The translations under genes were made by a program, and so were the position numbers. Under the pieces are notes generated by a model. The model did not search any database and had not been told where the DNA came from. It worked only from the letters and a program-made list of their open reading frames with translations. A stretch of 45,459 nucleotides of DNA from a virus, in IMG/VR virus record IMGVR_UViG_3300005295_000006, positions 1 to 45,459 of that record. One strand, given 5' to 3'. Positions 1-45,459 of this stretch are shown in pieces. Positions within the stretch are counted from its first letter, which is position 1; every line of letters starts with the position of its first letter.

Positions 1-104
1 GGAGCGGCCGAACGCGACGGTCGACTACCTGAACGCTTTCTATCGGGCCACCGACACGGGAGCGTTTACCAGGTGCGTGGCGAAGGGCAGCGGCTACCAG
101 TGGG
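1..104. repeat. Terminal direct repeat, left copy (circular join)
   Basis: Bases 1-104 are identical to 45356-45459. A reading frame entering at base 2 is the direct continuation of the gene that starts at 45306, so the repeat is best explained as assembly overlap of a circular or circularly permuted genome rather than as a biological duplication. A true 104-bp terminal redundancy cannot be excluded from sequence alone. Confidence 0.95.
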
Positions 105-613
105 AGGCCGTCTCTCCGGCCATGCTCGCGCAGATCAACGGTGACGACGGCGATACGATCGGCAACACGGACGTGAAGACGTTCTTCGAGACCGTGTGCC
201 CGCTTGGCGCGAACGTGCTAAAGCATGGCGACGTGATCAAGATCGTTGGTGCCTTCGAGTACGGCTCCAAGGCCAGCGGTCCAGGCACGCTCGAACTGAC
301 GCTCGAGATCGCCGATGGCATCTTGCTACTCGTTACAGCCCACACGCTTCCCGACAATGCCTCCGGGCACCAGATCGTTGTGACGGCCTATATGACGGTC
401 ACGGTGACGGGAGTTCATGCGGCAGTCGAGGTCTCCGGAACAGCTATCAATGCCGGCTCTGGTGCGGTCTGGGCCTGTGCGCCTGGCGCTGGTGGCGACG
501 ACTTCAGTTCCTTGGTCGACAAGTCCTTCAAGTTCTCGGCGAAGTTTAGTCTTGCAGATGTTGCGAACACAATCTCGCAGAAGCAGTTCATCTTTGAGCT
601 CATCGAGAGGTAG
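1..613 (+). CDS. Structural protein, beta-sandwich type (3' part of junction-spanning gene)
   Basis: This is the continuation of the gene whose ATG lies at 45306. Joined across the repeat, it is 221 codons (220 aa). The visible ATG/GTG starts near base 77 are internal. The C-terminal 130 residues alternate short hydrophobic strands with a GDVIKIVG-like turn, a GTLELTLEI strand and a final FIFELIE strand. The arrangement resembles the preceding gene (44764-45294), so the two may be diverged paralogues. Lying between tail fibre genes and internal virion genes, it is probably a virion surface or decoration protein; that role is inferred. No catalytic motif is visible. Confidence 0.85.
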   Translation, partial: ERPNATVDYLNAFYRATDTGAFTRCVAKGSGYQWEAVSPAMLAQINGDDGDTIGNTDVKTFFETVCPLGANVLKHGDVIKIVGAFEYGSKASGPGTLELTLEIADGILLLVTAHTLPDNASGHQIVVTAYMTVTVTGVHAAVEVSGTAINAGSGAVWACAPGAGGDDFSSLVDKSFKFSAKFSLADVANTISQKQFIFELIER

Positions 614-616
614 CTC

Positions 617-880
617 TTGGAATGCCGGCGGCTCGGCATCTGCTGTACGTCGGAAGATGGCCTGCGCTGCCAGTTCCTTCAGGTGCGTGGGAAGATTGGT
701 GAGCCTGGCTCCAGTCTTTGCGCGGTGTACGGAATGAGGATTCAGTTCATGCCCATCATGCTGGTGAACGAGAAGGATGTTCCCGTCCGACTCGGCCAGT
801 GCGACCGGGATTGCTTTCCCCAGCGCTGTTGCGGGGGGCTGGAGGTGGATTGTGGGACTGCTCGACAAGCTGAAGGATAG
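617..880 (+). CDS. Small Cys-rich hypothetical protein (uncertain)
   Basis: A TTG start with a GAGAGG ribosome-binding site six bases upstream would give 87 aa containing about nine cysteines. Codon third positions from 734 to 880 are GC-rich, as in real genes here. A shorter version could start at the ATG at 734. It overlaps the next gene by 29 bases. Without it, 614-851 would be a rare unoccupied gap in a dense structural block. I do not recognise it, and it may be spurious; the overlapping minus-strand frame is the main alternative. Confidence 0.35.
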   Translation: MECRRLGICCTSEDGLRCQFLQVRGKIGEPGSSLCAVYGMRIQFMPIMLVNEKDVPVRLGQCDRDCFPQRCCGGLEVDCGTARQAEG

Positions 881-1310
881 CTTCACAGATGTGTTCGCGG
901 GGCCGCAGAAAGCCGCGTCGACCGAGCGCAAGGCCAGCTTCACGAACGCTCGCAAGGCATCCGAGGAACTGACGGCGACGAACCAGGTCGCCACGACCGG
1001 GAGTTTCGAGGATGCGCTCCTAGCCGACGTGATGCCGACCCTGAGCCTGGTCGGGGGACAGGTCGGCGCGTCCCTGTCGAAGCAGGCTCCGGCCCTCTCG
1101 TCCGCCTTCAAGTCGTTCGTCCCGCAGAACGCCGCGCGCGGGTATGCTGGCAGCTTCGCGCCGCAGCTCGCGACGGAACTCAACCGCGCCAGAGCGTCGG
1201 CCATCTCGGGCCAGCCTCTTCCCAGCAGCCCGGATTACTCGCGGGCGGCGAGCACCTTGTTTCGTGGATTAGAGGCGGCCTACCTTCCCAAGGAGTACTA
1301 CCGTGGCTAA
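852..1310 (+). CDS. Probable internal virion protein, 152 aa
   Basis: The GTG start at 852 has GGAGGTG just upstream (841-847), which favours it over the longer frame from 777. The protein is Ala/Ser-rich and starts MGLLDKLKDSF. Its C-terminus carries a TLFRGLEAAYL motif that is matched by LFGSLEAAYL in the next protein, so the two are probably related. Position directly before two large helical proteins fits the small ejection proteins of podoviruses (T7 gp14-like role), but this is inference from context; I see no family signature. The stop overlaps the next start by 8 bases. Confidence 0.7.
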   Translation: MGLLDKLKDSFTDVFAGPQKAASTERKASFTNARKASEELTATNQVATTGSFEDALLADVMPTLSLVGGQVGASLSKQAPALSSAFKSFVPQNAARGYAGSFAPQLATELNRARASAISGQPLPSSPDYSRAASTLFRGLEAAYLPKEYYRG

Positions 1311-1881
1311 CGGCAGCGGAGCGGGGACCGCCCTTGCGATCGGCGCTGGCCTGGCCGAGGGATACACCGCGAACAAGGAAGCGCAGCGGCAGAACGATTT
1401 CAACAACTCAATGCTGGAATGGGCAATGGCGTACCTCAACGCCACACCGGAGCCCGGCCGAACCGGCTACTCCATCGCGGAGAAGGCAGACGTGCTCGAG
1501 CCGGGCTTCTTGGCGTCCTCTCTTGCCGATGCGAACATCGCCGGTGCGAAGGGTCAGACCGATCTTGCTTTCCAGCTCGGTCGTTCCGGGACGGGCGACA
1601 CCGGGACCGGGAAACTCCTGTCCGCTCTCGGGGAAGCGGCCCCTCCTATCGTCGCCAAGACTGCGGCATCCGGGAAGGCTTACAGCTTGGCGTCGTCTCT
1701 CGCCAGGTCGCAGGCATCCGCCTTCTCGAACGCTCCGATCCCGGCGCCCGCGCAGCCGTTCGATTTCGGCCCCCTGTTCGGCAGCCTTGAGGCCGCATAC
1801 CTAGGCAGAGGGTACGGTGACACTCAGGCCCCGGTAGAACCAGGGACCGGCTACGGGCATCCTATCGGCCCTCCGGAGTAG
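1303..1881 (+). CDS. Probable internal virion protein, 192 aa
   Basis: GTG start at 1303 overlaps the end of the preceding gene. The N-terminus (GAGTALAIGAGLAEGY) is a Gly/Ala-rich hydrophobic stretch that could insert in a membrane. The C-terminus shares the LF-x-x-LEAAYL motif with the preceding protein. Both features fit a small ejection protein that contacts the host envelope, although that is inferred. No enzyme motif is visible. Confidence 0.7.
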   Translation: MANGSGAGTALAIGAGLAEGYTANKEAQRQNDFNNSMLEWAMAYLNATPEPGRTGYSIAEKADVLEPGFLASSLADANIAGAKGQTDLAFQLGRSGTGDTGTGKLLSALGEAAPPIVAKTAASGKAYSLASSLARSQASAFSNAPIPAPAQPFDFGPLFGSLEAAYLGRGYGDTQAPVEPGTGYGHPIGPPE

Positions 1882-1886
1882 AGAGC

Positions 1887-2939
1887 ATGGCATACGTCGA
1901 CGAGGGAGCGCCGGAACAGCCAGTTGTTGACCCGCTCACGGAACCGCAGGGAGCGGTCGACTTCCGCTCGGCTCTCGTGAACTCCCCCGCAGCCCAACTC
2001 GGCAAGACTCTGCGCGATGCCGCCCCGGCTGTCCGTTCCATCATCGATCAGGTGGCTCCGGAGATCCCCCCGCTCGACCCGAAGGTGGAGACGAAGCTCC
2101 GCATGAGCATGATCTTCGGGTCCTTGGCAGGTCAGCGCCCGGAGCAGACCGCCGCCTTCCAGGTCCTCTCCAGGGAGAACGCGCGCCGGGAGCAGAACCG
2201 GGTCCAGCGGAACTCCATCGCGAAGCAGTTCATCGTGGAGCAGCTCAAGGGCGTTGGAGCCGGGATGCGTCAGATTGCCGGCGACCAGACGAAGGAGAAA
2301 ATCGCTGCGGGCAAGATCGCTGCCGACGCGACGAAGCTGCAAACTCTGGAGGAAGGCCGCATGAGCCGTGCCAAGCTGCGGGCCGGTCGCCTTTCAGGGC
2401 CGGAGATTCTCGCCGGCATGGGGACACCGGAGCAGCGGAAGGCGCTCATCGACGCCGACATAGCGATGGCTACCCATAAGGCCCAGGCTCAGGCGGGCGC
2501 CGCGGGGAGCAAGCTGGGGGAAGCGGCCTACTACCGCCAGCGGACGACCGAGTTGGGGATCCTTGAGCGGCAGGCCCAGGACTACGAGGAATTCATCAGT
2601 GAACTCGACGCGCTCATTGCATCGGGCCAGACCAAATATGCCGACAAGAATACTTTCGAGGAAAGAGATGCAGTACAGTCCAGGCTTGCGGCTGCGAACG
2701 CCCTTGAGGCGATCGCCAAGCGCAAGGAGAAGCTCGGAGCGGAGATCGAGAAAGGGCCCGGCGGTTCCAAGGGGACCTCGACGGCTCCCAAGTCAGCGCC
2801 ACCCGCGGCTGCTCCCGAAAGCGCAGCTCTGACCAGCGCCCTCCAGAAGGAGCGCCAGAACCTACCCGCCTCCGCCTACACTCCGGAGGAAGCGCAAGCC
2901 CTCCTGGCGCACCGGAAGGCCCTCCGTGCCGGTCAGTGA
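1887..2939 (+). CDS. Probable internal virion protein, coiled-coil, 350 aa
   Basis: ATG at 1887, five bases after the preceding stop, with a GGAGTAGAG ribosome-binding site. The sequence is dominated by charged helical segments rich in Gln, Glu, Lys and Ala from about residue 70 to 280, followed by a Pro/Ala/Ser linker (about 285-315) and a short helical tail. This resembles elongated internal core proteins of podoviruses (T7 gp15-like position) by gene order only. The 3' end overlaps the next start by 14 bases. Confidence 0.7.
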   Translation: MAYVDEGAPEQPVVDPLTEPQGAVDFRSALVNSPAAQLGKTLRDAAPAVRSIIDQVAPEIPPLDPKVETKLRMSMIFGSLAGQRPEQTAAFQVLSRENARREQNRVQRNSIAKQFIVEQLKGVGAGMRQIAGDQTKEKIAAGKIAADATKLQTLEEGRMSRAKLRAGRLSGPEILAGMGTPEQRKALIDADIAMATHKAQAQAGAAGSKLGEAAYYRQRTTELGILERQAQDYEEFISELDALIASGQTKYADKNTFEERDAVQSRLAAANALEAIAKRKEKLGAEIEKGPGGSKGTSTAPKSAPPAAAPESAALTSALQKERQNLPASAYTPEEAQALLAHRKALRAGQ

Positions 2940-5900
2940 TGCGGAACTCGAAGCCGTAGCCTCTGGTAGTCAATCCGCCCCAGCGCCGCCGCCCGCTCCG
3001 GGTGGCGTTTCCGACGCCGACCTTGAAGCGATAGCTTCCGGGCGCCCGGTCCAGGCGGGAGGTCCTTCAAATGCCGACCTGACGGCCGTGGCCTCCGGGA
3101 CACACCCAGAGGCGAAGCAGGAGCAGCCGATCTGGCAGCGCCTGATTGACTTCGGGCACTTCATCAAGGCCGCTCCAGAGGCGGCTGGAAAGATAGCCGA
3201 GTCCTACGTCCAGGGATCATTCCCGTCCATCCCGCTGCCAAAGGGTTGGACGGCTGACGCCGTTGCGACTGCGCTCCATATCCCGATCGACACCCTGGAC
3301 TTCCTCACCTCCAGCAAGATGCAGCCGACGAACCTTGGGAACCTCATCGAGGCGGGTCAGCAGGCCGCCGAAATGACCGGGATTCCCGGTACTGTCAGGC
3401 TGGCCGCGCATCCAGTCGAGACACTTGAAAGAGCGAAAGAGAAGCCATTCAGCACCCTGGCGCCGGTTGTCCAGGCGGGGCTGACCCTAGCCGGCGGCGC
3501 TCGGCTCCTGAAGGGAGAGGCTGCACCGAGCACGACTCCGGCTCAATCTGCCGACGTAGGCCCGACCGTCCTGCCAACCCCGCCGCCGCTCGAGGAACTG
3601 GTAGCCACCCGGAAGAAACTGCTCGGCGGGGACGAAACCCTGAAGGCGGCCGGCCTGACGGACGAAGACTTGGCTGCCGCCGCTACCCGCGAGCAGCGTC
3701 AATCACTCGGCGCGCGCGGCCGGGAGTCCTTCGCGAAGCAGGGGGCCTCCGGAGAAGAGGTCGCAAAGCTGTCGGTCGGCCAGGCCGAAGAGCTCGGGGC
3801 CATGTCCGGAGAGCAGGCAACCGCCAAGAGCGGGGAGATTCTCGGGCAGATGCGCGGAGCGCCACCGCTCCCGGCCGAGCAGGCGCCCGGGAACTTCCAG
3901 GCCGTGCAGAAGCAGGTCTACAAGAACCTCGAAGAGCAGGGTCTCGGGGGTCGGAGCCGGAAACAGATGGCCGAGGAAATCACTTCCGAGCTCGACAAGC
4001 GCGGCTTCGTGCCAGGGGAGAAGGAGCCGGTTCCTGGCTTCCTCACCGAGTTGACGCCGGAGGAAGCGGCCGGGGAGGCGGGGGCCGAAATCAGAATCGC
4101 CGCCGAGCACCCGAAGGCCAGCCCGGAAGCCGTCACCCGGACCGCAGACATCGCCAAGGAGCCATTGCCACAAGAAACCGATATCTCTGGCCCTGTGCCG
4201 CCCGGCTCTCCCCCGCGCCCTCCTGGGGCGATTTCAGACCTACTCGGTCGGGTCTCTGACCTGTTCGGATTGCGACCGAAGTTCTTCCGGCAGTTCGAGC
4301 GCGCGCCGGACTTGGCCGCTGGGGTCTCCCGGCAGATGAACGCCAACGCTTGGCTCGATCAGCAGCGCAAGGTGCTCACCGAAGAGGCGCACCGGGCCGT
4401 CCCGCTGGAAGCCGACCGTGTTCAGGGCATGAGGTTCCTGGTATCGGAGCGCGGGAAGCTACTGGAGGGCGGAAAGGTCCCGGTCATGGAGGCCGCCGAA
4501 GAGGCGAACATGAGCCCGGGTGCCAAGAAGTTCGTCCAGTGGTGGATGACGGAGTTCCAGCCGAAGTTCGAACGCATGTCCACAGGGGCCGGCATCGAGT
4601 CCAGGGTTCAGACACCGAGCGGGGCCTTCACGTCCCTCAAGGCGCTCCGCCCAGAAGACCTGGTGGCGGGTCGCCACGTCGGCGGGTACGAGCCGGGCCG
4701 CAGCGGGAACCTCGTGGCGAAGTACCGGAAACTGAAATCAGGCGCTGCCAAGGAGGCCAAGGGCACCGGGGAGCTGTACTCCGTGGACCCGGACGAGATG
4801 ATTGCCCACAACCTGGAGCTCCGGACGACGCAGTTCGCCCGGAACCAGCTCATCGACACCGTGAAGGCGTACCAGGTACTTCCAGACGCAGAGGGCAATG
4901 TTCCACGGGAAACGAAATTCCTGGGGGTTATCGAGCCGGTCACGAGCCTGGAGGTCAACCCGGGTCGTCCGAATGCCGAGGTGCTGAAGGTCCCGGCCAC
5001 GGTCAAGCGGATGTACGACGAAGCCCAGAGGCCGCCGACCGAGAGCGAGCTGAAGGCGTTCGACTACCTGAACCGCCACGCTACGACGGTAGCCCTCCTG
5101 AGCCCGGTCGAGATGGCGACCCACACCTACAACGTCGTGAACGCGCTGACGACGATGCCAGGGGGGGTCGGTTCGAAGGCGATGGCGGCGCTCGGACCTC
5201 CCGGGAAATGGGCCGAGGCGATCGCCAAGATGGCGAACGTGAACGATGCCAACTACGCGACGGACCTGCTGACCCTGACGGAGTTCGGGGGGAGCCGACG
5301 GGGGATGATCGCAGAGGGAAAGGCGAATCGTGTGCTGGAAGCTACCCGTGCCCCTGTCTTCGGCACCCGCGGAGTCGAGAACCTTTCCAGGGTGGCTGCT
5401 CTCCGTGGGTTGCGCGCCTGGGCTCCGGAGCTGAACGACGCCCAAAGGGTACAGATCATAAATAATACGATGGGCACCTACGCCGAGAAACTCCAGCCGG
5501 GTTTCGTGCGCCGCCTCAAGCAGGTGACTCCCATCGTCGGTCAGCCGTTCGCCGCCGCAGGGGTCGCGATGGCAAAGACCGCCGGGAAGTCCCTGCTCGG
5601 ACTCGGGGCCAAGGGTTTCTCCCCCGAGGTGGCCCTGACCGCTGGCAGCTCCATCGCTCTCTGGTACGCAGTCAACAAGGCAATGGACCCGGAGCACCGG
5701 GACCCGATGCGCGCCGGGGGGCCGATATTCCCCTCCATTCGTGTCTCGCAGGGGAAGAATCAGACGGTTGACGTGAGCCTCCCAATGCTCACCGGGATGA
5801 CCGGGAGGGGTGCCAGGGTGCTCGGCGTGACCGGGCTCTACGAAGGCATCCGGGACGGCAGGAAGCCGCAGGATACCGCCCTGCTCGTGCTCCGGAACCT

Positions 5901-6447
5901 GGAGAACAGCGCGCTCCAGCTCAGTGTCGGGCCCCTCGGGACGCTCACGACCGAGGCGCTGACCGGCCGGCGGCCGTATGTGACCCGCGGAGGGAGCTTC
6001 CTGAAGGTGGCGGACGAGAGCAAGACCCAGCCGCTTCTCGAGAACCTGAAGGCCGGAGTCAAGGGCGCCGGGGTCTGGAGGGCCATCCCGGAGGAGGGCC
6101 AGCTCACGCCGGAGTCAGTCGCCGGCAAGACCGCTGCCATAATGGCGCAGCTCGCCGCGATTCCCGTCACCGTGAAGCCGGGGGAGAAGGTTCAGGCAAC
6201 AGCAGGGATCCGCGGCGCGCGCGGGGCGATGTACGAGGTCGCCCGGGACATTGCGCAGAAGGCGATGAACTTCCAGGACAGGAAGCAGCAGCACGGGTAT
6301 ATCGAGAGTCGCTTGACCCGGGATCTCGAGGGGACCGAGCTGGCGATGGGGCGGAAGGCGGTTGCCGAGATTATGAAGTCGATGCGCCGGAGTCAGAACC
6401 GGGCGCTGGGACAGTTGCCGAAGGCGCCGACCCCTCCTTCCCCTTGA
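2926..6447 (+). CDS. Large internal virion/ejection protein, 1173 aa
   Basis: GTG start at 2926 overlaps the previous gene. The N-terminus holds three repeats of an SDA(D/E)LEA(V/I)ASG unit (residues 1-55) separated by Pro/Gly linkers. A long helical body follows, with hydrophobic helical stretches around residues 860-930. I see no transglycosylase or peptidase motif. Size, position after two to three smaller helical proteins, and high Ala/Glu content fit the largest ejection-core protein of podoviruses (T7 gp16-like role), inferred from synteny. The last 77 bases overlap, tail to tail, the RuvC-like gene on the opposite strand. Confidence 0.75.
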   Translation: MPVSDAELEAVASGSQSAPAPPPAPGGVSDADLEAIASGRPVQAGGPSNADLTAVASGTHPEAKQEQPIWQRLIDFGHFIKAAPEAAGKIAESYVQGSFPSIPLPKGWTADAVATALHIPIDTLDFLTSSKMQPTNLGNLIEAGQQAAEMTGIPGTVRLAAHPVETLERAKEKPFSTLAPVVQAGLTLAGGARLLKGEAAPSTTPAQSADVGPTVLPTPPPLEELVATRKKLLGGDETLKAAGLTDEDLAAAATREQRQSLGARGRESFAKQGASGEEVAKLSVGQAEELGAMSGEQATAKSGEILGQMRGAPPLPAEQAPGNFQAVQKQVYKNLEEQGLGGRSRKQMAEEITSELDKRGFVPGEKEPVPGFLTELTPEEAAGEAGAEIRIAAEHPKASPEAVTRTADIAKEPLPQETDISGPVPPGSPPRPPGAISDLLGRVSDLFGLRPKFFRQFERAPDLAAGVSRQMNANAWLDQQRKVLTEEAHRAVPLEADRVQGMRFLVSERGKLLEGGKVPVMEAAEEANMSPGAKKFVQWWMTEFQPKFERMSTGAGIESRVQTPSGAFTSLKALRPEDLVAGRHVGGYEPGRSGNLVAKYRKLKSGAAKEAKGTGELYSVDPDEMIAHNLELRTTQFARNQLIDTVKAYQVLPDAEGNVPRETKFLGVIEPVTSLEVNPGRPNAEVLKVPATVKRMYDEAQRPPTESELKAFDYLNRHATTVALLSPVEMATHTYNVVNALTTMPGGVGSKAMAALGPPGKWAEAIAKMANVNDANYATDLLTLTEFGGSRRGMIAEGKANRVLEATRAPVFGTRGVENLSRVAALRGLRAWAPELNDAQRVQIINNTMGTYAEKLQPGFVRRLKQVTPIVGQPFAAAGVAMAKTAGKSLLGLGAKGFSPEVALTAGSSIALWYAVNKAMDPEHRDPMRAGGPIFPSIRVSQGKNQTVDVSLPMLTGMTGRGARVLGVTGLYEGIRDGRKPQDTALLVLRNLENSALQLSVGPLGTLTTEALTGRRPYVTRGGSFLKVADESKTQPLLENLKAGVKGAGVWRAIPEEGQLTPESVAGKTAAIMAQLAAIPVTVKPGEKVQATAGIRGARGAMYEVARDIAQKAMNFQDRKQQHGYIESRLTRDLEGTELAMGRKAVAEIMKSMRRSQNRALGQLPKAPTPPSP

Positions 6448-6901
6448 GCAGGTAGCGGTCGAGTGCCCACGCGAGCACCATCCTGGCATCCGCCTCGTTG
6501 TCATCCAGCAACCCGCATCCCCATCGAGACGCGCACTCGATCTGCATCTGTTCCTTCGAAGCATTTCCCTTTCCGGTCGACCACTTCTTGAGCGTGGAGG
6601 TGTGCACGGAGACATGGTGCAGTCCGTGTAGCGCGCAGAACTCGTGGACCCTGGTTTCGAATCCCGCGAGGATCTGTGTCGCTGCTCCTCCCCGGTGGTG
6701 TGCAGCCTCGTATGCGATGAGCTCCGTCTGCGCCAGCGGTGGGGCGAAGTGCGCCGCGAGCCACTGATTAAACTTCAGGAAGCGCATCCCGACGCTCTCT
6801 CCCCGCTGAATTGAGAAGTCTACGGTCCCGGACTCCGCGCGGTTGCCGTTCCAGTATGCCCAGCCGGTCATCGTTCCAAGGTCAAGTGCGAGTACGTTCA
6901 T
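6371..6901 (-). CDS. RuvC-like Holliday-junction resolvase
   Basis: ATG at 6901 with AAGGAG upstream; the longer frame to 7075 is rejected. The protein is 176 aa. The RNase H-fold signature MNVLALDLGTMTGW gives Asp7; Glu65 (LIAYEA) and Asp134/Asp138 (DDNEADA) complete an acidic catalytic set as in RuvC-type resolvases. It would resolve branched DNA before packaging. It is the last gene of the leftward operon, coupled by ATGA to the gene before it. Its 3' end overlaps the convergent ejection-protein gene by 77 bases. The Ser/Pro/Ala tail (158-176) looks like a disordered extension created by that overlap. Confidence 0.85.
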   Translation of the reverse strand: MNVLALDLGTMTGWAYWNGNRAESGTVDFSIQRGESVGMRFLKFNQWLAAHFAPPLAQTELIAYEAAHHRGGAATQILAGFETRVHEFCALHGLHHVSVHTSTLKKWSTGKGNASKEQMQIECASRWGCGLLDDNEADARMVLAWALDRYLLKGKEGSAPSATVPAPGSDSGASTS

Positions 6902-7206
6902 TCGTTCTCCTTTATCCAGTAGACCCAGCCGTCTTGCGGCACGGGTAACAGGTCCATGTCGACACATCCCGCATCGTCGCTCGTCGTGAACGGCCCCCAC
7001 TGCTCGGTGTCGAAGTATCCGCAGGGACCGATGCAATCGCTCACCAGCGCGCATCCCGGAGATGGTTGCCAGCAAGGGCAGTGGTCACACTGCGCGTCGT
7101 TCCATTCGATTCCACCGTCCTGGTGCTTCACGACCGAGACCAGTACCGGGGCCGGCGGCGCGGCGATTTCCAGACAGATCAGGTTGACGAGCAGAGCTAG
7201 GAACAT
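6898..7206 (-). CDS. Predicted secreted Cys-rich protein, 102 aa
   Basis: The N-terminus (residues 1-23) is hydrophobic and ends in APPAP, like an export signal but without the usual positive n-region. The mature part has seven or more cysteines (QCDHCPCW, PGC, DCIGPC, GC), suggesting disulfides after export or metal binding if cytoplasmic. The stop overlaps the RuvC start (ATGA). The start overlaps the 20-aa microprotein 7197-7259. No family recognised. Confidence 0.65.
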   Translation of the reverse strand: MFLALLVNLICLEIAAPPAPVLVSVVKHQDGGIEWNDAQCDHCPCWQPSPGCALVSDCIGPCGYFDTEQWGPFTTSDDAGCVDMDLLPVPQDGWVYWIKENE

Positions 7207-7259
7207 TTGGGATCCCTATACGGATGCTTATGCGTCACGCACTCCGTCCCGCAGGTCAT
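7197..7259 (-). CDS. HPYRDPKC microprotein, copy 1 (20 aa)
   Basis: A 20-codon frame starts MTCGTECVTHKHPYRDPKCS-type, giving Cys3, Cys7, His10, His12 and Cys19, spacing C-x3-C-x2-H-x-H-x6-C. It starts in an ATGA overlap with the stop of the HNH gene (7256) and overlaps the next gene start by 10 bases. Three further copies with the same core lie at 7814-7882, 9274-9456 and 10978-11070. Conservation of the peptide in one frame and the start-stop coupling argue for translation. Zinc binding is inferred from the residues only. Confidence 0.6.
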   Translation of the reverse strand: MTCGTECVTHKHPYRDPKCS

Positions 7260-7813
7260 GGCTTCTCCATAGGCAGCGCTGGCTGTTTCGTGCGGCTCAG
7301 AGATAAGCGCTTTCTCAAGGCGGCGGTCTCCCGCCGATGGCACGGAACACAAAGGGTCCGGGCGTTCTCTAGTGAGTCGGTCCCGCCCTCTACGACCGGC
7401 ACGATATGGTCGGCCTCCCAGAGACACATTTTCCACTTGTCCCAAGTCCAGCCGTGGAGTGCCATGAAGAGCCGCCTGATTCCCCAGCACGCATTTCCGG
7501 CGTAGCCGCCCGGATAATCCGGCACGTTCTCGGCTCGCCTGATCTCTTCCAGCTCGCGTTCGAGCGCTGCGGTATCGAGCCCGCACGTTGAGCAGACGCC
7601 TTTGTCTCGCTTCCAGACCTGATCCCGGAAATAACTTGGGTCCGCCTGAATCCTGTAGGCCGAGACGCAGGCTGCCGAGCACCACGAGATCCTGCCTTTC
7701 GGAACTTCCTTGCGGCACCAGGTGCATAACCGTCGGCCATTGGGACCGCGGGCCTCGCCGATTTCCTTTCGCAGCGCGTGGGCCTTGCGGCTTCCCGAAG
7801 CCCTGCCGCTCAT
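7256..7813 (-). CDS. HNH endonuclease
   Basis: The 185-aa protein has an N-terminal CTWC...CSAAC zinc knuckle (about residues 30-49), CSTCG (about 74-78) and a classic HNH core EADHIVPVVEGGTDSLENA followed by CVPCHRRE. It would cut DNA. The ATG at 7813 directly follows the stop of microprotein copy 2, and its stop overlaps microprotein copy 1, so it is flanked by two copies of the HPYRDPKC module. It could be a homing-type nuclease, a packaging-associated HNH, or a host-DNA nuclease; the sequence does not decide. Confidence 0.85.
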   Translation of the reverse strand: MSGRASGSRKAHALRKEIGEARGPNGRRLCTWCRKEVPKGRISWCSAACVSAYRIQADPSYFRDQVWKRDKGVCSTCGLDTAALERELEEIRRAENVPDYPGGYAGNACWGIRRLFMALHGWTWDKWKMCLWEADHIVPVVEGGTDSLENARTLCVPCHRRETAALRKRLSLSRTKQPALPMEKP

Positions 7814-7882
7814 TCACAGGCCCTCACATCGCGGATCTCTGTAAGGATGCTCATGCGTCACGCATTCCGTCCCGCAGGTCAT
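7814..7882 (-). CDS. HPYRDPKC microprotein, copy 2 (22 aa)
   Basis: The peptide begins MTCGTECVTHEHPYRDP and ends RCEGL. The ATG at 7882 overlaps the methyltransferase stop (ATGA), and the stop is immediately followed by the HNH start at 7813. It therefore fills the 65-base space between two enzymes exactly. It has the same C-x3-C-x2-H-x-H-x6-C core as the other copies. Its function is unknown; it may be a zinc-binding microprotein or a translational coupling cistron. Confidence 0.6.
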   Translation of the reverse strand: MTCGTECVTHEHPYRDPRCEGL

Positions 7883-9273
7883 AGCCTGCTACCTATCCAC
7901 TGAATCACGCTCACCGTCACAGCGTTCCCAAGCGCTTTGTACCGTGGCGAGTCGGGGCACTTGCAACGCATGGCTGCCTCGTCTGTATCTTCTCGGTACG
8001 CCTCCAGCGGCTGGCAGAGACACGTCCACCCATCGGGGAAGGCTTGCAGGCGTTCGCACTCAAGAGGCGTGAGACGACGGACGCCGACAGGCATCCGCTG
8101 GAGGTTCATCATCACCCCGTCAGTTGGCCCACGCCCTCTCTGATCCAGCGTGGCGGCTACCAAGTGCTCCCCTGGCTCCGTCCTGAAGCCTCCATCATTC
8201 CCGCCGCTGTTGAGCGTGGCGAAGAATGCAGACTCTTCTGCTATCATCCGCCTGGCTTCTGCTAGCACCTCAACAAGTGCGTCTTTGGTCAGGCAGCCGT
8301 CCCATCCTTCATCCACATGGAATCGATCTGGGAAGTCTGGACAGACAGTAACCGTGGGCATCCTCGTCAGCATCCTCGAATTCTCTACCGTCACGATGGG
8401 CGTCCCCCTGCCAGTGCCGTCCTCGCTAGCGTCGTGGCCCTCGCTGGTCAGGGCGTGAATCAGTGTCGGACCTCCTCCTCCTGGACTGTCACAGTGCCGT
8501 GCATCGGAGGCAGCAAGGGCATTCGAGAGAACCAAGTTCACGTCGTCTTCCCCGCCTCGCCCCGGTTCGTTGACGCCAGGGCTTTTAGAGCGTCCTCTAA
8601 GGGTCGCGGCAACTCCCTCCCGCGCTTCTCCGCTCTCCTGAGAATCCCCGCCGCCGCCTTCGGGCTCAAAAAGTACTTGGCGGACACTCGCCTCTGAAGG
8701 ACCGCAGATAAAGAACACGCGGCGACGTCTTTGGGCGACTCCGAAGTGACGGCTGTCCAGAATCCGGTATCCGACAGAAGGCCAGCATTGCCGAAGTCCC
8801 GAGAGGACGGTCCACATATCGGCTCCCCCTCCACTGCTAAGGAGCCCTGGAACATTCTCGAAGAGTCCCCATTGCGGCTTGACGATCTGTGCGATGCGAA
8901 GGATTTCTGAGAACAGGCCGGAGCGAGCTCCGCTGAGTCCGGCTCGCTTGCCTGCGACGGAGAGGTCTTGGCAGGGGAAGCCGCCACAGATGAGGTCAAC
9001 AGGAAAGGTGCTTGCGTGAATCCCCCGGGCTGGTTCAGCGATGGGGCCACTTCCATTTCCCTCGTCTCTCGCCGCTGGTTCGTGACGTACAGGACATTCA
9101 TCCCCGTCGCCTTGCCACTCCCGCACGTCAGTCCAGCGGGGAGCGTTAAAGCGCTCTCGGAGAACTCGCTGGCAGAATCCGTCAATTTCGATTTGTCCCG
9201 CGCACTCATGGCCTGCACGCTCCAGTCCGAGGTCGAAGCCGCCTATACCAGCAAAGAGGGAAAGAAAGCGCAT
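7879..9273 (-). CDS. C5-cytosine DNA methyltransferase
   Basis: The 464-aa protein shows ordered C5-methyltransferase motifs: SLFAGIGGFDLGLERAG (motif I, residues 5-21), GGFPCQDLS with catalytic Cys101, ENVPGLL (139), QRRRRVFFICG (181), RRLTPLECERLQAFPDGW (motif IX) and YKALGNAVTVSVIQWIG (motif X). It transfers a methyl group from S-adenosylmethionine to cytosine in a specific site. The stretch between motifs VIII and IX (about 195-400) is the variable target-recognition region, Gly- and Asp-rich and longer than usual. It probably masks phage DNA from host restriction. Stop and start are coupled to microprotein genes on both sides. Confidence 0.93.
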   Translation of the reverse strand: MRFLSLFAGIGGFDLGLERAGHECAGQIEIDGFCQRVLRERFNAPRWTDVREWQGDGDECPVRHEPAARDEGNGSGPIAEPARGIHASTFPVDLICGGFPCQDLSVAGKRAGLSGARSGLFSEILRIAQIVKPQWGLFENVPGLLSSGGGADMWTVLSGLRQCWPSVGYRILDSRHFGVAQRRRRVFFICGPSEASVRQVLFEPEGGGGDSQESGEAREGVAATLRGRSKSPGVNEPGRGGEDDVNLVLSNALAASDARHCDSPGGGGPTLIHALTSEGHDASEDGTGRGTPIVTVENSRMLTRMPTVTVCPDFPDRFHVDEGWDGCLTKDALVEVLAEARRMIAEESAFFATLNSGGNDGGFRTEPGEHLVAATLDQRGRGPTDGVMMNLQRMPVGVRRLTPLECERLQAFPDGWTCLCQPLEAYREDTDEAAMRCKCPDSPRYKALGNAVTVSVIQWIGSRL

Positions 9274-9456
9274 TCACGCCTCGCACTTCGGATCTCTGTA
9301 AGGGTGCCCATGTGTTTCACAGAGAGTCCCGCAGTGGACCAGGACGACGCCGTGATGCCCGAGTACCCACTTGATCCCACTCCACCAGGATTCCATCCAG
9401 TCCTCGTAGATGCGCGGGGAGGGGTGGCACTGGCACAGCTCGGAGTGGTGGGTCAT
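9274..9456 (-). CDS. Two-module Cys/His microprotein with HPYRDPKC copy 3 (60 aa)
   Basis: The ATG at 9456 is chosen because GAGG lies seven bases upstream and ATGA overlaps the stop of the 13-aa frame 9453-9494. Residues 1-22 (MTHHSELCQCHPSPRIYEDW) duplicate the microprotein at 11896-11970. The C-terminus (VHCGTLCETHGHPYRDPKC) is the HPYRDPKC module. The gene is thus a fusion of two modules found separately elsewhere in the operon. It ends directly before the methyltransferase ATG. Confidence 0.6.
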   Translation of the reverse strand: MTHHSELCQCHPSPRIYEDWMESWWSGIKWVLGHHGVVLVHCGTLCETHGHPYRDPKCEA

Positions 9457-9494
9457 GGCCATTCCTCGCCACATTTCTGGCAGCATGGACCCAT
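9391..9494. repeat. 104-bp duplicated block, copy A
   Basis: Matches 11905-12008 with about two mismatches over 104 bases. It carries the end of a CCQKCGEEWP reading frame, the GAGGA ribosome-binding site and the first ~20 codons of the MTHHSELCQCHPSPR microprotein. Copy A keeps only a 13-codon remnant of the upstream zinc protein; copy B keeps all of it. Confidence 0.9.
9453..9494 (-). CDS. 13-codon CCQKCGEEWP mini-ORF (truncated copy)
   Basis: ATG at 9494 with AAAGG upstream encodes MGPCCQKCGEEWP, identical to the last 13 residues of the 63-aa protein at 11967-12158. Its TGA overlaps the next ATG. It lies inside the duplicated block. It may be a decaying copy, or may be retained to couple translation of the following microprotein. 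Confidence 0.4.
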   Translation of the reverse strand: MGPCCQKCGEEWP

Positions 9495-9550
9495 GTATTT
9501 AACCTTTGGCCAACGATGATGACGATGGAACAGGAAGCACCACAGGCGTT

Positions 9551-9763
9551 TCACTTGCCTTCACCATCCCCCAGCGCGGACTTGACGGCGCGGGCGACAC
9601 AGAAATGAATCGTATGTGTCTTTGTGACCCACACAACCTTGTCGGCCTGATAGGCTTCCTGCTCTCTCTTCTTCATCGTGTTCCATTCGATGCCGCGCCA
9701 GGAAGCCCCATTCTTGGCGGAGGCCAGGAGAATCCCGCAGCCACGGCAGTAGGTCGGATTCAT
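9551..9763 (-). CDS. Small zinc-knuckle hypothetical protein, 70 aa
   Basis: The N-terminus reads MNPTYCRGCGILL, a CxxC knuckle; a later Cys in HFCVARAV may complete a site. The rest is basic and helical. The ATG overlaps the preceding stop (ATGA). The 56 bases downstream to 9495 hold no gene I can support. Function unknown. Confidence 0.65.
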   Translation of the reverse strand: MNPTYCRGCGILLASAKNGASWRGIEWNTMKKREQEAYQADKVVWVTKTHTIHFCVARAVKSALGDGEGK

Positions 9764-10134
9764 CCCCTCACCTTCGCTTTCAGCTTGCGGGCCTCGGAGC
9801 GGATTGTGCTCTGGCAGGCCTCTAACTCATCACTCACGCCTTCAAAATAGGATGTTCCAATCTTGGTGCTGCCTTCGTCGTCAAGTGGCTGTACCTCATT
9901 TAGCATCCTCGCGCAGCTCATCATCGCCTTGTAGGCTGCAGCGCGTTCGACTTCAAGAAGCAGGCCATACATCTCGGAATGATTGGGAGCAAGGGGATTC
10001 CAGTGAAGGTAAAGCCTCTCCCGTGCGCTCGGCTTCCTCTGTCTCCGTGGTCCTTCTCGTGTCGGCCCCACATTGGCCTCGTATGCAGCGTTTTCGTCTG
10101 TGCCTAGTCCAGTCATGTCCCGTGGCTGCTTCAT
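9760..10134 (-). CDS. Hypothetical protein, 124 aa
   Basis: No recognised domain. The N-terminal 45 residues are polar and basic; the middle is helical with a hydrophobic face. It ends KLKAKVRG, and the upstream neighbour ends LAKVRG; both are followed by a GAGGGGATGA junction, so the coupling sequence itself is repeated. ATGA overlaps occur at both ends. Base composition is less GC-rich than in the structural genes. Confidence 0.65.
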   Translation of the reverse strand: MKQPRDMTGLGTDENAAYEANVGPTREGPRRQRKPSARERLYLHWNPLAPNHSEMYGLLLEVERAAAYKAMMSCARMLNEVQPLDDEGSTKIGTSYFEGVSDELEACQSTIRSEARKLKAKVRG

Positions 10135-10661
10135 CCCCTCACCTTCGCGAGGCAGTCGCGGTGCTTTTCAGAGAATCTAGCGCGAATTGCATTTGCATGG
10201 ATGCGCAATAAACTGGCGGTTGTATCTGCTAGCGGATGCTCTCGCTCAAGCGTATGTGAGATCGCCTCAAGGTTTTCCGCCCATTCCTCACCAATCTCTC
10301 GCTTAGCCCCATTGACGGCATCAATCACCAATTGCACGTCAATCAGCTTTCTATCATCAGTAATTCTGCGGGCCAGACGAAACCAATCTTCCTTGTCCGC
10401 TTCTCCGATATGCTCCCAAGAAATTACTCCTCTTCGGCTCTGGACAATCGTCTGTCGTAGTCCTCTGGCAAGAGCCTCCAATTCTGTTGGCAAGACCGGA
10501 AGCAGCAATTCATTCTGCACAGCGAGAACAAGACAGTCCAGCAGATCATTCAGAAGCGGAGCCTTCCATTTGTCTTTTGGTAGTCCTCCGCCGTAAACAT
10601 GGATCTCTTCTCTGGCCGCTTCAATTGCTGGACTACTTGTCGGCTTTGGGCACGAAATCAT
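10131..10661 (-). CDS. Hypothetical helical protein, about 176 aa
   Basis: Start at 10661 (or 10667) overlaps the end of the preceding gene by about 30 bases. The sequence is mostly helical, with a conserved-looking acidic/aromatic core (WEHIGEADKEDWFRLARRI). No enzyme motif. This gene and the next one upstream are visibly less GC-rich than the rest of the window, which suggests later acquisition. Function unknown. Confidence 0.6.
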   Translation of the reverse strand: MISCPKPTSSPAIEAAREEIHVYGGGLPKDKWKAPLLNDLLDCLVLAVQNELLLPVLPTELEALARGLRQTIVQSRRGVISWEHIGEADKEDWFRLARRITDDRKLIDVQLVIDAVNGAKREIGEEWAENLEAISHTLEREHPLADTTASLLRIHANAIRARFSEKHRDCLAKVRG

Positions 10662-10956
10662 AGGCACGCTCCAGAATTTTGCGATGGTTCTCTTTGGCGG
10701 AATCTACCAGGAAGCGAATCCAACTACCCGATAGCTTCTCTGGTGTTTCTACTTGGTCGGAATACCGCCCATTTTCTCGAAGCTCGCTATTTACCGCATC
10801 GGCAACGGAGGCCAAAATTCCCTCATAATCATGTGCCAGGGCTGCACGGAGTCGATAAAAACACTTGTCTGATAGCTCTACCTCAATTTGGCTCATCACT
10901 CGGCCTCGGACCCTTAGCAAGTAATTTAAGTCCCGAAGAAGCGTGTGCTCATCCAT
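10633..10956 (-). CDS. Hypothetical protein, 107 aa
   Basis: Starts MDEHTLLRDLNYLLRVRGRV and continues as charged helices. It is AT-richer than average for the window. A ten-codon frame (10949-10981, ending CKHG) links it by short overlaps to microprotein copy 4 upstream. No family recognised. Confidence 0.6.
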   Translation of the reverse strand: MDEHTLLRDLNYLLRVRGRVMSQIEVELSDKCFYRLRAALAHDYEGILASVADAVNSELRENGRYSDQVETPEKLSGSWIRFLVDSAKENHRKILERAYDFVPKADK

Positions 10957-10977
10957 GCTTGCACAAACCCAGTCCGA

Positions 10978-11070
10978 TCATTGATTCACCCTCTCGCACT
11001 TCGGATCTCTATAAGGGTGCCCATGTGCGCAGAATTCCGTCCCGCAGTGGACCAGGACGACGCCGCTCAT
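10978..11070 (-). CDS. HPYRDPKC microprotein, copy 4 (30 aa)
   Basis: Begins MSGVVLVHCGTEFCAHGH, then PYRDPKCERVNQ. The GVVLVHCGT lead is shared with copy 3. The ATG at 11070 overlaps the stop of the 40-aa gene 11067-11189 (ATGA). Its own stop overlaps a ten-codon frame. The CGTE/HGHPYRDPKC core matches the other three copies; the Cys spacing differs by one residue (C-x4-C). Confidence 0.6.
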   Translation of the reverse strand: MSGVVLVHCGTEFCAHGHPYRDPKCERVNQ

Positions 11071-11189
11071 GAATCCTTCCGCATAAGGACGCTGCGTCCT
11101 TGAAAGACTGGGTGATAGGCCACGACACGCCAGCCAAGGCTGTAAAGAAGTGCCATTAGCTCAGCGTTCTTGACCCATTGGAATGTCAT
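11067..11189 (-). CDS. Hypothetical microprotein, 40 aa
   Basis: A 40-aa frame begins MTFQWVKNAELMALLYSLGW and ends MRKDS. Its ATG overlaps the methyltransferase stop (ATGA), and its TGA overlaps the next ATG (ATGA). A frame fitting exactly between two such overlaps is unlikely by chance. A small helix followed by a basic strand is predicted by eye. Function unknown. Confidence 0.6.
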   Translation of the reverse strand: MTFQWVKNAELMALLYSLGWRVVAYHPVFQGRSVLMRKDS

Positions 11190-11899
11190 AGGGGTAGAAC
11201 CTCCTGGCTCATCCGCCTTGCAGCTATCTCGCAGTATTTCTCGTTAATCTCGATGCCAATGGCTTTGCGGTGAAAGTCCTTCGCAGCACGGAGTGTCGTT
11301 CCTGACCCCATGTATGGATCGAGAATTAGATCGCCGGGGACGGTGAACAGGACGACAAGCTCTTTCATCAACAGAAGCGGCTTCTGTGTCGGATGCTCGT
11401 TGGGTCCTGGTTCGCCACCATTCTTGTTGAAAACGAATACCCCGTGGCGTCCGCCTCCGTTCCATTCCGACTTTCCTGGCGCATGCATCATGACAATGCT
11501 TTCATAGCCCATTCCAGGGCGGTCCCCAGAATATTGAGGCATGCCATCAGGCTTAACCCATACTGCTGTGCGCTTGTAAGTCAAGCCGCCTGGGTCTTCG
11601 AAGTGACCTCTCCATTCCATTGCAGCTTCCACTTGGCAGAAACACAGAACCCAGCCCTGGACAATCCGCCCAATTCCATAGGAGACCTTGAGGCGCTGGT
11701 AGTCATCCATAGGGGCAAAGTCAAGCGGCTCCATTACCATCACACCACCTCCGCGCTTTACTCTTCTCTGCAAGGTATGTGCCTCGGCTTCATACGGAGG
11801 ATCAGTGATGACATGATCAACTTTCTCAATATCCGGCAGCACATCCCGACAATCCCCGCAGTAGATAGTCACGGCATCATCCTGGTAATAGGGCTTCAC
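11186..11899 (-). CDS. Beta-class DNA methyltransferase (N6-adenine or N4-cytosine)
   Basis: GTG at 11899, coupled by GTGA to the upstream microprotein; the frame extending to 11986 is rejected. The protein is 237 aa. Motif order is DPPY (residues 33-36), then HPTQKP (169-174), then LDPYMGSGTTLRAA (193-206, SAM binding), the arrangement of beta-class amino-methyltransferases. It methylates the exocyclic amino group of adenine or cytosine at an unknown site. No cognate restriction enzyme is adjacent, so a protective orphan role is likely. Confidence 0.92.
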   Translation of the reverse strand: MKPYYQDDAVTIYCGDCRDVLPDIEKVDHVITDPPYEAEAHTLQRRVKRGGGVMVMEPLDFAPMDDYQRLKVSYGIGRIVQGWVLCFCQVEAAMEWRGHFEDPGGLTYKRTAVWVKPDGMPQYSGDRPGMGYESIVMMHAPGKSEWNGGGRHGVFVFNKNGGEPGPNEHPTQKPLLLMKELVVLFTVPGDLILDPYMGSGTTLRAAKDFHRKAIGIEINEKYCEIAARRMSQEVLPL

Positions 11900-11970
11900 A
11901 GGGCTTCCATCCAGTCCTCGTACACGCGCGGGGAGGGGTGGCACTGGCACAGCTCGGAGTGGTGGGTCAT
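11896..11970 (-). CDS. Cys/His microprotein MTHHSELCQCH, 24 aa
   Basis: Starts MTHHSELCQCHPSPRVYEDW, with His3, His4, Cys8, Cys10 and His11. ATG at 11970 is preferred to 11976 because GAGG sits seven bases upstream and the ATG overlaps the zinc-protein stop (ATGA). It ends in a GTGA overlap with the methyltransferase. The same module forms the first part of 9274-9456. Confidence 0.6.
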   Translation of the reverse strand: MTHHSELCQCHPSPRVYEDWMEAL

Positions 11971-12008
11971 GGCCATTCCTCGCCACATTTCTGGCAGCAT
12001 GGACCCAT
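11905..12008. repeat. 104-bp duplicated block, copy B
   Basis: Near-identical to 9391-9494. It covers the 3' end of the 63-aa zinc protein and most of the MTHHSELCQCH microprotein. The duplication boundary falls just before the last 13 codons of the zinc protein. Confidence 0.9.
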
Positions 12009-12158
12009 TCCCGTGATCGGCATGATTGGGGAAGCGCCGCAGACCTCGCACTTCCCGCCCCAATCTGGATCGGTCTGAGAGCACGGGGTGTCGTGATGCT
12101 CTATCCCATCCTCGTAACACTTCGGCCCGCACGCCAAAGGCTTGCGCTCACTTCCCAC
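11967..12158 (-). CDS. Zinc-ribbon-like small protein, 63 aa
   Basis: GTG at 12158 with AAGGAG seven bases upstream. Cysteines occur as ACGPKC, PC, CEVC and CCQKC, giving two CxxC knuckles suitable for a zinc ribbon. It starts inside the end of the preceding gene (11-base overlap) and ends in ATGA with the next. A truncated copy of its end occurs at 9453-9494. Zinc binding inferred; function unknown. Confidence 0.7.
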   Translation of the reverse strand: MGSERKPLACGPKCYEDGIEHHDTPCSQTDPDWGGKCEVCGASPIMPITGMGPCCQKCGEEWP

Positions 12159-12486
12159 GGGAGGACTCCTTCGCTGTCAGCACTCGCAGCTTCCATCGCA
12201 GCCAGGCGTTGACCTTCTTCCAACGCTTCTGTGCGGAGCCAGGACCAGGAGGCACCGAATCGTTGACTGCTGCCACTTCATCAATGAGGGAAGAACGCAA
12301 GACTAGCTTAGGATTGTCTGTCCAGAAGCAGCCGATGGCACAGTGATTCCCATAGGCATCATCGAGTCGTCCGTGAATCAGAATACGCCGCTTCGCTACA
12401 GCATCGCGAATGAGGAATAACGCGGTATCATCCGGCAGCGCTCGCGTGGTCGCTGTCGTAGTTTCTGGCCTTAACTTGCTACTCAC
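12148..12486 (-). CDS. Hypothetical protein, 112 aa
   Basis: GTG at 12486 with a strong AAGGAGGG ribosome-binding site. The protein is mixed alpha/beta by eye, ending in a basic Trp-containing helix (KRWKKVNAWLRWKLR). No domain recognised. Its 3' end overlaps the zinc-ribbon gene. Confidence 0.65.
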   Translation of the reverse strand: MSSKLRPETTTATTRALPDDTALFLIRDAVAKRRILIHGRLDDAYGNHCAIGCFWTDNPKLVLRSSLIDEVAAVNDSVPPGPGSAQKRWKKVNAWLRWKLRVLTAKESSRGK

Positions 12487-12519
12487 GTCACCCTCCTTTA
12501 GTGTGTGCCGCCGCCCCTC

Positions 12520-12927
12520 CTACTGAATCGCTTTGACTCGAACCTTCACACAGTCTCCGCAGGCCCCCTGACAGCCCAGCACATTGCCGGCAGCGTCCCG
12601 GTATGTGGTAGCGCATACCCACTTGGGCGGGGTTGTTGTCTTCTCGGCCCCCACAACCAGGGCTGTGGCATTCCTGATGCTTGCGTCGAATTCCGACATC
12701 TCCAGCGGTGGCAGTCCATGCTTCTTCCGTTGCTCAGGATTAACGACATGGAAAGGGACATCCACCATGCCAAGGACTGTTCCATCCTGGTCTTCAACGG
12801 TCACACAGTAGCCGATGCCGGTGCCATTGAGGCCCTTGATGGGCAGCTCAGGTTTACCGCCAGCGAGAGTGAAGGGCAGCACACAGAGGGCAAGCAGCAG
12901 GGCACAGAAAGCAAGTCGGACTCTCAT
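12520..12927 (-). CDS. Predicted secreted Cys-containing protein, 135 aa
   Basis: ATG at 12927 with AAGGAG upstream, chosen because it gives a clear Sec signal peptide: MRVRLAFCALLLALCVLPF followed by TLAGG, cleavage likely near residue 23. The mature protein has Cys pairs (YCVTVEDQDG, VCATTY, GCQGACGDC). The start overlaps the stop of the HTH gene (ATGA). A periplasmic or membrane-associated role in altering the infected cell is possible, but nothing identifies it. Confidence 0.65.
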   Translation of the reverse strand: MRVRLAFCALLLALCVLPFTLAGGKPELPIKGLNGTGIGYCVTVEDQDGTVLGMVDVPFHVVNPEQRKKHGLPPLEMSEFDASIRNATALVVGAEKTTTPPKWVCATTYRDAAGNVLGCQGACGDCVKVRVKAIQ

Positions 12928-13139
12928 GGAGTCTCCTTGTGGGTTGAGTGAGGCGAGCGCGGCCTTTTCCATCCCCTCGCCTCTGCTTTGCGGAACCAGT
13001 TATGAATCGTCTGCACAGAACGGTTACAGCGCTTTGCGATCTGCGGGAGCGTGAGCCCTTCGTAGCGGGCTAGGACAGCCAGCTCAACGAGTTCCGGCAC
13101 CTTCCTCCCGTTGTCCAGCTTCGCCCAGTCCCGCGGCAT
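12924..13139 (-). CDS. HTH DNA-binding protein, about 71 aa
   Basis: Contains a helix-turn-helix of the homeodomain-like/transposase type: LTLPQIAKRCNRSVQTIHNW followed by basic FRKAEARGWKR. The ATG at 13139 (or GTG at 13142) is preferred because an upstream TTG would overlap the previous gene. It may regulate the leftward operon or bind the phage origin; no target can be deduced. Coupled by ATGA to the secreted-protein gene. Confidence 0.7.
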   Translation of the reverse strand: MPRDWAKLDNGRKVPELVELAVLARYEGLTLPQIAKRCNRSVQTIHNWFRKAEARGWKRPRSPHSTHKETP

Positions 13140-13158
13140 CACCCGCGCGCCAGGGCTC

Positions 13159-13758
13159 TTATCGATCGACGAACGCTTTCTCTTGGTATATCTCGATGCC
13201 GGCAATGTCTCCTCCTCGTGAGCCCGACTCGATTGCTCGGTTGACGGCCTGACTGTCGATCATCTTCATGGTGTCCGGAACCTTTGAGAAGTCCACCACC
13301 CGGAACGTCCAGCGCTGCCGGACGTGGATGCCCGTCCCCGCCAGGTTGAGCGCGGGCGGGGCCTTGACGACCTCCTTCGGTAGCTCCTGCGGGGCCCCCG
13401 TGGCGACCGCGCGCTGCTTCGCCTTCTCCAGGGCTTCGAGGGCCGAGCGCCGCGACTCCTCCACCTGGAAGGCGTACCTCCGCAGGGCAGCGGTCGCGAG
13501 CTCCACCGCGGCCTCGGCGTTCTTGATAGCCACCGAGTAGTCGGCCCGGATCTTCTTGGCCTCCGCGAGCGGCTGCTCCAGGTGCGCGTCCATCTCTTCC
13601 TTGATCTGCTTGAAGAGGCGCTTCGCGAACTTAAGTTGATCCGCGACCCACTTCGCCTGCGCCTCTTCGGTGATCGTCCCGAGAGTTTTCATGGGCGATA
13701 GCAGGGCTTCGGAGGTTTCCATCCAGGTGCGCGGCTGGTACTGAATGGCTTCATTCAT
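13159..13758 (-). CDS. Coiled-coil protein of the recombination module, 199 aa
   Basis: ATG at 13758 overlaps the preceding stop (ATGA). Residues about 30-115 form a long charged coiled coil, followed by a Pro-rich linker and a compact C-terminal domain (RWTFRVVDFSKVPDTM...). Proteins of this layout often accompany phage exonuclease/annealing genes, which fits its position here. No catalytic residues seen. Confidence 0.65.
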   Translation of the reverse strand: MNEAIQYQPRTWMETSEALLSPMKTLGTITEEAQAKWVADQLKFAKRLFKQIKEEMDAHLEQPLAEAKKIRADYSVAIKNAEAAVELATAALRRYAFQVEESRRSALEALEKAKQRAVATGAPQELPKEVVKAPPALNLAGTGIHVRQRWTFRVVDFSKVPDTMKMIDSQAVNRAIESGSRGGDIAGIEIYQEKAFVDR

Positions 13759-14093
13759 GCCTTGATCTCCATCTGCCGATCGGCGTCGGTCATCGCCCGC
13801 GTCTCGACGATCTCGCCAGTGTCGACCCGGAACACGATGACGCTGTTCTCCTCGAAGTTGCGTTTCTCCTGGCATGGCACTTCCCGGGACTCGTAGCCGT
13901 TCTGGATGATGCGCGAGATGCGATTGATCTGCGCCCGATGCTCCTCGGCCTTTGCCTTGAAGTCAGAGCGCATGGCCGCGAGATTGTCTTCCGTCTCTGC
14001 CAGGAGCGCGGTCTCTCTGGCGAGGGCCTCCCCGAAGCTGACTTTCTCGGCCTCGGTGAGTCTTACAGGGCAAGGTCGGGTGATCGCTCCCAC
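13755..14093 (-). CDS. Hypothetical coiled-coil protein, 112 aa
   Basis: GTG at 14093 directly follows the upstream stop (TAAGTG) and has AAAGGAG upstream. Residues 15-65 are a charged helix, then a short beta region (SVIVFRVDTGEIVETRAMTD) with the look of a small OB or barrel fragment. It lies between the annealing protein and the coiled-coil gene; a role with them is inferred from position only. Confidence 0.6.
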   Translation of the reverse strand: MGAITRPCPVRLTEAEKVSFGEALARETALLAETEDNLAAMRSDFKAKAEEHRAQINRISRIIQNGYESREVPCQEKRNFEENSVIVFRVDTGEIVETRAMTDADRQMEIKA

Positions 14094-15239
14094 TTACGCT
14101 CCTTTCTTCTTGAAGCCCTTCTTCTCGCCGTAGGCGTTGAAAGCTTTCAGGAATTCCTTGATCTGTCCAGGGTCCAGGGTCTTGAGAACTTCCTTGTTGT
14201 CGAACGGGAAGTTGTTCCACTTCTCCAGGGTATCGAGCGCCTCGAACTTCTTCTTCAGCCCGGGGATCGGGTCGTGTTTCTCCTCTTGGTGTTCCGCCGC
14301 TTTCTGGAAGAGCCCTTCAAGCACCTCGGCGGCTTGGTGGACCGTTTCAACGTTCTGGGCAGTTTCACCGGACGGTGAAAGTACCTCTGCGGGTGAAACA
14401 GCCGTGGGCTTCACCGTCTCCGGGAATGGCTTGTCCTGCGTCTCCACGGTCGCGCCCTGCGTGATTGACGGCGCTGCCTCTACCGTGACTCGGTTCTCTT
14501 CCGGCTGCCCGTTGAGGGCCGTTTCCAGGTTCATTTCCCCGCTCTCCACTGCGTTCCAGATGCCGAGCAGGTCTTTCCGGTCGTCTTTCGTCCAACCAGC
14601 CTTGAGCGTGCGCCCGACCGTTTTCTCGAGCTGTTCCAGGGTCACGCCCTTATTCGCGAACTGGGCGACGATCTTGCTGACGCTGGCGTCATCAAGCAGA
14701 AGATCGATGCGCTTCTCGGCCAGCTCCATCAGTTCCGAGCGCAGGCCAGGCGGAACGCTTCGGAGAATGACCTCCCGGATCCGCCGGCTGGCCTCGGCCT
14801 TCACGACCACGGAATAGAATCGGTCGTCGGCCCACTTGACCATTTTCCCCTGCGCCGACTTGTACCATTTCGAGAGCACGCCGCCGTCCTGCCAAATTCT
14901 ACCTTTCTGGAAGTCGGTAAACGTGGCCTCGATCTTAACGTGATCCTCATCCACCGGAGTCACGTCGCAGCGCACCCGGTTGAATCCATAGGCCTCGGCA
15001 ATCCCTTCGGCCGCCCGGATAGACAGGTTCCTCGCGAACTTACCGCCCCCCACCGGCTTGCAGTAGATCGCGGCCTTGGCGAAGGACGGATAGGCATCGA
15101 TCTGCGCCATCAGCTCGGCCTTGATCTGTTCGTGGTTCCTCGGACGCGCGGCGGCGAGGGCCTGAATCGACTCATTCTCGATTTTCAGGATCGCCAAGTG
15201 CGGTTCGAGTCGTGCGATTTGGTCAACGGGTTCTTCCAT
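14094..15239 (-). CDS. Candidate single-strand annealing / recombination protein, 381 aa
   Basis: The N-terminal half contains a FAKAAIYCKPVGGGKFARNL segment followed by SIRAAEGIAEAYGFNRVRCD and VKIEATFTDFQ. This pattern (substrate-loop, then IR-AEG/IA--WG-N-R) is seen in phage proteins annotated as single-strand annealing or RecT-like proteins. A basic, RIREVILRSVP region follows, and the last 150 residues are a Pro/Thr/Glu-rich linker plus a helical tail. Neighbouring genes encode an exonuclease and coiled-coil proteins, as expected for a two-component recombination system. Family assignment from memory of the motif; moderately sure. Confidence 0.65.
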   Translation of the reverse strand: MEEPVDQIARLEPHLAILKIENESIQALAAARPRNHEQIKAELMAQIDAYPSFAKAAIYCKPVGGGKFARNLSIRAAEGIAEAYGFNRVRCDVTPVDEDHVKIEATFTDFQKGRIWQDGGVLSKWYKSAQGKMVKWADDRFYSVVVKAEASRRIREVILRSVPPGLRSELMELAEKRIDLLLDDASVSKIVAQFANKGVTLEQLEKTVGRTLKAGWTKDDRKDLLGIWNAVESGEMNLETALNGQPEENRVTVEAAPSITQGATVETQDKPFPETVKPTAVSPAEVLSPSGETAQNVETVHQAAEVLEGLFQKAAEHQEEKHDPIPGLKKKFEALDTLEKWNNFPFDNKEVLKTLDPGQIKEFLKAFNAYGEKKGFKKKGA

Positions 15240-15728
15240 CTAGGCTCCCTTATGAGATGCGATCAGCCAGTCCGGCTGTGCCTTGCGGCGTCCTTTGCGA
15301 ATTGCATCCTGGATGTTGTCTCGCTGCGTGCCCACGAAGAGATGCGCCGGGTTGACGCATGCCCGATTGTCGCAGCTATGCAAAACTAGAATCCCATCCG
15401 GGATGCTGGCCCTCTTCATTTCGAATGACAGTCTGTGCGCTCGGTACTGTTTCCCGGCCGGGTTTGTGAAGACTCCATAGCCATTGTGATTCCGTGCCCC
15501 TGTCCATTCCCAGCAGCCCGCTGTTCGTTTCACTCGCGCCCAGAAGCGCTCAGCGAATGGCCTACGCTGTCTTGGGCCGGATGCGCCGCCTCCAGATCGG
15601 TTCCGTGGAGCCCTGTTGGCACAAAGCCTGGAGCAAAACTTTCTTCGGCTGGTGTGTCTATCTGAGGCCCTGAATTCGCACTTGCAGGCGCGACATTTTT
15701 TGGTTGCGCAAAGCCTTGGATCTGCCAT
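15240..15728 (-). CDS. HNH homing-type endonuclease
   Basis: The 162-aa protein begins with a zinc knuckle (CRACKCEF...KFCSRLC), then CWEWTG--NHNGYGVF, YRAHRLSFEM, and the HNH core LHSCDNRACVNPAHLFVGTQRDN, typical of free-standing phage HNH endonucleases. It sits between the exonuclease and the annealing protein, immediately abutting the latter (TAGATG). Such nucleases usually promote their own spread, so it is probably an insertion in the recombination module. Confidence 0.88.
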   Translation of the reverse strand: MADPRLCATKKCRACKCEFRASDRHTSRRKFCSRLCANRAPRNRSGGGASGPRQRRPFAERFWARVKRTAGCWEWTGARNHNGYGVFTNPAGKQYRAHRLSFEMKRASIPDGILVLHSCDNRACVNPAHLFVGTQRDNIQDAIRKGRRKAQPDWLIASHKGA

Positions 15729-15737
15729 TCTATCTCC

Positions 15738-16598
15738 CTAGCGACGGCTCTTCCCGAAGGCGCATATATTATAATACCCACACCAATTCGCGCTACACCA
15801 CCAGCTTTCAGGGTTCGTCGGAATGAATACCTCTTTTTCGATTGCCTCCGCTGCTTTCCCAAGGCGCAGCGTCAGCCTGTGCAGGTCCGCCTCGGTTCGT
15901 GCTGACTTGTTCAGGTACGGTGTCTCTTTCCCGCCTTTCGTCCGCACCAGGGTATCGAGCACGACCTCGGACGGAAGCCTTCCCTTCTCCGCCTGGTAAA
16001 GCAGAGCGTACATCGTGAGCTGCTCGCTCGTCTCGGCGGCGTCTTCGTTCGGGGCCTTCGAGCTCGTCTTCGTGTCCCGCACCGCTGCGGCGTCATCCTC
16101 GACATCGATTATCCCGGTCAGGTCCATGGGGAAGATCGCGGGGTCCGTCCTGAGCGTGATCTGCTTCTCCACGGCCACGGGTTGAAAGGTCGGGCTTACC
16201 TTGAGGGTATGCAGTGCGGCCAGGCCAATCGCCATGTCCTTCGTATCGCCTTTTATGAGGCTCATTCCCCGTGAGCGCTCTTCCTCAGTCAGGGCGATCT
16301 CTCCCATGAAGGCGGCGTCCACGGCATCTCGGGCGGCGTCCTTCACGTCGTCTACGGGCAGCTCCACGCCGCTCTTGATCTTCTGCCGGAGGTTCACCGC
16401 AACCCCGGTGTGAACCGCGGAGCCACGCAGTAGCGCCACGGTCGGGGCCATCTTGATCCCTTCGACGTAGCGGTAGAAGTACTGCATCCCGCAGCGCTGG
16501 AGCATCGTGAGCTGGGTGGAACTGAAGACGCGGCGCTTCTCTCCCATGGTCGGCGGGTCTTCCATATGAATTAGGGCTTCCAGTTCCTTCAGGTTCAT
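15738..16598 (-). CDS. PD-(D/E)XK exonuclease with Fe-S cysteines (Cas4/AddB-like)
   Basis: ATG at 16598 with AAGGAG; the longer frame to 16811 is rejected. The protein is 286 aa. Motifs: FSSTQLTMLQRCGMQYFYRY (Cys36), LLRGSAVHTG (His63), GIIDVED (Asp165), VRDTKTSSK (Asp175, Lys177), QLTMYALLY (Gln193), and C-terminal WCSANWCGYYNICAF with Cys268, Cys273 and Cys279. Cys36 plus the three C-terminal cysteines match the 4Fe-4S ligands of Cas4/AddB-type nucleases. It would resect DNA ends to feed the annealing protein. Confidence 0.88.
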   Translation of the reverse strand: MNLKELEALIHMEDPPTMGEKRRVFSSTQLTMLQRCGMQYFYRYVEGIKMAPTVALLRGSAVHTGVAVNLRQKIKSGVELPVDDVKDAARDAVDAAFMGEIALTEEERSRGMSLIKGDTKDMAIGLAALHTLKVSPTFQPVAVEKQITLRTDPAIFPMDLTGIIDVEDDAAAVRDTKTSSKAPNEDAAETSEQLTMYALLYQAEKGRLPSEVVLDTLVRTKGGKETPYLNKSARTEADLHRLTLRLGKAAEAIEKEVFIPTNPESWWCSANWCGYYNICAFGKSRR

Positions 16599-16615
16599 CC
16601 CACTCCTTAAGGGGA

Positions 16616-16685
16616 GCCTCCGTCCCCAACCCCTTGGCTTCGGAGGCCCCCATCGGCACCGTGAAAGGGGGAACCAAACACGGTG
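16616..16685. repeat. Two inverted repeats in the gap before the exonuclease gene
   Basis: In the 94-base gap 16599-16692, GCCTCCG (16616-16622) pairs with CGGAGGC (16641-16647), and CACCGTG (16657-16663) pairs with CACGGTG (16679-16685). On the leftward transcript they form two adjacent hairpins just upstream of the exonuclease ribosome-binding site. There is no T-run, so a processing or translational-control element is more likely than a terminator. Confidence 0.5.
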
Positions 16686-16692
16686 CAGATCG

Positions 16693-16848
16693 TCAATGTT
16701 TCGTACACTCGCAGACATAGACCAATTTTTTGCACTGCGGACACTCTGGCAACGCGAGATGCGGCGACTTCTGGAGTTCCTCCATTCTCTCTTTCTTGTT
16801 CTGGCACACACATTCGAATAGATCCCGCTGGCACTTCATGCACCACAT
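16693..16848 (-). CDS. Double zinc-knuckle microprotein, 51 aa
   Basis: ATG at 16848 with AAGGAG. Two near-equivalent halves: CMKCQRDLFECVC and CPQCKKLVYVCEC, each CxxC-x6/7-CxC. Eight cysteines in 51 residues fit two zinc sites. Overlaps the preceding gene by 13 bases. Function unknown. Confidence 0.75.
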   Translation of the reverse strand: MWCMKCQRDLFECVCQNKKERMEELQKSPHLALPECPQCKKLVYVCECTKH

Positions 16849-17048
16849 GGCTTCTCCTTCGCCTCTTCGAGGCAGGTCGCGCAGTAAAGGCGCTGCCACA
16901 AGAGAGGCTTGAGCGCGAACTCCACGCCGCCTTCGAGGCGAATGTATGGGGTCAGCACTGGTATCAGTTCGAAGATGCATTCCCAGGTGTGCCCGTGCTT
17001 CGGGCAAGACAGGTTGACGGACGCGCGCCCCGGCATCGGTACTGTCAT
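16836..17048 (-). CDS. Cys/His small protein, 70 aa
   Basis: ATG at 17048 overlaps the preceding stop (ATGA). Contains CPKHGHTWEC near the N-terminus and CATCLEE near the C-terminus, four cysteines with histidines between, fitting one zinc site around a hydrophobic core (FELIPVLTPYIRL). No family recognised. Confidence 0.7.
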   Translation of the reverse strand: MTVPMPGRASVNLSCPKHGHTWECIFELIPVLTPYIRLEGGVEFALKPLLWQRLYCATCLEEAKEKPCGA

Positions 17049-17239
17049 CGCATCCACCAGATCACCGCCACGGCGAACAGGGCGATGGCAACCAGGCACA
17101 CCCCGAGTGGGGTGCCTACGTCCCAGGTGTCGGCCTCTTCAACGCACGTCACCGCACCTCGGTTGGGATCGCTGCGTGGAACCAGGATCGTCCCGCCGCA
17201 CCCCTTGCACTTCTCGGCCCGGTAGTATGGCTGGGTCAT
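17045..17239 (-). CDS. Zinc-knuckle protein with C-terminal membrane helix, 64 aa
   Basis: The N-terminus has CKGCGG; a third Cys follows at VTCVEE. The last 20 residues (GVCLVAIALFAVAVIWWMR) form a transmembrane helix ending in Arg. ATG overlaps the preceding stop. A membrane-tethered zinc microprotein of unknown role. Confidence 0.7.
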   Translation of the reverse strand: MTQPYYRAEKCKGCGGTILVPRSDPNRGAVTCVEEADTWDVGTPLGVCLVAIALFAVAVIWWMR

Positions 17240-17463
17240 CTTTTCCCCCTTGTGAAGCGGTTCGGTGCCGTACAGGTCTTAAAGTGCGACCGATGCGTGC
17301 CCGCGATGTAGAAAACGTCCTCGCCCTGCGCGAACCGCTTCCGCTCTGCCTCGGTCAGGCTGTCGAAGTCGGTCGGCACCGTCTTGCCAGTCTGCGGGTT
17401 CTTGAGATAAGCCAGAGGGGCGAGGCATGTCGGCTCCTTGCAGGACGTGGGATTGAAGGTCAC
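17236..17463 (-). CDS. Small Cys-containing hypothetical protein, 75 aa
   Basis: GTG at 17463 overlaps the stop of the upstream 55-aa frame (GTGA). Starts MTFNPTSCKEPTCLAPLAYL, then a charged helical centre (LTEAERKRFAQGED) and HFKTCTAPNR. Three cysteines. No domain recognised. Confidence 0.6.
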   Translation of the reverse strand: MTFNPTSCKEPTCLAPLAYLKNPQTGKTVPTDFDSLTEAERKRFAQGEDVFYIAGTHRSHFKTCTAPNRFTRGKR

Positions 17464-17627
17464 AGGCAGGGCTCCAGAGACGCCAAAAGGCTCCCCGGCG
17501 CGAAACCAGGGAGCCTCTTGACTCGCCACCCGAAGGCGGCGTATTCTTTCGTTGGAGACAAAAGAATGGAGTCAGATCCTACCAGATTCGACCCCGTTCC
17601 CACAACTCCCGGAGACTTCAAGGTCAC
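17460..17627 (-). CDS. Hypothetical 55-aa protein (uncertain)
   Basis: The frame from GTG 17627 to TGA 17460 is joined by GTGA overlaps to both neighbours, as most genes in this operon are. The peptide starts MTLKSPGVVGTGSNLVGSDS. Against it, the DNA contains a terminator-like hairpin (17485-17515) on the same strand and a plausible opposite-strand promoter, so the interval could be regulatory DNA that happens to be open. Confidence 0.45.
   Translation of the reverse strand: MTLKSPGVVGTGSNLVGSDSILLSPTKEYAAFGWRVKRLPGFAPGSLLASLEPCL
17485..17515 (-). terminator. Terminator-like hairpin on the leftward strand
   Basis: On the minus strand GGCTCCCTGG and CCGGGGAGCC pair over ten positions (one non-Watson-Crick) around a TTTCGCG loop, followed by TTTTGG. 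The T-run is short. If functional it would attenuate leftward transcription about 1.1 kb after the promoter. It lies inside the candidate 55-aa gene. Confidence 0.45.
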
Positions 17628-17761
17628 GTTCCGGCCGTGAGCAATAATGCCAGGCACCGCGCCGTGTCCTCTGCTGTGTCGTTGCCCTGGTGGCGCCTCC
17701 GTTCGTGGTGGTACGCCGCCAGCAGTCCGATGTGCTCGTGGTTGCAGAGAAAGGCGCTCAC
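17624..17761 (-). CDS. Hypothetical microprotein, 45 aa
   Basis: GTG at 17761, overlapping the previous stop (GTGA). Starts MSAFLCNHEHIGLLAAYHHE, containing Cys and four to five His, followed by a polar stretch and a hydrophobic helix (ARCLALLLTAGT). GTGA overlap at its end. Possible metal-binding microprotein; function unknown. Confidence 0.6.
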   Translation of the reverse strand: MSAFLCNHEHIGLLAAYHHERRRHQGNDTAEDTARCLALLLTAGT

Positions 17762-18000
17762 AGGGCACCCCCTTTCGACAGCGGCCACACACCCGCCAGG
17801 AAAGGGTGATTCGGGAACGGGTAATTCGGCGTGAGACGTTCCCGGATGCGTCCCTCGTCGTCGATGCGCTCGAAGATGTCTTTCTCTCCCAGTTCCTGCC
17901 CGTAAGGCGTCCACGAGTCCAGCGGCAGCAATCCGCCGAACGTCTGGACGTGGGTGTACCCGAGCCGCTTTGCCACGGTCACGATCTCTGCTCTGTTCAT
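17758..18000 (-). CDS. Hypothetical protein, 80 aa
   Basis: ATG at 18000 with AAAGGGGG upstream. Starts MNRAEIVTVAKRLGYTHVQT, helical, followed by a Trp/Pro-rich centre and a C-terminal hydrophobic segment. No domain recognised. Separated from the preceding gene by 25 bases, one of the few real gaps in the operon. Confidence 0.65.
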   Translation of the reverse strand: MNRAEIVTVAKRLGYTHVQTFGGLLPLDSWTPYGQELGEKDIFERIDDEGRIRERLTPNYPFPNHPFLAGVWPLSKGGAL

Positions 18001-18025
18001 TGCGTTCCCCCTTTGGTGAGTTGGT

Positions 18026-18340
18026 TTACTGGCCTTTCGCCGCGAGGATGGCGATCCGCACCTTATCCGATGCGCTGCGCCTCTCTGCGTGGTCCCACGG
18101 CACTGTCAGGGCGTGCTGGATGGCCTCAAGCGCTTCGAGCATCAACGCCCACGTCCGGAGCCTTAACCCTGCCGCTGCTACGTCTCCCGCCACCGCCGAC
18201 ACATCAAAGAGCGTGGACAGGGTAATGTCCTGTAGGTTCTTATCGAGGTAGTCGGCCAAGTAGGTCAAATCCTCGCCGGGAGCGCCGGGGGCGTGCTTCG
18301 GGCTCTGGTTCCTATCGTTCCAGCGGCTCTGATGGTTCAT
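18026..18340 (-). CDS. Hypothetical protein, 104 aa
   Basis: ATG at 18340 in an ATGA overlap; longer frames are rejected. The N-terminal 25 residues are polar, then a helical domain (YLADYLDKNLQDITLSTLFD ... ALMLEALEAIQHAL). No motif. Second gene after the leftward promoter, so an early function is likely. Confidence 0.65.
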   Translation of the reverse strand: MNHQSRWNDRNQSPKHAPGAPGEDLTYLADYLDKNLQDITLSTLFDVSAVAGDVAAAGLRLRTWALMLEALEAIQHALTVPWDHAERRSASDKVRIAILAAKGQ

Positions 18341-18555
18341 CGGGCACCAGCCTTTCCCGGTGTCGTCTCGTGAATCATCCAGCCATTCTCCGTCCATTCG
18401 AGCCCACACTCCGGACACCGCCTCACCCCACGATACGCCGGCAACACCTTGCCACAGGTGCAAGTCATCTCACAGGCCGACTCTTCCCCGAACGGCTGCC
18501 CGATCTTCCTCCGAACCGCAATCTTGACTTGGACCAATCTGTCTGCTGCTACCAT
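18337..18555 (-). CDS. First gene of the leftward operon: zinc-ribbon protein, 72 aa
   Basis: ATG at 18555 with GGGGAACG upstream, 52 bases from the predicted promoter. The N-terminal 28 residues are basic; residues 28-60 hold CEMTCTCGKVLP and RRCPECGLEW, a two-knuckle zinc ribbon. As the promoter-proximal gene it is a candidate early host-interaction or regulatory protein; no family recognised. An internal ATG (MTCTCGK) could give a 43-aa form. Confidence 0.7.
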   Translation of the reverse strand: MVAADRLVQVKIAVRRKIGQPFGEESACEMTCTCGKVLPAYRGVRRCPECGLEWTENGWMIHETTPGKAGAR

Positions 18556-18606
18556 CTCACGTTCCCCATAAGATGTACTGCGTTGAACTGCTCTGTCTTG
18601 TGTCGT

Positions 18607-18635
18607 AATGTACGCCTACAGTCAGAGGCTGTCAA
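18607..18635 (-). promoter_or_regulatory. Sigma70-like promoter of the leftward operon
   Basis: On the minus strand TTGACA (18635-18630) and TACATT (18612-18607) are separated by 17 bases. This is a perfect -35 and four of six -10 matches, placed 52 bases before the first leftward ATG. An A/G-rich tract (revcomp of CTTTCTTTAACTTTCTTTCTC) lies just upstream of the -35 like an UP element. Confidence 0.8.
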
Positions 18636-19385
18636 CTCCTTTCTTTAACTTTCTTTCTCTCCCTCACCTGTACACCCCCAATAGCAAGAACGATACCATG
18701 AACTGTAGGCACAGAGATACTCCCTGAAATAGAACACTCACCGCTCCGCGCGCATATCAATGCTCTGCCTTTACACCTACTCACCACGGCCTGTAGCGTA
18801 TGTGTACCGCGTCCAAGTCCCATAGGCGAAAGATGAGCGAAACTTGGTCATCGCATGGCACTCTCGGTCTCTGTCTGGCTGCGTCTCGCGTTGGTTGACG
18901 TTCCCTCACAGCGTCACGCGCGGTCACAGACCGCAAGCGCTTGCTCGTCAAGCGATTGCAGGCTGTAGGAGCGCGAGGAGACATAATCTCCGTTATCGGA
19001 CGTTGAGTGCTGCCACGCATGGCTAAGATACTCCCAAGCCTTGAGTTATGCAGAGAGCGCTATCCCACGCCCGCAGGGAGACGCGCGAACGATGGTTCGC
19101 GCTTGTTCAGAGTGCATCGCTGGGCCTGCTTCAGGTGCCGACGCGGGAGGGGCCCAGGGGTGCCGCATCGCCCCCGTACCCCCTGAATAGATCTCTCTCA
19201 GTGCCCTTCTGGAATTTTTACTGGGAGGGGTGTTCTGTGCGCGGGGAGCGTAGCCGACCCGGGAGCGCAAATTCGGGGGGCCATAATAGATCTAAGATCT
19301 TAACCCTAGATCAGGAAGCGGGGGGTAGCGTGGGGGTCACTTGTTGTCCTAAAACATACTCTTGGCGATATGTCTAGAAATCCAG
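18636..19385. other. Non-coding divergent region, candidate control/origin region
   Basis: The 866 bases between 18555 and 19422 hold no frame I can support. Contents: a pyrimidine tract (18641-18662), GCGGTC/GACCGC with a 3-base loop near 18928-18942, a perfect 8-bp GCGCGAAC hairpin with GATG loop (19083-19102), G-rich runs, and an AT-richer island at 19284-19315 with overlapping palindromes TAGATCTA (19287-19294) and TAAGATCTTA (19293-19302) plus a further TAGATC. Several GATC sites cluster here. A replication origin or switch region is plausible but unproven. Confidence 0.5.
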
Positions 19386-19414
19386 TTGACAATGGCCCTG
19401 GTACGGAGTAGAAC
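19386..19414 (+). promoter_or_regulatory. Sigma70-like promoter for the rightward DUF559 gene
   Basis: TTGACA (19386-19391) and TAGAAC (19409-19414) are separated by 17 bases. The expected transcription start is about 19421, one base before the ATG at 19422, which would make the mRNA nearly leaderless. Confidence 0.55.
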
Positions 19415-19421
19415 GCGGTGC

Positions 19422-19844
19422 ATGGAGCAGCAGCAGAAGAGGCGTTTTGCCAGATCGATGCGGAACAGGCCGACGAAGGCCGAGAAGGCGTTCTGGATGG
19501 CGATTCGCAAAGATGCGGCTGGTCGTAGGACGTGGCCGCGCTGGCATCGTCAGCACATCGCCAGGGGATTTATCCTGGATTTCTGGTGTCCTGCGGCCCG
19601 AGTTGGGGTTGAGGTCGACGGCTCGATTCATCTGCGCGACTTCCAGAGGCGCAAGGATCGTGTGAAGGATGCAGCGCTACGCGATATTGGGATTCTGGTC
19701 ATTCGGTGTACGAACGAGGCGGTTTTGGATGACGCAGCCGGAGTGACCACCTACGTCCGGCGGATTGTCCATCAGAGGCTCGTCAAGAGAGCCAGAATCG
19801 CGAACGGGGCAGAGCCTGGAAAGTGGCATTGGGGGCTGAAATGA
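19422..19844 (+). CDS. DUF559 / Vsr-like endonuclease
   Basis: ATG at 19422 gives 140 aa; no good ribosome-binding site precedes it. Motifs: RFARSMRNRPTKAEKAFWMA, WRQ-like WPRWHRQHIARGFILDFWCP, RVGVEVDGSIH and VIRCTNEAVL, which is the pattern of DUF559 proteins of the very-short-patch-repair (PD-(D/E)XK) nuclease fold; likely catalytic residues are Asp in ILDFWCP and Glu/Asp in GVEVDG. Its DNA substrate is unknown. As a rightward gene next to a non-coding region it may be a mobile or defence gene. Confidence 0.8.
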   Translation: MEQQQKRRFARSMRNRPTKAEKAFWMAIRKDAAGRRTWPRWHRQHIARGFILDFWCPAARVGVEVDGSIHLRDFQRRKDRVKDAALRDIGILVIRCTNEAVLDDAAGVTTYVRRIVHQRLVKRARIANGAEPGKWHWGLK

Positions 19845-19904
19845 TTATCGTTCCACAAGCCTCTACAGCACTCTAACGTCATGGGGAAAAGGGGAAAGAG
19901 AATC

Positions 19905-20195
19905 ATGGCAACTGGGAACGAGACATTGGAAGTGCGTCCGAACACGATTCCGCATTTCTCGACGGGGACGGGGGGGTTGATCAACTTTTTTGGTGCGGGG
20001 TATGCTCCGGGGGACTACGAGATTCGGTACTTGGGGTTCGTGTGGACGAAGCGGGTGGATGCTTCGGGGAAGTTTTACTTCGGGGTGAGTGCGAGCTCGA
20101 TTCCGCAGGGTGAGATTGGGCAGGTCGAGGCGATTGTGAACCTGCGGGGGGACAAGACGGTCTTGGCGTCTGCGACGTTCGACGTCACGGCGTGA
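19905..20195 (+). CDS. Ig-like beta-sandwich protein, 96 aa
   Basis: ATG at 19905 with AAAGGGGAAAGAG upstream; the earlier ATG at 19881 lacks a ribosome-binding site. The pattern GAGYAPGDYEIRYLGF, VDASGKFYFGVSASSIPQG, GQVEAIV and ASATFDVT is that of small extracellular-type Ig domains, but no signal peptide is present. Codons are unusually G-rich at third positions (long GGGG runs), unlike neighbouring genes. Function unknown; it could decorate the virion. Confidence 0.65.
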   Translation: MATGNETLEVRPNTIPHFSTGTGGLINFFGAGYAPGDYEIRYLGFVWTKRVDASGKFYFGVSASSIPQGEIGQVEAIVNLRGDKTVLASATFDVTA

Positions 20196-20578
20196 AGACC
20201 TTTCCGGAGCTGATGCAGGCGGCGGACCGGGCTCAGGTGCGTTCTCTGAGGACCCGGGAGAAGGCGGCTCTCTGGAAGGCATCGGGGAGCCGGAGGCGTC
20301 GGAGGTACCGCCGGCTGGAGAACGATGCGGCCCGACTCGAGTATCTGGCGCATCGGTTGAGGGGGAGGGCGAAGGATCTGGCTCCGGTTTTTGGCCCGAG
20401 TCCGGTTGAAGCCATTCAGGGAGCCCAGGCTGCGGCGGATGAGGCCCTGAACCGGAGGTTCGATTCGGTGGCTCTTCAGTGCCGCGACCCCTTGCTCGAG
20501 ATTCACGAGGGCAGTTCCACGCCGGCCGAGAGTGCGGCGATGGTGGAGAGGTGCCCGGGCCCGTACTCGGCGGGGTAG
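20192..20578 (+). CDS. Hypothetical basic helical protein, 128 aa
   Basis: GTG at 20192 overlaps the preceding stop (GTGA). Residues 10-70 are strongly basic helix (SGSRRRRRYRRLENDAARLE), which could bind nucleic acid; the C-terminal half is acidic and Pro-containing. No family recognised. Confidence 0.6.
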   Translation: MKTFPELMQAADRAQVRSLRTREKAALWKASGSRRRRRYRRLENDAARLEYLAHRLRGRAKDLAPVFGPSPVEAIQGAQAAADEALNRRFDSVALQCRDPLLEIHEGSSTPAESAAMVERCPGPYSAG

Positions 20579-20618
20579 GTGGGACGGCGGCGTAACGGCG
20601 CACGCAGGGGGGCCAATC

Positions 20619-20990
20619 GTGGCGCAAGTGAAAGACATGGGCATGGGAGCCGCTCCCGGGCAAGGGCCCGCGTACGAAGTGCCGGCTTGGACCGATTTCC
20701 AGGTCGAGACGGCTCTTGCGCTCTGGTTCTGCAAGCTCGCCAGGGCCGACCGGATATTCGTCAAGCGGAACGAGTTCGCGCGATTGGTGGCGATACGAGC
20801 CTGTCGTGGGAAGTTCGAGGCCGCGCTCGACGACATGCCGATGTTCGACGGGCTCAGTTGCACTGGGTTGCTTGAGCACGCGGCCCTGGTGCTCGGTGAG
20901 AAGCTCGACGGCCTCGAGGAGCAGGACCGCTTCAAGGCGTTCTCGGTGAACGACCCGACGCCGGTACTGCGGCAGGCGCACGGACTCTGA
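20619..20990 (+). CDS. Hypothetical protein, 123 aa
   Basis: GTG at 20619 preceded by AGGGGGG. The centre is helical (FQVETALALWFCKLARADRI ... FARLVAIRACRGKFEAAL). No motif found. Overlaps the next gene by one base (TGATG). Confidence 0.6.
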   Translation: MAQVKDMGMGAAPGQGPAYEVPAWTDFQVETALALWFCKLARADRIFVKRNEFARLVAIRACRGKFEAALDDMPMFDGLSCTGLLEHAALVLGEKLDGLEEQDRFKAFSVNDPTPVLRQAHGL

Positions 20991-21259
20991 TGCAGCGGAA
21001 CAACATCGAGGAGTTCCGGCCGCCGAGCGGGGTGCACGGCTTGGCGCCGGAGAAGATTCCATCCCGGCTGATTTCAGTCGCTCCAGTGCGGTTCAACGCG
21101 CACATGGACTGGAAGACCTGCGGGTGCGGGGCCTGTCAGACCATGAGGGATCCGGAGTTCGCGGCGGCCTGCGCGGCGTTCGGGGTGTGCATGGAGCGGC
21201 TGCGGAGAAAGTATGCCGCGGGGCCGATTGTGGCGCCCGGGGTGATTGTGAAGCCATGA
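20990..21259 (+). CDS. Cys-containing hypothetical protein, 89 aa
   Basis: Contains WKTCGCGACQTMRDPEFAAA and a later Cys (FGVCMERL), a compact Cys cluster that may bind metal. ATG coupled to the preceding stop; stop coupled (ATGA) to the next gene. Function unknown. Confidence 0.6.
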   Translation: MQRNNIEEFRPPSGVHGLAPEKIPSRLISVAPVRFNAHMDWKTCGCGACQTMRDPEFAAACAAFGVCMERLRRKYAAGPIVAPGVIVKP

Positions 21260-21477
21260 GGTGCTCGATTTGCTGGGAGAAGGTCGTCCTGCTCCCGGAA
21301 CACCCCGTTGACGTGCAGATGATCGAAGCGGACGAATTTCTTTGCGGACGCTGCCTGTCGTGGTCGTTCCGCATCCTGACTGCCCAAGGGAGGACTGAAT
21401 GCGCTCCAAGAACGCTGCTCCAATCGACCCCGCCTATCCTGACGAGCTCACCGAGCCCGGCAAGTTCCCCGTCCTAG
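21256..21477 (+). CDS. Zinc-knuckle protein overlapping groES, 73 aa
   Basis: Starts MRCSICWEKVVLLPEHPVDV and contains FLCGRCLSW, giving a CxxC...CxxC zinc ribbon. The last 26 codons overlap the GroES-like gene in another frame (21399-21477); that Ser/Pro-rich tail probably has no function of its own. ATGA overlap with the previous gene. Confidence 0.6.
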   Translation: MRCSICWEKVVLLPEHPVDVQMIEADEFLCGRCLSWSFRILTAQGRTECAPRTLLQSTPPILTSSPSPASSPS

Positions 21478-21791
21478 TTCCTCCCTGCGAGCCCATTTTC
21501 GATTACGTCCTCGTGAAGCGCATCGAGGAGAAGGACGAACGCAAGCCAGGAAGCCTGATCCACATTCCCGAGACGGCGAAGGGGAAGCCGCAGCAGGCGG
21601 TCGTCATCTCGGTCGGGCCAGGTGGCTACGGGGTCTCGGGGGCCTTGCTTCCGATGCACGTCAAGCGCGGGGACCGGGTGCTGGTGTCGAAGTTCGCGGG
21701 TCACGACATCGAGCTGGACGGGCAGATGTACCTGCTCATCGCCCAGCGTGATGTTCTCGGGATCCTACGCGCGGGAGTTGTGGTAGGGTAG
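21399..21791 (+). CDS. groES-like: GroES-type co-chaperonin (cpn10)
   Basis: The 130-aa protein carries a complete cpn10 fold: PIFDYVLVKRIEEKDERKPG, then mobile-loop region GSLIHIPETAKGKPQQAVVI, VGPGGYG, HVKRGDRVLVSKFAGHDIEL and DGQMYLLIAQRDVLGIL. About 30 extra residues precede the usual start. It should cap host GroEL during folding of phage proteins, probably the capsid protein, as T4 gp31 does. No GroEL is encoded. The loop between PGGYG and HVKRGD is slightly longer than in bacterial GroES, which could change the folding chamber (inference). ATG has GGGAGG upstream. Confidence 0.9.
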   Translation: MRSKNAAPIDPAYPDELTEPGKFPVLVPPCEPIFDYVLVKRIEEKDERKPGSLIHIPETAKGKPQQAVVISVGPGGYGVSGALLPMHVKRGDRVLVSKFAGHDIELDGQMYLLIAQRDVLGILRAGVVVG

Positions 21792-21895
21792 GTCAACTCG
21801 GGTCTCGGGGTTGGGGCGCTCCACACCCCAGTTTTGCTCTGTCCGGCCGCTCCACCCCGGCCCACTTCTCAGGCGAATTCATGGGAGTCACGCAG

Positions 21896-22060
21896 ATGTC
21901 GACCTCGAAAGCCACGCACGCGAAGGCCCCGGCGAAGACGATCGAGATTCCACAGAGCGCGATGCAGGATGCTGGGATCGTGGATGCGGTGAACCGGCTC
22001 GAGAAGATGCTCGAGCGTCACCTGACCGACCTGAAAAACCGAGAATCCGCCGCCGGGTAG
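21896..22060 (+). CDS. Small helical protein, 54 aa
   Basis: ATG at 21896 with GGGAG eight bases upstream; an in-frame ATG at 21881 would add five residues. A basic Lys/Ala N-terminus is followed by an amphipathic helix (VDAVNRLEKMLERHLTDLKN). High GC at third positions supports coding. Last rightward gene before the convergent block; function unknown. Confidence 0.6.
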   Translation: MSTSKATHAKAPAKTIEIPQSAMQDAGIVDAVNRLEKMLERHLTDLKNRESAAG

Positions 22061-22070
22061 ATCTCCGCAC

Positions 22071-22337
22071 CTACTCGTGCAGGTGTGCAGCGGCCGTCAC
22101 CTTCCCGGGCGGCCGTTGCTGTTTCTGGGCCCTGAATTCTTCGACGAGGAAGGCGGTCCGCAGGGCGAAGCGCAGCACGTCCGGGTTCGGCGGCGAGCCG
22201 GAGATGGTCTCGGCGTGCTCGTAGACTTCCCGCAAGACTTCCGGCCCGAGGTCGGTCTTCACTCTTTCCGCGAGTTCCGTCAGTCCACCCACCCCTCCGA
22301 GTGCCAGCTCCAGTCCGATTTCCCCGATGCTCTTCAT
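22071..22337 (-). CDS. Hypothetical protein, 88 aa
   Basis: Starts MKSIGEIGLELALGGVGGLT, helical throughout, with a polar Gln/Lys tail. GAGGCC precedes the ATG. It ends 10 bases from the convergent small gene; no clear terminator separates them. Function unknown. Confidence 0.6.
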   Translation of the reverse strand: MKSIGEIGLELALGGVGGLTELAERVKTDLGPEVLREVYEHAETISGSPPNPDVLRFALRTAFLVEEFRAQKQQRPPGKVTAAAHLHE

Positions 22338-22345
22338 CCGGCCTC

Positions 22346-22648
22346 CTAATCGGCCTGCCGCGGCACAGGTTCCGGGTGCTCCTCGAGGTATGCGGAGATT
22401 CTTGCGGCCACCTGGGGGTGGATGGCCGTAAACTTAGCGAACTGCGCATGTCCAGCATCGGACCTGACTCTCTTCCCTCCTTGCACGAACGGGGAGAGTC
22501 GGTCCCTCCAGTAGCCGGCGGCCAGCTTTATCCCGAACTCGCAGGAGCACGGCGTCACGGCCTCGTAAGCTCTCCCGTTCCTGAACCGCGCGATCTGTTC
22601 CCAGCCGGTGTCCTTGCAGAATAGGCAGGTGTAGAGTCTCTCAGGCAT
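22346..22648 (-). CDS. Zinc-finger protein near the replication gene, 100 aa
   Basis: ATG at 22648 with GGGAGG. The N-terminus has CLFCKDTGWEQ and TPCSCEFG, a CxxC...CxC knuckle like that at the start of some phage helicase-loader or replication proteins. Only 100 aa long, so it lacks an ATPase domain. Position after the replication-initiation-like gene suggests a helper role. Confidence 0.65.
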   Translation of the reverse strand: MPERLYTCLFCKDTGWEQIARFRNGRAYEAVTPCSCEFGIKLAAGYWRDRLSPFVQGGKRVRSDAGHAQFAKFTAIHPQVAARISAYLEEHPEPVPRQAD

Positions 22649-23393
22649 TGGGGATTCCCTCCCGGAGTTTGCGGTAATAGGCCCGCTGCTGTTCAGTACC
22701 AAAGTCGTCATCGGATTTCGGAGGCCCGGAGTCTACTTCGTCCTTCCAGCGTTCCTGGTTCAGCCAGGTCGCGGGGAGCGGAATGAACTGGCCGTTGTCT
22801 TTCTGCCATTGGTTCGATTGCAGGTGCTTCTGGAGCGAGGCCAGAATCGTTGCGAGGTCGGTTTTCCTGAGGGCTCTGGATAACGATTCCCTCGCCTTCC
22901 CGTGTCCGGCCTTCTTTGGGTAGAGGGACCAGAATTCCTCGAAATGACCGTTCCACCCGTTGGGGGGTAAGGGGGGATCGAAGATCGGATCACGAAGATC
23001 GGAGAACGAAGAACGAAGAACGGGCGCATCTGTGCGCATCTGTGCACAACTGTGCGCAGGTTCAGGATCCGGGAACTTACTCCTTGCGGCTCTAGCCTTT
23101 CCGTTGCTCCTATCCCAAAGTTCCGTGAAATGAGCGTAAGCTCCATCTGGAGCGTCGTACTGACACACCAGCCCGGATCTGAGTAATTCTGCGAAGCATT
23201 TCTCGACTGCTTTCAGCTTGATTTCAGGGTTTCTAGGGTAGGCAAGTGACCGAATAGTGGGGAGATCGGCATCGAACCTGCCGAAATCGTCGGCTACGGT
23301 CCAAAGACGCCAGAAAAGCGCCTCGGACTCTGGCGAAACCTTGTCAAATGCTCTGGAAGTGCGGAAAGACTCGTGAATACGTCTGGTTGGCAA
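22641..23393 (-). CDS. Phage replication-initiation-like protein, 250 aa
   Basis: TTG start at 23393 is supported by GGAGGG five bases upstream. Residues 1-85 look like a winged-helix domain (FDKVSPESEALFWRLWTVAD ... LPTIRSLAYP). A linker with an SDLRDPIFDPPLPPNGW stretch leads to a C-terminal domain GHFEEFWSLYPKKAGHGKAR, with LPATWLNQERW, the layout of phage origin-binding/DnaD-like replication proteins. It would recruit host replication machinery. It is the only replication gene I recognise, so DNA synthesis must use host polymerase. Confidence 0.7.
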   Translation of the reverse strand: MPTRRIHESFRTSRAFDKVSPESEALFWRLWTVADDFGRFDADLPTIRSLAYPRNPEIKLKAVEKCFAELLRSGLVCQYDAPDGAYAHFTELWDRSNGKARAARSKFPDPEPAHSCAQMRTDAPVLRSSFSDLRDPIFDPPLPPNGWNGHFEEFWSLYPKKAGHGKARESLSRALRKTDLATILASLQKHLQSNQWQKDNGQFIPLPATWLNQERWKDEVDSGPPKSDDDFGTEQQRAYYRKLREGIPNA

Positions 23394-23427
23394 CCTGTCC
23401 CTCCGGGCGTGAGGGAGCGAGAAGGTA

Positions 23428-23495
23428 AAGCGGGTCCGACCGTCGCTCGTCCGGCCCTGTCACCCGGGTGATCTGCCCGAGCCAAGGACCCGCTT
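23428..23495. repeat. Inverted repeat with inner palindrome between divergent genes
   Basis: AAGCGGGTCC (23428-23437) pairs with GGACCCGCTT (23486-23495), ten perfect base pairs, enclosing the perfect palindrome TCACCCGGGTGA (23460-23471). It lies in the leader of the leftward replication gene. It may be an operator, a binding site of the replication protein (origin), or an RNA structure controlling its translation. Confidence 0.6.
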
Positions 23496-23498
23496 GAC

Positions 23499-23527
23499 CT
23501 TTTACGCCTCCTGAATCGCTGGGTCAA
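23499..23527 (-). promoter_or_regulatory. Promoter for the leftward replication gene
   Basis: On the minus strand TTGACC (23527-23522) and TAAAAG (23504-23499) with a 17-base spacer. Its -35 stands 12 bases from the -35 of the rightward candidate, a back-to-back divergent arrangement. Confidence 0.55.
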
Positions 23528-23539
23528 CAAAAATCTTTC

Positions 23540-23571
23540 TTGACAGAAAACTTATTCCGTGTCAGGAATAT
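23540..23571 (+). promoter_or_regulatory. Possible rightward promoter before the small terminase
   Basis: A perfect TTGACA (23540-23545) lies in an AT-rich patch upstream of the late genes. The best -10 (GAATAT, 23566-23571) has a 20-base spacer, so the element is weak or needs an activator. Confidence 0.35.
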
Positions 23572-23591
23572 GCGACCCGGAGGACAATGGC

Positions 23592-24113
23592 GTGCCCGAG
23601 ATGGACACTCCCTCCAAGGCCCTTACAAAGCAGAAATACGCGCCCGCCGGCCTCACGGTGAAGCAACGTGACGCCTGCGACGGCATCCTCCGCGGGCTCG
23701 ACCCAGCTTCCGCGATGTTCGCCGCCGGTTACACTCCAGACTCCAGCGTCAATCAGTTCCTCAAGTCGGCCAAGGTGCGCCGCTACCTGTCCTGGGCCGA
23801 GAAGCGCAAGATGGTCCGGGTGGAGGAGATCGAGGAGGACGCCAACCTGCGCCTCGTCCGGATGCTCGAGGACGATGCCGTTCCGCCGATGGTTCACGCG
23901 CTCCTGATTCGCACCGCGCACGAGTACGTCCAGACGCTTCGTGACTTCCGGGTCCCAGCACCGCAGCCCGGGGAAGCTGGCGTCATCACCGCGATCGCCA
24001 TCATCAAGCGCAAGCTCGCCGCGAACACAGCTCCGTCGATGAAGACCTTCGAAGAGGTTGCTCAAGTCGTCGAGCACCGGCTCGTCGAAGAGTACAAGGC
24101 GCAGAGCAAGTGA
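23592..24113 (+). CDS. terS-like: Terminase small subunit
   Basis: GTG at 23592 has GGAGGA seven bases upstream, favoured over GTG 23559 and ATG 23601. The 173-aa protein has the small-terminase pattern LTVKQRDACDGILRGLDPAS, AMFAAGYT, NQFLKSAKVRRYL (HTH-like), then a helical region (LRLVRMLEDDAVPPMVHALL) for oligomerisation. It binds the packaging site and works with the large subunit at 26907. Unusually, a lysis cassette of six small genes separates the two subunits. Confidence 0.8.
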   Translation: MPEMDTPSKALTKQKYAPAGLTVKQRDACDGILRGLDPASAMFAAGYTPDSSVNQFLKSAKVRRYLSWAEKRKMVRVEEIEEDANLRLVRMLEDDAVPPMVHALLIRTAHEYVQTLRDFRVPAPQPGEAGVITAIAIIKRKLAANTAPSMKTFEEVAQVVEHRLVEEYKAQSK

Positions 24114-24592
24114 GCCCGACGCTTCCAGCTACAATCCAGACGACGGCCTACGACTTCGCGGAGAAGTTCATCGGCATTCACGAGATCGCTGGGGATCAGG
24201 ATCACCCATTGATACAATTCGCCTTGTCACTATGCTTCGCAGGAAAACTGCACATGCACGACGAGGTGCCGAACTGCTCCGCCTGGATGAACCTAATCGC
24301 GTGGCTTCTGAAGTTGCCGATGTCTCACTCCGCTGCGGCCCGCTCGTGGCTCGCTGTCGGAACTCCGGTTCCACTGGAAGATGCGATTCCAGGGAATGAC
24401 GTGATCATCCTCTCGCGCGGCGGAGGCGATCAGCCAGGCCCAGAGGTGCTCGAGGCGCCGGGTCACGTTGGCCTTTTCGGGTGGAGAGGTGGGGACCTTG
24501 TGACCATCCGAGGCGGCAACCAGGGAGACGAGTTCAACGATCGCCAGTTCAACGCATCTCGCGTGTTGGGTGTCAGGAGACTCAACGGATGA
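24110..24592 (+). CDS. Endolysin, NlpC/P60- or TIGR02594-like peptidase
   Basis: GTG at 24110 coupled to the terminase stop (GTGA). The 160-aa protein has VPNCSAWMNLIAWLL (catalytic Cys56), APGHVGLF (His119) and IRGGNQGDEFN (Asn137), the Cys/His/Asn set and glycine-rich GGN signature of TIGR02594/CHAP-like amidase-peptidases. It would cleave peptidoglycan at lysis. No signal peptide, so it needs a holin. Confidence 0.82.
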   Translation: MSPTLPATIQTTAYDFAEKFIGIHEIAGDQDHPLIQFALSLCFAGKLHMHDEVPNCSAWMNLIAWLLKLPMSHSAAARSWLAVGTPVPLEDAIPGNDVIILSRGGGDQPGPEVLEAPGHVGLFGWRGGDLVTIRGGNQGDEFNDRQFNASRVLGVRRLNG

Positions 24593-24882
24593 CGACGCCG
24601 CGGTTGACATGGGGAAATGGTGTGGAACTCGGGTGGAAGGAAATCGGCTTCATCGCGTGGGCGATATTTTCGATCGGCGCAGGCTGGTATCGGTTCAATG
24701 CCCTCGAGCATTCTCTCCAGGTCGTAAGCGACTCAAACTTTCTCCAGAGCCAAACCGTGAATGTGCTCGGGTGGAGAACAGGAGCACTGGAGACTCGCAT
24801 TGACACCTGCTGCCCGGTGGCGCGCACTATCGTTCCGCTCATGCCACGAGATTTGCTGCCGCCGGAGATCGGCCGGCGATGA
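24589..24882 (+). CDS. Membrane-anchored lysis-cassette protein, 97 aa
   Basis: ATG at 24589 overlaps the endolysin stop (ATGA). One transmembrane helix (IGFIAWAIFSIGAGWYRF, about residues 18-35), followed by a periplasmic-looking helical part with a CC pair. The layout fits an inner-membrane spanin-like or accessory lysis protein; not recognised by family. Confidence 0.65.
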   Translation: MTTPRLTWGNGVELGWKEIGFIAWAIFSIGAGWYRFNALEHSLQVVSDSNFLQSQTVNVLGWRTGALETRIDTCCPVARTIVPLMPRDLLPPEIGRR

Positions 24883-25325
24883 ACGAAGCGGACGCTCTCG
24901 CCATCGACTACCACGCCATCATCCGGGCGCTGCCGATCCTGTTCTCCGGGATCGCGACGGGCGAGCTGTATCAGTGGTGCATCTGGAAGAGCAAAAATCC
25001 GGACAAGAAATGGCGCGGCTACTGGATCCAGGGACTTCCCCACATGGGGATGAACGCAGCGATTGTGCTGGGATGCTTCACCGCGTGGCACTGCGGCGCA
25101 CTCTCGAAAATCATCGAGCTGTTTGGCGGCACTCCGATTGCGCAGCTCCTTGCTGTCTCTCCCCCGGTGGGCTATCTGATTACGCTCATGGCCGACGTAC
25201 TCGGAGACCAGATCGCCTATGCACTGCAAGCGCGGTTCGGGAAGTTCTTCAAGAAGGCCAATTCGACGCCCCCGGAAACTGGCGGCGCCCCACAACCACC
25301 GATCGTCCCGCAGGAGGCACCTTGA
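24879..25325 (+). CDS. Holin candidate with three membrane segments, 148 aa
   Basis: ATG coupled by ATGA. Hydrophobic segments at about residues 15-36 (RALPILFSGIATGELYQW), 58-78 (MNAAIVLGCFTAWHCGAL) and 88-110 (LLAVSPPVGYLITLMADV), then a charged, Pro-rich C-terminus. Size and topology fit a class I holin. Candidates at 24589 and 25939 compete for this role. Confidence 0.6.
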   Translation: MNEADALAIDYHAIIRALPILFSGIATGELYQWCIWKSKNPDKKWRGYWIQGLPHMGMNAAIVLGCFTAWHCGALSKIIELFGGTPIAQLLAVSPPVGYLITLMADVLGDQIAYALQARFGKFFKKANSTPPETGGAPQPPIVPQEAP

Positions 25326-25942
25326 AACGACTGATCCTGTTTCTCGCGATTGCCATGTTGACTTCTCCGCTCGCCCTGGCTGGACAAGACGCCTACAAGA
25401 AGGGCACCAGTGTGGTGCGATTTCTGGGCGGCTACGGGAGCACGCAGGAGATCCCGGGGACTGCGGAAGAGTACGCGGATCCGGTAGACCCCACCCCGCC
25501 CCCTCCGCCGGATCCGCCATCCGGATGTCACGACGATGGAGTAGGCGAGTGCCACGGCACCGGGAACGATCACTACGGCAACGCCGAGGATACGAAACAC
25601 GGGACGGTGGGACTGGGATACTCCTACTTCCTCGCGGAGGACGTGAGTCTCGAGTTGGCGCTATTCGTGCCGGCCGGTGACGCCGGGACCGATAATCTCG
25701 GAGCGAGCGCTGGGCTTGACTACTTCTTCGGGCATTTCTACATCCCGCTCCAAATGAATTATCGGGGAGACCTCGACAGCTTAGGATTTGCAACTGGCGG
25801 AGGTCTCGACTATCGGGTCGGTAAGGCGACCGTCCTTCGGGGACAGATCACAGGGAACTACGTCGGCGATTCAGACGTTGACGACCATTGGGGATGGCAG
25901 CTCGGCGCCTCGATTGGATGGGTACTGGGCGCGAACGAGTGA
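25322..25942 (+). CDS. Predicted outer-membrane beta-barrel protein with signal peptide
   Basis: TTG at 25322 overlaps the preceding gene. The 206-aa product begins with a textbook signal peptide (MKRLILFLAIAMLTSPLALA, cleavage after residue 20). A loop with PTPPPPPDPP and a Cys/His-rich CHDDGVGECHGTGNDH stretch follows, then about six to eight amphipathic strands (VGLGYSYFLAEDVSLELALF ... WGWQLGASIGWVLG) typical of small OmpA/OmpW-like barrels. Lambda Lom is a precedent for a phage-encoded outer-membrane protein. Possible roles are superinfection exclusion or envelope change; location within the lysis cassette suggests late expression. Confidence 0.75.
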   Translation: MKRLILFLAIAMLTSPLALAGQDAYKKGTSVVRFLGGYGSTQEIPGTAEEYADPVDPTPPPPPDPPSGCHDDGVGECHGTGNDHYGNAEDTKHGTVGLGYSYFLAEDVSLELALFVPAGDAGTDNLGASAGLDYFFGHFYIPLQMNYRGDLDSLGFATGGGLDYRVGKATVLRGQITGNYVGDSDVDDHWGWQLGASIGWVLGANE

Positions 25943-26280
25943 AGCGGTTCCTGGCGTTCTGGAACCTCCACAAGGAGATCCGTTCCTGGCAAGCCGAGTG
26001 GCGTAAACGACACGGACTGGAACCCACCGAATTGCCGTGGGAGGGAGATCGAATGCTGAAGAAACTCTTCGACAAGCTCCAGGGGAAAAAGGTCTACGGT
26101 ATCGCCCTGCTCGGAGCAGTCGCCGCGGTGATGAGCATGGCGGGACACCCGATTCCGGGGATCCCCGCGATGACCGATCAGGAGGCCTGGAACATGCTCT
26201 ACACTTCCGGGCTCGTGGCGGCCGGGCGCAGCACGATTCAGAAGCTCATCCACAAGGGCGATGCGAAGAAAGAGGGCTAG
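25939..26280 (+). CDS. Holin-like membrane protein, 113 aa, possible dual start
   Basis: GTG at 25939 is coupled to the previous stop (GTGA). An internal ATG at 26053 with GGAGGGAG upstream would give a 75-aa form MLKKLFDKLQGKKVYGIALL. One clear transmembrane helix (YGIALLGAVAAVMSMAG) is followed by a shorter hydrophobic segment and a Lys-rich tail. The short form looks like common small phage membrane proteins. Two starts could give long and short isoforms, as in lambda holin. Confidence 0.65.
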   Translation: MKRFLAFWNLHKEIRSWQAEWRKRHGLEPTELPWEGDRMLKKLFDKLQGKKVYGIALLGAVAAVMSMAGHPIPGIPAMTDQEAWNMLYTSGLVAAGRSTIQKLIHKGDAKKEG

Positions 26281-26754
26281 ATGCGCGAAGAGGATTTCAA
26301 GCGAGAGTTCAAGGTTCTCGGTGCGGCACTCGCTGAAGTCCTGACGATTCTGAAGGCTGAGAGGGTTGTCCTCCGGTCTGTCATTACGATCAAACCAAAG
26401 CCGAAAGGAACCACGAGAATGGAAACCACCATCATCACGACCGAACAGAACGCGCTGATCACCATCACCCCGGAGACCGCCGCCGGAAAGCCGACCACGG
26501 TTGACGGGATCCCGGTGTGGGAGACCTCGGATCCGCAGTTCACTCTGGTTCCGGCCGCCGACGGGATGAGTTGCGAGGTTCAGACCCCAGACGACATCGC
26601 GGATGGGGCGTCCGTGCAGATCGACGTGACGGTCTCGGTCGATGCCGACCGCGGCGCGGGCGTTCGCACCGTGTCCCTGGTGTTCCCGTTCGTGCTGAGC
26701 CTGCCGGAAGCGACCTCGATCGTCGGTTCCGTGACCCTGACGAACAAGCCGTAG
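26281..26754 (+). CDS. Ig-like beta-sandwich protein, 157 aa
   Basis: ATG immediately follows the preceding TAG. Residues 1-46 form a charged helix; an internal ATG at 26419 (AAAGGA upstream) starts a pure beta domain (TIITTEQNALITITPETAAG ... VQIDVTVSVDADRG ... TSIVGSVTLTNKP) like a single Ig-type repeat. Alternative short product of 111 aa possible. Role unknown. Confidence 0.6.
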   Translation: MREEDFKREFKVLGAALAEVLTILKAERVVLRSVITIKPKPKGTTRMETTIITTEQNALITITPETAAGKPTTVDGIPVWETSDPQFTLVPAADGMSCEVQTPDDIADGASVQIDVTVSVDADRGAGVRTVSLVFPFVLSLPEATSIVGSVTLTNKP

Positions 26755-26756
26755 TC

Positions 26757-26780
26757 CTCGTAGGTATATATACCTACGAG
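26757..26780. repeat. Perfect 24-bp palindrome
   Basis: CTCGTAGGTATA followed by its exact reverse complement TATACCTACGAG, no spacer. It starts three bases after the stop at 26754 and ends 15 bases before the next ATG. The AT-rich centre (TATATATA) is unusual in this GC-rich DNA. With no loop and no T-run it suits a dimeric protein operator or a nuclease/packaging site better than a terminator. Confidence 0.95.
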
Positions 26781-26795
26781 CTAAGGAGAACTCCC

Positions 26796-26903
26796 ATGTG
26801 CGAGTGGTCGTTCTGGAATTTCCTCTGGATCCTGTGCGCAGCCTTCGTCGCCGGCTTTGCGTGGTGTGGCGGCTGCAAGGTCTTCGGACGGCTCCTGGGG
26901 TGA
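26796..26903 (+). CDS. Small membrane protein, 35 aa
   Basis: ATG at 26796 with AAGGAGA seven bases upstream. The peptide begins MCEWSFWNFLWILCAAFVAG and contains one transmembrane helix plus four cysteines (CEW, LCAAF, WCGGCK). It lies between the palindrome and the large terminase. Could be an additional lysis or envelope microprotein. Confidence 0.65.
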   Translation: MCEWSFWNFLWILCAAFVAGFAWCGGCKVFGRLLG

Positions 26904-26906
26904 CGA

Positions 26907-28601
26907 GTGGCGGCTCAGGCAACAGCGAAGGAAAGAGCGGCGTGGGAATGGGAACGCAGCCTGTCGATCATGACCGAAGAGGAACTCCTCGAGGGGTTCT
27001 CGGGCAAGAAGTCCCGAGGCCCCATCGAGGACATGCTCGAGACCACGCTCGAACAGGCGGTCAAGGGTCACAACCCGGTCTGGTTCCTGTCGCTGTCGTG
27101 CTGGTTCGACAACGATCCGTCGATGCTCTACCCGCCGTTCCATCGCGACGTGCTGTGCCGGGAGCTCCTACGCTTCCACTTCGAGCCGAAGGGGGACTTT
27201 CAGGGTCACATCTTCCTCTGCCCGAAGGACACCTTCAAGACGACCTTCGGGCTCTGCTACTGCCAGTTCCGGCTATCTCGGGCGAAGCTGCTCGAAGGGC
27301 GGGACGACAGCCTGTGCATCCGGCACCACAAGGAGGACTTTGCCGCAGCCGACCTGAACATGCTGAAGCTGCGGTACTCCCGCCATCCCTGGACGAAACG
27401 CTTCCACCCGGAGATGGTGAACCTTGCGAAGCGGTTTGGGAACGATACGGAGTTCGATCTCCCCGGCCGGATACGCGACAAGTCGGGAGCGATCGAACCC
27501 TCCGTGTATGCGGTCGGCCGGAAGACGGTTACGGCCGGCTGGAAATTCGGCCTGATATTCAACGACGACCTCGTGACCGAAGAGCAACTCCGGTCTTTGG
27601 CCGAGCGTGAAGATGCGAAGAACTGCTACGAATTCGGACGCATCATGCTGGACGCCAAGCGGGGGAAGGAATTGACCGTCGGGCATCGCTGGCATGTGGA
27701 AGACCTGTACGGGACCTTGCTTGCTGCGAAGACACGGACGGGCGTGCCTTTGTACACGAGCAAGGTCCTGTCAGCTATCGACGAGAACGGGGACCCGCTG
27801 ACCGAGCGCCATTCGAAGGAATGGCTCGAGGGGGAGCGCGAGGCCGAGATTGCCCGCACCGGGTCTGACCAGATCTTTCAGGCCGTCCGCCTCAACAAGC
27901 CCCAAAGAACCGGCGACGTGCGGTTCGACCCGTCCTGGTACTCCTGGTTCTCCCGGCAGACGAAGGAATGGCGATCGAAGGTCGCGAACATGCGGAAGGT
28001 GCTGTTCTGCGACACGGCCCACAAAGACCAGGGCAGCGCCGGGCGCGGCGACAACGCCGTGATCGGGGTGATGGGCTTCGATTACGAGAAGGGCATCCTA
28101 CAGAAATACCGGCTCGATCTCGTCGTCTCCGATACCTGGGACATCTACGACTGCGGGCGCGAGCTGCTCAACGTCGCGAAGCGCTGGGGGCTGGTGAACG
28201 GACTGTTCTTCGCCGAAGAGCATGGGCAGAAGAGTAGCGTCTACGTCATGCAGCGCGAGATGACGAAGGACGGATGGCGCGGGCGCGGGGTGCCTATCAA
28301 GGGCATGGGCACAAAAAACGTCAAGGCCGATCGGATCAACGCCTATCTGATGGAGTTCAAGGCGGGCCGGATTCACACCGACGAGTCTCTCCCGAATCTG
28401 GAGCGTGACAAGCTGGAGCACCAGAACTGGACCCCGCAGACGAGCCACGGGGACGATATTGTCGATATGTGGGCCCTGAGCTGCCACCCGATCGTGATGG
28501 AGGAGCTCGGGCTTCAGGACATTCAGGACGACCAGGAAGACACCATGTTCGGCCCACAAGAGCCGGTTTACGAGTCCCACTCCCGCTACTCGCCCTACTG
28601 A
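26907..28601 (+). CDS. terL-like: Terminase large subunit
   Basis: GTG at 26907; 564 aa. ATPase domain: degenerate Walker A CPKDTFKTTF (residues 105-114) and Walker B FGLIFNDDL (214-222). Nuclease domain of RNase H fold: VLFCDTAHKD (Asp369), LFFAEEHG (Glu437/438), HGDDIVDMWAL (Asp516-520). It translocates DNA into the prohead and cuts it. The Walker A lacks the usual first glycine (GxxxxGKT), which is common in terminases. Confidence 0.92.
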   Translation: MAAQATAKERAAWEWERSLSIMTEEELLEGFSGKKSRGPIEDMLETTLEQAVKGHNPVWFLSLSCWFDNDPSMLYPPFHRDVLCRELLRFHFEPKGDFQGHIFLCPKDTFKTTFGLCYCQFRLSRAKLLEGRDDSLCIRHHKEDFAAADLNMLKLRYSRHPWTKRFHPEMVNLAKRFGNDTEFDLPGRIRDKSGAIEPSVYAVGRKTVTAGWKFGLIFNDDLVTEEQLRSLAEREDAKNCYEFGRIMLDAKRGKELTVGHRWHVEDLYGTLLAAKTRTGVPLYTSKVLSAIDENGDPLTERHSKEWLEGEREAEIARTGSDQIFQAVRLNKPQRTGDVRFDPSWYSWFSRQTKEWRSKVANMRKVLFCDTAHKDQGSAGRGDNAVIGVMGFDYEKGILQKYRLDLVVSDTWDIYDCGRELLNVAKRWGLVNGLFFAEEHGQKSSVYVMQREMTKDGWRGRGVPIKGMGTKNVKADRINAYLMEFKAGRIHTDESLPNLERDKLEHQNWTPQTSHGDDIVDMWALSCHPIVMEELGLQDIQDDQEDTMFGPQEPVYESHSRYSPY

Positions 28602-28610
28602 GGAGAAGCA

Positions 28611-29123
28611 ATGGCAGTCACATCGAGAAAACTGTACGACACGGGCCGGCCGGGCGAGGTCATGGCCGTCATCCGCGGGTCCATGACTCCGGGCATCGGC
28701 GCGGGGGACAATGACGACATCCTCCTGCCCGCGAACGATCCGGTCTACTGCGGCCTGTCCATTCTGGACGGCCACGCCTTCTGTGCGAACGCCGAGTTTA
28801 CCGAGGCAGGCGGAACCATCAGCGTCGGGATCATCCTGAAGTCGGCCGATGCCAGCTTCGGCAGCGTGACGATTGCTACCCTTCTGAGCGCCGTCACCGC
28901 CGCGTCGGCTGCCGGCGGGGTCAATGTCCACATTCCCGTAGTGGGGGCTGCCGGTACTGGATTGCCGGCTACGGCGGTCGGTCTCGTCGCTGGACTGCCG
29001 ATTTCTATGGGCAATCCGACGATGGTGCCGAACATCCGCGTCCGCGTGAACACCGGGATCACCGATGCACCCCTTGTCGACTACCTCGTGTTTCTCCGCT
29101 GCGTCGGAGCGAAGAGGAGCTAA
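28611..29123 (+). CDS. Structural beta-rich protein, 170 aa
   Basis: ATG with GAGGAG upstream. Ala/Gly/Val-rich beta-strand pattern (GGTISVGIILKSADASFGSV, VHIPVVGAAGTGL, IRVRVNTG, VDYLVFLRCVG) without enzyme motifs. Between large terminase and portal; probably a capsid decoration or head-fibre protein by position. Confidence 0.65.
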   Translation: MAVTSRKLYDTGRPGEVMAVIRGSMTPGIGAGDNDDILLPANDPVYCGLSILDGHAFCANAEFTEAGGTISVGIILKSADASFGSVTIATLLSAVTAASAAGGVNVHIPVVGAAGTGLPATAVGLVAGLPISMGNPTMVPNIRVRVNTGITDAPLVDYLVFLRCVGAKRS

Positions 29124-31007
29124 GTGGAGCCGATAACGGCTGGCTTTCCAGCCGAGCTCACCAAAGCAATCAATCAGGCCCGGGCCGAGGAGTTCGTTCT
29201 CGAATTCATCAGCCGGTGCAAACCGCAGCGGAACCAGCGTCTCCCGATTTGGGACGAGATGCTGGAGAACCGCTTGGTGACGCCGCGGTCCTACCGCTAC
29301 CCCAGCGGCGACATGACGACGTTCGGGGTCGCCGGAACGCCGTCCTATACCCGCCGGAGAAGCCTGCTCAAAAACCCGGAATCCCACCAAATCGTCGAGA
29401 CCCTGAAGGCCAAAACCGCAGGGCTCCTACTCGGAGACGCGGGGTTTGTGCAGGCTCTTCCGGTTGGGCGCGAGGACTGGGACGGCGCTGAAACCGTGTC
29501 CCACCTGGAGGAGGTCTCCTTCACGCGCCCGGGGAATTTCCGCCCGATGTTCGAATGGTTCGACGACATTCTCACGTTCGGCAACGGGTACATCGAGTGC
29601 GGCTGGGAACTGGAGTACGACACCGTGCTTCAGCGTTTCGCCGTCCGGAACAGTGCCGGGGAAGTCGCCTCCCGCTACGGGTACGCGAAACGCAAGGTCA
29701 AAGACTGCATGTACCTCCGGACCCGGGATCCCTACGACATCTTCCGGGATCCATCGGCCTCCAACTTCCGGGACTCTCTCGGCGTCGTGATCCGTGGCCG
29801 GGTGACGGCCCAGCAGGCTCGGGATGCCACGCTGCGGGATCATCGCCAGTGGGACAAAGAGGAAGTCGAGCAGGCGATCAAGATCGGCACGCGCGACTTT
29901 AAGGCCGGCTGGGACGAGAACCTGAAGCGCAACGACATGCACATGCCACCCGACGACTACGGCATGATGACCTGCTTCGAGTTCTGGGGGACGGTGCCGT
30001 GGAAGCCGGATCCGGAGGATGGCGGGGAGTTCTACGCGGACGGCGTGCGGCGCCGCTGCATCACGATTCTCAACGGTCGCTGCGTCTACGACGGACCGAT
30101 CCAGCTTCTGGGCGGAAAGATCCCGATCGTCGAGGGCGTGATGAACCCGCTCGCTGGTAGGCCGTGGGGCTTCACGCCCTTGGAAGCGATCCGGTTCATT
30201 CAGGACCACCAGGACACGATGCTCATGCTCTTGCAGGACGCAGCCATTGAGGCCGTCCGGGGCGGCTGGCTCATCCAGACCGGTAGCAACCTCAACCCGC
30301 AGGCGCTCGAACGCAGGCGCATCGGGCAGAGCTTCCAGACCACCGGGAACCCTGAGACGGTCATGGCGCCCATCCCGCTCAACACGAACGGATACCTACA
30401 GGCGGCGATGGCCTACGACGGCGGGACGAACATGATGCGCCAGGCAACGGGTGTCTCGGACGTGGTGCAGGGCATTCAGACGGGTGGGCGGCGCACCGCG
30501 GCAGAGGCTACTGAGCTCTTCCGAAGCGCCATTGGTCGGGCTGACCTCATGGCGCGAGTGCTCGAGACCGACGCGCTCCCGATTCTCGGGGGTCTCGTGC
30601 TCGACCGTTGGCAGCAGTTCATCCCCGATGAGGGACAGCTTATGCGCCGGGTGGGCGAGAAGCAGCCCTTCCATGTGACCTTCTTCGACATCGACGGCGA
30701 CTACGACCTGGAGTTCGTCGGCAGCCGCCAGGCCATGAGCCGGCCGCAGCGGGCCCTGGCGCTCAAGGAGTGCATTCAGACCCTCATCTCGAATCCTTAC
30801 ATCGCGGCGCATGTGAACTGGGGGGCGCTGATCGGGCAGTACTTCGAGGAAGGGCTTCAGCGCCGGGATTTCGAGAAGTTCATGGCGAGCGAAGGCGAGG
30901 CGGTTGATCAACTCCGGGTGCTCGGACTGATGAACCCCGGTTCTGGACAACCATCGCCCCCGAGAAACGGGCCTCCTGAAGCGCCCGGATTGTCGGCGGC
31001 CGCATGA
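29124..31007 (+). CDS. Portal protein, 627 aa
   Basis: GTG immediately after the preceding TAA, with AGAGGAG upstream. The length and position directly downstream of terminase fit a podovirus portal. Visible features: PFEWFDDILTFGNGYIECGW-like region at about 140-165 (wing/clip), a QDHQDTMLMLLQDAAIEAVRG stem helix near 370, and a tail with Pro/Gly. It forms the dodecameric DNA channel. Assigned from context and general pattern; no single diagnostic motif. Confidence 0.82.
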   Translation: MEPITAGFPAELTKAINQARAEEFVLEFISRCKPQRNQRLPIWDEMLENRLVTPRSYRYPSGDMTTFGVAGTPSYTRRRSLLKNPESHQIVETLKAKTAGLLLGDAGFVQALPVGREDWDGAETVSHLEEVSFTRPGNFRPMFEWFDDILTFGNGYIECGWELEYDTVLQRFAVRNSAGEVASRYGYAKRKVKDCMYLRTRDPYDIFRDPSASNFRDSLGVVIRGRVTAQQARDATLRDHRQWDKEEVEQAIKIGTRDFKAGWDENLKRNDMHMPPDDYGMMTCFEFWGTVPWKPDPEDGGEFYADGVRRRCITILNGRCVYDGPIQLLGGKIPIVEGVMNPLAGRPWGFTPLEAIRFIQDHQDTMLMLLQDAAIEAVRGGWLIQTGSNLNPQALERRRIGQSFQTTGNPETVMAPIPLNTNGYLQAAMAYDGGTNMMRQATGVSDVVQGIQTGGRRTAAEATELFRSAIGRADLMARVLETDALPILGGLVLDRWQQFIPDEGQLMRRVGEKQPFHVTFFDIDGDYDLEFVGSRQAMSRPQRALALKECIQTLISNPYIAAHVNWGALIGQYFEEGLQRRDFEKFMASEGEAVDQLRVLGLMNPGSGQPSPPRNGPPEAPGLSAAA

Positions 31008-31345
31008 AGAGCCTGAAGGAACTCAGTCTCGGCGAGCGGGTCAAGGAGTACCTCGGATATGAAACGGATCCGATTGACCCGAAGGACATAGAAAGGGATC
31101 TCGAGCTTGCGAAGGAAGAGCAACGAGCCAAGGAGCTAGAAGAGGCCGAGGCCCGGGACCTTCGCACCGCCCTGGCAGCAGCGGCGCGTCACTTGCTGCC
31201 TTACCTGAGACTGGATCTGGATGAGGTACGCGGTCGTCTGGCCCGTGCAGCTACGCAGGGGAATCAGTACGAAACCGCGTATTGGTCGGGTCATCTGGAA
31301 CGGCTCTTGGGAATCATCCGAAACATGGAGGACGCCCGGCCCTGA
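31004..31345 (+). CDS. Helical hypothetical protein, 113 aa
   Basis: ATG overlaps the portal stop (ATGA). Highly charged coiled coil (DIERDLELAKEEQRAKELEE) from residues 20-55, then a second helical segment. Located between portal and scaffold, so it may assist prohead assembly. Function unknown. Confidence 0.6.
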   Translation: MKSLKELSLGERVKEYLGYETDPIDPKDIERDLELAKEEQRAKELEEAEARDLRTALAAAARHLLPYLRLDLDEVRGRLARAATQGNQYETAYWSGHLERLLGIIRNMEDARP

Positions 31346-31372
31346 GCCGGACCTTCGATTGAGGAGAATGCA

Positions 31373-32218
31373 ATGCCCGATGAGAGCGTGACCGGCGTAC
31401 CGCCGGGTACCACGACAGGCTTACCGGACACTGTGCCCACGCCCGCTACGCCCGATCCGGCTGCCTCCGGAGAGGTGCGGGAGACGGAACCGGGGACGCA
31501 GCCAGTTGATCTTGCAACCGAACTCCGCCAGCTATCCAGGCGTTTTCAGCGCTTCGAACGCGACAACGAGCACGATCGCCGCCTCCGCGACAAGTGGGGC
31601 AGCGAGATGGGCGAGATTCGCAATCTCCTGAAAGGACTCCCGGCCCAGCTAACCCCTGGACGGGATCCGGTTAAGGAGAACGAACGCTACCAAAACGACC
31701 CGGCCGGATTCATCAGCGACAAACTCGACGAGCTGATGAAGCGTGCGGGCGGAGTTGCGGACGGTACGACAACGCCAGCGCCGAACGAAGACACGGGAGG
31801 CGAGTCGCGGGAGCAGTTCCTCCAGCGCATCGCCGATGCGTCAGAAGACTTTCAGCAGGATTTCCCCGATGTGGTCAAGTACCACGACCAGATCGATGCG
31901 ATGCTCCGGTCAGAGACGTACCGTGTCTACGACAGGGACGGGAAACTTAACGTCTACAAGTCGATCAAGTCGGCGTATAACGATGCCGTGCTCGCCGCAA
32001 GAGGTGGCAGGACGACTGCCGCTGCCGCAGGCCGGGTGGCTGGAGCCATCGAAGCCGCGAAGGCCGGTGCCTCAGTTACGGGAGTCAGCGCGTCCGGAGC
32101 CGAACGCGCAACTCTCAAGGGACTCGATCCGAGCCAGCTCCGCGGCAAGAGCCGCAAGGAACTGGAAGCTCTAGGGCAGAGTCTCGGACTCATCCCTGCA
32201 AACGATAGACCGAGGTAG
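31373..32218 (+). CDS. Scaffolding-like protein, 281 aa
   Basis: ATG with GAGGAG. The N-terminal 45 residues are Pro/Thr/Glu-rich and disordered, followed by a charged helix (LRQLSRRFQRFERDNEHDRR), polar linkers and an Ala/Gly-rich segment, ending with a basic C-terminus (LRGKSRKELEALGQSLGLIP), a usual coat-binding tail in scaffold proteins. Directly before the major capsid gene, the standard scaffold position. Confidence 0.75.
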   Translation: MPDESVTGVPPGTTTGLPDTVPTPATPDPAASGEVRETEPGTQPVDLATELRQLSRRFQRFERDNEHDRRLRDKWGSEMGEIRNLLKGLPAQLTPGRDPVKENERYQNDPAGFISDKLDELMKRAGGVADGTTTPAPNEDTGGESREQFLQRIADASEDFQQDFPDVVKYHDQIDAMLRSETYRVYDRDGKLNVYKSIKSAYNDAVLAARGGRTTAAAAGRVAGAIEAAKAGASVTGVSASGAERATLKGLDPSQLRGKSRKELEALGQSLGLIPANDRPR

Positions 32219-32221
32219 GTC

Positions 32222-33277
32222 ATGGCAGTAACACCGTACAGTACTACAGTCGGCGCCAGCGCCGGGCAAATCGGTGAGGTTCTCCAGAGCGAATGGCTCC
32301 AGAGAACTTTCCTCGATTTCCTGGCCCCTGGCGTCACGCTGAACCAGTACGGCACGGACGTACACATGCCCACTTCGACCGCTCGGAAAGCCCGCTGGCT
32401 CGTGATGTCTCGAATCACTCCGGACGCTTCGCCTACGGCGAACACCGAAGGATTCAACAGCCCGACCACAGCACGCACTACCGACGTGACTGCCTTCGAC
32501 GCGACGGTTGTCGAGTATGATGACTACATCCAGATCAGCACACTCCTCGACCTCACCGCGATCAACGGCACCACGCAGGGACTCGCAGATCTCGTCGCCC
32601 AGTTGGCGAAGGAGCAGTGCGAGAACGTGTTGCACGTCGAGCTGGAGAACCACGCGCTGGCGGCCGATGCCGACATTTCGGAAATCGACTTGGCGGACAA
32701 CAGCATTTTCGACACCGATGAACTCTTCAAGGCCGAATCCTTGAAGCGCATCGCGAAGAAAATGCGCTCTGGATTCGTCAAGCCGCATCCGAAAGCGAAG
32801 ACCGGAAGGAAGTTCATTCTCGCGGCTTCCAACCGGATTTTCTTCGAGTATGTCGGGGACTCCGCCGCCATGAGCGGTGGAACGAACATCAGCCTGGCAG
32901 TCGCGCAGGCTGTTCGGCATCTCTCTCCCTCGAACCCCACGACCCAGGCAGACCTGGAGCGCGGGTACTTCGATGCGGGAGATACGCACCCTGGCATGTT
33001 CGGTGTCGAGCTCCAGCTTTCCGAATCCGATCGGACGATCAGCCGTACCGTGAATGCCGGATCCGTAGCGTGTCAGAACAACTATGTGTTCGGCAATCAG
33101 GCGTTCGGGATCGTCGATCTTCAGACCGATCTGGCAAGTCCGGCGATCATCAAGAAAGTGCCGGGTCCCAGCACGGTCAGTCAGCCGACCAACGCTTTCC
33201 AGACGATTGGCTACCGACTCCGGTTCGCGTCCAAGCTGTTCCAGGCCGCGAGCATGATGAAGTTCGCCAGCGTCTAA
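32222..33277 (+). CDS. Major capsid protein, N4-gp56 type
   Basis: The 351-aa protein carries the N4-gp56-family pattern: LLxxxLAPGVTLNQYG region, R-x-SRITPDASPTANTEGFNS, TDVTAFDATVVEYDDYIQIS, then LLDLTAINGTTQGLADLVAQ. The fold is HK97-like. ATG with GAGGTAGG upstream. A hairpin follows the stop, perhaps limiting read-through so that capsid is the most abundant product. Probable client of the phage GroES. Confidence 0.88.
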   Translation: MAVTPYSTTVGASAGQIGEVLQSEWLQRTFLDFLAPGVTLNQYGTDVHMPTSTARKARWLVMSRITPDASPTANTEGFNSPTTARTTDVTAFDATVVEYDDYIQISTLLDLTAINGTTQGLADLVAQLAKEQCENVLHVELENHALAADADISEIDLADNSIFDTDELFKAESLKRIAKKMRSGFVKPHPKAKTGRKFILAASNRIFFEYVGDSAAMSGGTNISLAVAQAVRHLSPSNPTTQADLERGYFDAGDTHPGMFGVELQLSESDRTISRTVNAGSVACQNNYVFGNQAFGIVDLQTDLASPAIIKKVPGPSTVSQPTNAFQTIGYRLRFASKLFQAASMMKFASV

Positions 33278-33301
33278 GACAGCAACCACTACCTGTACCT
33301 G

Positions 33302-33327
33302 ATCCGGGCCTCGCAAGGGGCCCGGGT
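33302..33327 (+). terminator. Hairpin after the capsid gene
   Basis: ATCCGGGCC (33302-33310) pairs with GGCCCGGGT (33319-33327), nine pairs with one G-T, loop TCGCAAGG. Only TTGA follows, so it is a weak or partial terminator, or an mRNA 3' stabiliser for the capsid transcript. A similar GC hairpin follows the fibre gene near 44640. Confidence 0.45.
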
Positions 33328-33338
33328 TGAGGAACAAG

Positions 33339-33737
33339 ATGGCAAGGGAAGTTCTGAAGCAGCGTAGCGTCGACGACCTTGGCAACGGCGTCAGTGCCCG
33401 GGAACTCGTAGACCGCATGGCGAAGGTCGTTCCCGGACTCTACATTGCCGAAGCCTATGGGACGCCAGGGAATCCTGCGATTACGTCCCTGCGTCAGCGC
33501 ATGGTCGGCGAGGATGCACGGCGGGCCTTTGACTCGATGGACGTGGACAGTAAGCAGATCGACAACTATCTGACCCCGCTGTACCGGGGGGTCCTGCCAG
33601 AGCATGATCTCTGGAGTTCTGACGGCAAGAAGCCGCTTATCTACGGGTGGCGGCACGTTCTCTTACTCGTAGCAAACCAGTGCAAAGTTAGTCTGAGAGA
33701 CCTGGAGGCCGCGACTGGCCTTCACGTCTACGACTAA
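33339..33737 (+). CDS. Hypothetical head-region protein, 132 aa
   Basis: ATG at 33339 (the upstream start at 33327 is within the hairpin). The protein is helical at the N-terminus (VSARELVDRMAKVVPGLYIA) with a C-terminal RHVLLLVANQCKVSLRDLEA segment. No motif recognised. Position suggests a head completion function. Confidence 0.6.
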   Translation: MAREVLKQRSVDDLGNGVSARELVDRMAKVVPGLYIAEAYGTPGNPAITSLRQRMVGEDARRAFDSMDVDSKQIDNYLTPLYRGVLPEHDLWSSDGKKPLIYGWRHVLLLVANQCKVSLRDLEAATGLHVYD

Positions 33738-33746
33738 GGAGCCGTG

Positions 33747-34280
33747 ATGTCGTTCAAGGAAAAAGATCCGTGGGACAACTGCAATCACACCTGGCACGAC
33801 CCGTCCGATCTGCCAATCGCTACCCGCGGGGCCATTCTCACGATCTGGGAGATGCCGAAACAGGAGCGGATCGACAGCTTCTCGGTGAAGGGGCGCCGGC
33901 TGAACCTGAGCCTGGACCCAGGCCGATACGTCATCGTGCACAACCACCCGGCCAACGGCTGGCAGTGCTACGTCTCGGTCGATTGTGACGCCAGGGAGTA
34001 CGCTGAAACCTGCCGCCTCCTCAAGCTGGGGAAGATCGACGGCATGACCTCGGCCGTGACCTCCGAGGGCACGGTGCACCAGTGCACGATCTTGAACTGC
34101 AAGTTCGTCTCAGGGTCCAGGGTGGAGATGATCCGGCACGTCCGTAAACACAACCCGCGGATCATGGAAGACGAGCAGAGCGCGCTGAACATCACCGGCC
34201 CGACCGCAGAAGAGAGCCGCAGCGTGAAGCGCCAGGCGATCAAGGACCAGATCCGGAACCTGGAGCCGATCGAGACCTAA
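33747..34280 (+). CDS. Head-region protein with a C2H2 zinc finger, 177 aa
   Basis: ATG at 33747, five bases after AAGGAG; GTG 33744 is too close. Residues 113-135 match the C2H2 consensus exactly: Cys113-x4-Cys118-x12-His131-x3-His135. Other Cys/His pairs occur near the N-terminus (NCNHTWHD) and NHPANGWQC. The N-terminal 100 residues are beta-rich. Canonical C2H2 spacing is uncommon in phage structural blocks. It could bind DNA at the portal or act in transcription; unclear. Confidence 0.65.
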   Translation: MSFKEKDPWDNCNHTWHDPSDLPIATRGAILTIWEMPKQERIDSFSVKGRRLNLSLDPGRYVIVHNHPANGWQCYVSVDCDAREYAETCRLLKLGKIDGMTSAVTSEGTVHQCTILNCKFVSGSRVEMIRHVRKHNPRIMEDEQSALNITGPTAEESRSVKRQAIKDQIRNLEPIET

Positions 34281-34289
34281 GAGGGAACC

Positions 34290-35009
34290 ATGCCGGCAGG
34301 ACCAGCTACAGGGCTTTCACTCCAGACCAGGACGCGGCTTCAGTCCGTGCAGGAGATCTCGTCCTGGATCGGGGCGTCCGATGATCCGCGGCTTAACGCT
34401 TCGGCCGGGGTCGAGTTGGACTCGGCCATTCGGCGTCTGAACGCCTACAAGTGGACATTCTGCCGGAGAATGCAGGAAATCACCCTCCTGGATCAGGAGA
34501 GGAACTACCCGCTCGACAGCATTTTTCGCTCGCACCTGGGGGCGCTGCTATCGGACGATCAGGGACGACCGGCCTGTATTTTCCCCTTCAAGACCTACCA
34601 GGATTACCTAAAAGATTATCCAATGGCCGAGGCCACCACGGAAACCGGAACTCCCTCCCTTTACACAGTCCGGTCGCCCGAGTCTGACAACGTGATCCGC
34701 GTGGCCCCCATGCCGATCACCGGAAACGGTGCCGGGAAGAAAATCTTCTTGCACTACCACACCATCATTGCCTTCGCGCGGGATCCGGGGGAAGCCCTCG
34801 TGGTTCCGCAGAGCGTGGACGAACTGATCAAGTGGATGGCGCTCGAAACTTTCATCCCGAAACAGGGGTCCGACCGCGGAAAGTCCGATACCGTCACCAC
34901 AATCTTGAAAGGCAATGGAATGGACCGCCCAGGCCTGTGGAATCAGGTCATGTTCGAGTTCCAAGACCACGGGGAGATCGAGCTCATCCCGTGGATGACT
35001 CCGGTGTAA
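34290..35009 (+). CDS. Head-tail adaptor / tail tubular protein A-like, 239 aa
   Basis: ATG with GAGGG. N-terminal helices (LQTRTRLQSVQEISSWIG, VELDSAIRRLNAYKWTF) are followed by LLDQERNYPLDS and a beta domain with IRVAPMPI and LHYHTIIA, then ALVVPQSVDELIKWMALETF. This pattern resembles T7 gp11-type adaptors that bind the portal. Assignment from pattern and order; no decisive motif. Confidence 0.72.
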   Translation: MPAGPATGLSLQTRTRLQSVQEISSWIGASDDPRLNASAGVELDSAIRRLNAYKWTFCRRMQEITLLDQERNYPLDSIFRSHLGALLSDDQGRPACIFPFKTYQDYLKDYPMAEATTETGTPSLYTVRSPESDNVIRVAPMPITGNGAGKKIFLHYHTIIAFARDPGEALVVPQSVDELIKWMALETFIPKQGSDRGKSDTVTTILKGNGMDRPGLWNQVMFEFQDHGEIELIPWMTPV

Positions 35010-35011
35010 CG

Positions 35012-35437
35012 ATGCCAGTCACGAGCCTGCCAGGGGAGGAAATCTCGGTGCCGCTGACCTATGTGTCTTATTCGTTCGAGCGTCAGCTTCAGGACGGAGA
35101 CTTCCTCTTCAAGAATCTCAACATCGCGAGGACTGGCTTCAGCGCCACGGTAGTCCAGGCGCACATCCGGGCCGACATGGGACCAAACGGAGGCACCGCG
35201 GTCCTGCGCATTCAGGACGATCCGACAAGTCCGTCAGGCTTGGTCGATCTCAATATTCTCGATACGGCCGGAAGCGAGGTCGATCAGGAGTTCGATGCTG
35301 GCGGCTTCGGGGGTGCCACGCTCATCAATCAACTATCGTTCAGCGTTGCGGGAGGTCGCAAGCTGTCCGCAAGGGTCGTCACGGCACGGAGCCTCGAGGG
35401 CCCCGGATGCCTCATCCTGGGGATTCAATATGCGTAG
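35012..35437 (+). CDS. Beta-sandwich tail/fibre-related protein, 141 aa
   Basis: ATG at 35012 just after the adaptor stop. Beta pattern [51 protein letters not shown] resembles carbohydrate-binding or decoration domains. Overlaps the next start by 8 bases. Function unknown. Confidence 0.6.
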
Positions 35438-36662
35438 AGCACTGTTCTGTCTGGCCGCCCTCCTTGCCGTCTTGACCCTGGCTCCGACCTACTCGGACGT
35501 GACAGTGCTGCGTACCTTCAAGCCGCCCTACGTTTCGCCCTGTCCGTCTGGGGCCTGCTCTCCGACTGACAAGGTGGTTATCTGTCAGAACACCGATGCG
35601 TGGTACAAGTGCGAGGCAGGGACTTGGGCTCTGATTTCCGGTGGGTCCGGGGAGACGAACACTTGCAGCAACGTGGGCGTAGGCGGCGTCGGCGCCTTCA
35701 AGCAAAAGACGGGAGTGAACTTCGAATTCCGCAACATCAATGTCGGGTCATCCAAGATAACGGCCACCCTGGATGCCCCCAACAACGAGATCGACATCGA
35801 TGCCGTAGAAGCGAACTTCAGCCATGCCAACATCGGCGGGAACCTCCCGGTCTCCAAGCTGAACTCCGGCACCTCCGCCTCGAACGCCACCTTCTGGCGC
35901 GGCGATGGAGTATGGGCGACTCCGGCCGGAGCTGGAGACACCTCGAGCAACACGGCCACGAGCGTCGATTCCGAAATTGTCCTTTTCAGTTCCACCACCG
36001 GGAAGCTGGTAAAGCGGGCCACCGGAACGGGCATCGTCCATGCGACGAGCGGGGTCTACTCAGCGTCGAACGTGAACCTCGCAACGGAGGTCTCCGGGAA
36101 TCTTCCGGTAGGGAACCTCGGATCCGGCACTGGGGCCAGCGCCAACACCTTCTGGCAGGGGAACGGAGCCTGGGCTGCCGTGGATATTGCGACGGCGGAC
36201 ATTACGGGGAATCTTCCGGTCAGCAAGCTCAACTCTGGGACAGGCGCCTCATCCTCTACGTTCTGGAGGGGCGATGGGTCCTGGGCCACTCCGAGCCCTG
36301 GCGTCACGCTCACCAAAAATATCACCGTTCTAGCGCCGACCAATGCCGAGAACGATACGATCTTTTTCACCCCGGTTGGCATCACGATTACGGGCGTGCA
36401 TGTCGTTGCTCGCGGGTCCGCGACGCCATCCCTGACGTTCCAGATCAAGAGGGGCCTGGCGCGCAGCTTATCGGACGCTGACGTGACTACCTCTTACGTC
36501 CTGAGCGTGGCGAACTGCCTGAACGCCCTCGGATCCGGGTGCGATCCGACCGTGAACCTCCCCAATACCGTGCCGGCAAACTCCTGGGTATGGCTCGTCA
36601 CTACCGCCCAGAGCGGCACGGTCAACGAGTTCGCGGCGTCTATCAAGTATACGGAGCCATAA
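35430..36662 (+). CDS. Tail-fibre-like protein with N-terminal signal peptide, 410 aa
   Basis: ATG at 35430. The first 22 residues ([20 protein letters not shown], then YS) form a Sec signal peptide, unexpected for a virion protein. Cys-containing [20 protein letters not shown] follows. Three fibre repeats of the type [11 protein letters not shown]-x-ASxxTFW-RGDG-WATP start near residues 138, 224 and 261. The C-terminal beta domain ([20 protein letters not shown]) ends at SIKYTEP. Tail fibre by repeats; secreted protein by signal. TAATG overlap with the next gene, which also has a signal peptide. Confidence 0.75.
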
Positions 36663-38764
36663 TGAAGCGGTTCCTCCTAGCTGCGTGTGTGCTCGCCACT
36701 GCTGTTGGCGCGAGCCAGGCTGCCACCATCATCGTCGACCTGGCGTGCCCGGTGAACGGAAACGGTTCCGGCGGATACACAGCCGTGTGCGATGCAAGTC
36801 AGGCAGGAAATCCGCTGAACGATCTCCAGGCCGCCTTCAACCTGGCGCTCGCTGGCAATGATCACATCCAGCTCCGCGGTGTCCACGCGACCCATGACGC
36901 CGGGGGCTGTCCTGGCAGCACGACTGGGCAGTACGAGGCGGACAGGTTCAGATTGATAAGCAAGTCTGGATCGTCTGGCGCTCCGATCTTCATCGAGGGG
37001 TACAACTACGGGGTGGGCGGGCAAGAGTTCCCATTCATTTCGAGTGTCGCGCCAGTGACCTGGATTCAGTGTTCAACCTGCGACGGGGCGGATAATGTGG
37101 CGTGTCAAAGCTTGACCGGACTCCCGTCTTCTTGCTCGCAATATTGGTATGCCTATCCTACTGGGAACCAGGACAGGGCGTATGTCTGCACCAAAACAGA
37201 TGGTAGCCCTTGTTATCGGCTACCAATCGTGAATGACGGAGGCAGCCTCGCTAATAATAAGGGGGACATGACGAATGCTCATTCAGGCTACGTCGGAACC
37301 TTCTGCGCCAACTACCCATGGCTCCGATGCAACTCCAACTCTGATTGCCCGGATCATCTATCTTGCGGTGGTAATTCTCCAGAGGTCGATTCGGTTAGCA
37401 GCACGGAATCGTCCGGTGCCTACATTGTAGCGAGATGGAATGCTGAGGGAAGGGGAGAGGTCTACTACAACAACAATGGCAATGCCATTGAGCTGTGCAA
37501 TTCCTCCTGGGTTACGATTCGAGGAATTCACTTTAGGAATTCCAGGCGCACGCTGATCAGCATAGGAGATTCCGGAGACGGCGGATGTGTCGGAGCTTCC
37601 GACAATGTGACTGTGACAAATAATACCTTCGCATACACCAATGACAGCGGGGGTTCAGACTATCAGGTAACCTTTACTCGCGTCACTAATGGAACGGTTA
37701 CTGACAATTACTTTGCCTACTCAAATTCAGAGTCGATTCACTCCCAGACGAAATCGGGCGGCACGGTGCTGACCATTCAGAGAAATATGATTCGCGATAA
37801 CGGCGACTTCAATGTTCTAGGGCCGCGCCTTGGAGCTTCGGGCTACGGAACAGGAAGAACTCCTGAGTGCATGACGATTGCTTATGACGGAGCGAATAAG
37901 TCCTACGCTGGAACGGACATCTCGAACAACGTTCTCCTGCGGTGTCACAAGAACGGGATTCTCTTAGAAGGGATCGTTGATCCGGTCGTTCACGACAACT
38001 TCATCTATAACTCTGGCCGATCTGCCGTCAAAATCTCCACTGAAGGAAACAGTGTCAGCGGTCACATCATCTTTAACAATGTGGCAATAGGGTTCGGTCA
38101 GTATACCAATGGCGATGGTGGTGTGTGGGCATCCACCCAGGGAGCCGGTTCCGTCGACAACGTGAAGATTTACAACAACACCTTCTATGCTCCTGCTTCT
38201 GGGACCCCAGCGATAAAGGCCCTCAACGAAGCCATCACCAACTTCATCGTCAGAAACAACATCATGGACGACGGCGGCACCAATCAGAAGATGGTTGACT
38301 TCGCAGCCACGAGCGGGACCAATCTCCTTGAATACAACCTGATCAAGAGCGGCGTAAGTCCGGCGATAACGTGGGCTCCGCTTGGCGGCGGAAACCAGAA
38401 CTGCTCTACCCTTTCTTCGGCTGGGACCGGGAACATAAACAACTGTCCAGATCCTCTATTTCTCAACGTCGCCGGTTTTGAGCTCCATCTGAATAACGCT
38501 TCTCCGGCTCGAAACGCTGGCACTTCTACTGGAATGCCGACAGGCAAAACGACGGACGTTTGCAACACCATGGCGTCTGTCTATGGTTTGCCTTCCTACG
38601 CTGACTGCCAGGCGATTCAGGAATCGGTCTGGGACATTGGGGCGGATGAGATTTCCGCTGGTGGTCCTCCCCTTCCGGCTCACCAGGTGATCGTTGTCGG
38701 CTCCTTGTGTCTGTCCAGAGCGCATCGCGGCTTGCCCGTCGAGTGCCCGGGGGATGTCCAGTGA
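36662..38764 (+). CDS. Right-handed beta-helix protein with signal peptide, 700 aa
   Basis: ATG at 36662 overlaps the preceding stop. Signal peptide [20 protein letters not shown], cleavage after residue 20. The centre has Asn/Gly-rich beta-helix rungs (VTNNTFAY, VTDNYFAYSNSE, DISNNVLLRCHKNG, VHDNFIYNSG, VKIYNNTFY) and Cys-rich WLRCNSNSDCPDHLSC. The C-terminus has VWDIGADE, common in secreted bacterial beta-helix proteins. Base composition from about 37100 to 38500 is AT-richer than neighbours, indicating acquisition, possibly from a bacterium. It may be a polysaccharide depolymerase; catalytic residues not identified. Confidence 0.78.
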   Translation: MKRFLLAACVLATAVGASQAATIIVDLACPVNGNGSGGYTAVCDASQAGNPLNDLQAAFNLALAGNDHIQLRGVHATHDAGGCPGSTTGQYEADRFRLISKSGSSGAPIFIEGYNYGVGGQEFPFISSVAPVTWIQCSTCDGADNVACQSLTGLPSSCSQYWYAYPTGNQDRAYVCTKTDGSPCYRLPIVNDGGSLANNKGDMTNAHSGYVGTFCANYPWLRCNSNSDCPDHLSCGGNSPEVDSVSSTESSGAYIVARWNAEGRGEVYYNNNGNAIELCNSSWVTIRGIHFRNSRRTLISIGDSGDGGCVGASDNVTVTNNTFAYTNDSGGSDYQVTFTRVTNGTVTDNYFAYSNSESIHSQTKSGGTVLTIQRNMIRDNGDFNVLGPRLGASGYGTGRTPECMTIAYDGANKSYAGTDISNNVLLRCHKNGILLEGIVDPVVHDNFIYNSGRSAVKISTEGNSVSGHIIFNNVAIGFGQYTNGDGGVWASTQGAGSVDNVKIYNNTFYAPASGTPAIKALNEAITNFIVRNNIMDDGGTNQKMVDFAATSGTNLLEYNLIKSGVSPAITWAPLGGGNQNCSTLSSAGTGNINNCPDPLFLNVAGFELHLNNASPARNAGTSTGMPTGKTTDVCNTMASVYGLPSYADCQAIQESVWDIGADEISAGGPPLPAHQVIVVGSLCLSRAHRGLPVECPGDVQ

Positions 38765-41250
38765 GCGGCCTTCTCTTCTTCGAGAGCACGAAAGATCAGG
38801 GTGTCGGCAATTCTCTCCAGGTTCCAGCTCAGGAGATTCAGGTAGACATTTACCGGCCCGGGGCCCTGGTGTCCAAGGTTGTGAGTTATGTGGCTGGAAG
38901 CACAACCATCGAGGTCTTCGACGCCGGAGCTTTTGACGTTGGCGATACGGTATCGCAATTCGATGAGGATTTCACGCCGCTTGGGACGGTGACTGCCATC
39001 CCCGATCGCGGGCATCTGACGATCGCTTTCGTGGGCGCTCCAGGCACATTGCAGGTTGGGCAGGCCATCGTGCCGGTCACGAACCGGCCGGACGGGTTCA
39101 TTACTCCGCGAGCGGTCAGCGGCCAGGAGGGTGCCCTGCACGGCAGCAGGGCGGCCGCTGGCACCTTTATGAGTTCCGAGCGCGGGATAGTGGCTGCCTG
39201 GATCGATCGGAAGGACGTTTGGCTCTCGGCCGTAGGCGGTGGCACCTCGTGGACCGGCTATAAGGGATACCCGGTGACTCCGGACAGCCCGGGCACGGAC
39301 CGCACTATCGTCGTCGACGGGACGCGCTATGGATTGAACTCTCATGGCATCCAGAGGGCGATTGACGACGTAGCGGAACGCGGCGGCGGCAAGGTGGAGA
39401 TCGACTACGCCGGGATCGTTCAGCTCATGGACTGCCTCTGGACTCACAGCAACGTGCACCTGGCCGGCAGAGGGAAGGGAATTACTGTCCTGATGCGCCA
39501 GACTGGAAGCATCGTTGCCGTCGTCGACGGCGGGACGCCCAACTATGCCAGCGTCATCAATGTGAGTCCGCTCGGAAGCAATGGGAGTCTGCCAACCAGC
39601 GTGACCTCACAAGCGAACATCACGATTTCCGACCTTACGGTTGACGGGAACTATACGGCATTCTCGAGCCTGACGGACGTGAATCTCGGCATGTTCGGGA
39701 TAGCCAATCGGTACACGGATGGCTTCAGCGTTTACAACGTGGGCGTCCGCAACACCCTCCAAGATGGCATCCAGGTTGTAGAGAGCCGCGACGTGCATCT
39801 CGATAGCCTGACCATTGACACGGTTGGGCAATGGTCCGTGCTCTCAACCCGCAACGGGATCAGCCTCTATAACTACAACGCCGCTGTTGGCTGGGCAACG
39901 CGCGCGAACCTCTCCAATCTGATCATGAGGAGCATCGGGGACGAGGCGATCGCGGTCAATCAGTGGGACCAGGGAACGATTGAAGGTGTCACCGTGGACG
40001 GGTGTGACTTTGTGCTGGAGTTCGGAAGTAACACTTTGTCCCCAGCAGACGTTACTGGCTGGACCGCCACGGGCATCACGGCACAGAACACCCTTGACTA
40101 CTTCATCACATTCAACGGAAGCGGCGGCATTACCTATAGCAATTTCATCTTTTCGCACTCCACGTTCAAGGGCCACGCCAGCCTGCACGACGGGGGAGCG
40201 ATCTTCATGAATGCGGGAGCGAACGCTGACAGTCTGCGCGGGATCAAATTCTCGCATCTCCAGTGCTCGAATATCAACACGAAGGACACCAACGCACGGC
40301 GCTGGGTAGACGCCCAACCCGCCTCGGGAGCGAGCGTCATCGACGTGACGCTTGATCACTGTTCCTTCAGCGGGAAATCGGTTAGTGTGCACACCGGAGA
40401 CGTAGGAATCAACATAAGAGGGGCCTGTTCGGATTGGTTCCTGGATCACATCCTGCTAAAAGATGTTCCCGGCGTCGGCGTTGCCCTGAACGACAATACT
40501 TTCGTTGCGACCACCACGCGCGTCCGGGGTGATCACGTTGTCGTGGACGGCGCGCACAGCGATGGTTTTCAGGCCGTGTGCGACGAGAGCGCATCGACGA
40601 TCGAGGAAGTGCGCTGGAGTCACTGTGTCGCCAAGGACTGCAATAAGGTCGGCGGCAACGGGGCCGGGTTCTACCACGGCATTGCTATCACGGGCGCACG
40701 CATTCAGGGCTTCACCTACGACACTTGCCGCAGCTACAAGACTTCTGGAGCGGGGCACCTCTACGGTCTGCGCACCTTCATCGGCGGGACGGGAGACCCC
40801 GGCTCGATCTCAAACATCAAGGTGAATCACTGCGATTTCCGCGGCACACAGACCCAGGAAGTGCTGATCGGGGCCAATACCGGATCCGTCGAATGCGTCG
40901 GCCAGGCGCGCGGCTACACGAACTCCTTCCAGACCCTTATTGGCGCTGCTGCTGGCTTCCTTATCCCGTCCATGATCGCTGACTGCGATGTCGAGTTCAG
41001 CTCTGACGGCAGCAATACGCTGACACTGAATCCTACGATTCCCAACGGGTCATTCGACGGTCAGCGCCTTCTGCTCATCAATGTCCATGCTGCGAATGTG
41101 ACCACGCTGAGCGACGAGACCTTCGACTCTGGGACAAACCTGCGGCTATCGGCTTCCCAGATAGCCCTGGGACCGCGCGATTCTATTTTGCTGCGGTGGT
41201 CTAATACGCTTCTCGACTGGGTACAGATCGGACAGGTGAACGCGCTCTAA
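38761..41250 (+). CDS. Tailspike with pectate-lyase-like beta helix, 829 aa
   Basis: GTG at 38761 overlaps the previous stop (GTGA). Residues 1-150 form a beta-rich attachment domain (IQVDIYRPGALVSKVVSYVA). From about 190 the pattern SHGIQRAIDDVAERGGGKVE, YAGIVQLMDCLWTHSNVHLA, GRGKGITVL is typical of pectin-lyase-fold phage tailspikes. Beta-helix rungs run to about 720, and a C-terminal domain (NTLTLNPTIPNGSFDGQRLL ... LLRWSNTLLDWVQIGQVNAL) closes the trimer. It would bind and probably degrade surface polysaccharide. Confidence 0.85.
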   Translation: MSGLLFFESTKDQGVGNSLQVPAQEIQVDIYRPGALVSKVVSYVAGSTTIEVFDAGAFDVGDTVSQFDEDFTPLGTVTAIPDRGHLTIAFVGAPGTLQVGQAIVPVTNRPDGFITPRAVSGQEGALHGSRAAAGTFMSSERGIVAAWIDRKDVWLSAVGGGTSWTGYKGYPVTPDSPGTDRTIVVDGTRYGLNSHGIQRAIDDVAERGGGKVEIDYAGIVQLMDCLWTHSNVHLAGRGKGITVLMRQTGSIVAVVDGGTPNYASVINVSPLGSNGSLPTSVTSQANITISDLTVDGNYTAFSSLTDVNLGMFGIANRYTDGFSVYNVGVRNTLQDGIQVVESRDVHLDSLTIDTVGQWSVLSTRNGISLYNYNAAVGWATRANLSNLIMRSIGDEAIAVNQWDQGTIEGVTVDGCDFVLEFGSNTLSPADVTGWTATGITAQNTLDYFITFNGSGGITYSNFIFSHSTFKGHASLHDGGAIFMNAGANADSLRGIKFSHLQCSNINTKDTNARRWVDAQPASGASVIDVTLDHCSFSGKSVSVHTGDVGINIRGACSDWFLDHILLKDVPGVGVALNDNTFVATTTRVRGDHVVVDGAHSDGFQAVCDESASTIEEVRWSHCVAKDCNKVGGNGAGFYHGIAITGARIQGFTYDTCRSYKTSGAGHLYGLRTFIGGTGDPGSISNIKVNHCDFRGTQTQEVLIGANTGSVECVGQARGYTNSFQTLIGAAAGFLIPSMIADCDVEFSSDGSNTLTLNPTIPNGSFDGQRLLLINVHAANVTTLSDETFDSGTNLRLSASQIALGPRDSILLRWSNTLLDWVQIGQVNAL

Positions 41251-43109
41251 TGCCCATTCAGCCTCTCGACTTCAGTGGTGGCTTCGTAAACTCTAGGCTC
41301 CCTGACGGGCGCCGCGGGGAGTTGGCGGAGGCTAGCGGCATCCACTACAAGCCAGGCGATCCGCGTCCGCGTGGCAACAGGGGTCGTCGTTTCTACGGCT
41401 CCAACGACTTGGTTCCCGGTGAGATCTCCGGTGGCCTGCGCTTTCTCAGGTTCTCGGGAGCTCCGCATCGCCTTCTGGCTCTCCTGGGCACGCAGCTTTA
41501 CTATTCCGACCTGGCATCGGTATCCGGCTCATTCATCCCGCTGGGGGACGTAGCGGGCCACCAGTTGGCGACCCAGCAATACAAGGCGGAGCACGTTGTC
41601 TACGTCGGTGGTCCGAAGAATTTCGTCTTCGATTCGGGTGGTGGCCTTCGCGAGCATGGCATCCCGGAGCAAACCGCTCCAGTCCTGACGACCGCCGGAG
41701 GTTCAGGGCCGGCCGCTGGCACCTACCAGTACTGGGTGACGGGCTACGATTCGGAAACTGACGTAGAGAGCGCGGCCGTCGCCGGCACGTCCGTGACGGT
41801 TGGTGGCGCCGTGACGGTGACGGTTCACCAGCCCACTCTGCTTGGCGATCGCATAACCCACTGGCGGGTCTACCGCAGCCCGGAGGGGACTCCGTTTCCG
41901 AGCGGCAACCGCTTGGACTCCGGAACGGGTATCGCACTCACGACCCTGACCTTTGCCGACACCGGGCTGGCCGCTGGCGTGAGTTACCCGGCCGTGGCGA
42001 CAACCTTTGCGGGGCTGGACGCTCTCGTGAGCCGCAACAGTCCCCCTCCGAGAGCATCGTTCGGGTTCGTGCTCGATGACTCGCTGATCCAGAATAACCT
42101 GGACAGGCCGCATGAGCTCGCCTATTCCTTTCCCGGAAAATTCGAGGCGTTCCCCTCGGAGTTCTTCAACGAGTTCAAGGAAGATTCTCCTTCTGCTGGA
42201 CTTGGGTTCGGCACCTACGGCCTCGTTTTCTGCGACTCGCAGATTTGGCGCCTGAATAGCGTCAGTCGGGCCCAAGATGCCGAATTCGCTCGCGGACGCC
42301 TCCTTGACCTGATCTCCATGAACTTGGGCTGCCCCTCTCCGGTGGGATGCTGTCAGTTCGAAATGCCGCAGGGGCCGATGGGTGCCTTCGCCTCGCGGGG
42401 CGGGCCGATGATGAGTGAAGGCTCGGGGTGGGATACCGTCACTGACGACGTGGACTGGGAAGCGACGGCAGACATGGGAACCGTGGGGAGTTGGGTCTTC
42501 CTCAACAATCCTGCTATGCGGTGGCTCGAGCTCTATTTCAGTCCAGCCAGCGGGGAGCACCACAGCGCGCGGATGCGCTTCTCCTACGACCCATACCACC
42601 TCAAAGGCCGATCCGGGCGCTGGCCTGCGCTCAAGGTATTGGGAATCGACCCGATCCCCTGGGATGGCGCCGCAGCCTGCCTCCTCAATGGGCGCTGGGA
42701 GGTTCTGACTCTGGACGCTCCCAGGGGTCGCGTGTACCGAGAGAACGTGGGGGCGGTTGACGAGTCGGGCGGAAGCGCTCTCTCTGCGGAGGTCAGGTCA
42801 GCCGCCTACCCACTTGGGAATCTCGGTATGGAGGGCTCGTGCAAGAAGGCGTGGATCGACCATGAACCATCCGGTGACCAACGGGTGAGCGTCGTCGTCA
42901 CGGACTACGCGGCCGAAAGGGACCCCATCTCGCACCAGCCGACCGAGATTGGCGTACGGTTCGACAGCGCAAGCGTGCTGACCGTGGAGGCGCGTGGCTC
43001 GGAGGTGGATATTTCCCTCTCGACCGATCAGGAGGACGGACAACTCATCCTGCGCGGCGCGGCGCTGCTCGCGGAGCCTGGCGGACTCGAGGAAGGGGTA
43101 AGGGCGTGA
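41250..43109 (+). CDS. Tail tube / nozzle protein (tail tubular B-like), 619 aa
   Basis: ATG overlaps the spike stop (TAATG). Starts MPIQPLDFSGGFVNSRLPDG, with GIHYKPGDPRPRGNRGRRFY, a pattern seen in large podovirus tail-tube proteins. An inserted beta domain (PAAGTYQYWVTGYDSETDVE, about 150-250) is fibronectin-like. Propeller-like strands follow (VFCDSQIWRLNS, GVLV...). The role in the tail nozzle is inferred from size, order after the adaptor and fold. Confidence 0.75.
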   Translation: MPIQPLDFSGGFVNSRLPDGRRGELAEASGIHYKPGDPRPRGNRGRRFYGSNDLVPGEISGGLRFLRFSGAPHRLLALLGTQLYYSDLASVSGSFIPLGDVAGHQLATQQYKAEHVVYVGGPKNFVFDSGGGLREHGIPEQTAPVLTTAGGSGPAAGTYQYWVTGYDSETDVESAAVAGTSVTVGGAVTVTVHQPTLLGDRITHWRVYRSPEGTPFPSGNRLDSGTGIALTTLTFADTGLAAGVSYPAVATTFAGLDALVSRNSPPPRASFGFVLDDSLIQNNLDRPHELAYSFPGKFEAFPSEFFNEFKEDSPSAGLGFGTYGLVFCDSQIWRLNSVSRAQDAEFARGRLLDLISMNLGCPSPVGCCQFEMPQGPMGAFASRGGPMMSEGSGWDTVTDDVDWEATADMGTVGSWVFLNNPAMRWLELYFSPASGEHHSARMRFSYDPYHLKGRSGRWPALKVLGIDPIPWDGAAACLLNGRWEVLTLDAPRGRVYRENVGAVDESGGSALSAEVRSAAYPLGNLGMEGSCKKAWIDHEPSGDQRVSVVVTDYAAERDPISHQPTEIGVRFDSASVLTVEARGSEVDISLSTDQEDGQLILRGAALLAEPGGLEEGVRA

Positions 43110-43282
43110 CCGAGCTAATGGCCCTACTCAAGGAGTTGACGGTCAAGTGGGCGGCGCTGGAGCAGAACCAGGCACTTCAGGCCGCACTTGCTGCGAAGGA
43201 CGAGGAAATCAAGGTGCTGACCGAAGAGCTTGCCAAGCTGAAGACAGACCCGGCGGAGAAGCCTCCCGATGCGGTCGTATAA
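43106..43282 (+). CDS. Coiled-coil small protein, 58 aa
   Basis: GTG at 43106 coupled to the preceding stop (GTGA). A continuous heptad helix starts MTELMALLKELTVKWAALEQ and runs past KVLTEELAKLKT, ending in PAEKPPDAVV. It overlaps the next gene by 14 bases. Possible trimerisation or chaperone helper for the fibre; unrecognised. Confidence 0.7.
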   Translation: MTELMALLKELTVKWAALEQNQALQAALAAKDEEIKVLTEELAKLKTDPAEKPPDAVV

Positions 43283-44633
43283 GGGAGCTACCCCAATCCA
43301 GGCGTCCATTGCCTGCCACCAGCGGGTGCTGCTGGAGCACGAGAAGGCTCTCAAGGAGTTCTCGGCCGCTTGGGCTTCCATTCTTCAGGACGCTCCGGCT
43401 GGCGGGGTAGAGATTGCTCCCATTCCTTCTTCGTCGGTCACACCTCACGCCACGACCCACAAGCCGAGCGGTACGGATCCGCTCGCGACCGCTGCCGCAA
43501 TCACCCTGCACGCGAACCTTGCGAACGCGATCGGCGTTGCGGATTCCTTCGCGCGGTCAGACCATGCGCACGCGCTGACTACCGGAGCGGCGTCGAGTCT
43601 GAGCGCTGCGACCGCCAATGCGGCCGGGTCCGGAGACCCGCTCGCCAGGGCCGACCATCTGCACGCGATTCTGAGTGCTGCTCCATCGGGCGGGTACGCT
43701 GCCGCCGCGGCTGTCGGGGCTGGCGCAGACCTGATGAGGGCGAGCGCGGTTCTCCCATACCCTGACAAGCTCATGAGTCCGACCGGGGAGCTGCTTGCCT
43801 TTACGGACGATGCGACCTACGGTGCTCTGCTTACCCCGTCCGGCTCGTTCCTCCAGACCGAGCTGTCCCTGATGGCCCCGGGCGGAACTACCCCGCTCGT
43901 TGTTGGACCGAACGGAACGATGGGCAGAGGGCAGTACACGGACACTTCCCTCATGTTTCACGGCCTTGTCAGCATCTCCAATGCGATCCGCGTCGTGGGA
44001 TGGGATTTGCAGGGATTGGCCGCCACTGGAACCGGCGGGGTGCAGGGCATCCGGAGCACCGTGACCGACACTCCGAGCGGCGTGTCCACGAACGAGATCA
44101 TCGGCATCGGCTTCCAGGTAAAGGCGGGCAGCGCAAACGCGCAGGGCAACTATGCCGGTCTACGCTCGGAACTAGTAGCGCCCGTCGGCAACTCCGCTTC
44201 CCGCGGCACGATCCGTCTATTTCCGGCGAAGGCCCCGGCCACGGCTGTCAATCAGACCTATGTGGCGGCCTACTTCTTCACCGTGGAGGCCGGGTTCTCA
44301 GCGGCCCTTGGGACCATCACCGGGGATTGCGTCGGGTATAAGCAGGAAGTCGCCTTCGCTCTCGGAGCCAGGAAGCGCGGGGTGCAGGTCATCAACGGGA
44401 TAGAGACGACCCTGAATGACTTCATCTGCAACCTAGCTGGGAAGGGCTTGGTCAACAAGGACACCCAGGGAACTCCGGAGTTCTGGCGGACCTACGTTGG
44501 GGCGACTGGCCTGAAGGATGCGAGCTATGCGATGGATTCCACTGAAGCGGTGGTGGTGACGAGGGGAGCAACGGCGACCGGAGTGGTCACGCTGAACATT
44601 CAGGATTTAGGGACCGCCGCGCCGACCACCTAG
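43269..44633 (+). CDS. Tail fibre protein, 454 aa
   Basis: ATG at 43269. A helical head (residues 1-45) is followed by HATTHKPSGTDPLATAAA, FARSDHAHALTTGA and LARADHLHAILSA, His-containing motifs typical of tail-fibre shafts. The C-terminal half is beta-rich (GVQGIRSTVTDTPSGVSTNE ... VVVTRGATATGVVTLNIQDL) and likely the receptor-binding domain. Confidence 0.78.
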   Translation: MRSYKGATPIQASIACHQRVLLEHEKALKEFSAAWASILQDAPAGGVEIAPIPSSSVTPHATTHKPSGTDPLATAAAITLHANLANAIGVADSFARSDHAHALTTGAASSLSAATANAAGSGDPLARADHLHAILSAAPSGGYAAAAAVGAGADLMRASAVLPYPDKLMSPTGELLAFTDDATYGALLTPSGSFLQTELSLMAPGGTTPLVVGPNGTMGRGQYTDTSLMFHGLVSISNAIRVVGWDLQGLAATGTGGVQGIRSTVTDTPSGVSTNEIIGIGFQVKAGSANAQGNYAGLRSELVAPVGNSASRGTIRLFPAKAPATAVNQTYVAAYFFTVEAGFSAALGTITGDCVGYKQEVAFALGARKRGVQVINGIETTLNDFICNLAGKGLVNKDTQGTPEFWRTYVGATGLKDASYAMDSTEAVVVTRGATATGVVTLNIQDLGTAAPTT

Positions 44634-44763
44634 AAGATCCCCGGGGCATGGGGCCGGGGTTAACTGAAACGGGTAGAAGGGCGCTTATCCCAAGCCTCGC
44701 GCCTGTGAAGCCCGACAAGTGGGAAAGGGGGCGCAAGCCCCCGATCCTAAATAGGGACGAGAT
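44634..44763 (+). ncRNA. Structured intergenic RNA element of unknown class
   Basis: The 130-base gap contains CCCCGG/CCGGGG just after the fibre stop, GGCGC/GCGCC enclosing TTATCCCAAGCCTC, a possible pseudoknot (CCCA in that loop with TGGG downstream), and a GNRA-capped perfect stem GGGGGC-GCAA-GCCCCC (44727-44742) that may extend through AA/GA to GGA/TCC. It ends at the ribosome-binding site AGGGACGA of the next gene. Known riboswitch classes not recognised; it may control translation of 44764. Confidence 0.5.
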
Positions 44764-45294
44764 GTGGCGTCAGGTCTCTCGAACTGCTTCGGATTCCAGA
44801 CCGCCGTGCAGGCGGGCGACACGATCGCGAACTCGGCGGTCGCGACGATCTTCGCGAGCACTGTCAACCTTCCGGCTGGCTGGCTCAACGTGCTCGGCCG
44901 CACGCTGCGGGTCCATGGATGGGGCGTCTATTCGACCGACTTGTTGCTCGGCCGGAACCTTACCGTCGAGCTCATGGCGGGTGCAACGGTCCTGGCGGCA
45001 TCCCCGGCGTCGGCGCTCACGCTTGCCGGGGCAGTCAACGATGGCTGGCAATTCGAGGCGGATATCACCTGCCGCACTACGGGAGCAGGCGGAACTGTAG
45101 AGGTCCAGGGGAAAATGGAACTTGACAAGGGTGCGCTGGGGTTCGATAGTCTCTGGTTGACGAATGCTGCGGCGGTGGCTCTCGACCTCACGGTAGCCAA
45201 AGCAATCGGTCTTCGGGTTACTTGGGGCACGGCAGACCCGGACAATTCGATCACGCAACGGATCTTTTACCCGGAACGGTTGCTCAACTCATAA
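44764..45294 (+). CDS. Structural beta-sandwich protein, 176 aa
   Basis: GTG at 44764 with AGGGACGA upstream. The pattern GDTIANSAVATIFASTVNLP, LNVLGRTLRVHGWGVYSTD, LTVELMAGAT, WQFEADITCRTTGAGGTVEV, IGLRVTWGTADPDNSIT belongs to a recurrent phage jelly-roll-like structural protein. The next gene has a similar arrangement. Surface or tail decoration likely. Confidence 0.75.
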   Translation: MASGLSNCFGFQTAVQAGDTIANSAVATIFASTVNLPAGWLNVLGRTLRVHGWGVYSTDLLLGRNLTVELMAGATVLAASPASALTLAGAVNDGWQFEADITCRTTGAGGTVEVQGKMELDKGALGFDSLWLTNAAAVALDLTVAKAIGLRVTWGTADPDNSITQRIFYPERLLNS

Positions 45295-45305
45295 GGGGCT
45301 CGGCG

Positions 45306-45459
45306 ATGGCAGTTACTCTGAACTACGGACTGGCGCTATACGAGGGCCCCGCTACGGAGCGGCCGAACGCGACGGTCGACTACCTGAACGCTTTCTATCG
45401 GGCCACCGACACGGGAGCGTTTACCAGGTGCGTGGCGAAGGGCAGCGGCTACCAGTGGG
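45306..45459 (+). CDS. 5' part of junction-spanning structural protein
   Basis: ATG at 45306 with AAGGGG upstream. Starts MAVTLNYGLALYEGPATERP and continues open to the end of the window; the frame continues from base 2 to 613 once the 104-bp overlap is collapsed. Total 220 aa. See the entry at 1-613. Confidence 0.9.
   Translation, partial: MAVTLNYGLALYEGPATERPNATVDYLNAFYRATDTGAFTRCVAKGSGYQW
45356..45459. repeat. Terminal direct repeat, right copy (circular join)
   Basis: Identical to bases 1-104. Collapsing the two gives a 45,355-bp circle with an uninterrupted reading frame through the join. Confidence 0.95.

Follow-up and report, generated by a model that had tools for sequence, protein, structure and literature searches.

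It has long been asked how the joints of phage mosaics come to lie at gene boundaries. Experimental work shows that such mosaics form by homology-driven, relaxed homologous recombination that tolerates divergence (PMC3945230), and the mycobacteriophage papers describe boundary sequences as not findable at most joints (PMC3029335, PMC3233612). Promoter early stem-loops (PeSLs) of T4-like phages have been reported, as relayed in PMC4503421 from Arbiol 2010 and Comeau 2014, to mediate shuffling. The locus described here offers several clear boundary sequences and is best classed as a coding form of the phage boundary sequence, an idea already known.

The window analysed is the whole of IMG/VR record IMGVR_UViG_3300005295_000006 (45,459 bases, 61% GC). 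Its HPYRDPKC copies are more than chance repeats: they represent one small gene, hereafter the module, together with its severed and reused ends. Three relatives carry the module or its domain, namely IMGVR_UViG_3300005336_000013 (G001, also L014), IMGVR_UViG_3300025910_000022 (G002, also L007) and IMGVR_UViG_3300044847_000031 (G003, also L005). Two others, IMGVR_UViG_3300036851_000359 (G004, 54.6% GC) and IMGVR_UViG_3300005546_000008 (G007, 51.8% GC), are without it. Portal proteins of the window and its relatives share about 31-45% amino acid identity and DNA similarity is almost nil; these phages are distant cousins.

An intact module gene and its severed ends

A first-pass annotation of this DNA had presented four peptides with a common HPYRDP(K/R)C core as equivalent microproteins. 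The four ORFs and their peptides are indeed present where it placed them, all on the minus strand and with profile E-values of 1e-7 to 4e-41; the pattern has four occurrences in all 45,459 nt, none of them on the other strand, and a reversed-pattern control has none. Their equivalence, however, does not hold. Copies 1, 2 and 4 align to the C-terminal third to half of copy 3 only: they are stubs from the C-terminal end of a longer gene. One of them is paired, across a methyltransferase gene, with an N-terminal stub that had been overlooked. The intact copy 3 encodes MTHHSELCQCHPSPRIYEDWMESWWSGIKWVLGHHGVVLVHCGTLCETHGHPYRDPKCEA (60 aa). The N-terminal stub, MTHHSELCQCHPSPRVYEDWMEAL, is a 24-26 aa ORF at 11896-11970/76 and lies within a 115-nt repeat (9380-9494 / 11894-12008) that matches the start of copy 3 at 95% identity. 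Copies 1 and 2 share 85% identity over a stretch that spans exactly the 60-nt ORF piece. Intact homologues of copy 3 in G001 (78% identical) and G003 (52%) keep CxCH, the Trp residues and HPYxDPxC, which shows the 60-aa form to be ancestral.

The features of the locus are collected in Table 1, where the methyltransferase, HNH and RuvC-like assignments are Pfam and PHROGs matches. In transcription order, genes for 112-aa and 63-aa proteins precede the N fragment, the beta-class methyltransferase, the 40-aa ORF and copy 4; genes for 107-aa, 178-aa, 124-aa, 70-aa and 33-aa proteins then lead to copy 3, which is followed by the C5 methyltransferase, copy 2, HNH, copy 1, a 102-aa gene and the RuvC-like gene. 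Most junctions are 4-nt start-stop overlaps or abutments, and the end of copy 2 (TGTGAGG) gives the HNH gene its Shine-Dalgarno-like sequence. The earlier description of a duplicated module set between coupled cistrons and adjoining DNA-modification genes is supported.

Table 1. Module pieces, neighbouring genes and junction linkers of the window, in order of descending position
Feature	Position	Strand	Matches and remarks
Exonuclease	15738-16811		
Linker ESSRGK*/GSERK, 112-aa/63-aa gene junction	12140-12170	-	31 nt at 100% in G001; 20 nt at 100% in G002
N-terminal fragment of split copy, 24 aa, upstream of beta-class methyltransferase	11896-11970	-	profile E 1.5e-13
Beta-class (N6/N4) DNA methyltransferase, 237 aa	11186-11899	-	PF01555 1.9e-29, phrog_67 1.6e-49
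40-aa ORF, second cargo gene	11067-11189	-	no family (Pfam, PHROGs)
Copy 4, C-terminal fragment of split copy, 30 aa	10978-11070	-	
Linker ...DCLAKVRG*/ATGA, 178-aa/124-aa gene junction	10124-10161	-	31 nt at 100% in G001
KVRG*/ATGA linker end, second copy, 124-aa/70-aa junction	9759-9777	-	19-nt repeat
Copy 3, intact 60-aa module gene	9274-9456	-	CxCH, Trp-rich segment, VHCGT..H.HPYRDPKC; profile E 3.6e-41
C5 cytosine methyltransferase, 464 aa, directly after copy 3	7879-9273	-	PF00145 8.3e-49, phrog_116 7e-74
Copy 2, 22-aa C-terminal fragment, between C5 methyltransferase and HNH	7814-7882	-	
HNH endonuclease, 185 aa, between copies 2 and 1	7256-7813	-	PF01844 2.2e-9, phrog_11604 1.3e-14
Copy 1, 20-aa C-terminal fragment, after HNH	7197-7259	-	
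RuvC-like resolvase	6371-6901		Pfam/PHROGs match

Several further genes of the window deserve mention. The 102-aa protein (6898-7206) is Cys-rich, has a hydrophobic N-terminus and belongs to no family; conserved in G001 and G002, it borders the variable module region on its downstream side there too. The 150-aa protein encoded at 12520-12972 begins with a signal-like stretch and ends in a Cys-rich tail; it has no Pfam or PHROGs match, and its 165-aa homologue in L005 (11968-12465) was unmatched in the phage collection. A second HNH endonuclease of another type (15240-15728) is about 57% identical, over the best stretch, to an HNH endonuclease of G001 near 25,054-25,338, the DNA being otherwise not alignable. 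The 124-aa gene (9760-10134) has extra segments relative to its 69-aa L007 homologue and carries at its end a repeat of the KVRG*/ATGA linker with which the gene before it ends.

The module was found in four contigs only. With the intact protein as query, tblastn gave no match in phages and only matches of E>0.2 in plasmids; GTDB scans with the A3 profile of the module and with the linker found no relatives, and none of the papers searched contained HPYRDP together with the word phage. Pattern matches L009-L013 were rejected as module, being out-of-frame or unrelated.

Unrelated cargo in the split allele

The beta-class methyltransferase and the 40-aa ORF of the window sit within a split copy of the module, the methyltransferase starting at a GTG (11899) that overlaps the stop of the N fragment. 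G002 has the same N fragment; behind it stands a 172-aa methyltransferase from another family (phrog_799, E 4.7e-52), after which comes the C fragment. In both alleles the N piece ends GGATGGAA and the C piece starts AGCGGCGTC, the identical 39 nt of the intact gene are absent and the cargo DNA is unrelated; given the four contigs with the module, these common breakpoints rest on two phages. The part that is missing (WWS...WV.G) is conserved between diverged intact proteins, which makes the intact form the older of the two. Copy 4 in turn is a recombinant, its first informative sites (the 5' part) following the G002 piece and its later sites following copy 3 (P = 0.00015). From the common breakpoints and this chimeric copy, the simplest history would be one split followed by exchange of cargo between the two arms. 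A group I/II intron or an intein restoring the intact product was ruled out: the split gene has no Rfam match, stops interrupt the sequence between the pieces and, with 39 nt lost, the halves cannot exactly rebuild the intact protein.

We consider it probable, if some way from certain, that the locus consists of a gene of about 60 aa and its severed pieces, and that these pieces act as coding boundary sequences for the swapping of cargo by homologous recombination in a start-stop-coupled operon. Such a history would begin with the placing of a cargo gene inside the module gene, with loss of 39 nt from its middle, as the split and the deletion common to both alleles suggest. The N and C pieces would then serve as homology arms through which co-infecting phages swap cargo by homologous recombination. 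Duplication would also have placed C-terminal pieces after both the C5 methyltransferase and the HNH gene, yielding the order module, C5 methyltransferase, C piece, HNH, C piece. Exchange may be aided by the phage exonuclease and the RuvC-like resolvase encoded in the window, in which no single-strand annealing recombinase was recognised, and may be initiated by HNH action, along the lines suggested for HEGs that lie at exchange boundaries (PMC10448857).

The nuclease could also have played the leading part. If the HNH enzyme cut the module in cassette-free phages and repair copied the cassette, the repeats would be homing flanks, a scenario that agrees with the location of HNH between copies 2 and 1, with an HNH gene directly after the intact module in L005, and with HEGs at phage exchange boundaries (PMC10448857) and split genes in T4-like phages (PMC2988022). 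It nevertheless seems rather unlikely, as the split alleles hold methyltransferases, not HNH, and the two HNH proteins have different best matches in PHROGs (phrog_11604 versus phrog_826). The array form of the locus, in which the module is followed by two units each made of a gene and a C piece, also recalls an integron-like cassette array in which a site-specific recombinase would act on the C pieces. The window proteins searched, a subset of its ORFs, included no integrase or transposase, the C pieces fold no better than shuffles and no terminal inverted repeats were found at the cargo ends; this explanation is disfavoured and close to negligible.

Joints, reading frame and selection

Beyond the module, other junctions of the same region bear linkers of the same kind. 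When the window is compared with its distant relatives, DNA of 90-100% identity lies mainly at gene junctions, comprising the module and linkers of 23-45 nt, with unrelated genes on either side. Over 45 kb, blastn against G001 returned the module copies, two 31-nt junction segments at 100% and parts of the 102-aa gene, and nothing else. The linker at 10124-10161 recurs in G002, G004 and G007 at 95-97% over 33-38 nt. Linkers recur at 96-100% identity in G004 and G007, where DCLAKVRG*/ATGA is 97% identical to that of the window, and these two phages share further 23-45 nt segments with G001 and G002. Once the linkers are trimmed, the genes beside 12140-12170 and 10131-10161 are unrelated to their G001 counterparts; of the genes that flank the linkers, the 124-aa gene alone has clear homologues, which are in G002 and G004.

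The linkers of the window cluster at ORF ends. All seven fall no more than 12 nt from one (expectation 1.8; none of 20,000 trials as high) and six of the seven within 5 nt (P = 0.0005), while at zero tolerance three of seven contain an ORF end, which is not significant (P = 0.13). The clustering is weaker for the segments that G001 has in common with G004 and G007: four of six are near ORF ends (P = 0.014) and two are gene-internal. Linker-tag matches in L026, L027 and L029 are probably due to chance, as these show no blastn similarity to the window, G001, G002 or G004.

Repeats of a similar sort were seen at gene starts and ends elsewhere. Three consecutive genes of L022 (4018-4036, 4383-4401 and 4582-4600, minus strand) share the start tag M(S/T)RPDD (ATGASYMGACCTGACGATT) and then diverge; the tag, also found at L014 4126-4144 and 4304-4322, belongs to the start-associated repeats of the same shuffling region. 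L007 4391-5029 and L022 5687-6160 encode related proteins that both end RCEVKE* from 23 nt of identical DNA, preceded by an HPYTDPRC domain in one protein and by an unrelated stretch in the other, which suggests that the domain was swapped in at the gene end.

In the last element of the proposed scheme, the start codon of every piece is still fused to the stop before it (ATGA), and many pieces end in purine-rich sequence directly ahead of the next start, an anatomy by which any inserted gene may stay translationally coupled. Anti-SD pairing at the module junctions is only moderate, reaching -6.8 and -8.0 kcal/mol where the random median is -4.2. Strong translational or regulatory constraint on junctions could, as a counterpoint, conserve short linkers without exchange. 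Conservation of junction DNA for coupled initiation or RNA regulation would account for the SD-like sequence and the ATGA start-stop overlaps in the linkers, but the similarity of the module spans 153 nt of coding sequence, there is no Rfam match, the module pieces lack stable hairpins (z -1.3 to 0.6), unrelated genes surround the same linker and copy 4 is chimeric. We regard this explanation as quite improbable.

The encoded protein belongs to no named family, in agreement with the first-pass annotation: nothing above noise was found in Pfam, PHROGs, NCBIfam, PADLOC or PDB, and an NCBIfam match of one homologue (E 0.043) was dismissed as noise. Residues kept in three intact proteins include C8, C10, H11, C42, H49, H51 and C58 (copy 3 numbering), a Cys/His pattern that makes a metal site plausible; the AlphaFold model of the intact protein (mean pLDDT 42.8) is unusable. 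In L005 the domain also occurs inside a 137-aa protein (weak profile score, E 0.05), and in L007 a 212-aa protein has it at the C-terminus (weak profile score, E 0.001); it thus seems appendable to other genes.

The frame appears to be under purifying selection. Copies 1 and 2 begin at the same truncation point and so probably diverged after truncation; they differ at 8 nt (Sd 5.5, Nd 2.5; dN/dS about 0.07), with a P of 0.001-0.009 under neutral simulation, depending on transition bias. Copy 3 and its G001 homologue differ by 8.5 silent and 10.5 replacement changes over 53 codons. From the comparison of copies 1 and 2, the frame of even the 20-22 aa stubs has been maintained, through a need for the peptide itself or through re-seeding from intact copies, and the stub peptides of 20-30 aa may still have a role.

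It is tempting to go further and regard the truncated copies as functional microproteins, that is, a mobile Cys/His peptide that binds metal or partners an enzyme, with DNA similarity as a by-product. The mainly silent differences between copies 1 and 2, the open frame with a start in every piece and the occurrence of the domain within the L005 and at the end of the L007 protein all speak for this. It is doubtful all the same, without being negligible. The stubs lack the CxCH half, and recombination with intact paralogues could re-seed them, as the chimeric copy 4 illustrates, and so mimic the signature of selection. The CGTxC motif, put forward earlier as invariant, was overstated, since copy 4 has CGTEFC and the second Cys is absent in L014 (CGTEY) and L005 (CGQ). 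Nor is there support for a partner peptide of the adjacent enzymes: these vary from phage to phage (beta-class methyltransferase, C5 methyltransferase, phrog_799 methyltransferase, two kinds of HNH and an unknown 111-aa protein) and the module stays constant. The alternative offered alongside it, a mobile coupling cassette, comes close to what the data show.

Coding joints that exchange cargo by homologous recombination remain our preferred account. A bolder version would see a class of phages with an early operon made of standard coding joints, in which pieces of a microprotein gene serve both as arms for recombination and as couplers of translation while also being expressed as peptides under selection, allowing recombinase-free, integron-like exchange of methyltransferases and nucleases between distant phages; taken in full, this is unlikely.

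Relation to described systems

With two unrelated methyltransferases in the same split gene, in phages almost without DNA similarity, the model of homologous exchange becomes directly testable. Near-identical joints around different methylating and cutting genes suggest how phages swap genes without breaking a packed operon, and they carry a warning that a short ORF repeated in a phage operon may be no more than the cut-off end of a gene, yet can remain under selection.

The locus has features in common with several known systems. With PeSLs, as presented in PMC4503421, it shares gene shuffling and the repetition of cassettes at the junctions of a variable early region; it departs from what is given there in that its pieces have no hairpin beyond shuffles, there is no intergenic cassette and the cistrons overlap. 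Integron gene cassettes, which have an attC-like folded site and a tyrosine recombinase, differ in the same direction: here there is no fold beyond shuffles, there are no inverted repeats and there is no recombinase among the window proteins searched. In free-standing homing endonuclease insertions (mobE in Aeh1 nrdA, mobA; PMC2988022), as here, an inserted enzyme gene splits a gene and both halves remain ORFs, and in HEG islands (PMC10448857), as here, HNH genes stand at exchange boundaries; the cargo of the split allele, however, is a methyltransferase, and 39 nt of the host gene are lost. SegB-driven segmental amplification (PMC13096335) likewise involves a nuclease gene in a repeated phage segment and short-homology recombination, but the present locus shows no tandem amplification of one segment, and its cargo differs between repeats. 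The closest likeness is to the short conserved boundary sequences of phages (PMC3029335, PMC3233612), in that near-identical short DNA, without similarity elsewhere, lies at gene boundaries between different flanking genes in diverged phages. What sets the locus apart from those described is that the boundary DNA is itself coding and made of pieces of one ORF family, five copies or pieces of which stand in a single genome, with paired N and C arms around the swapped cargo.
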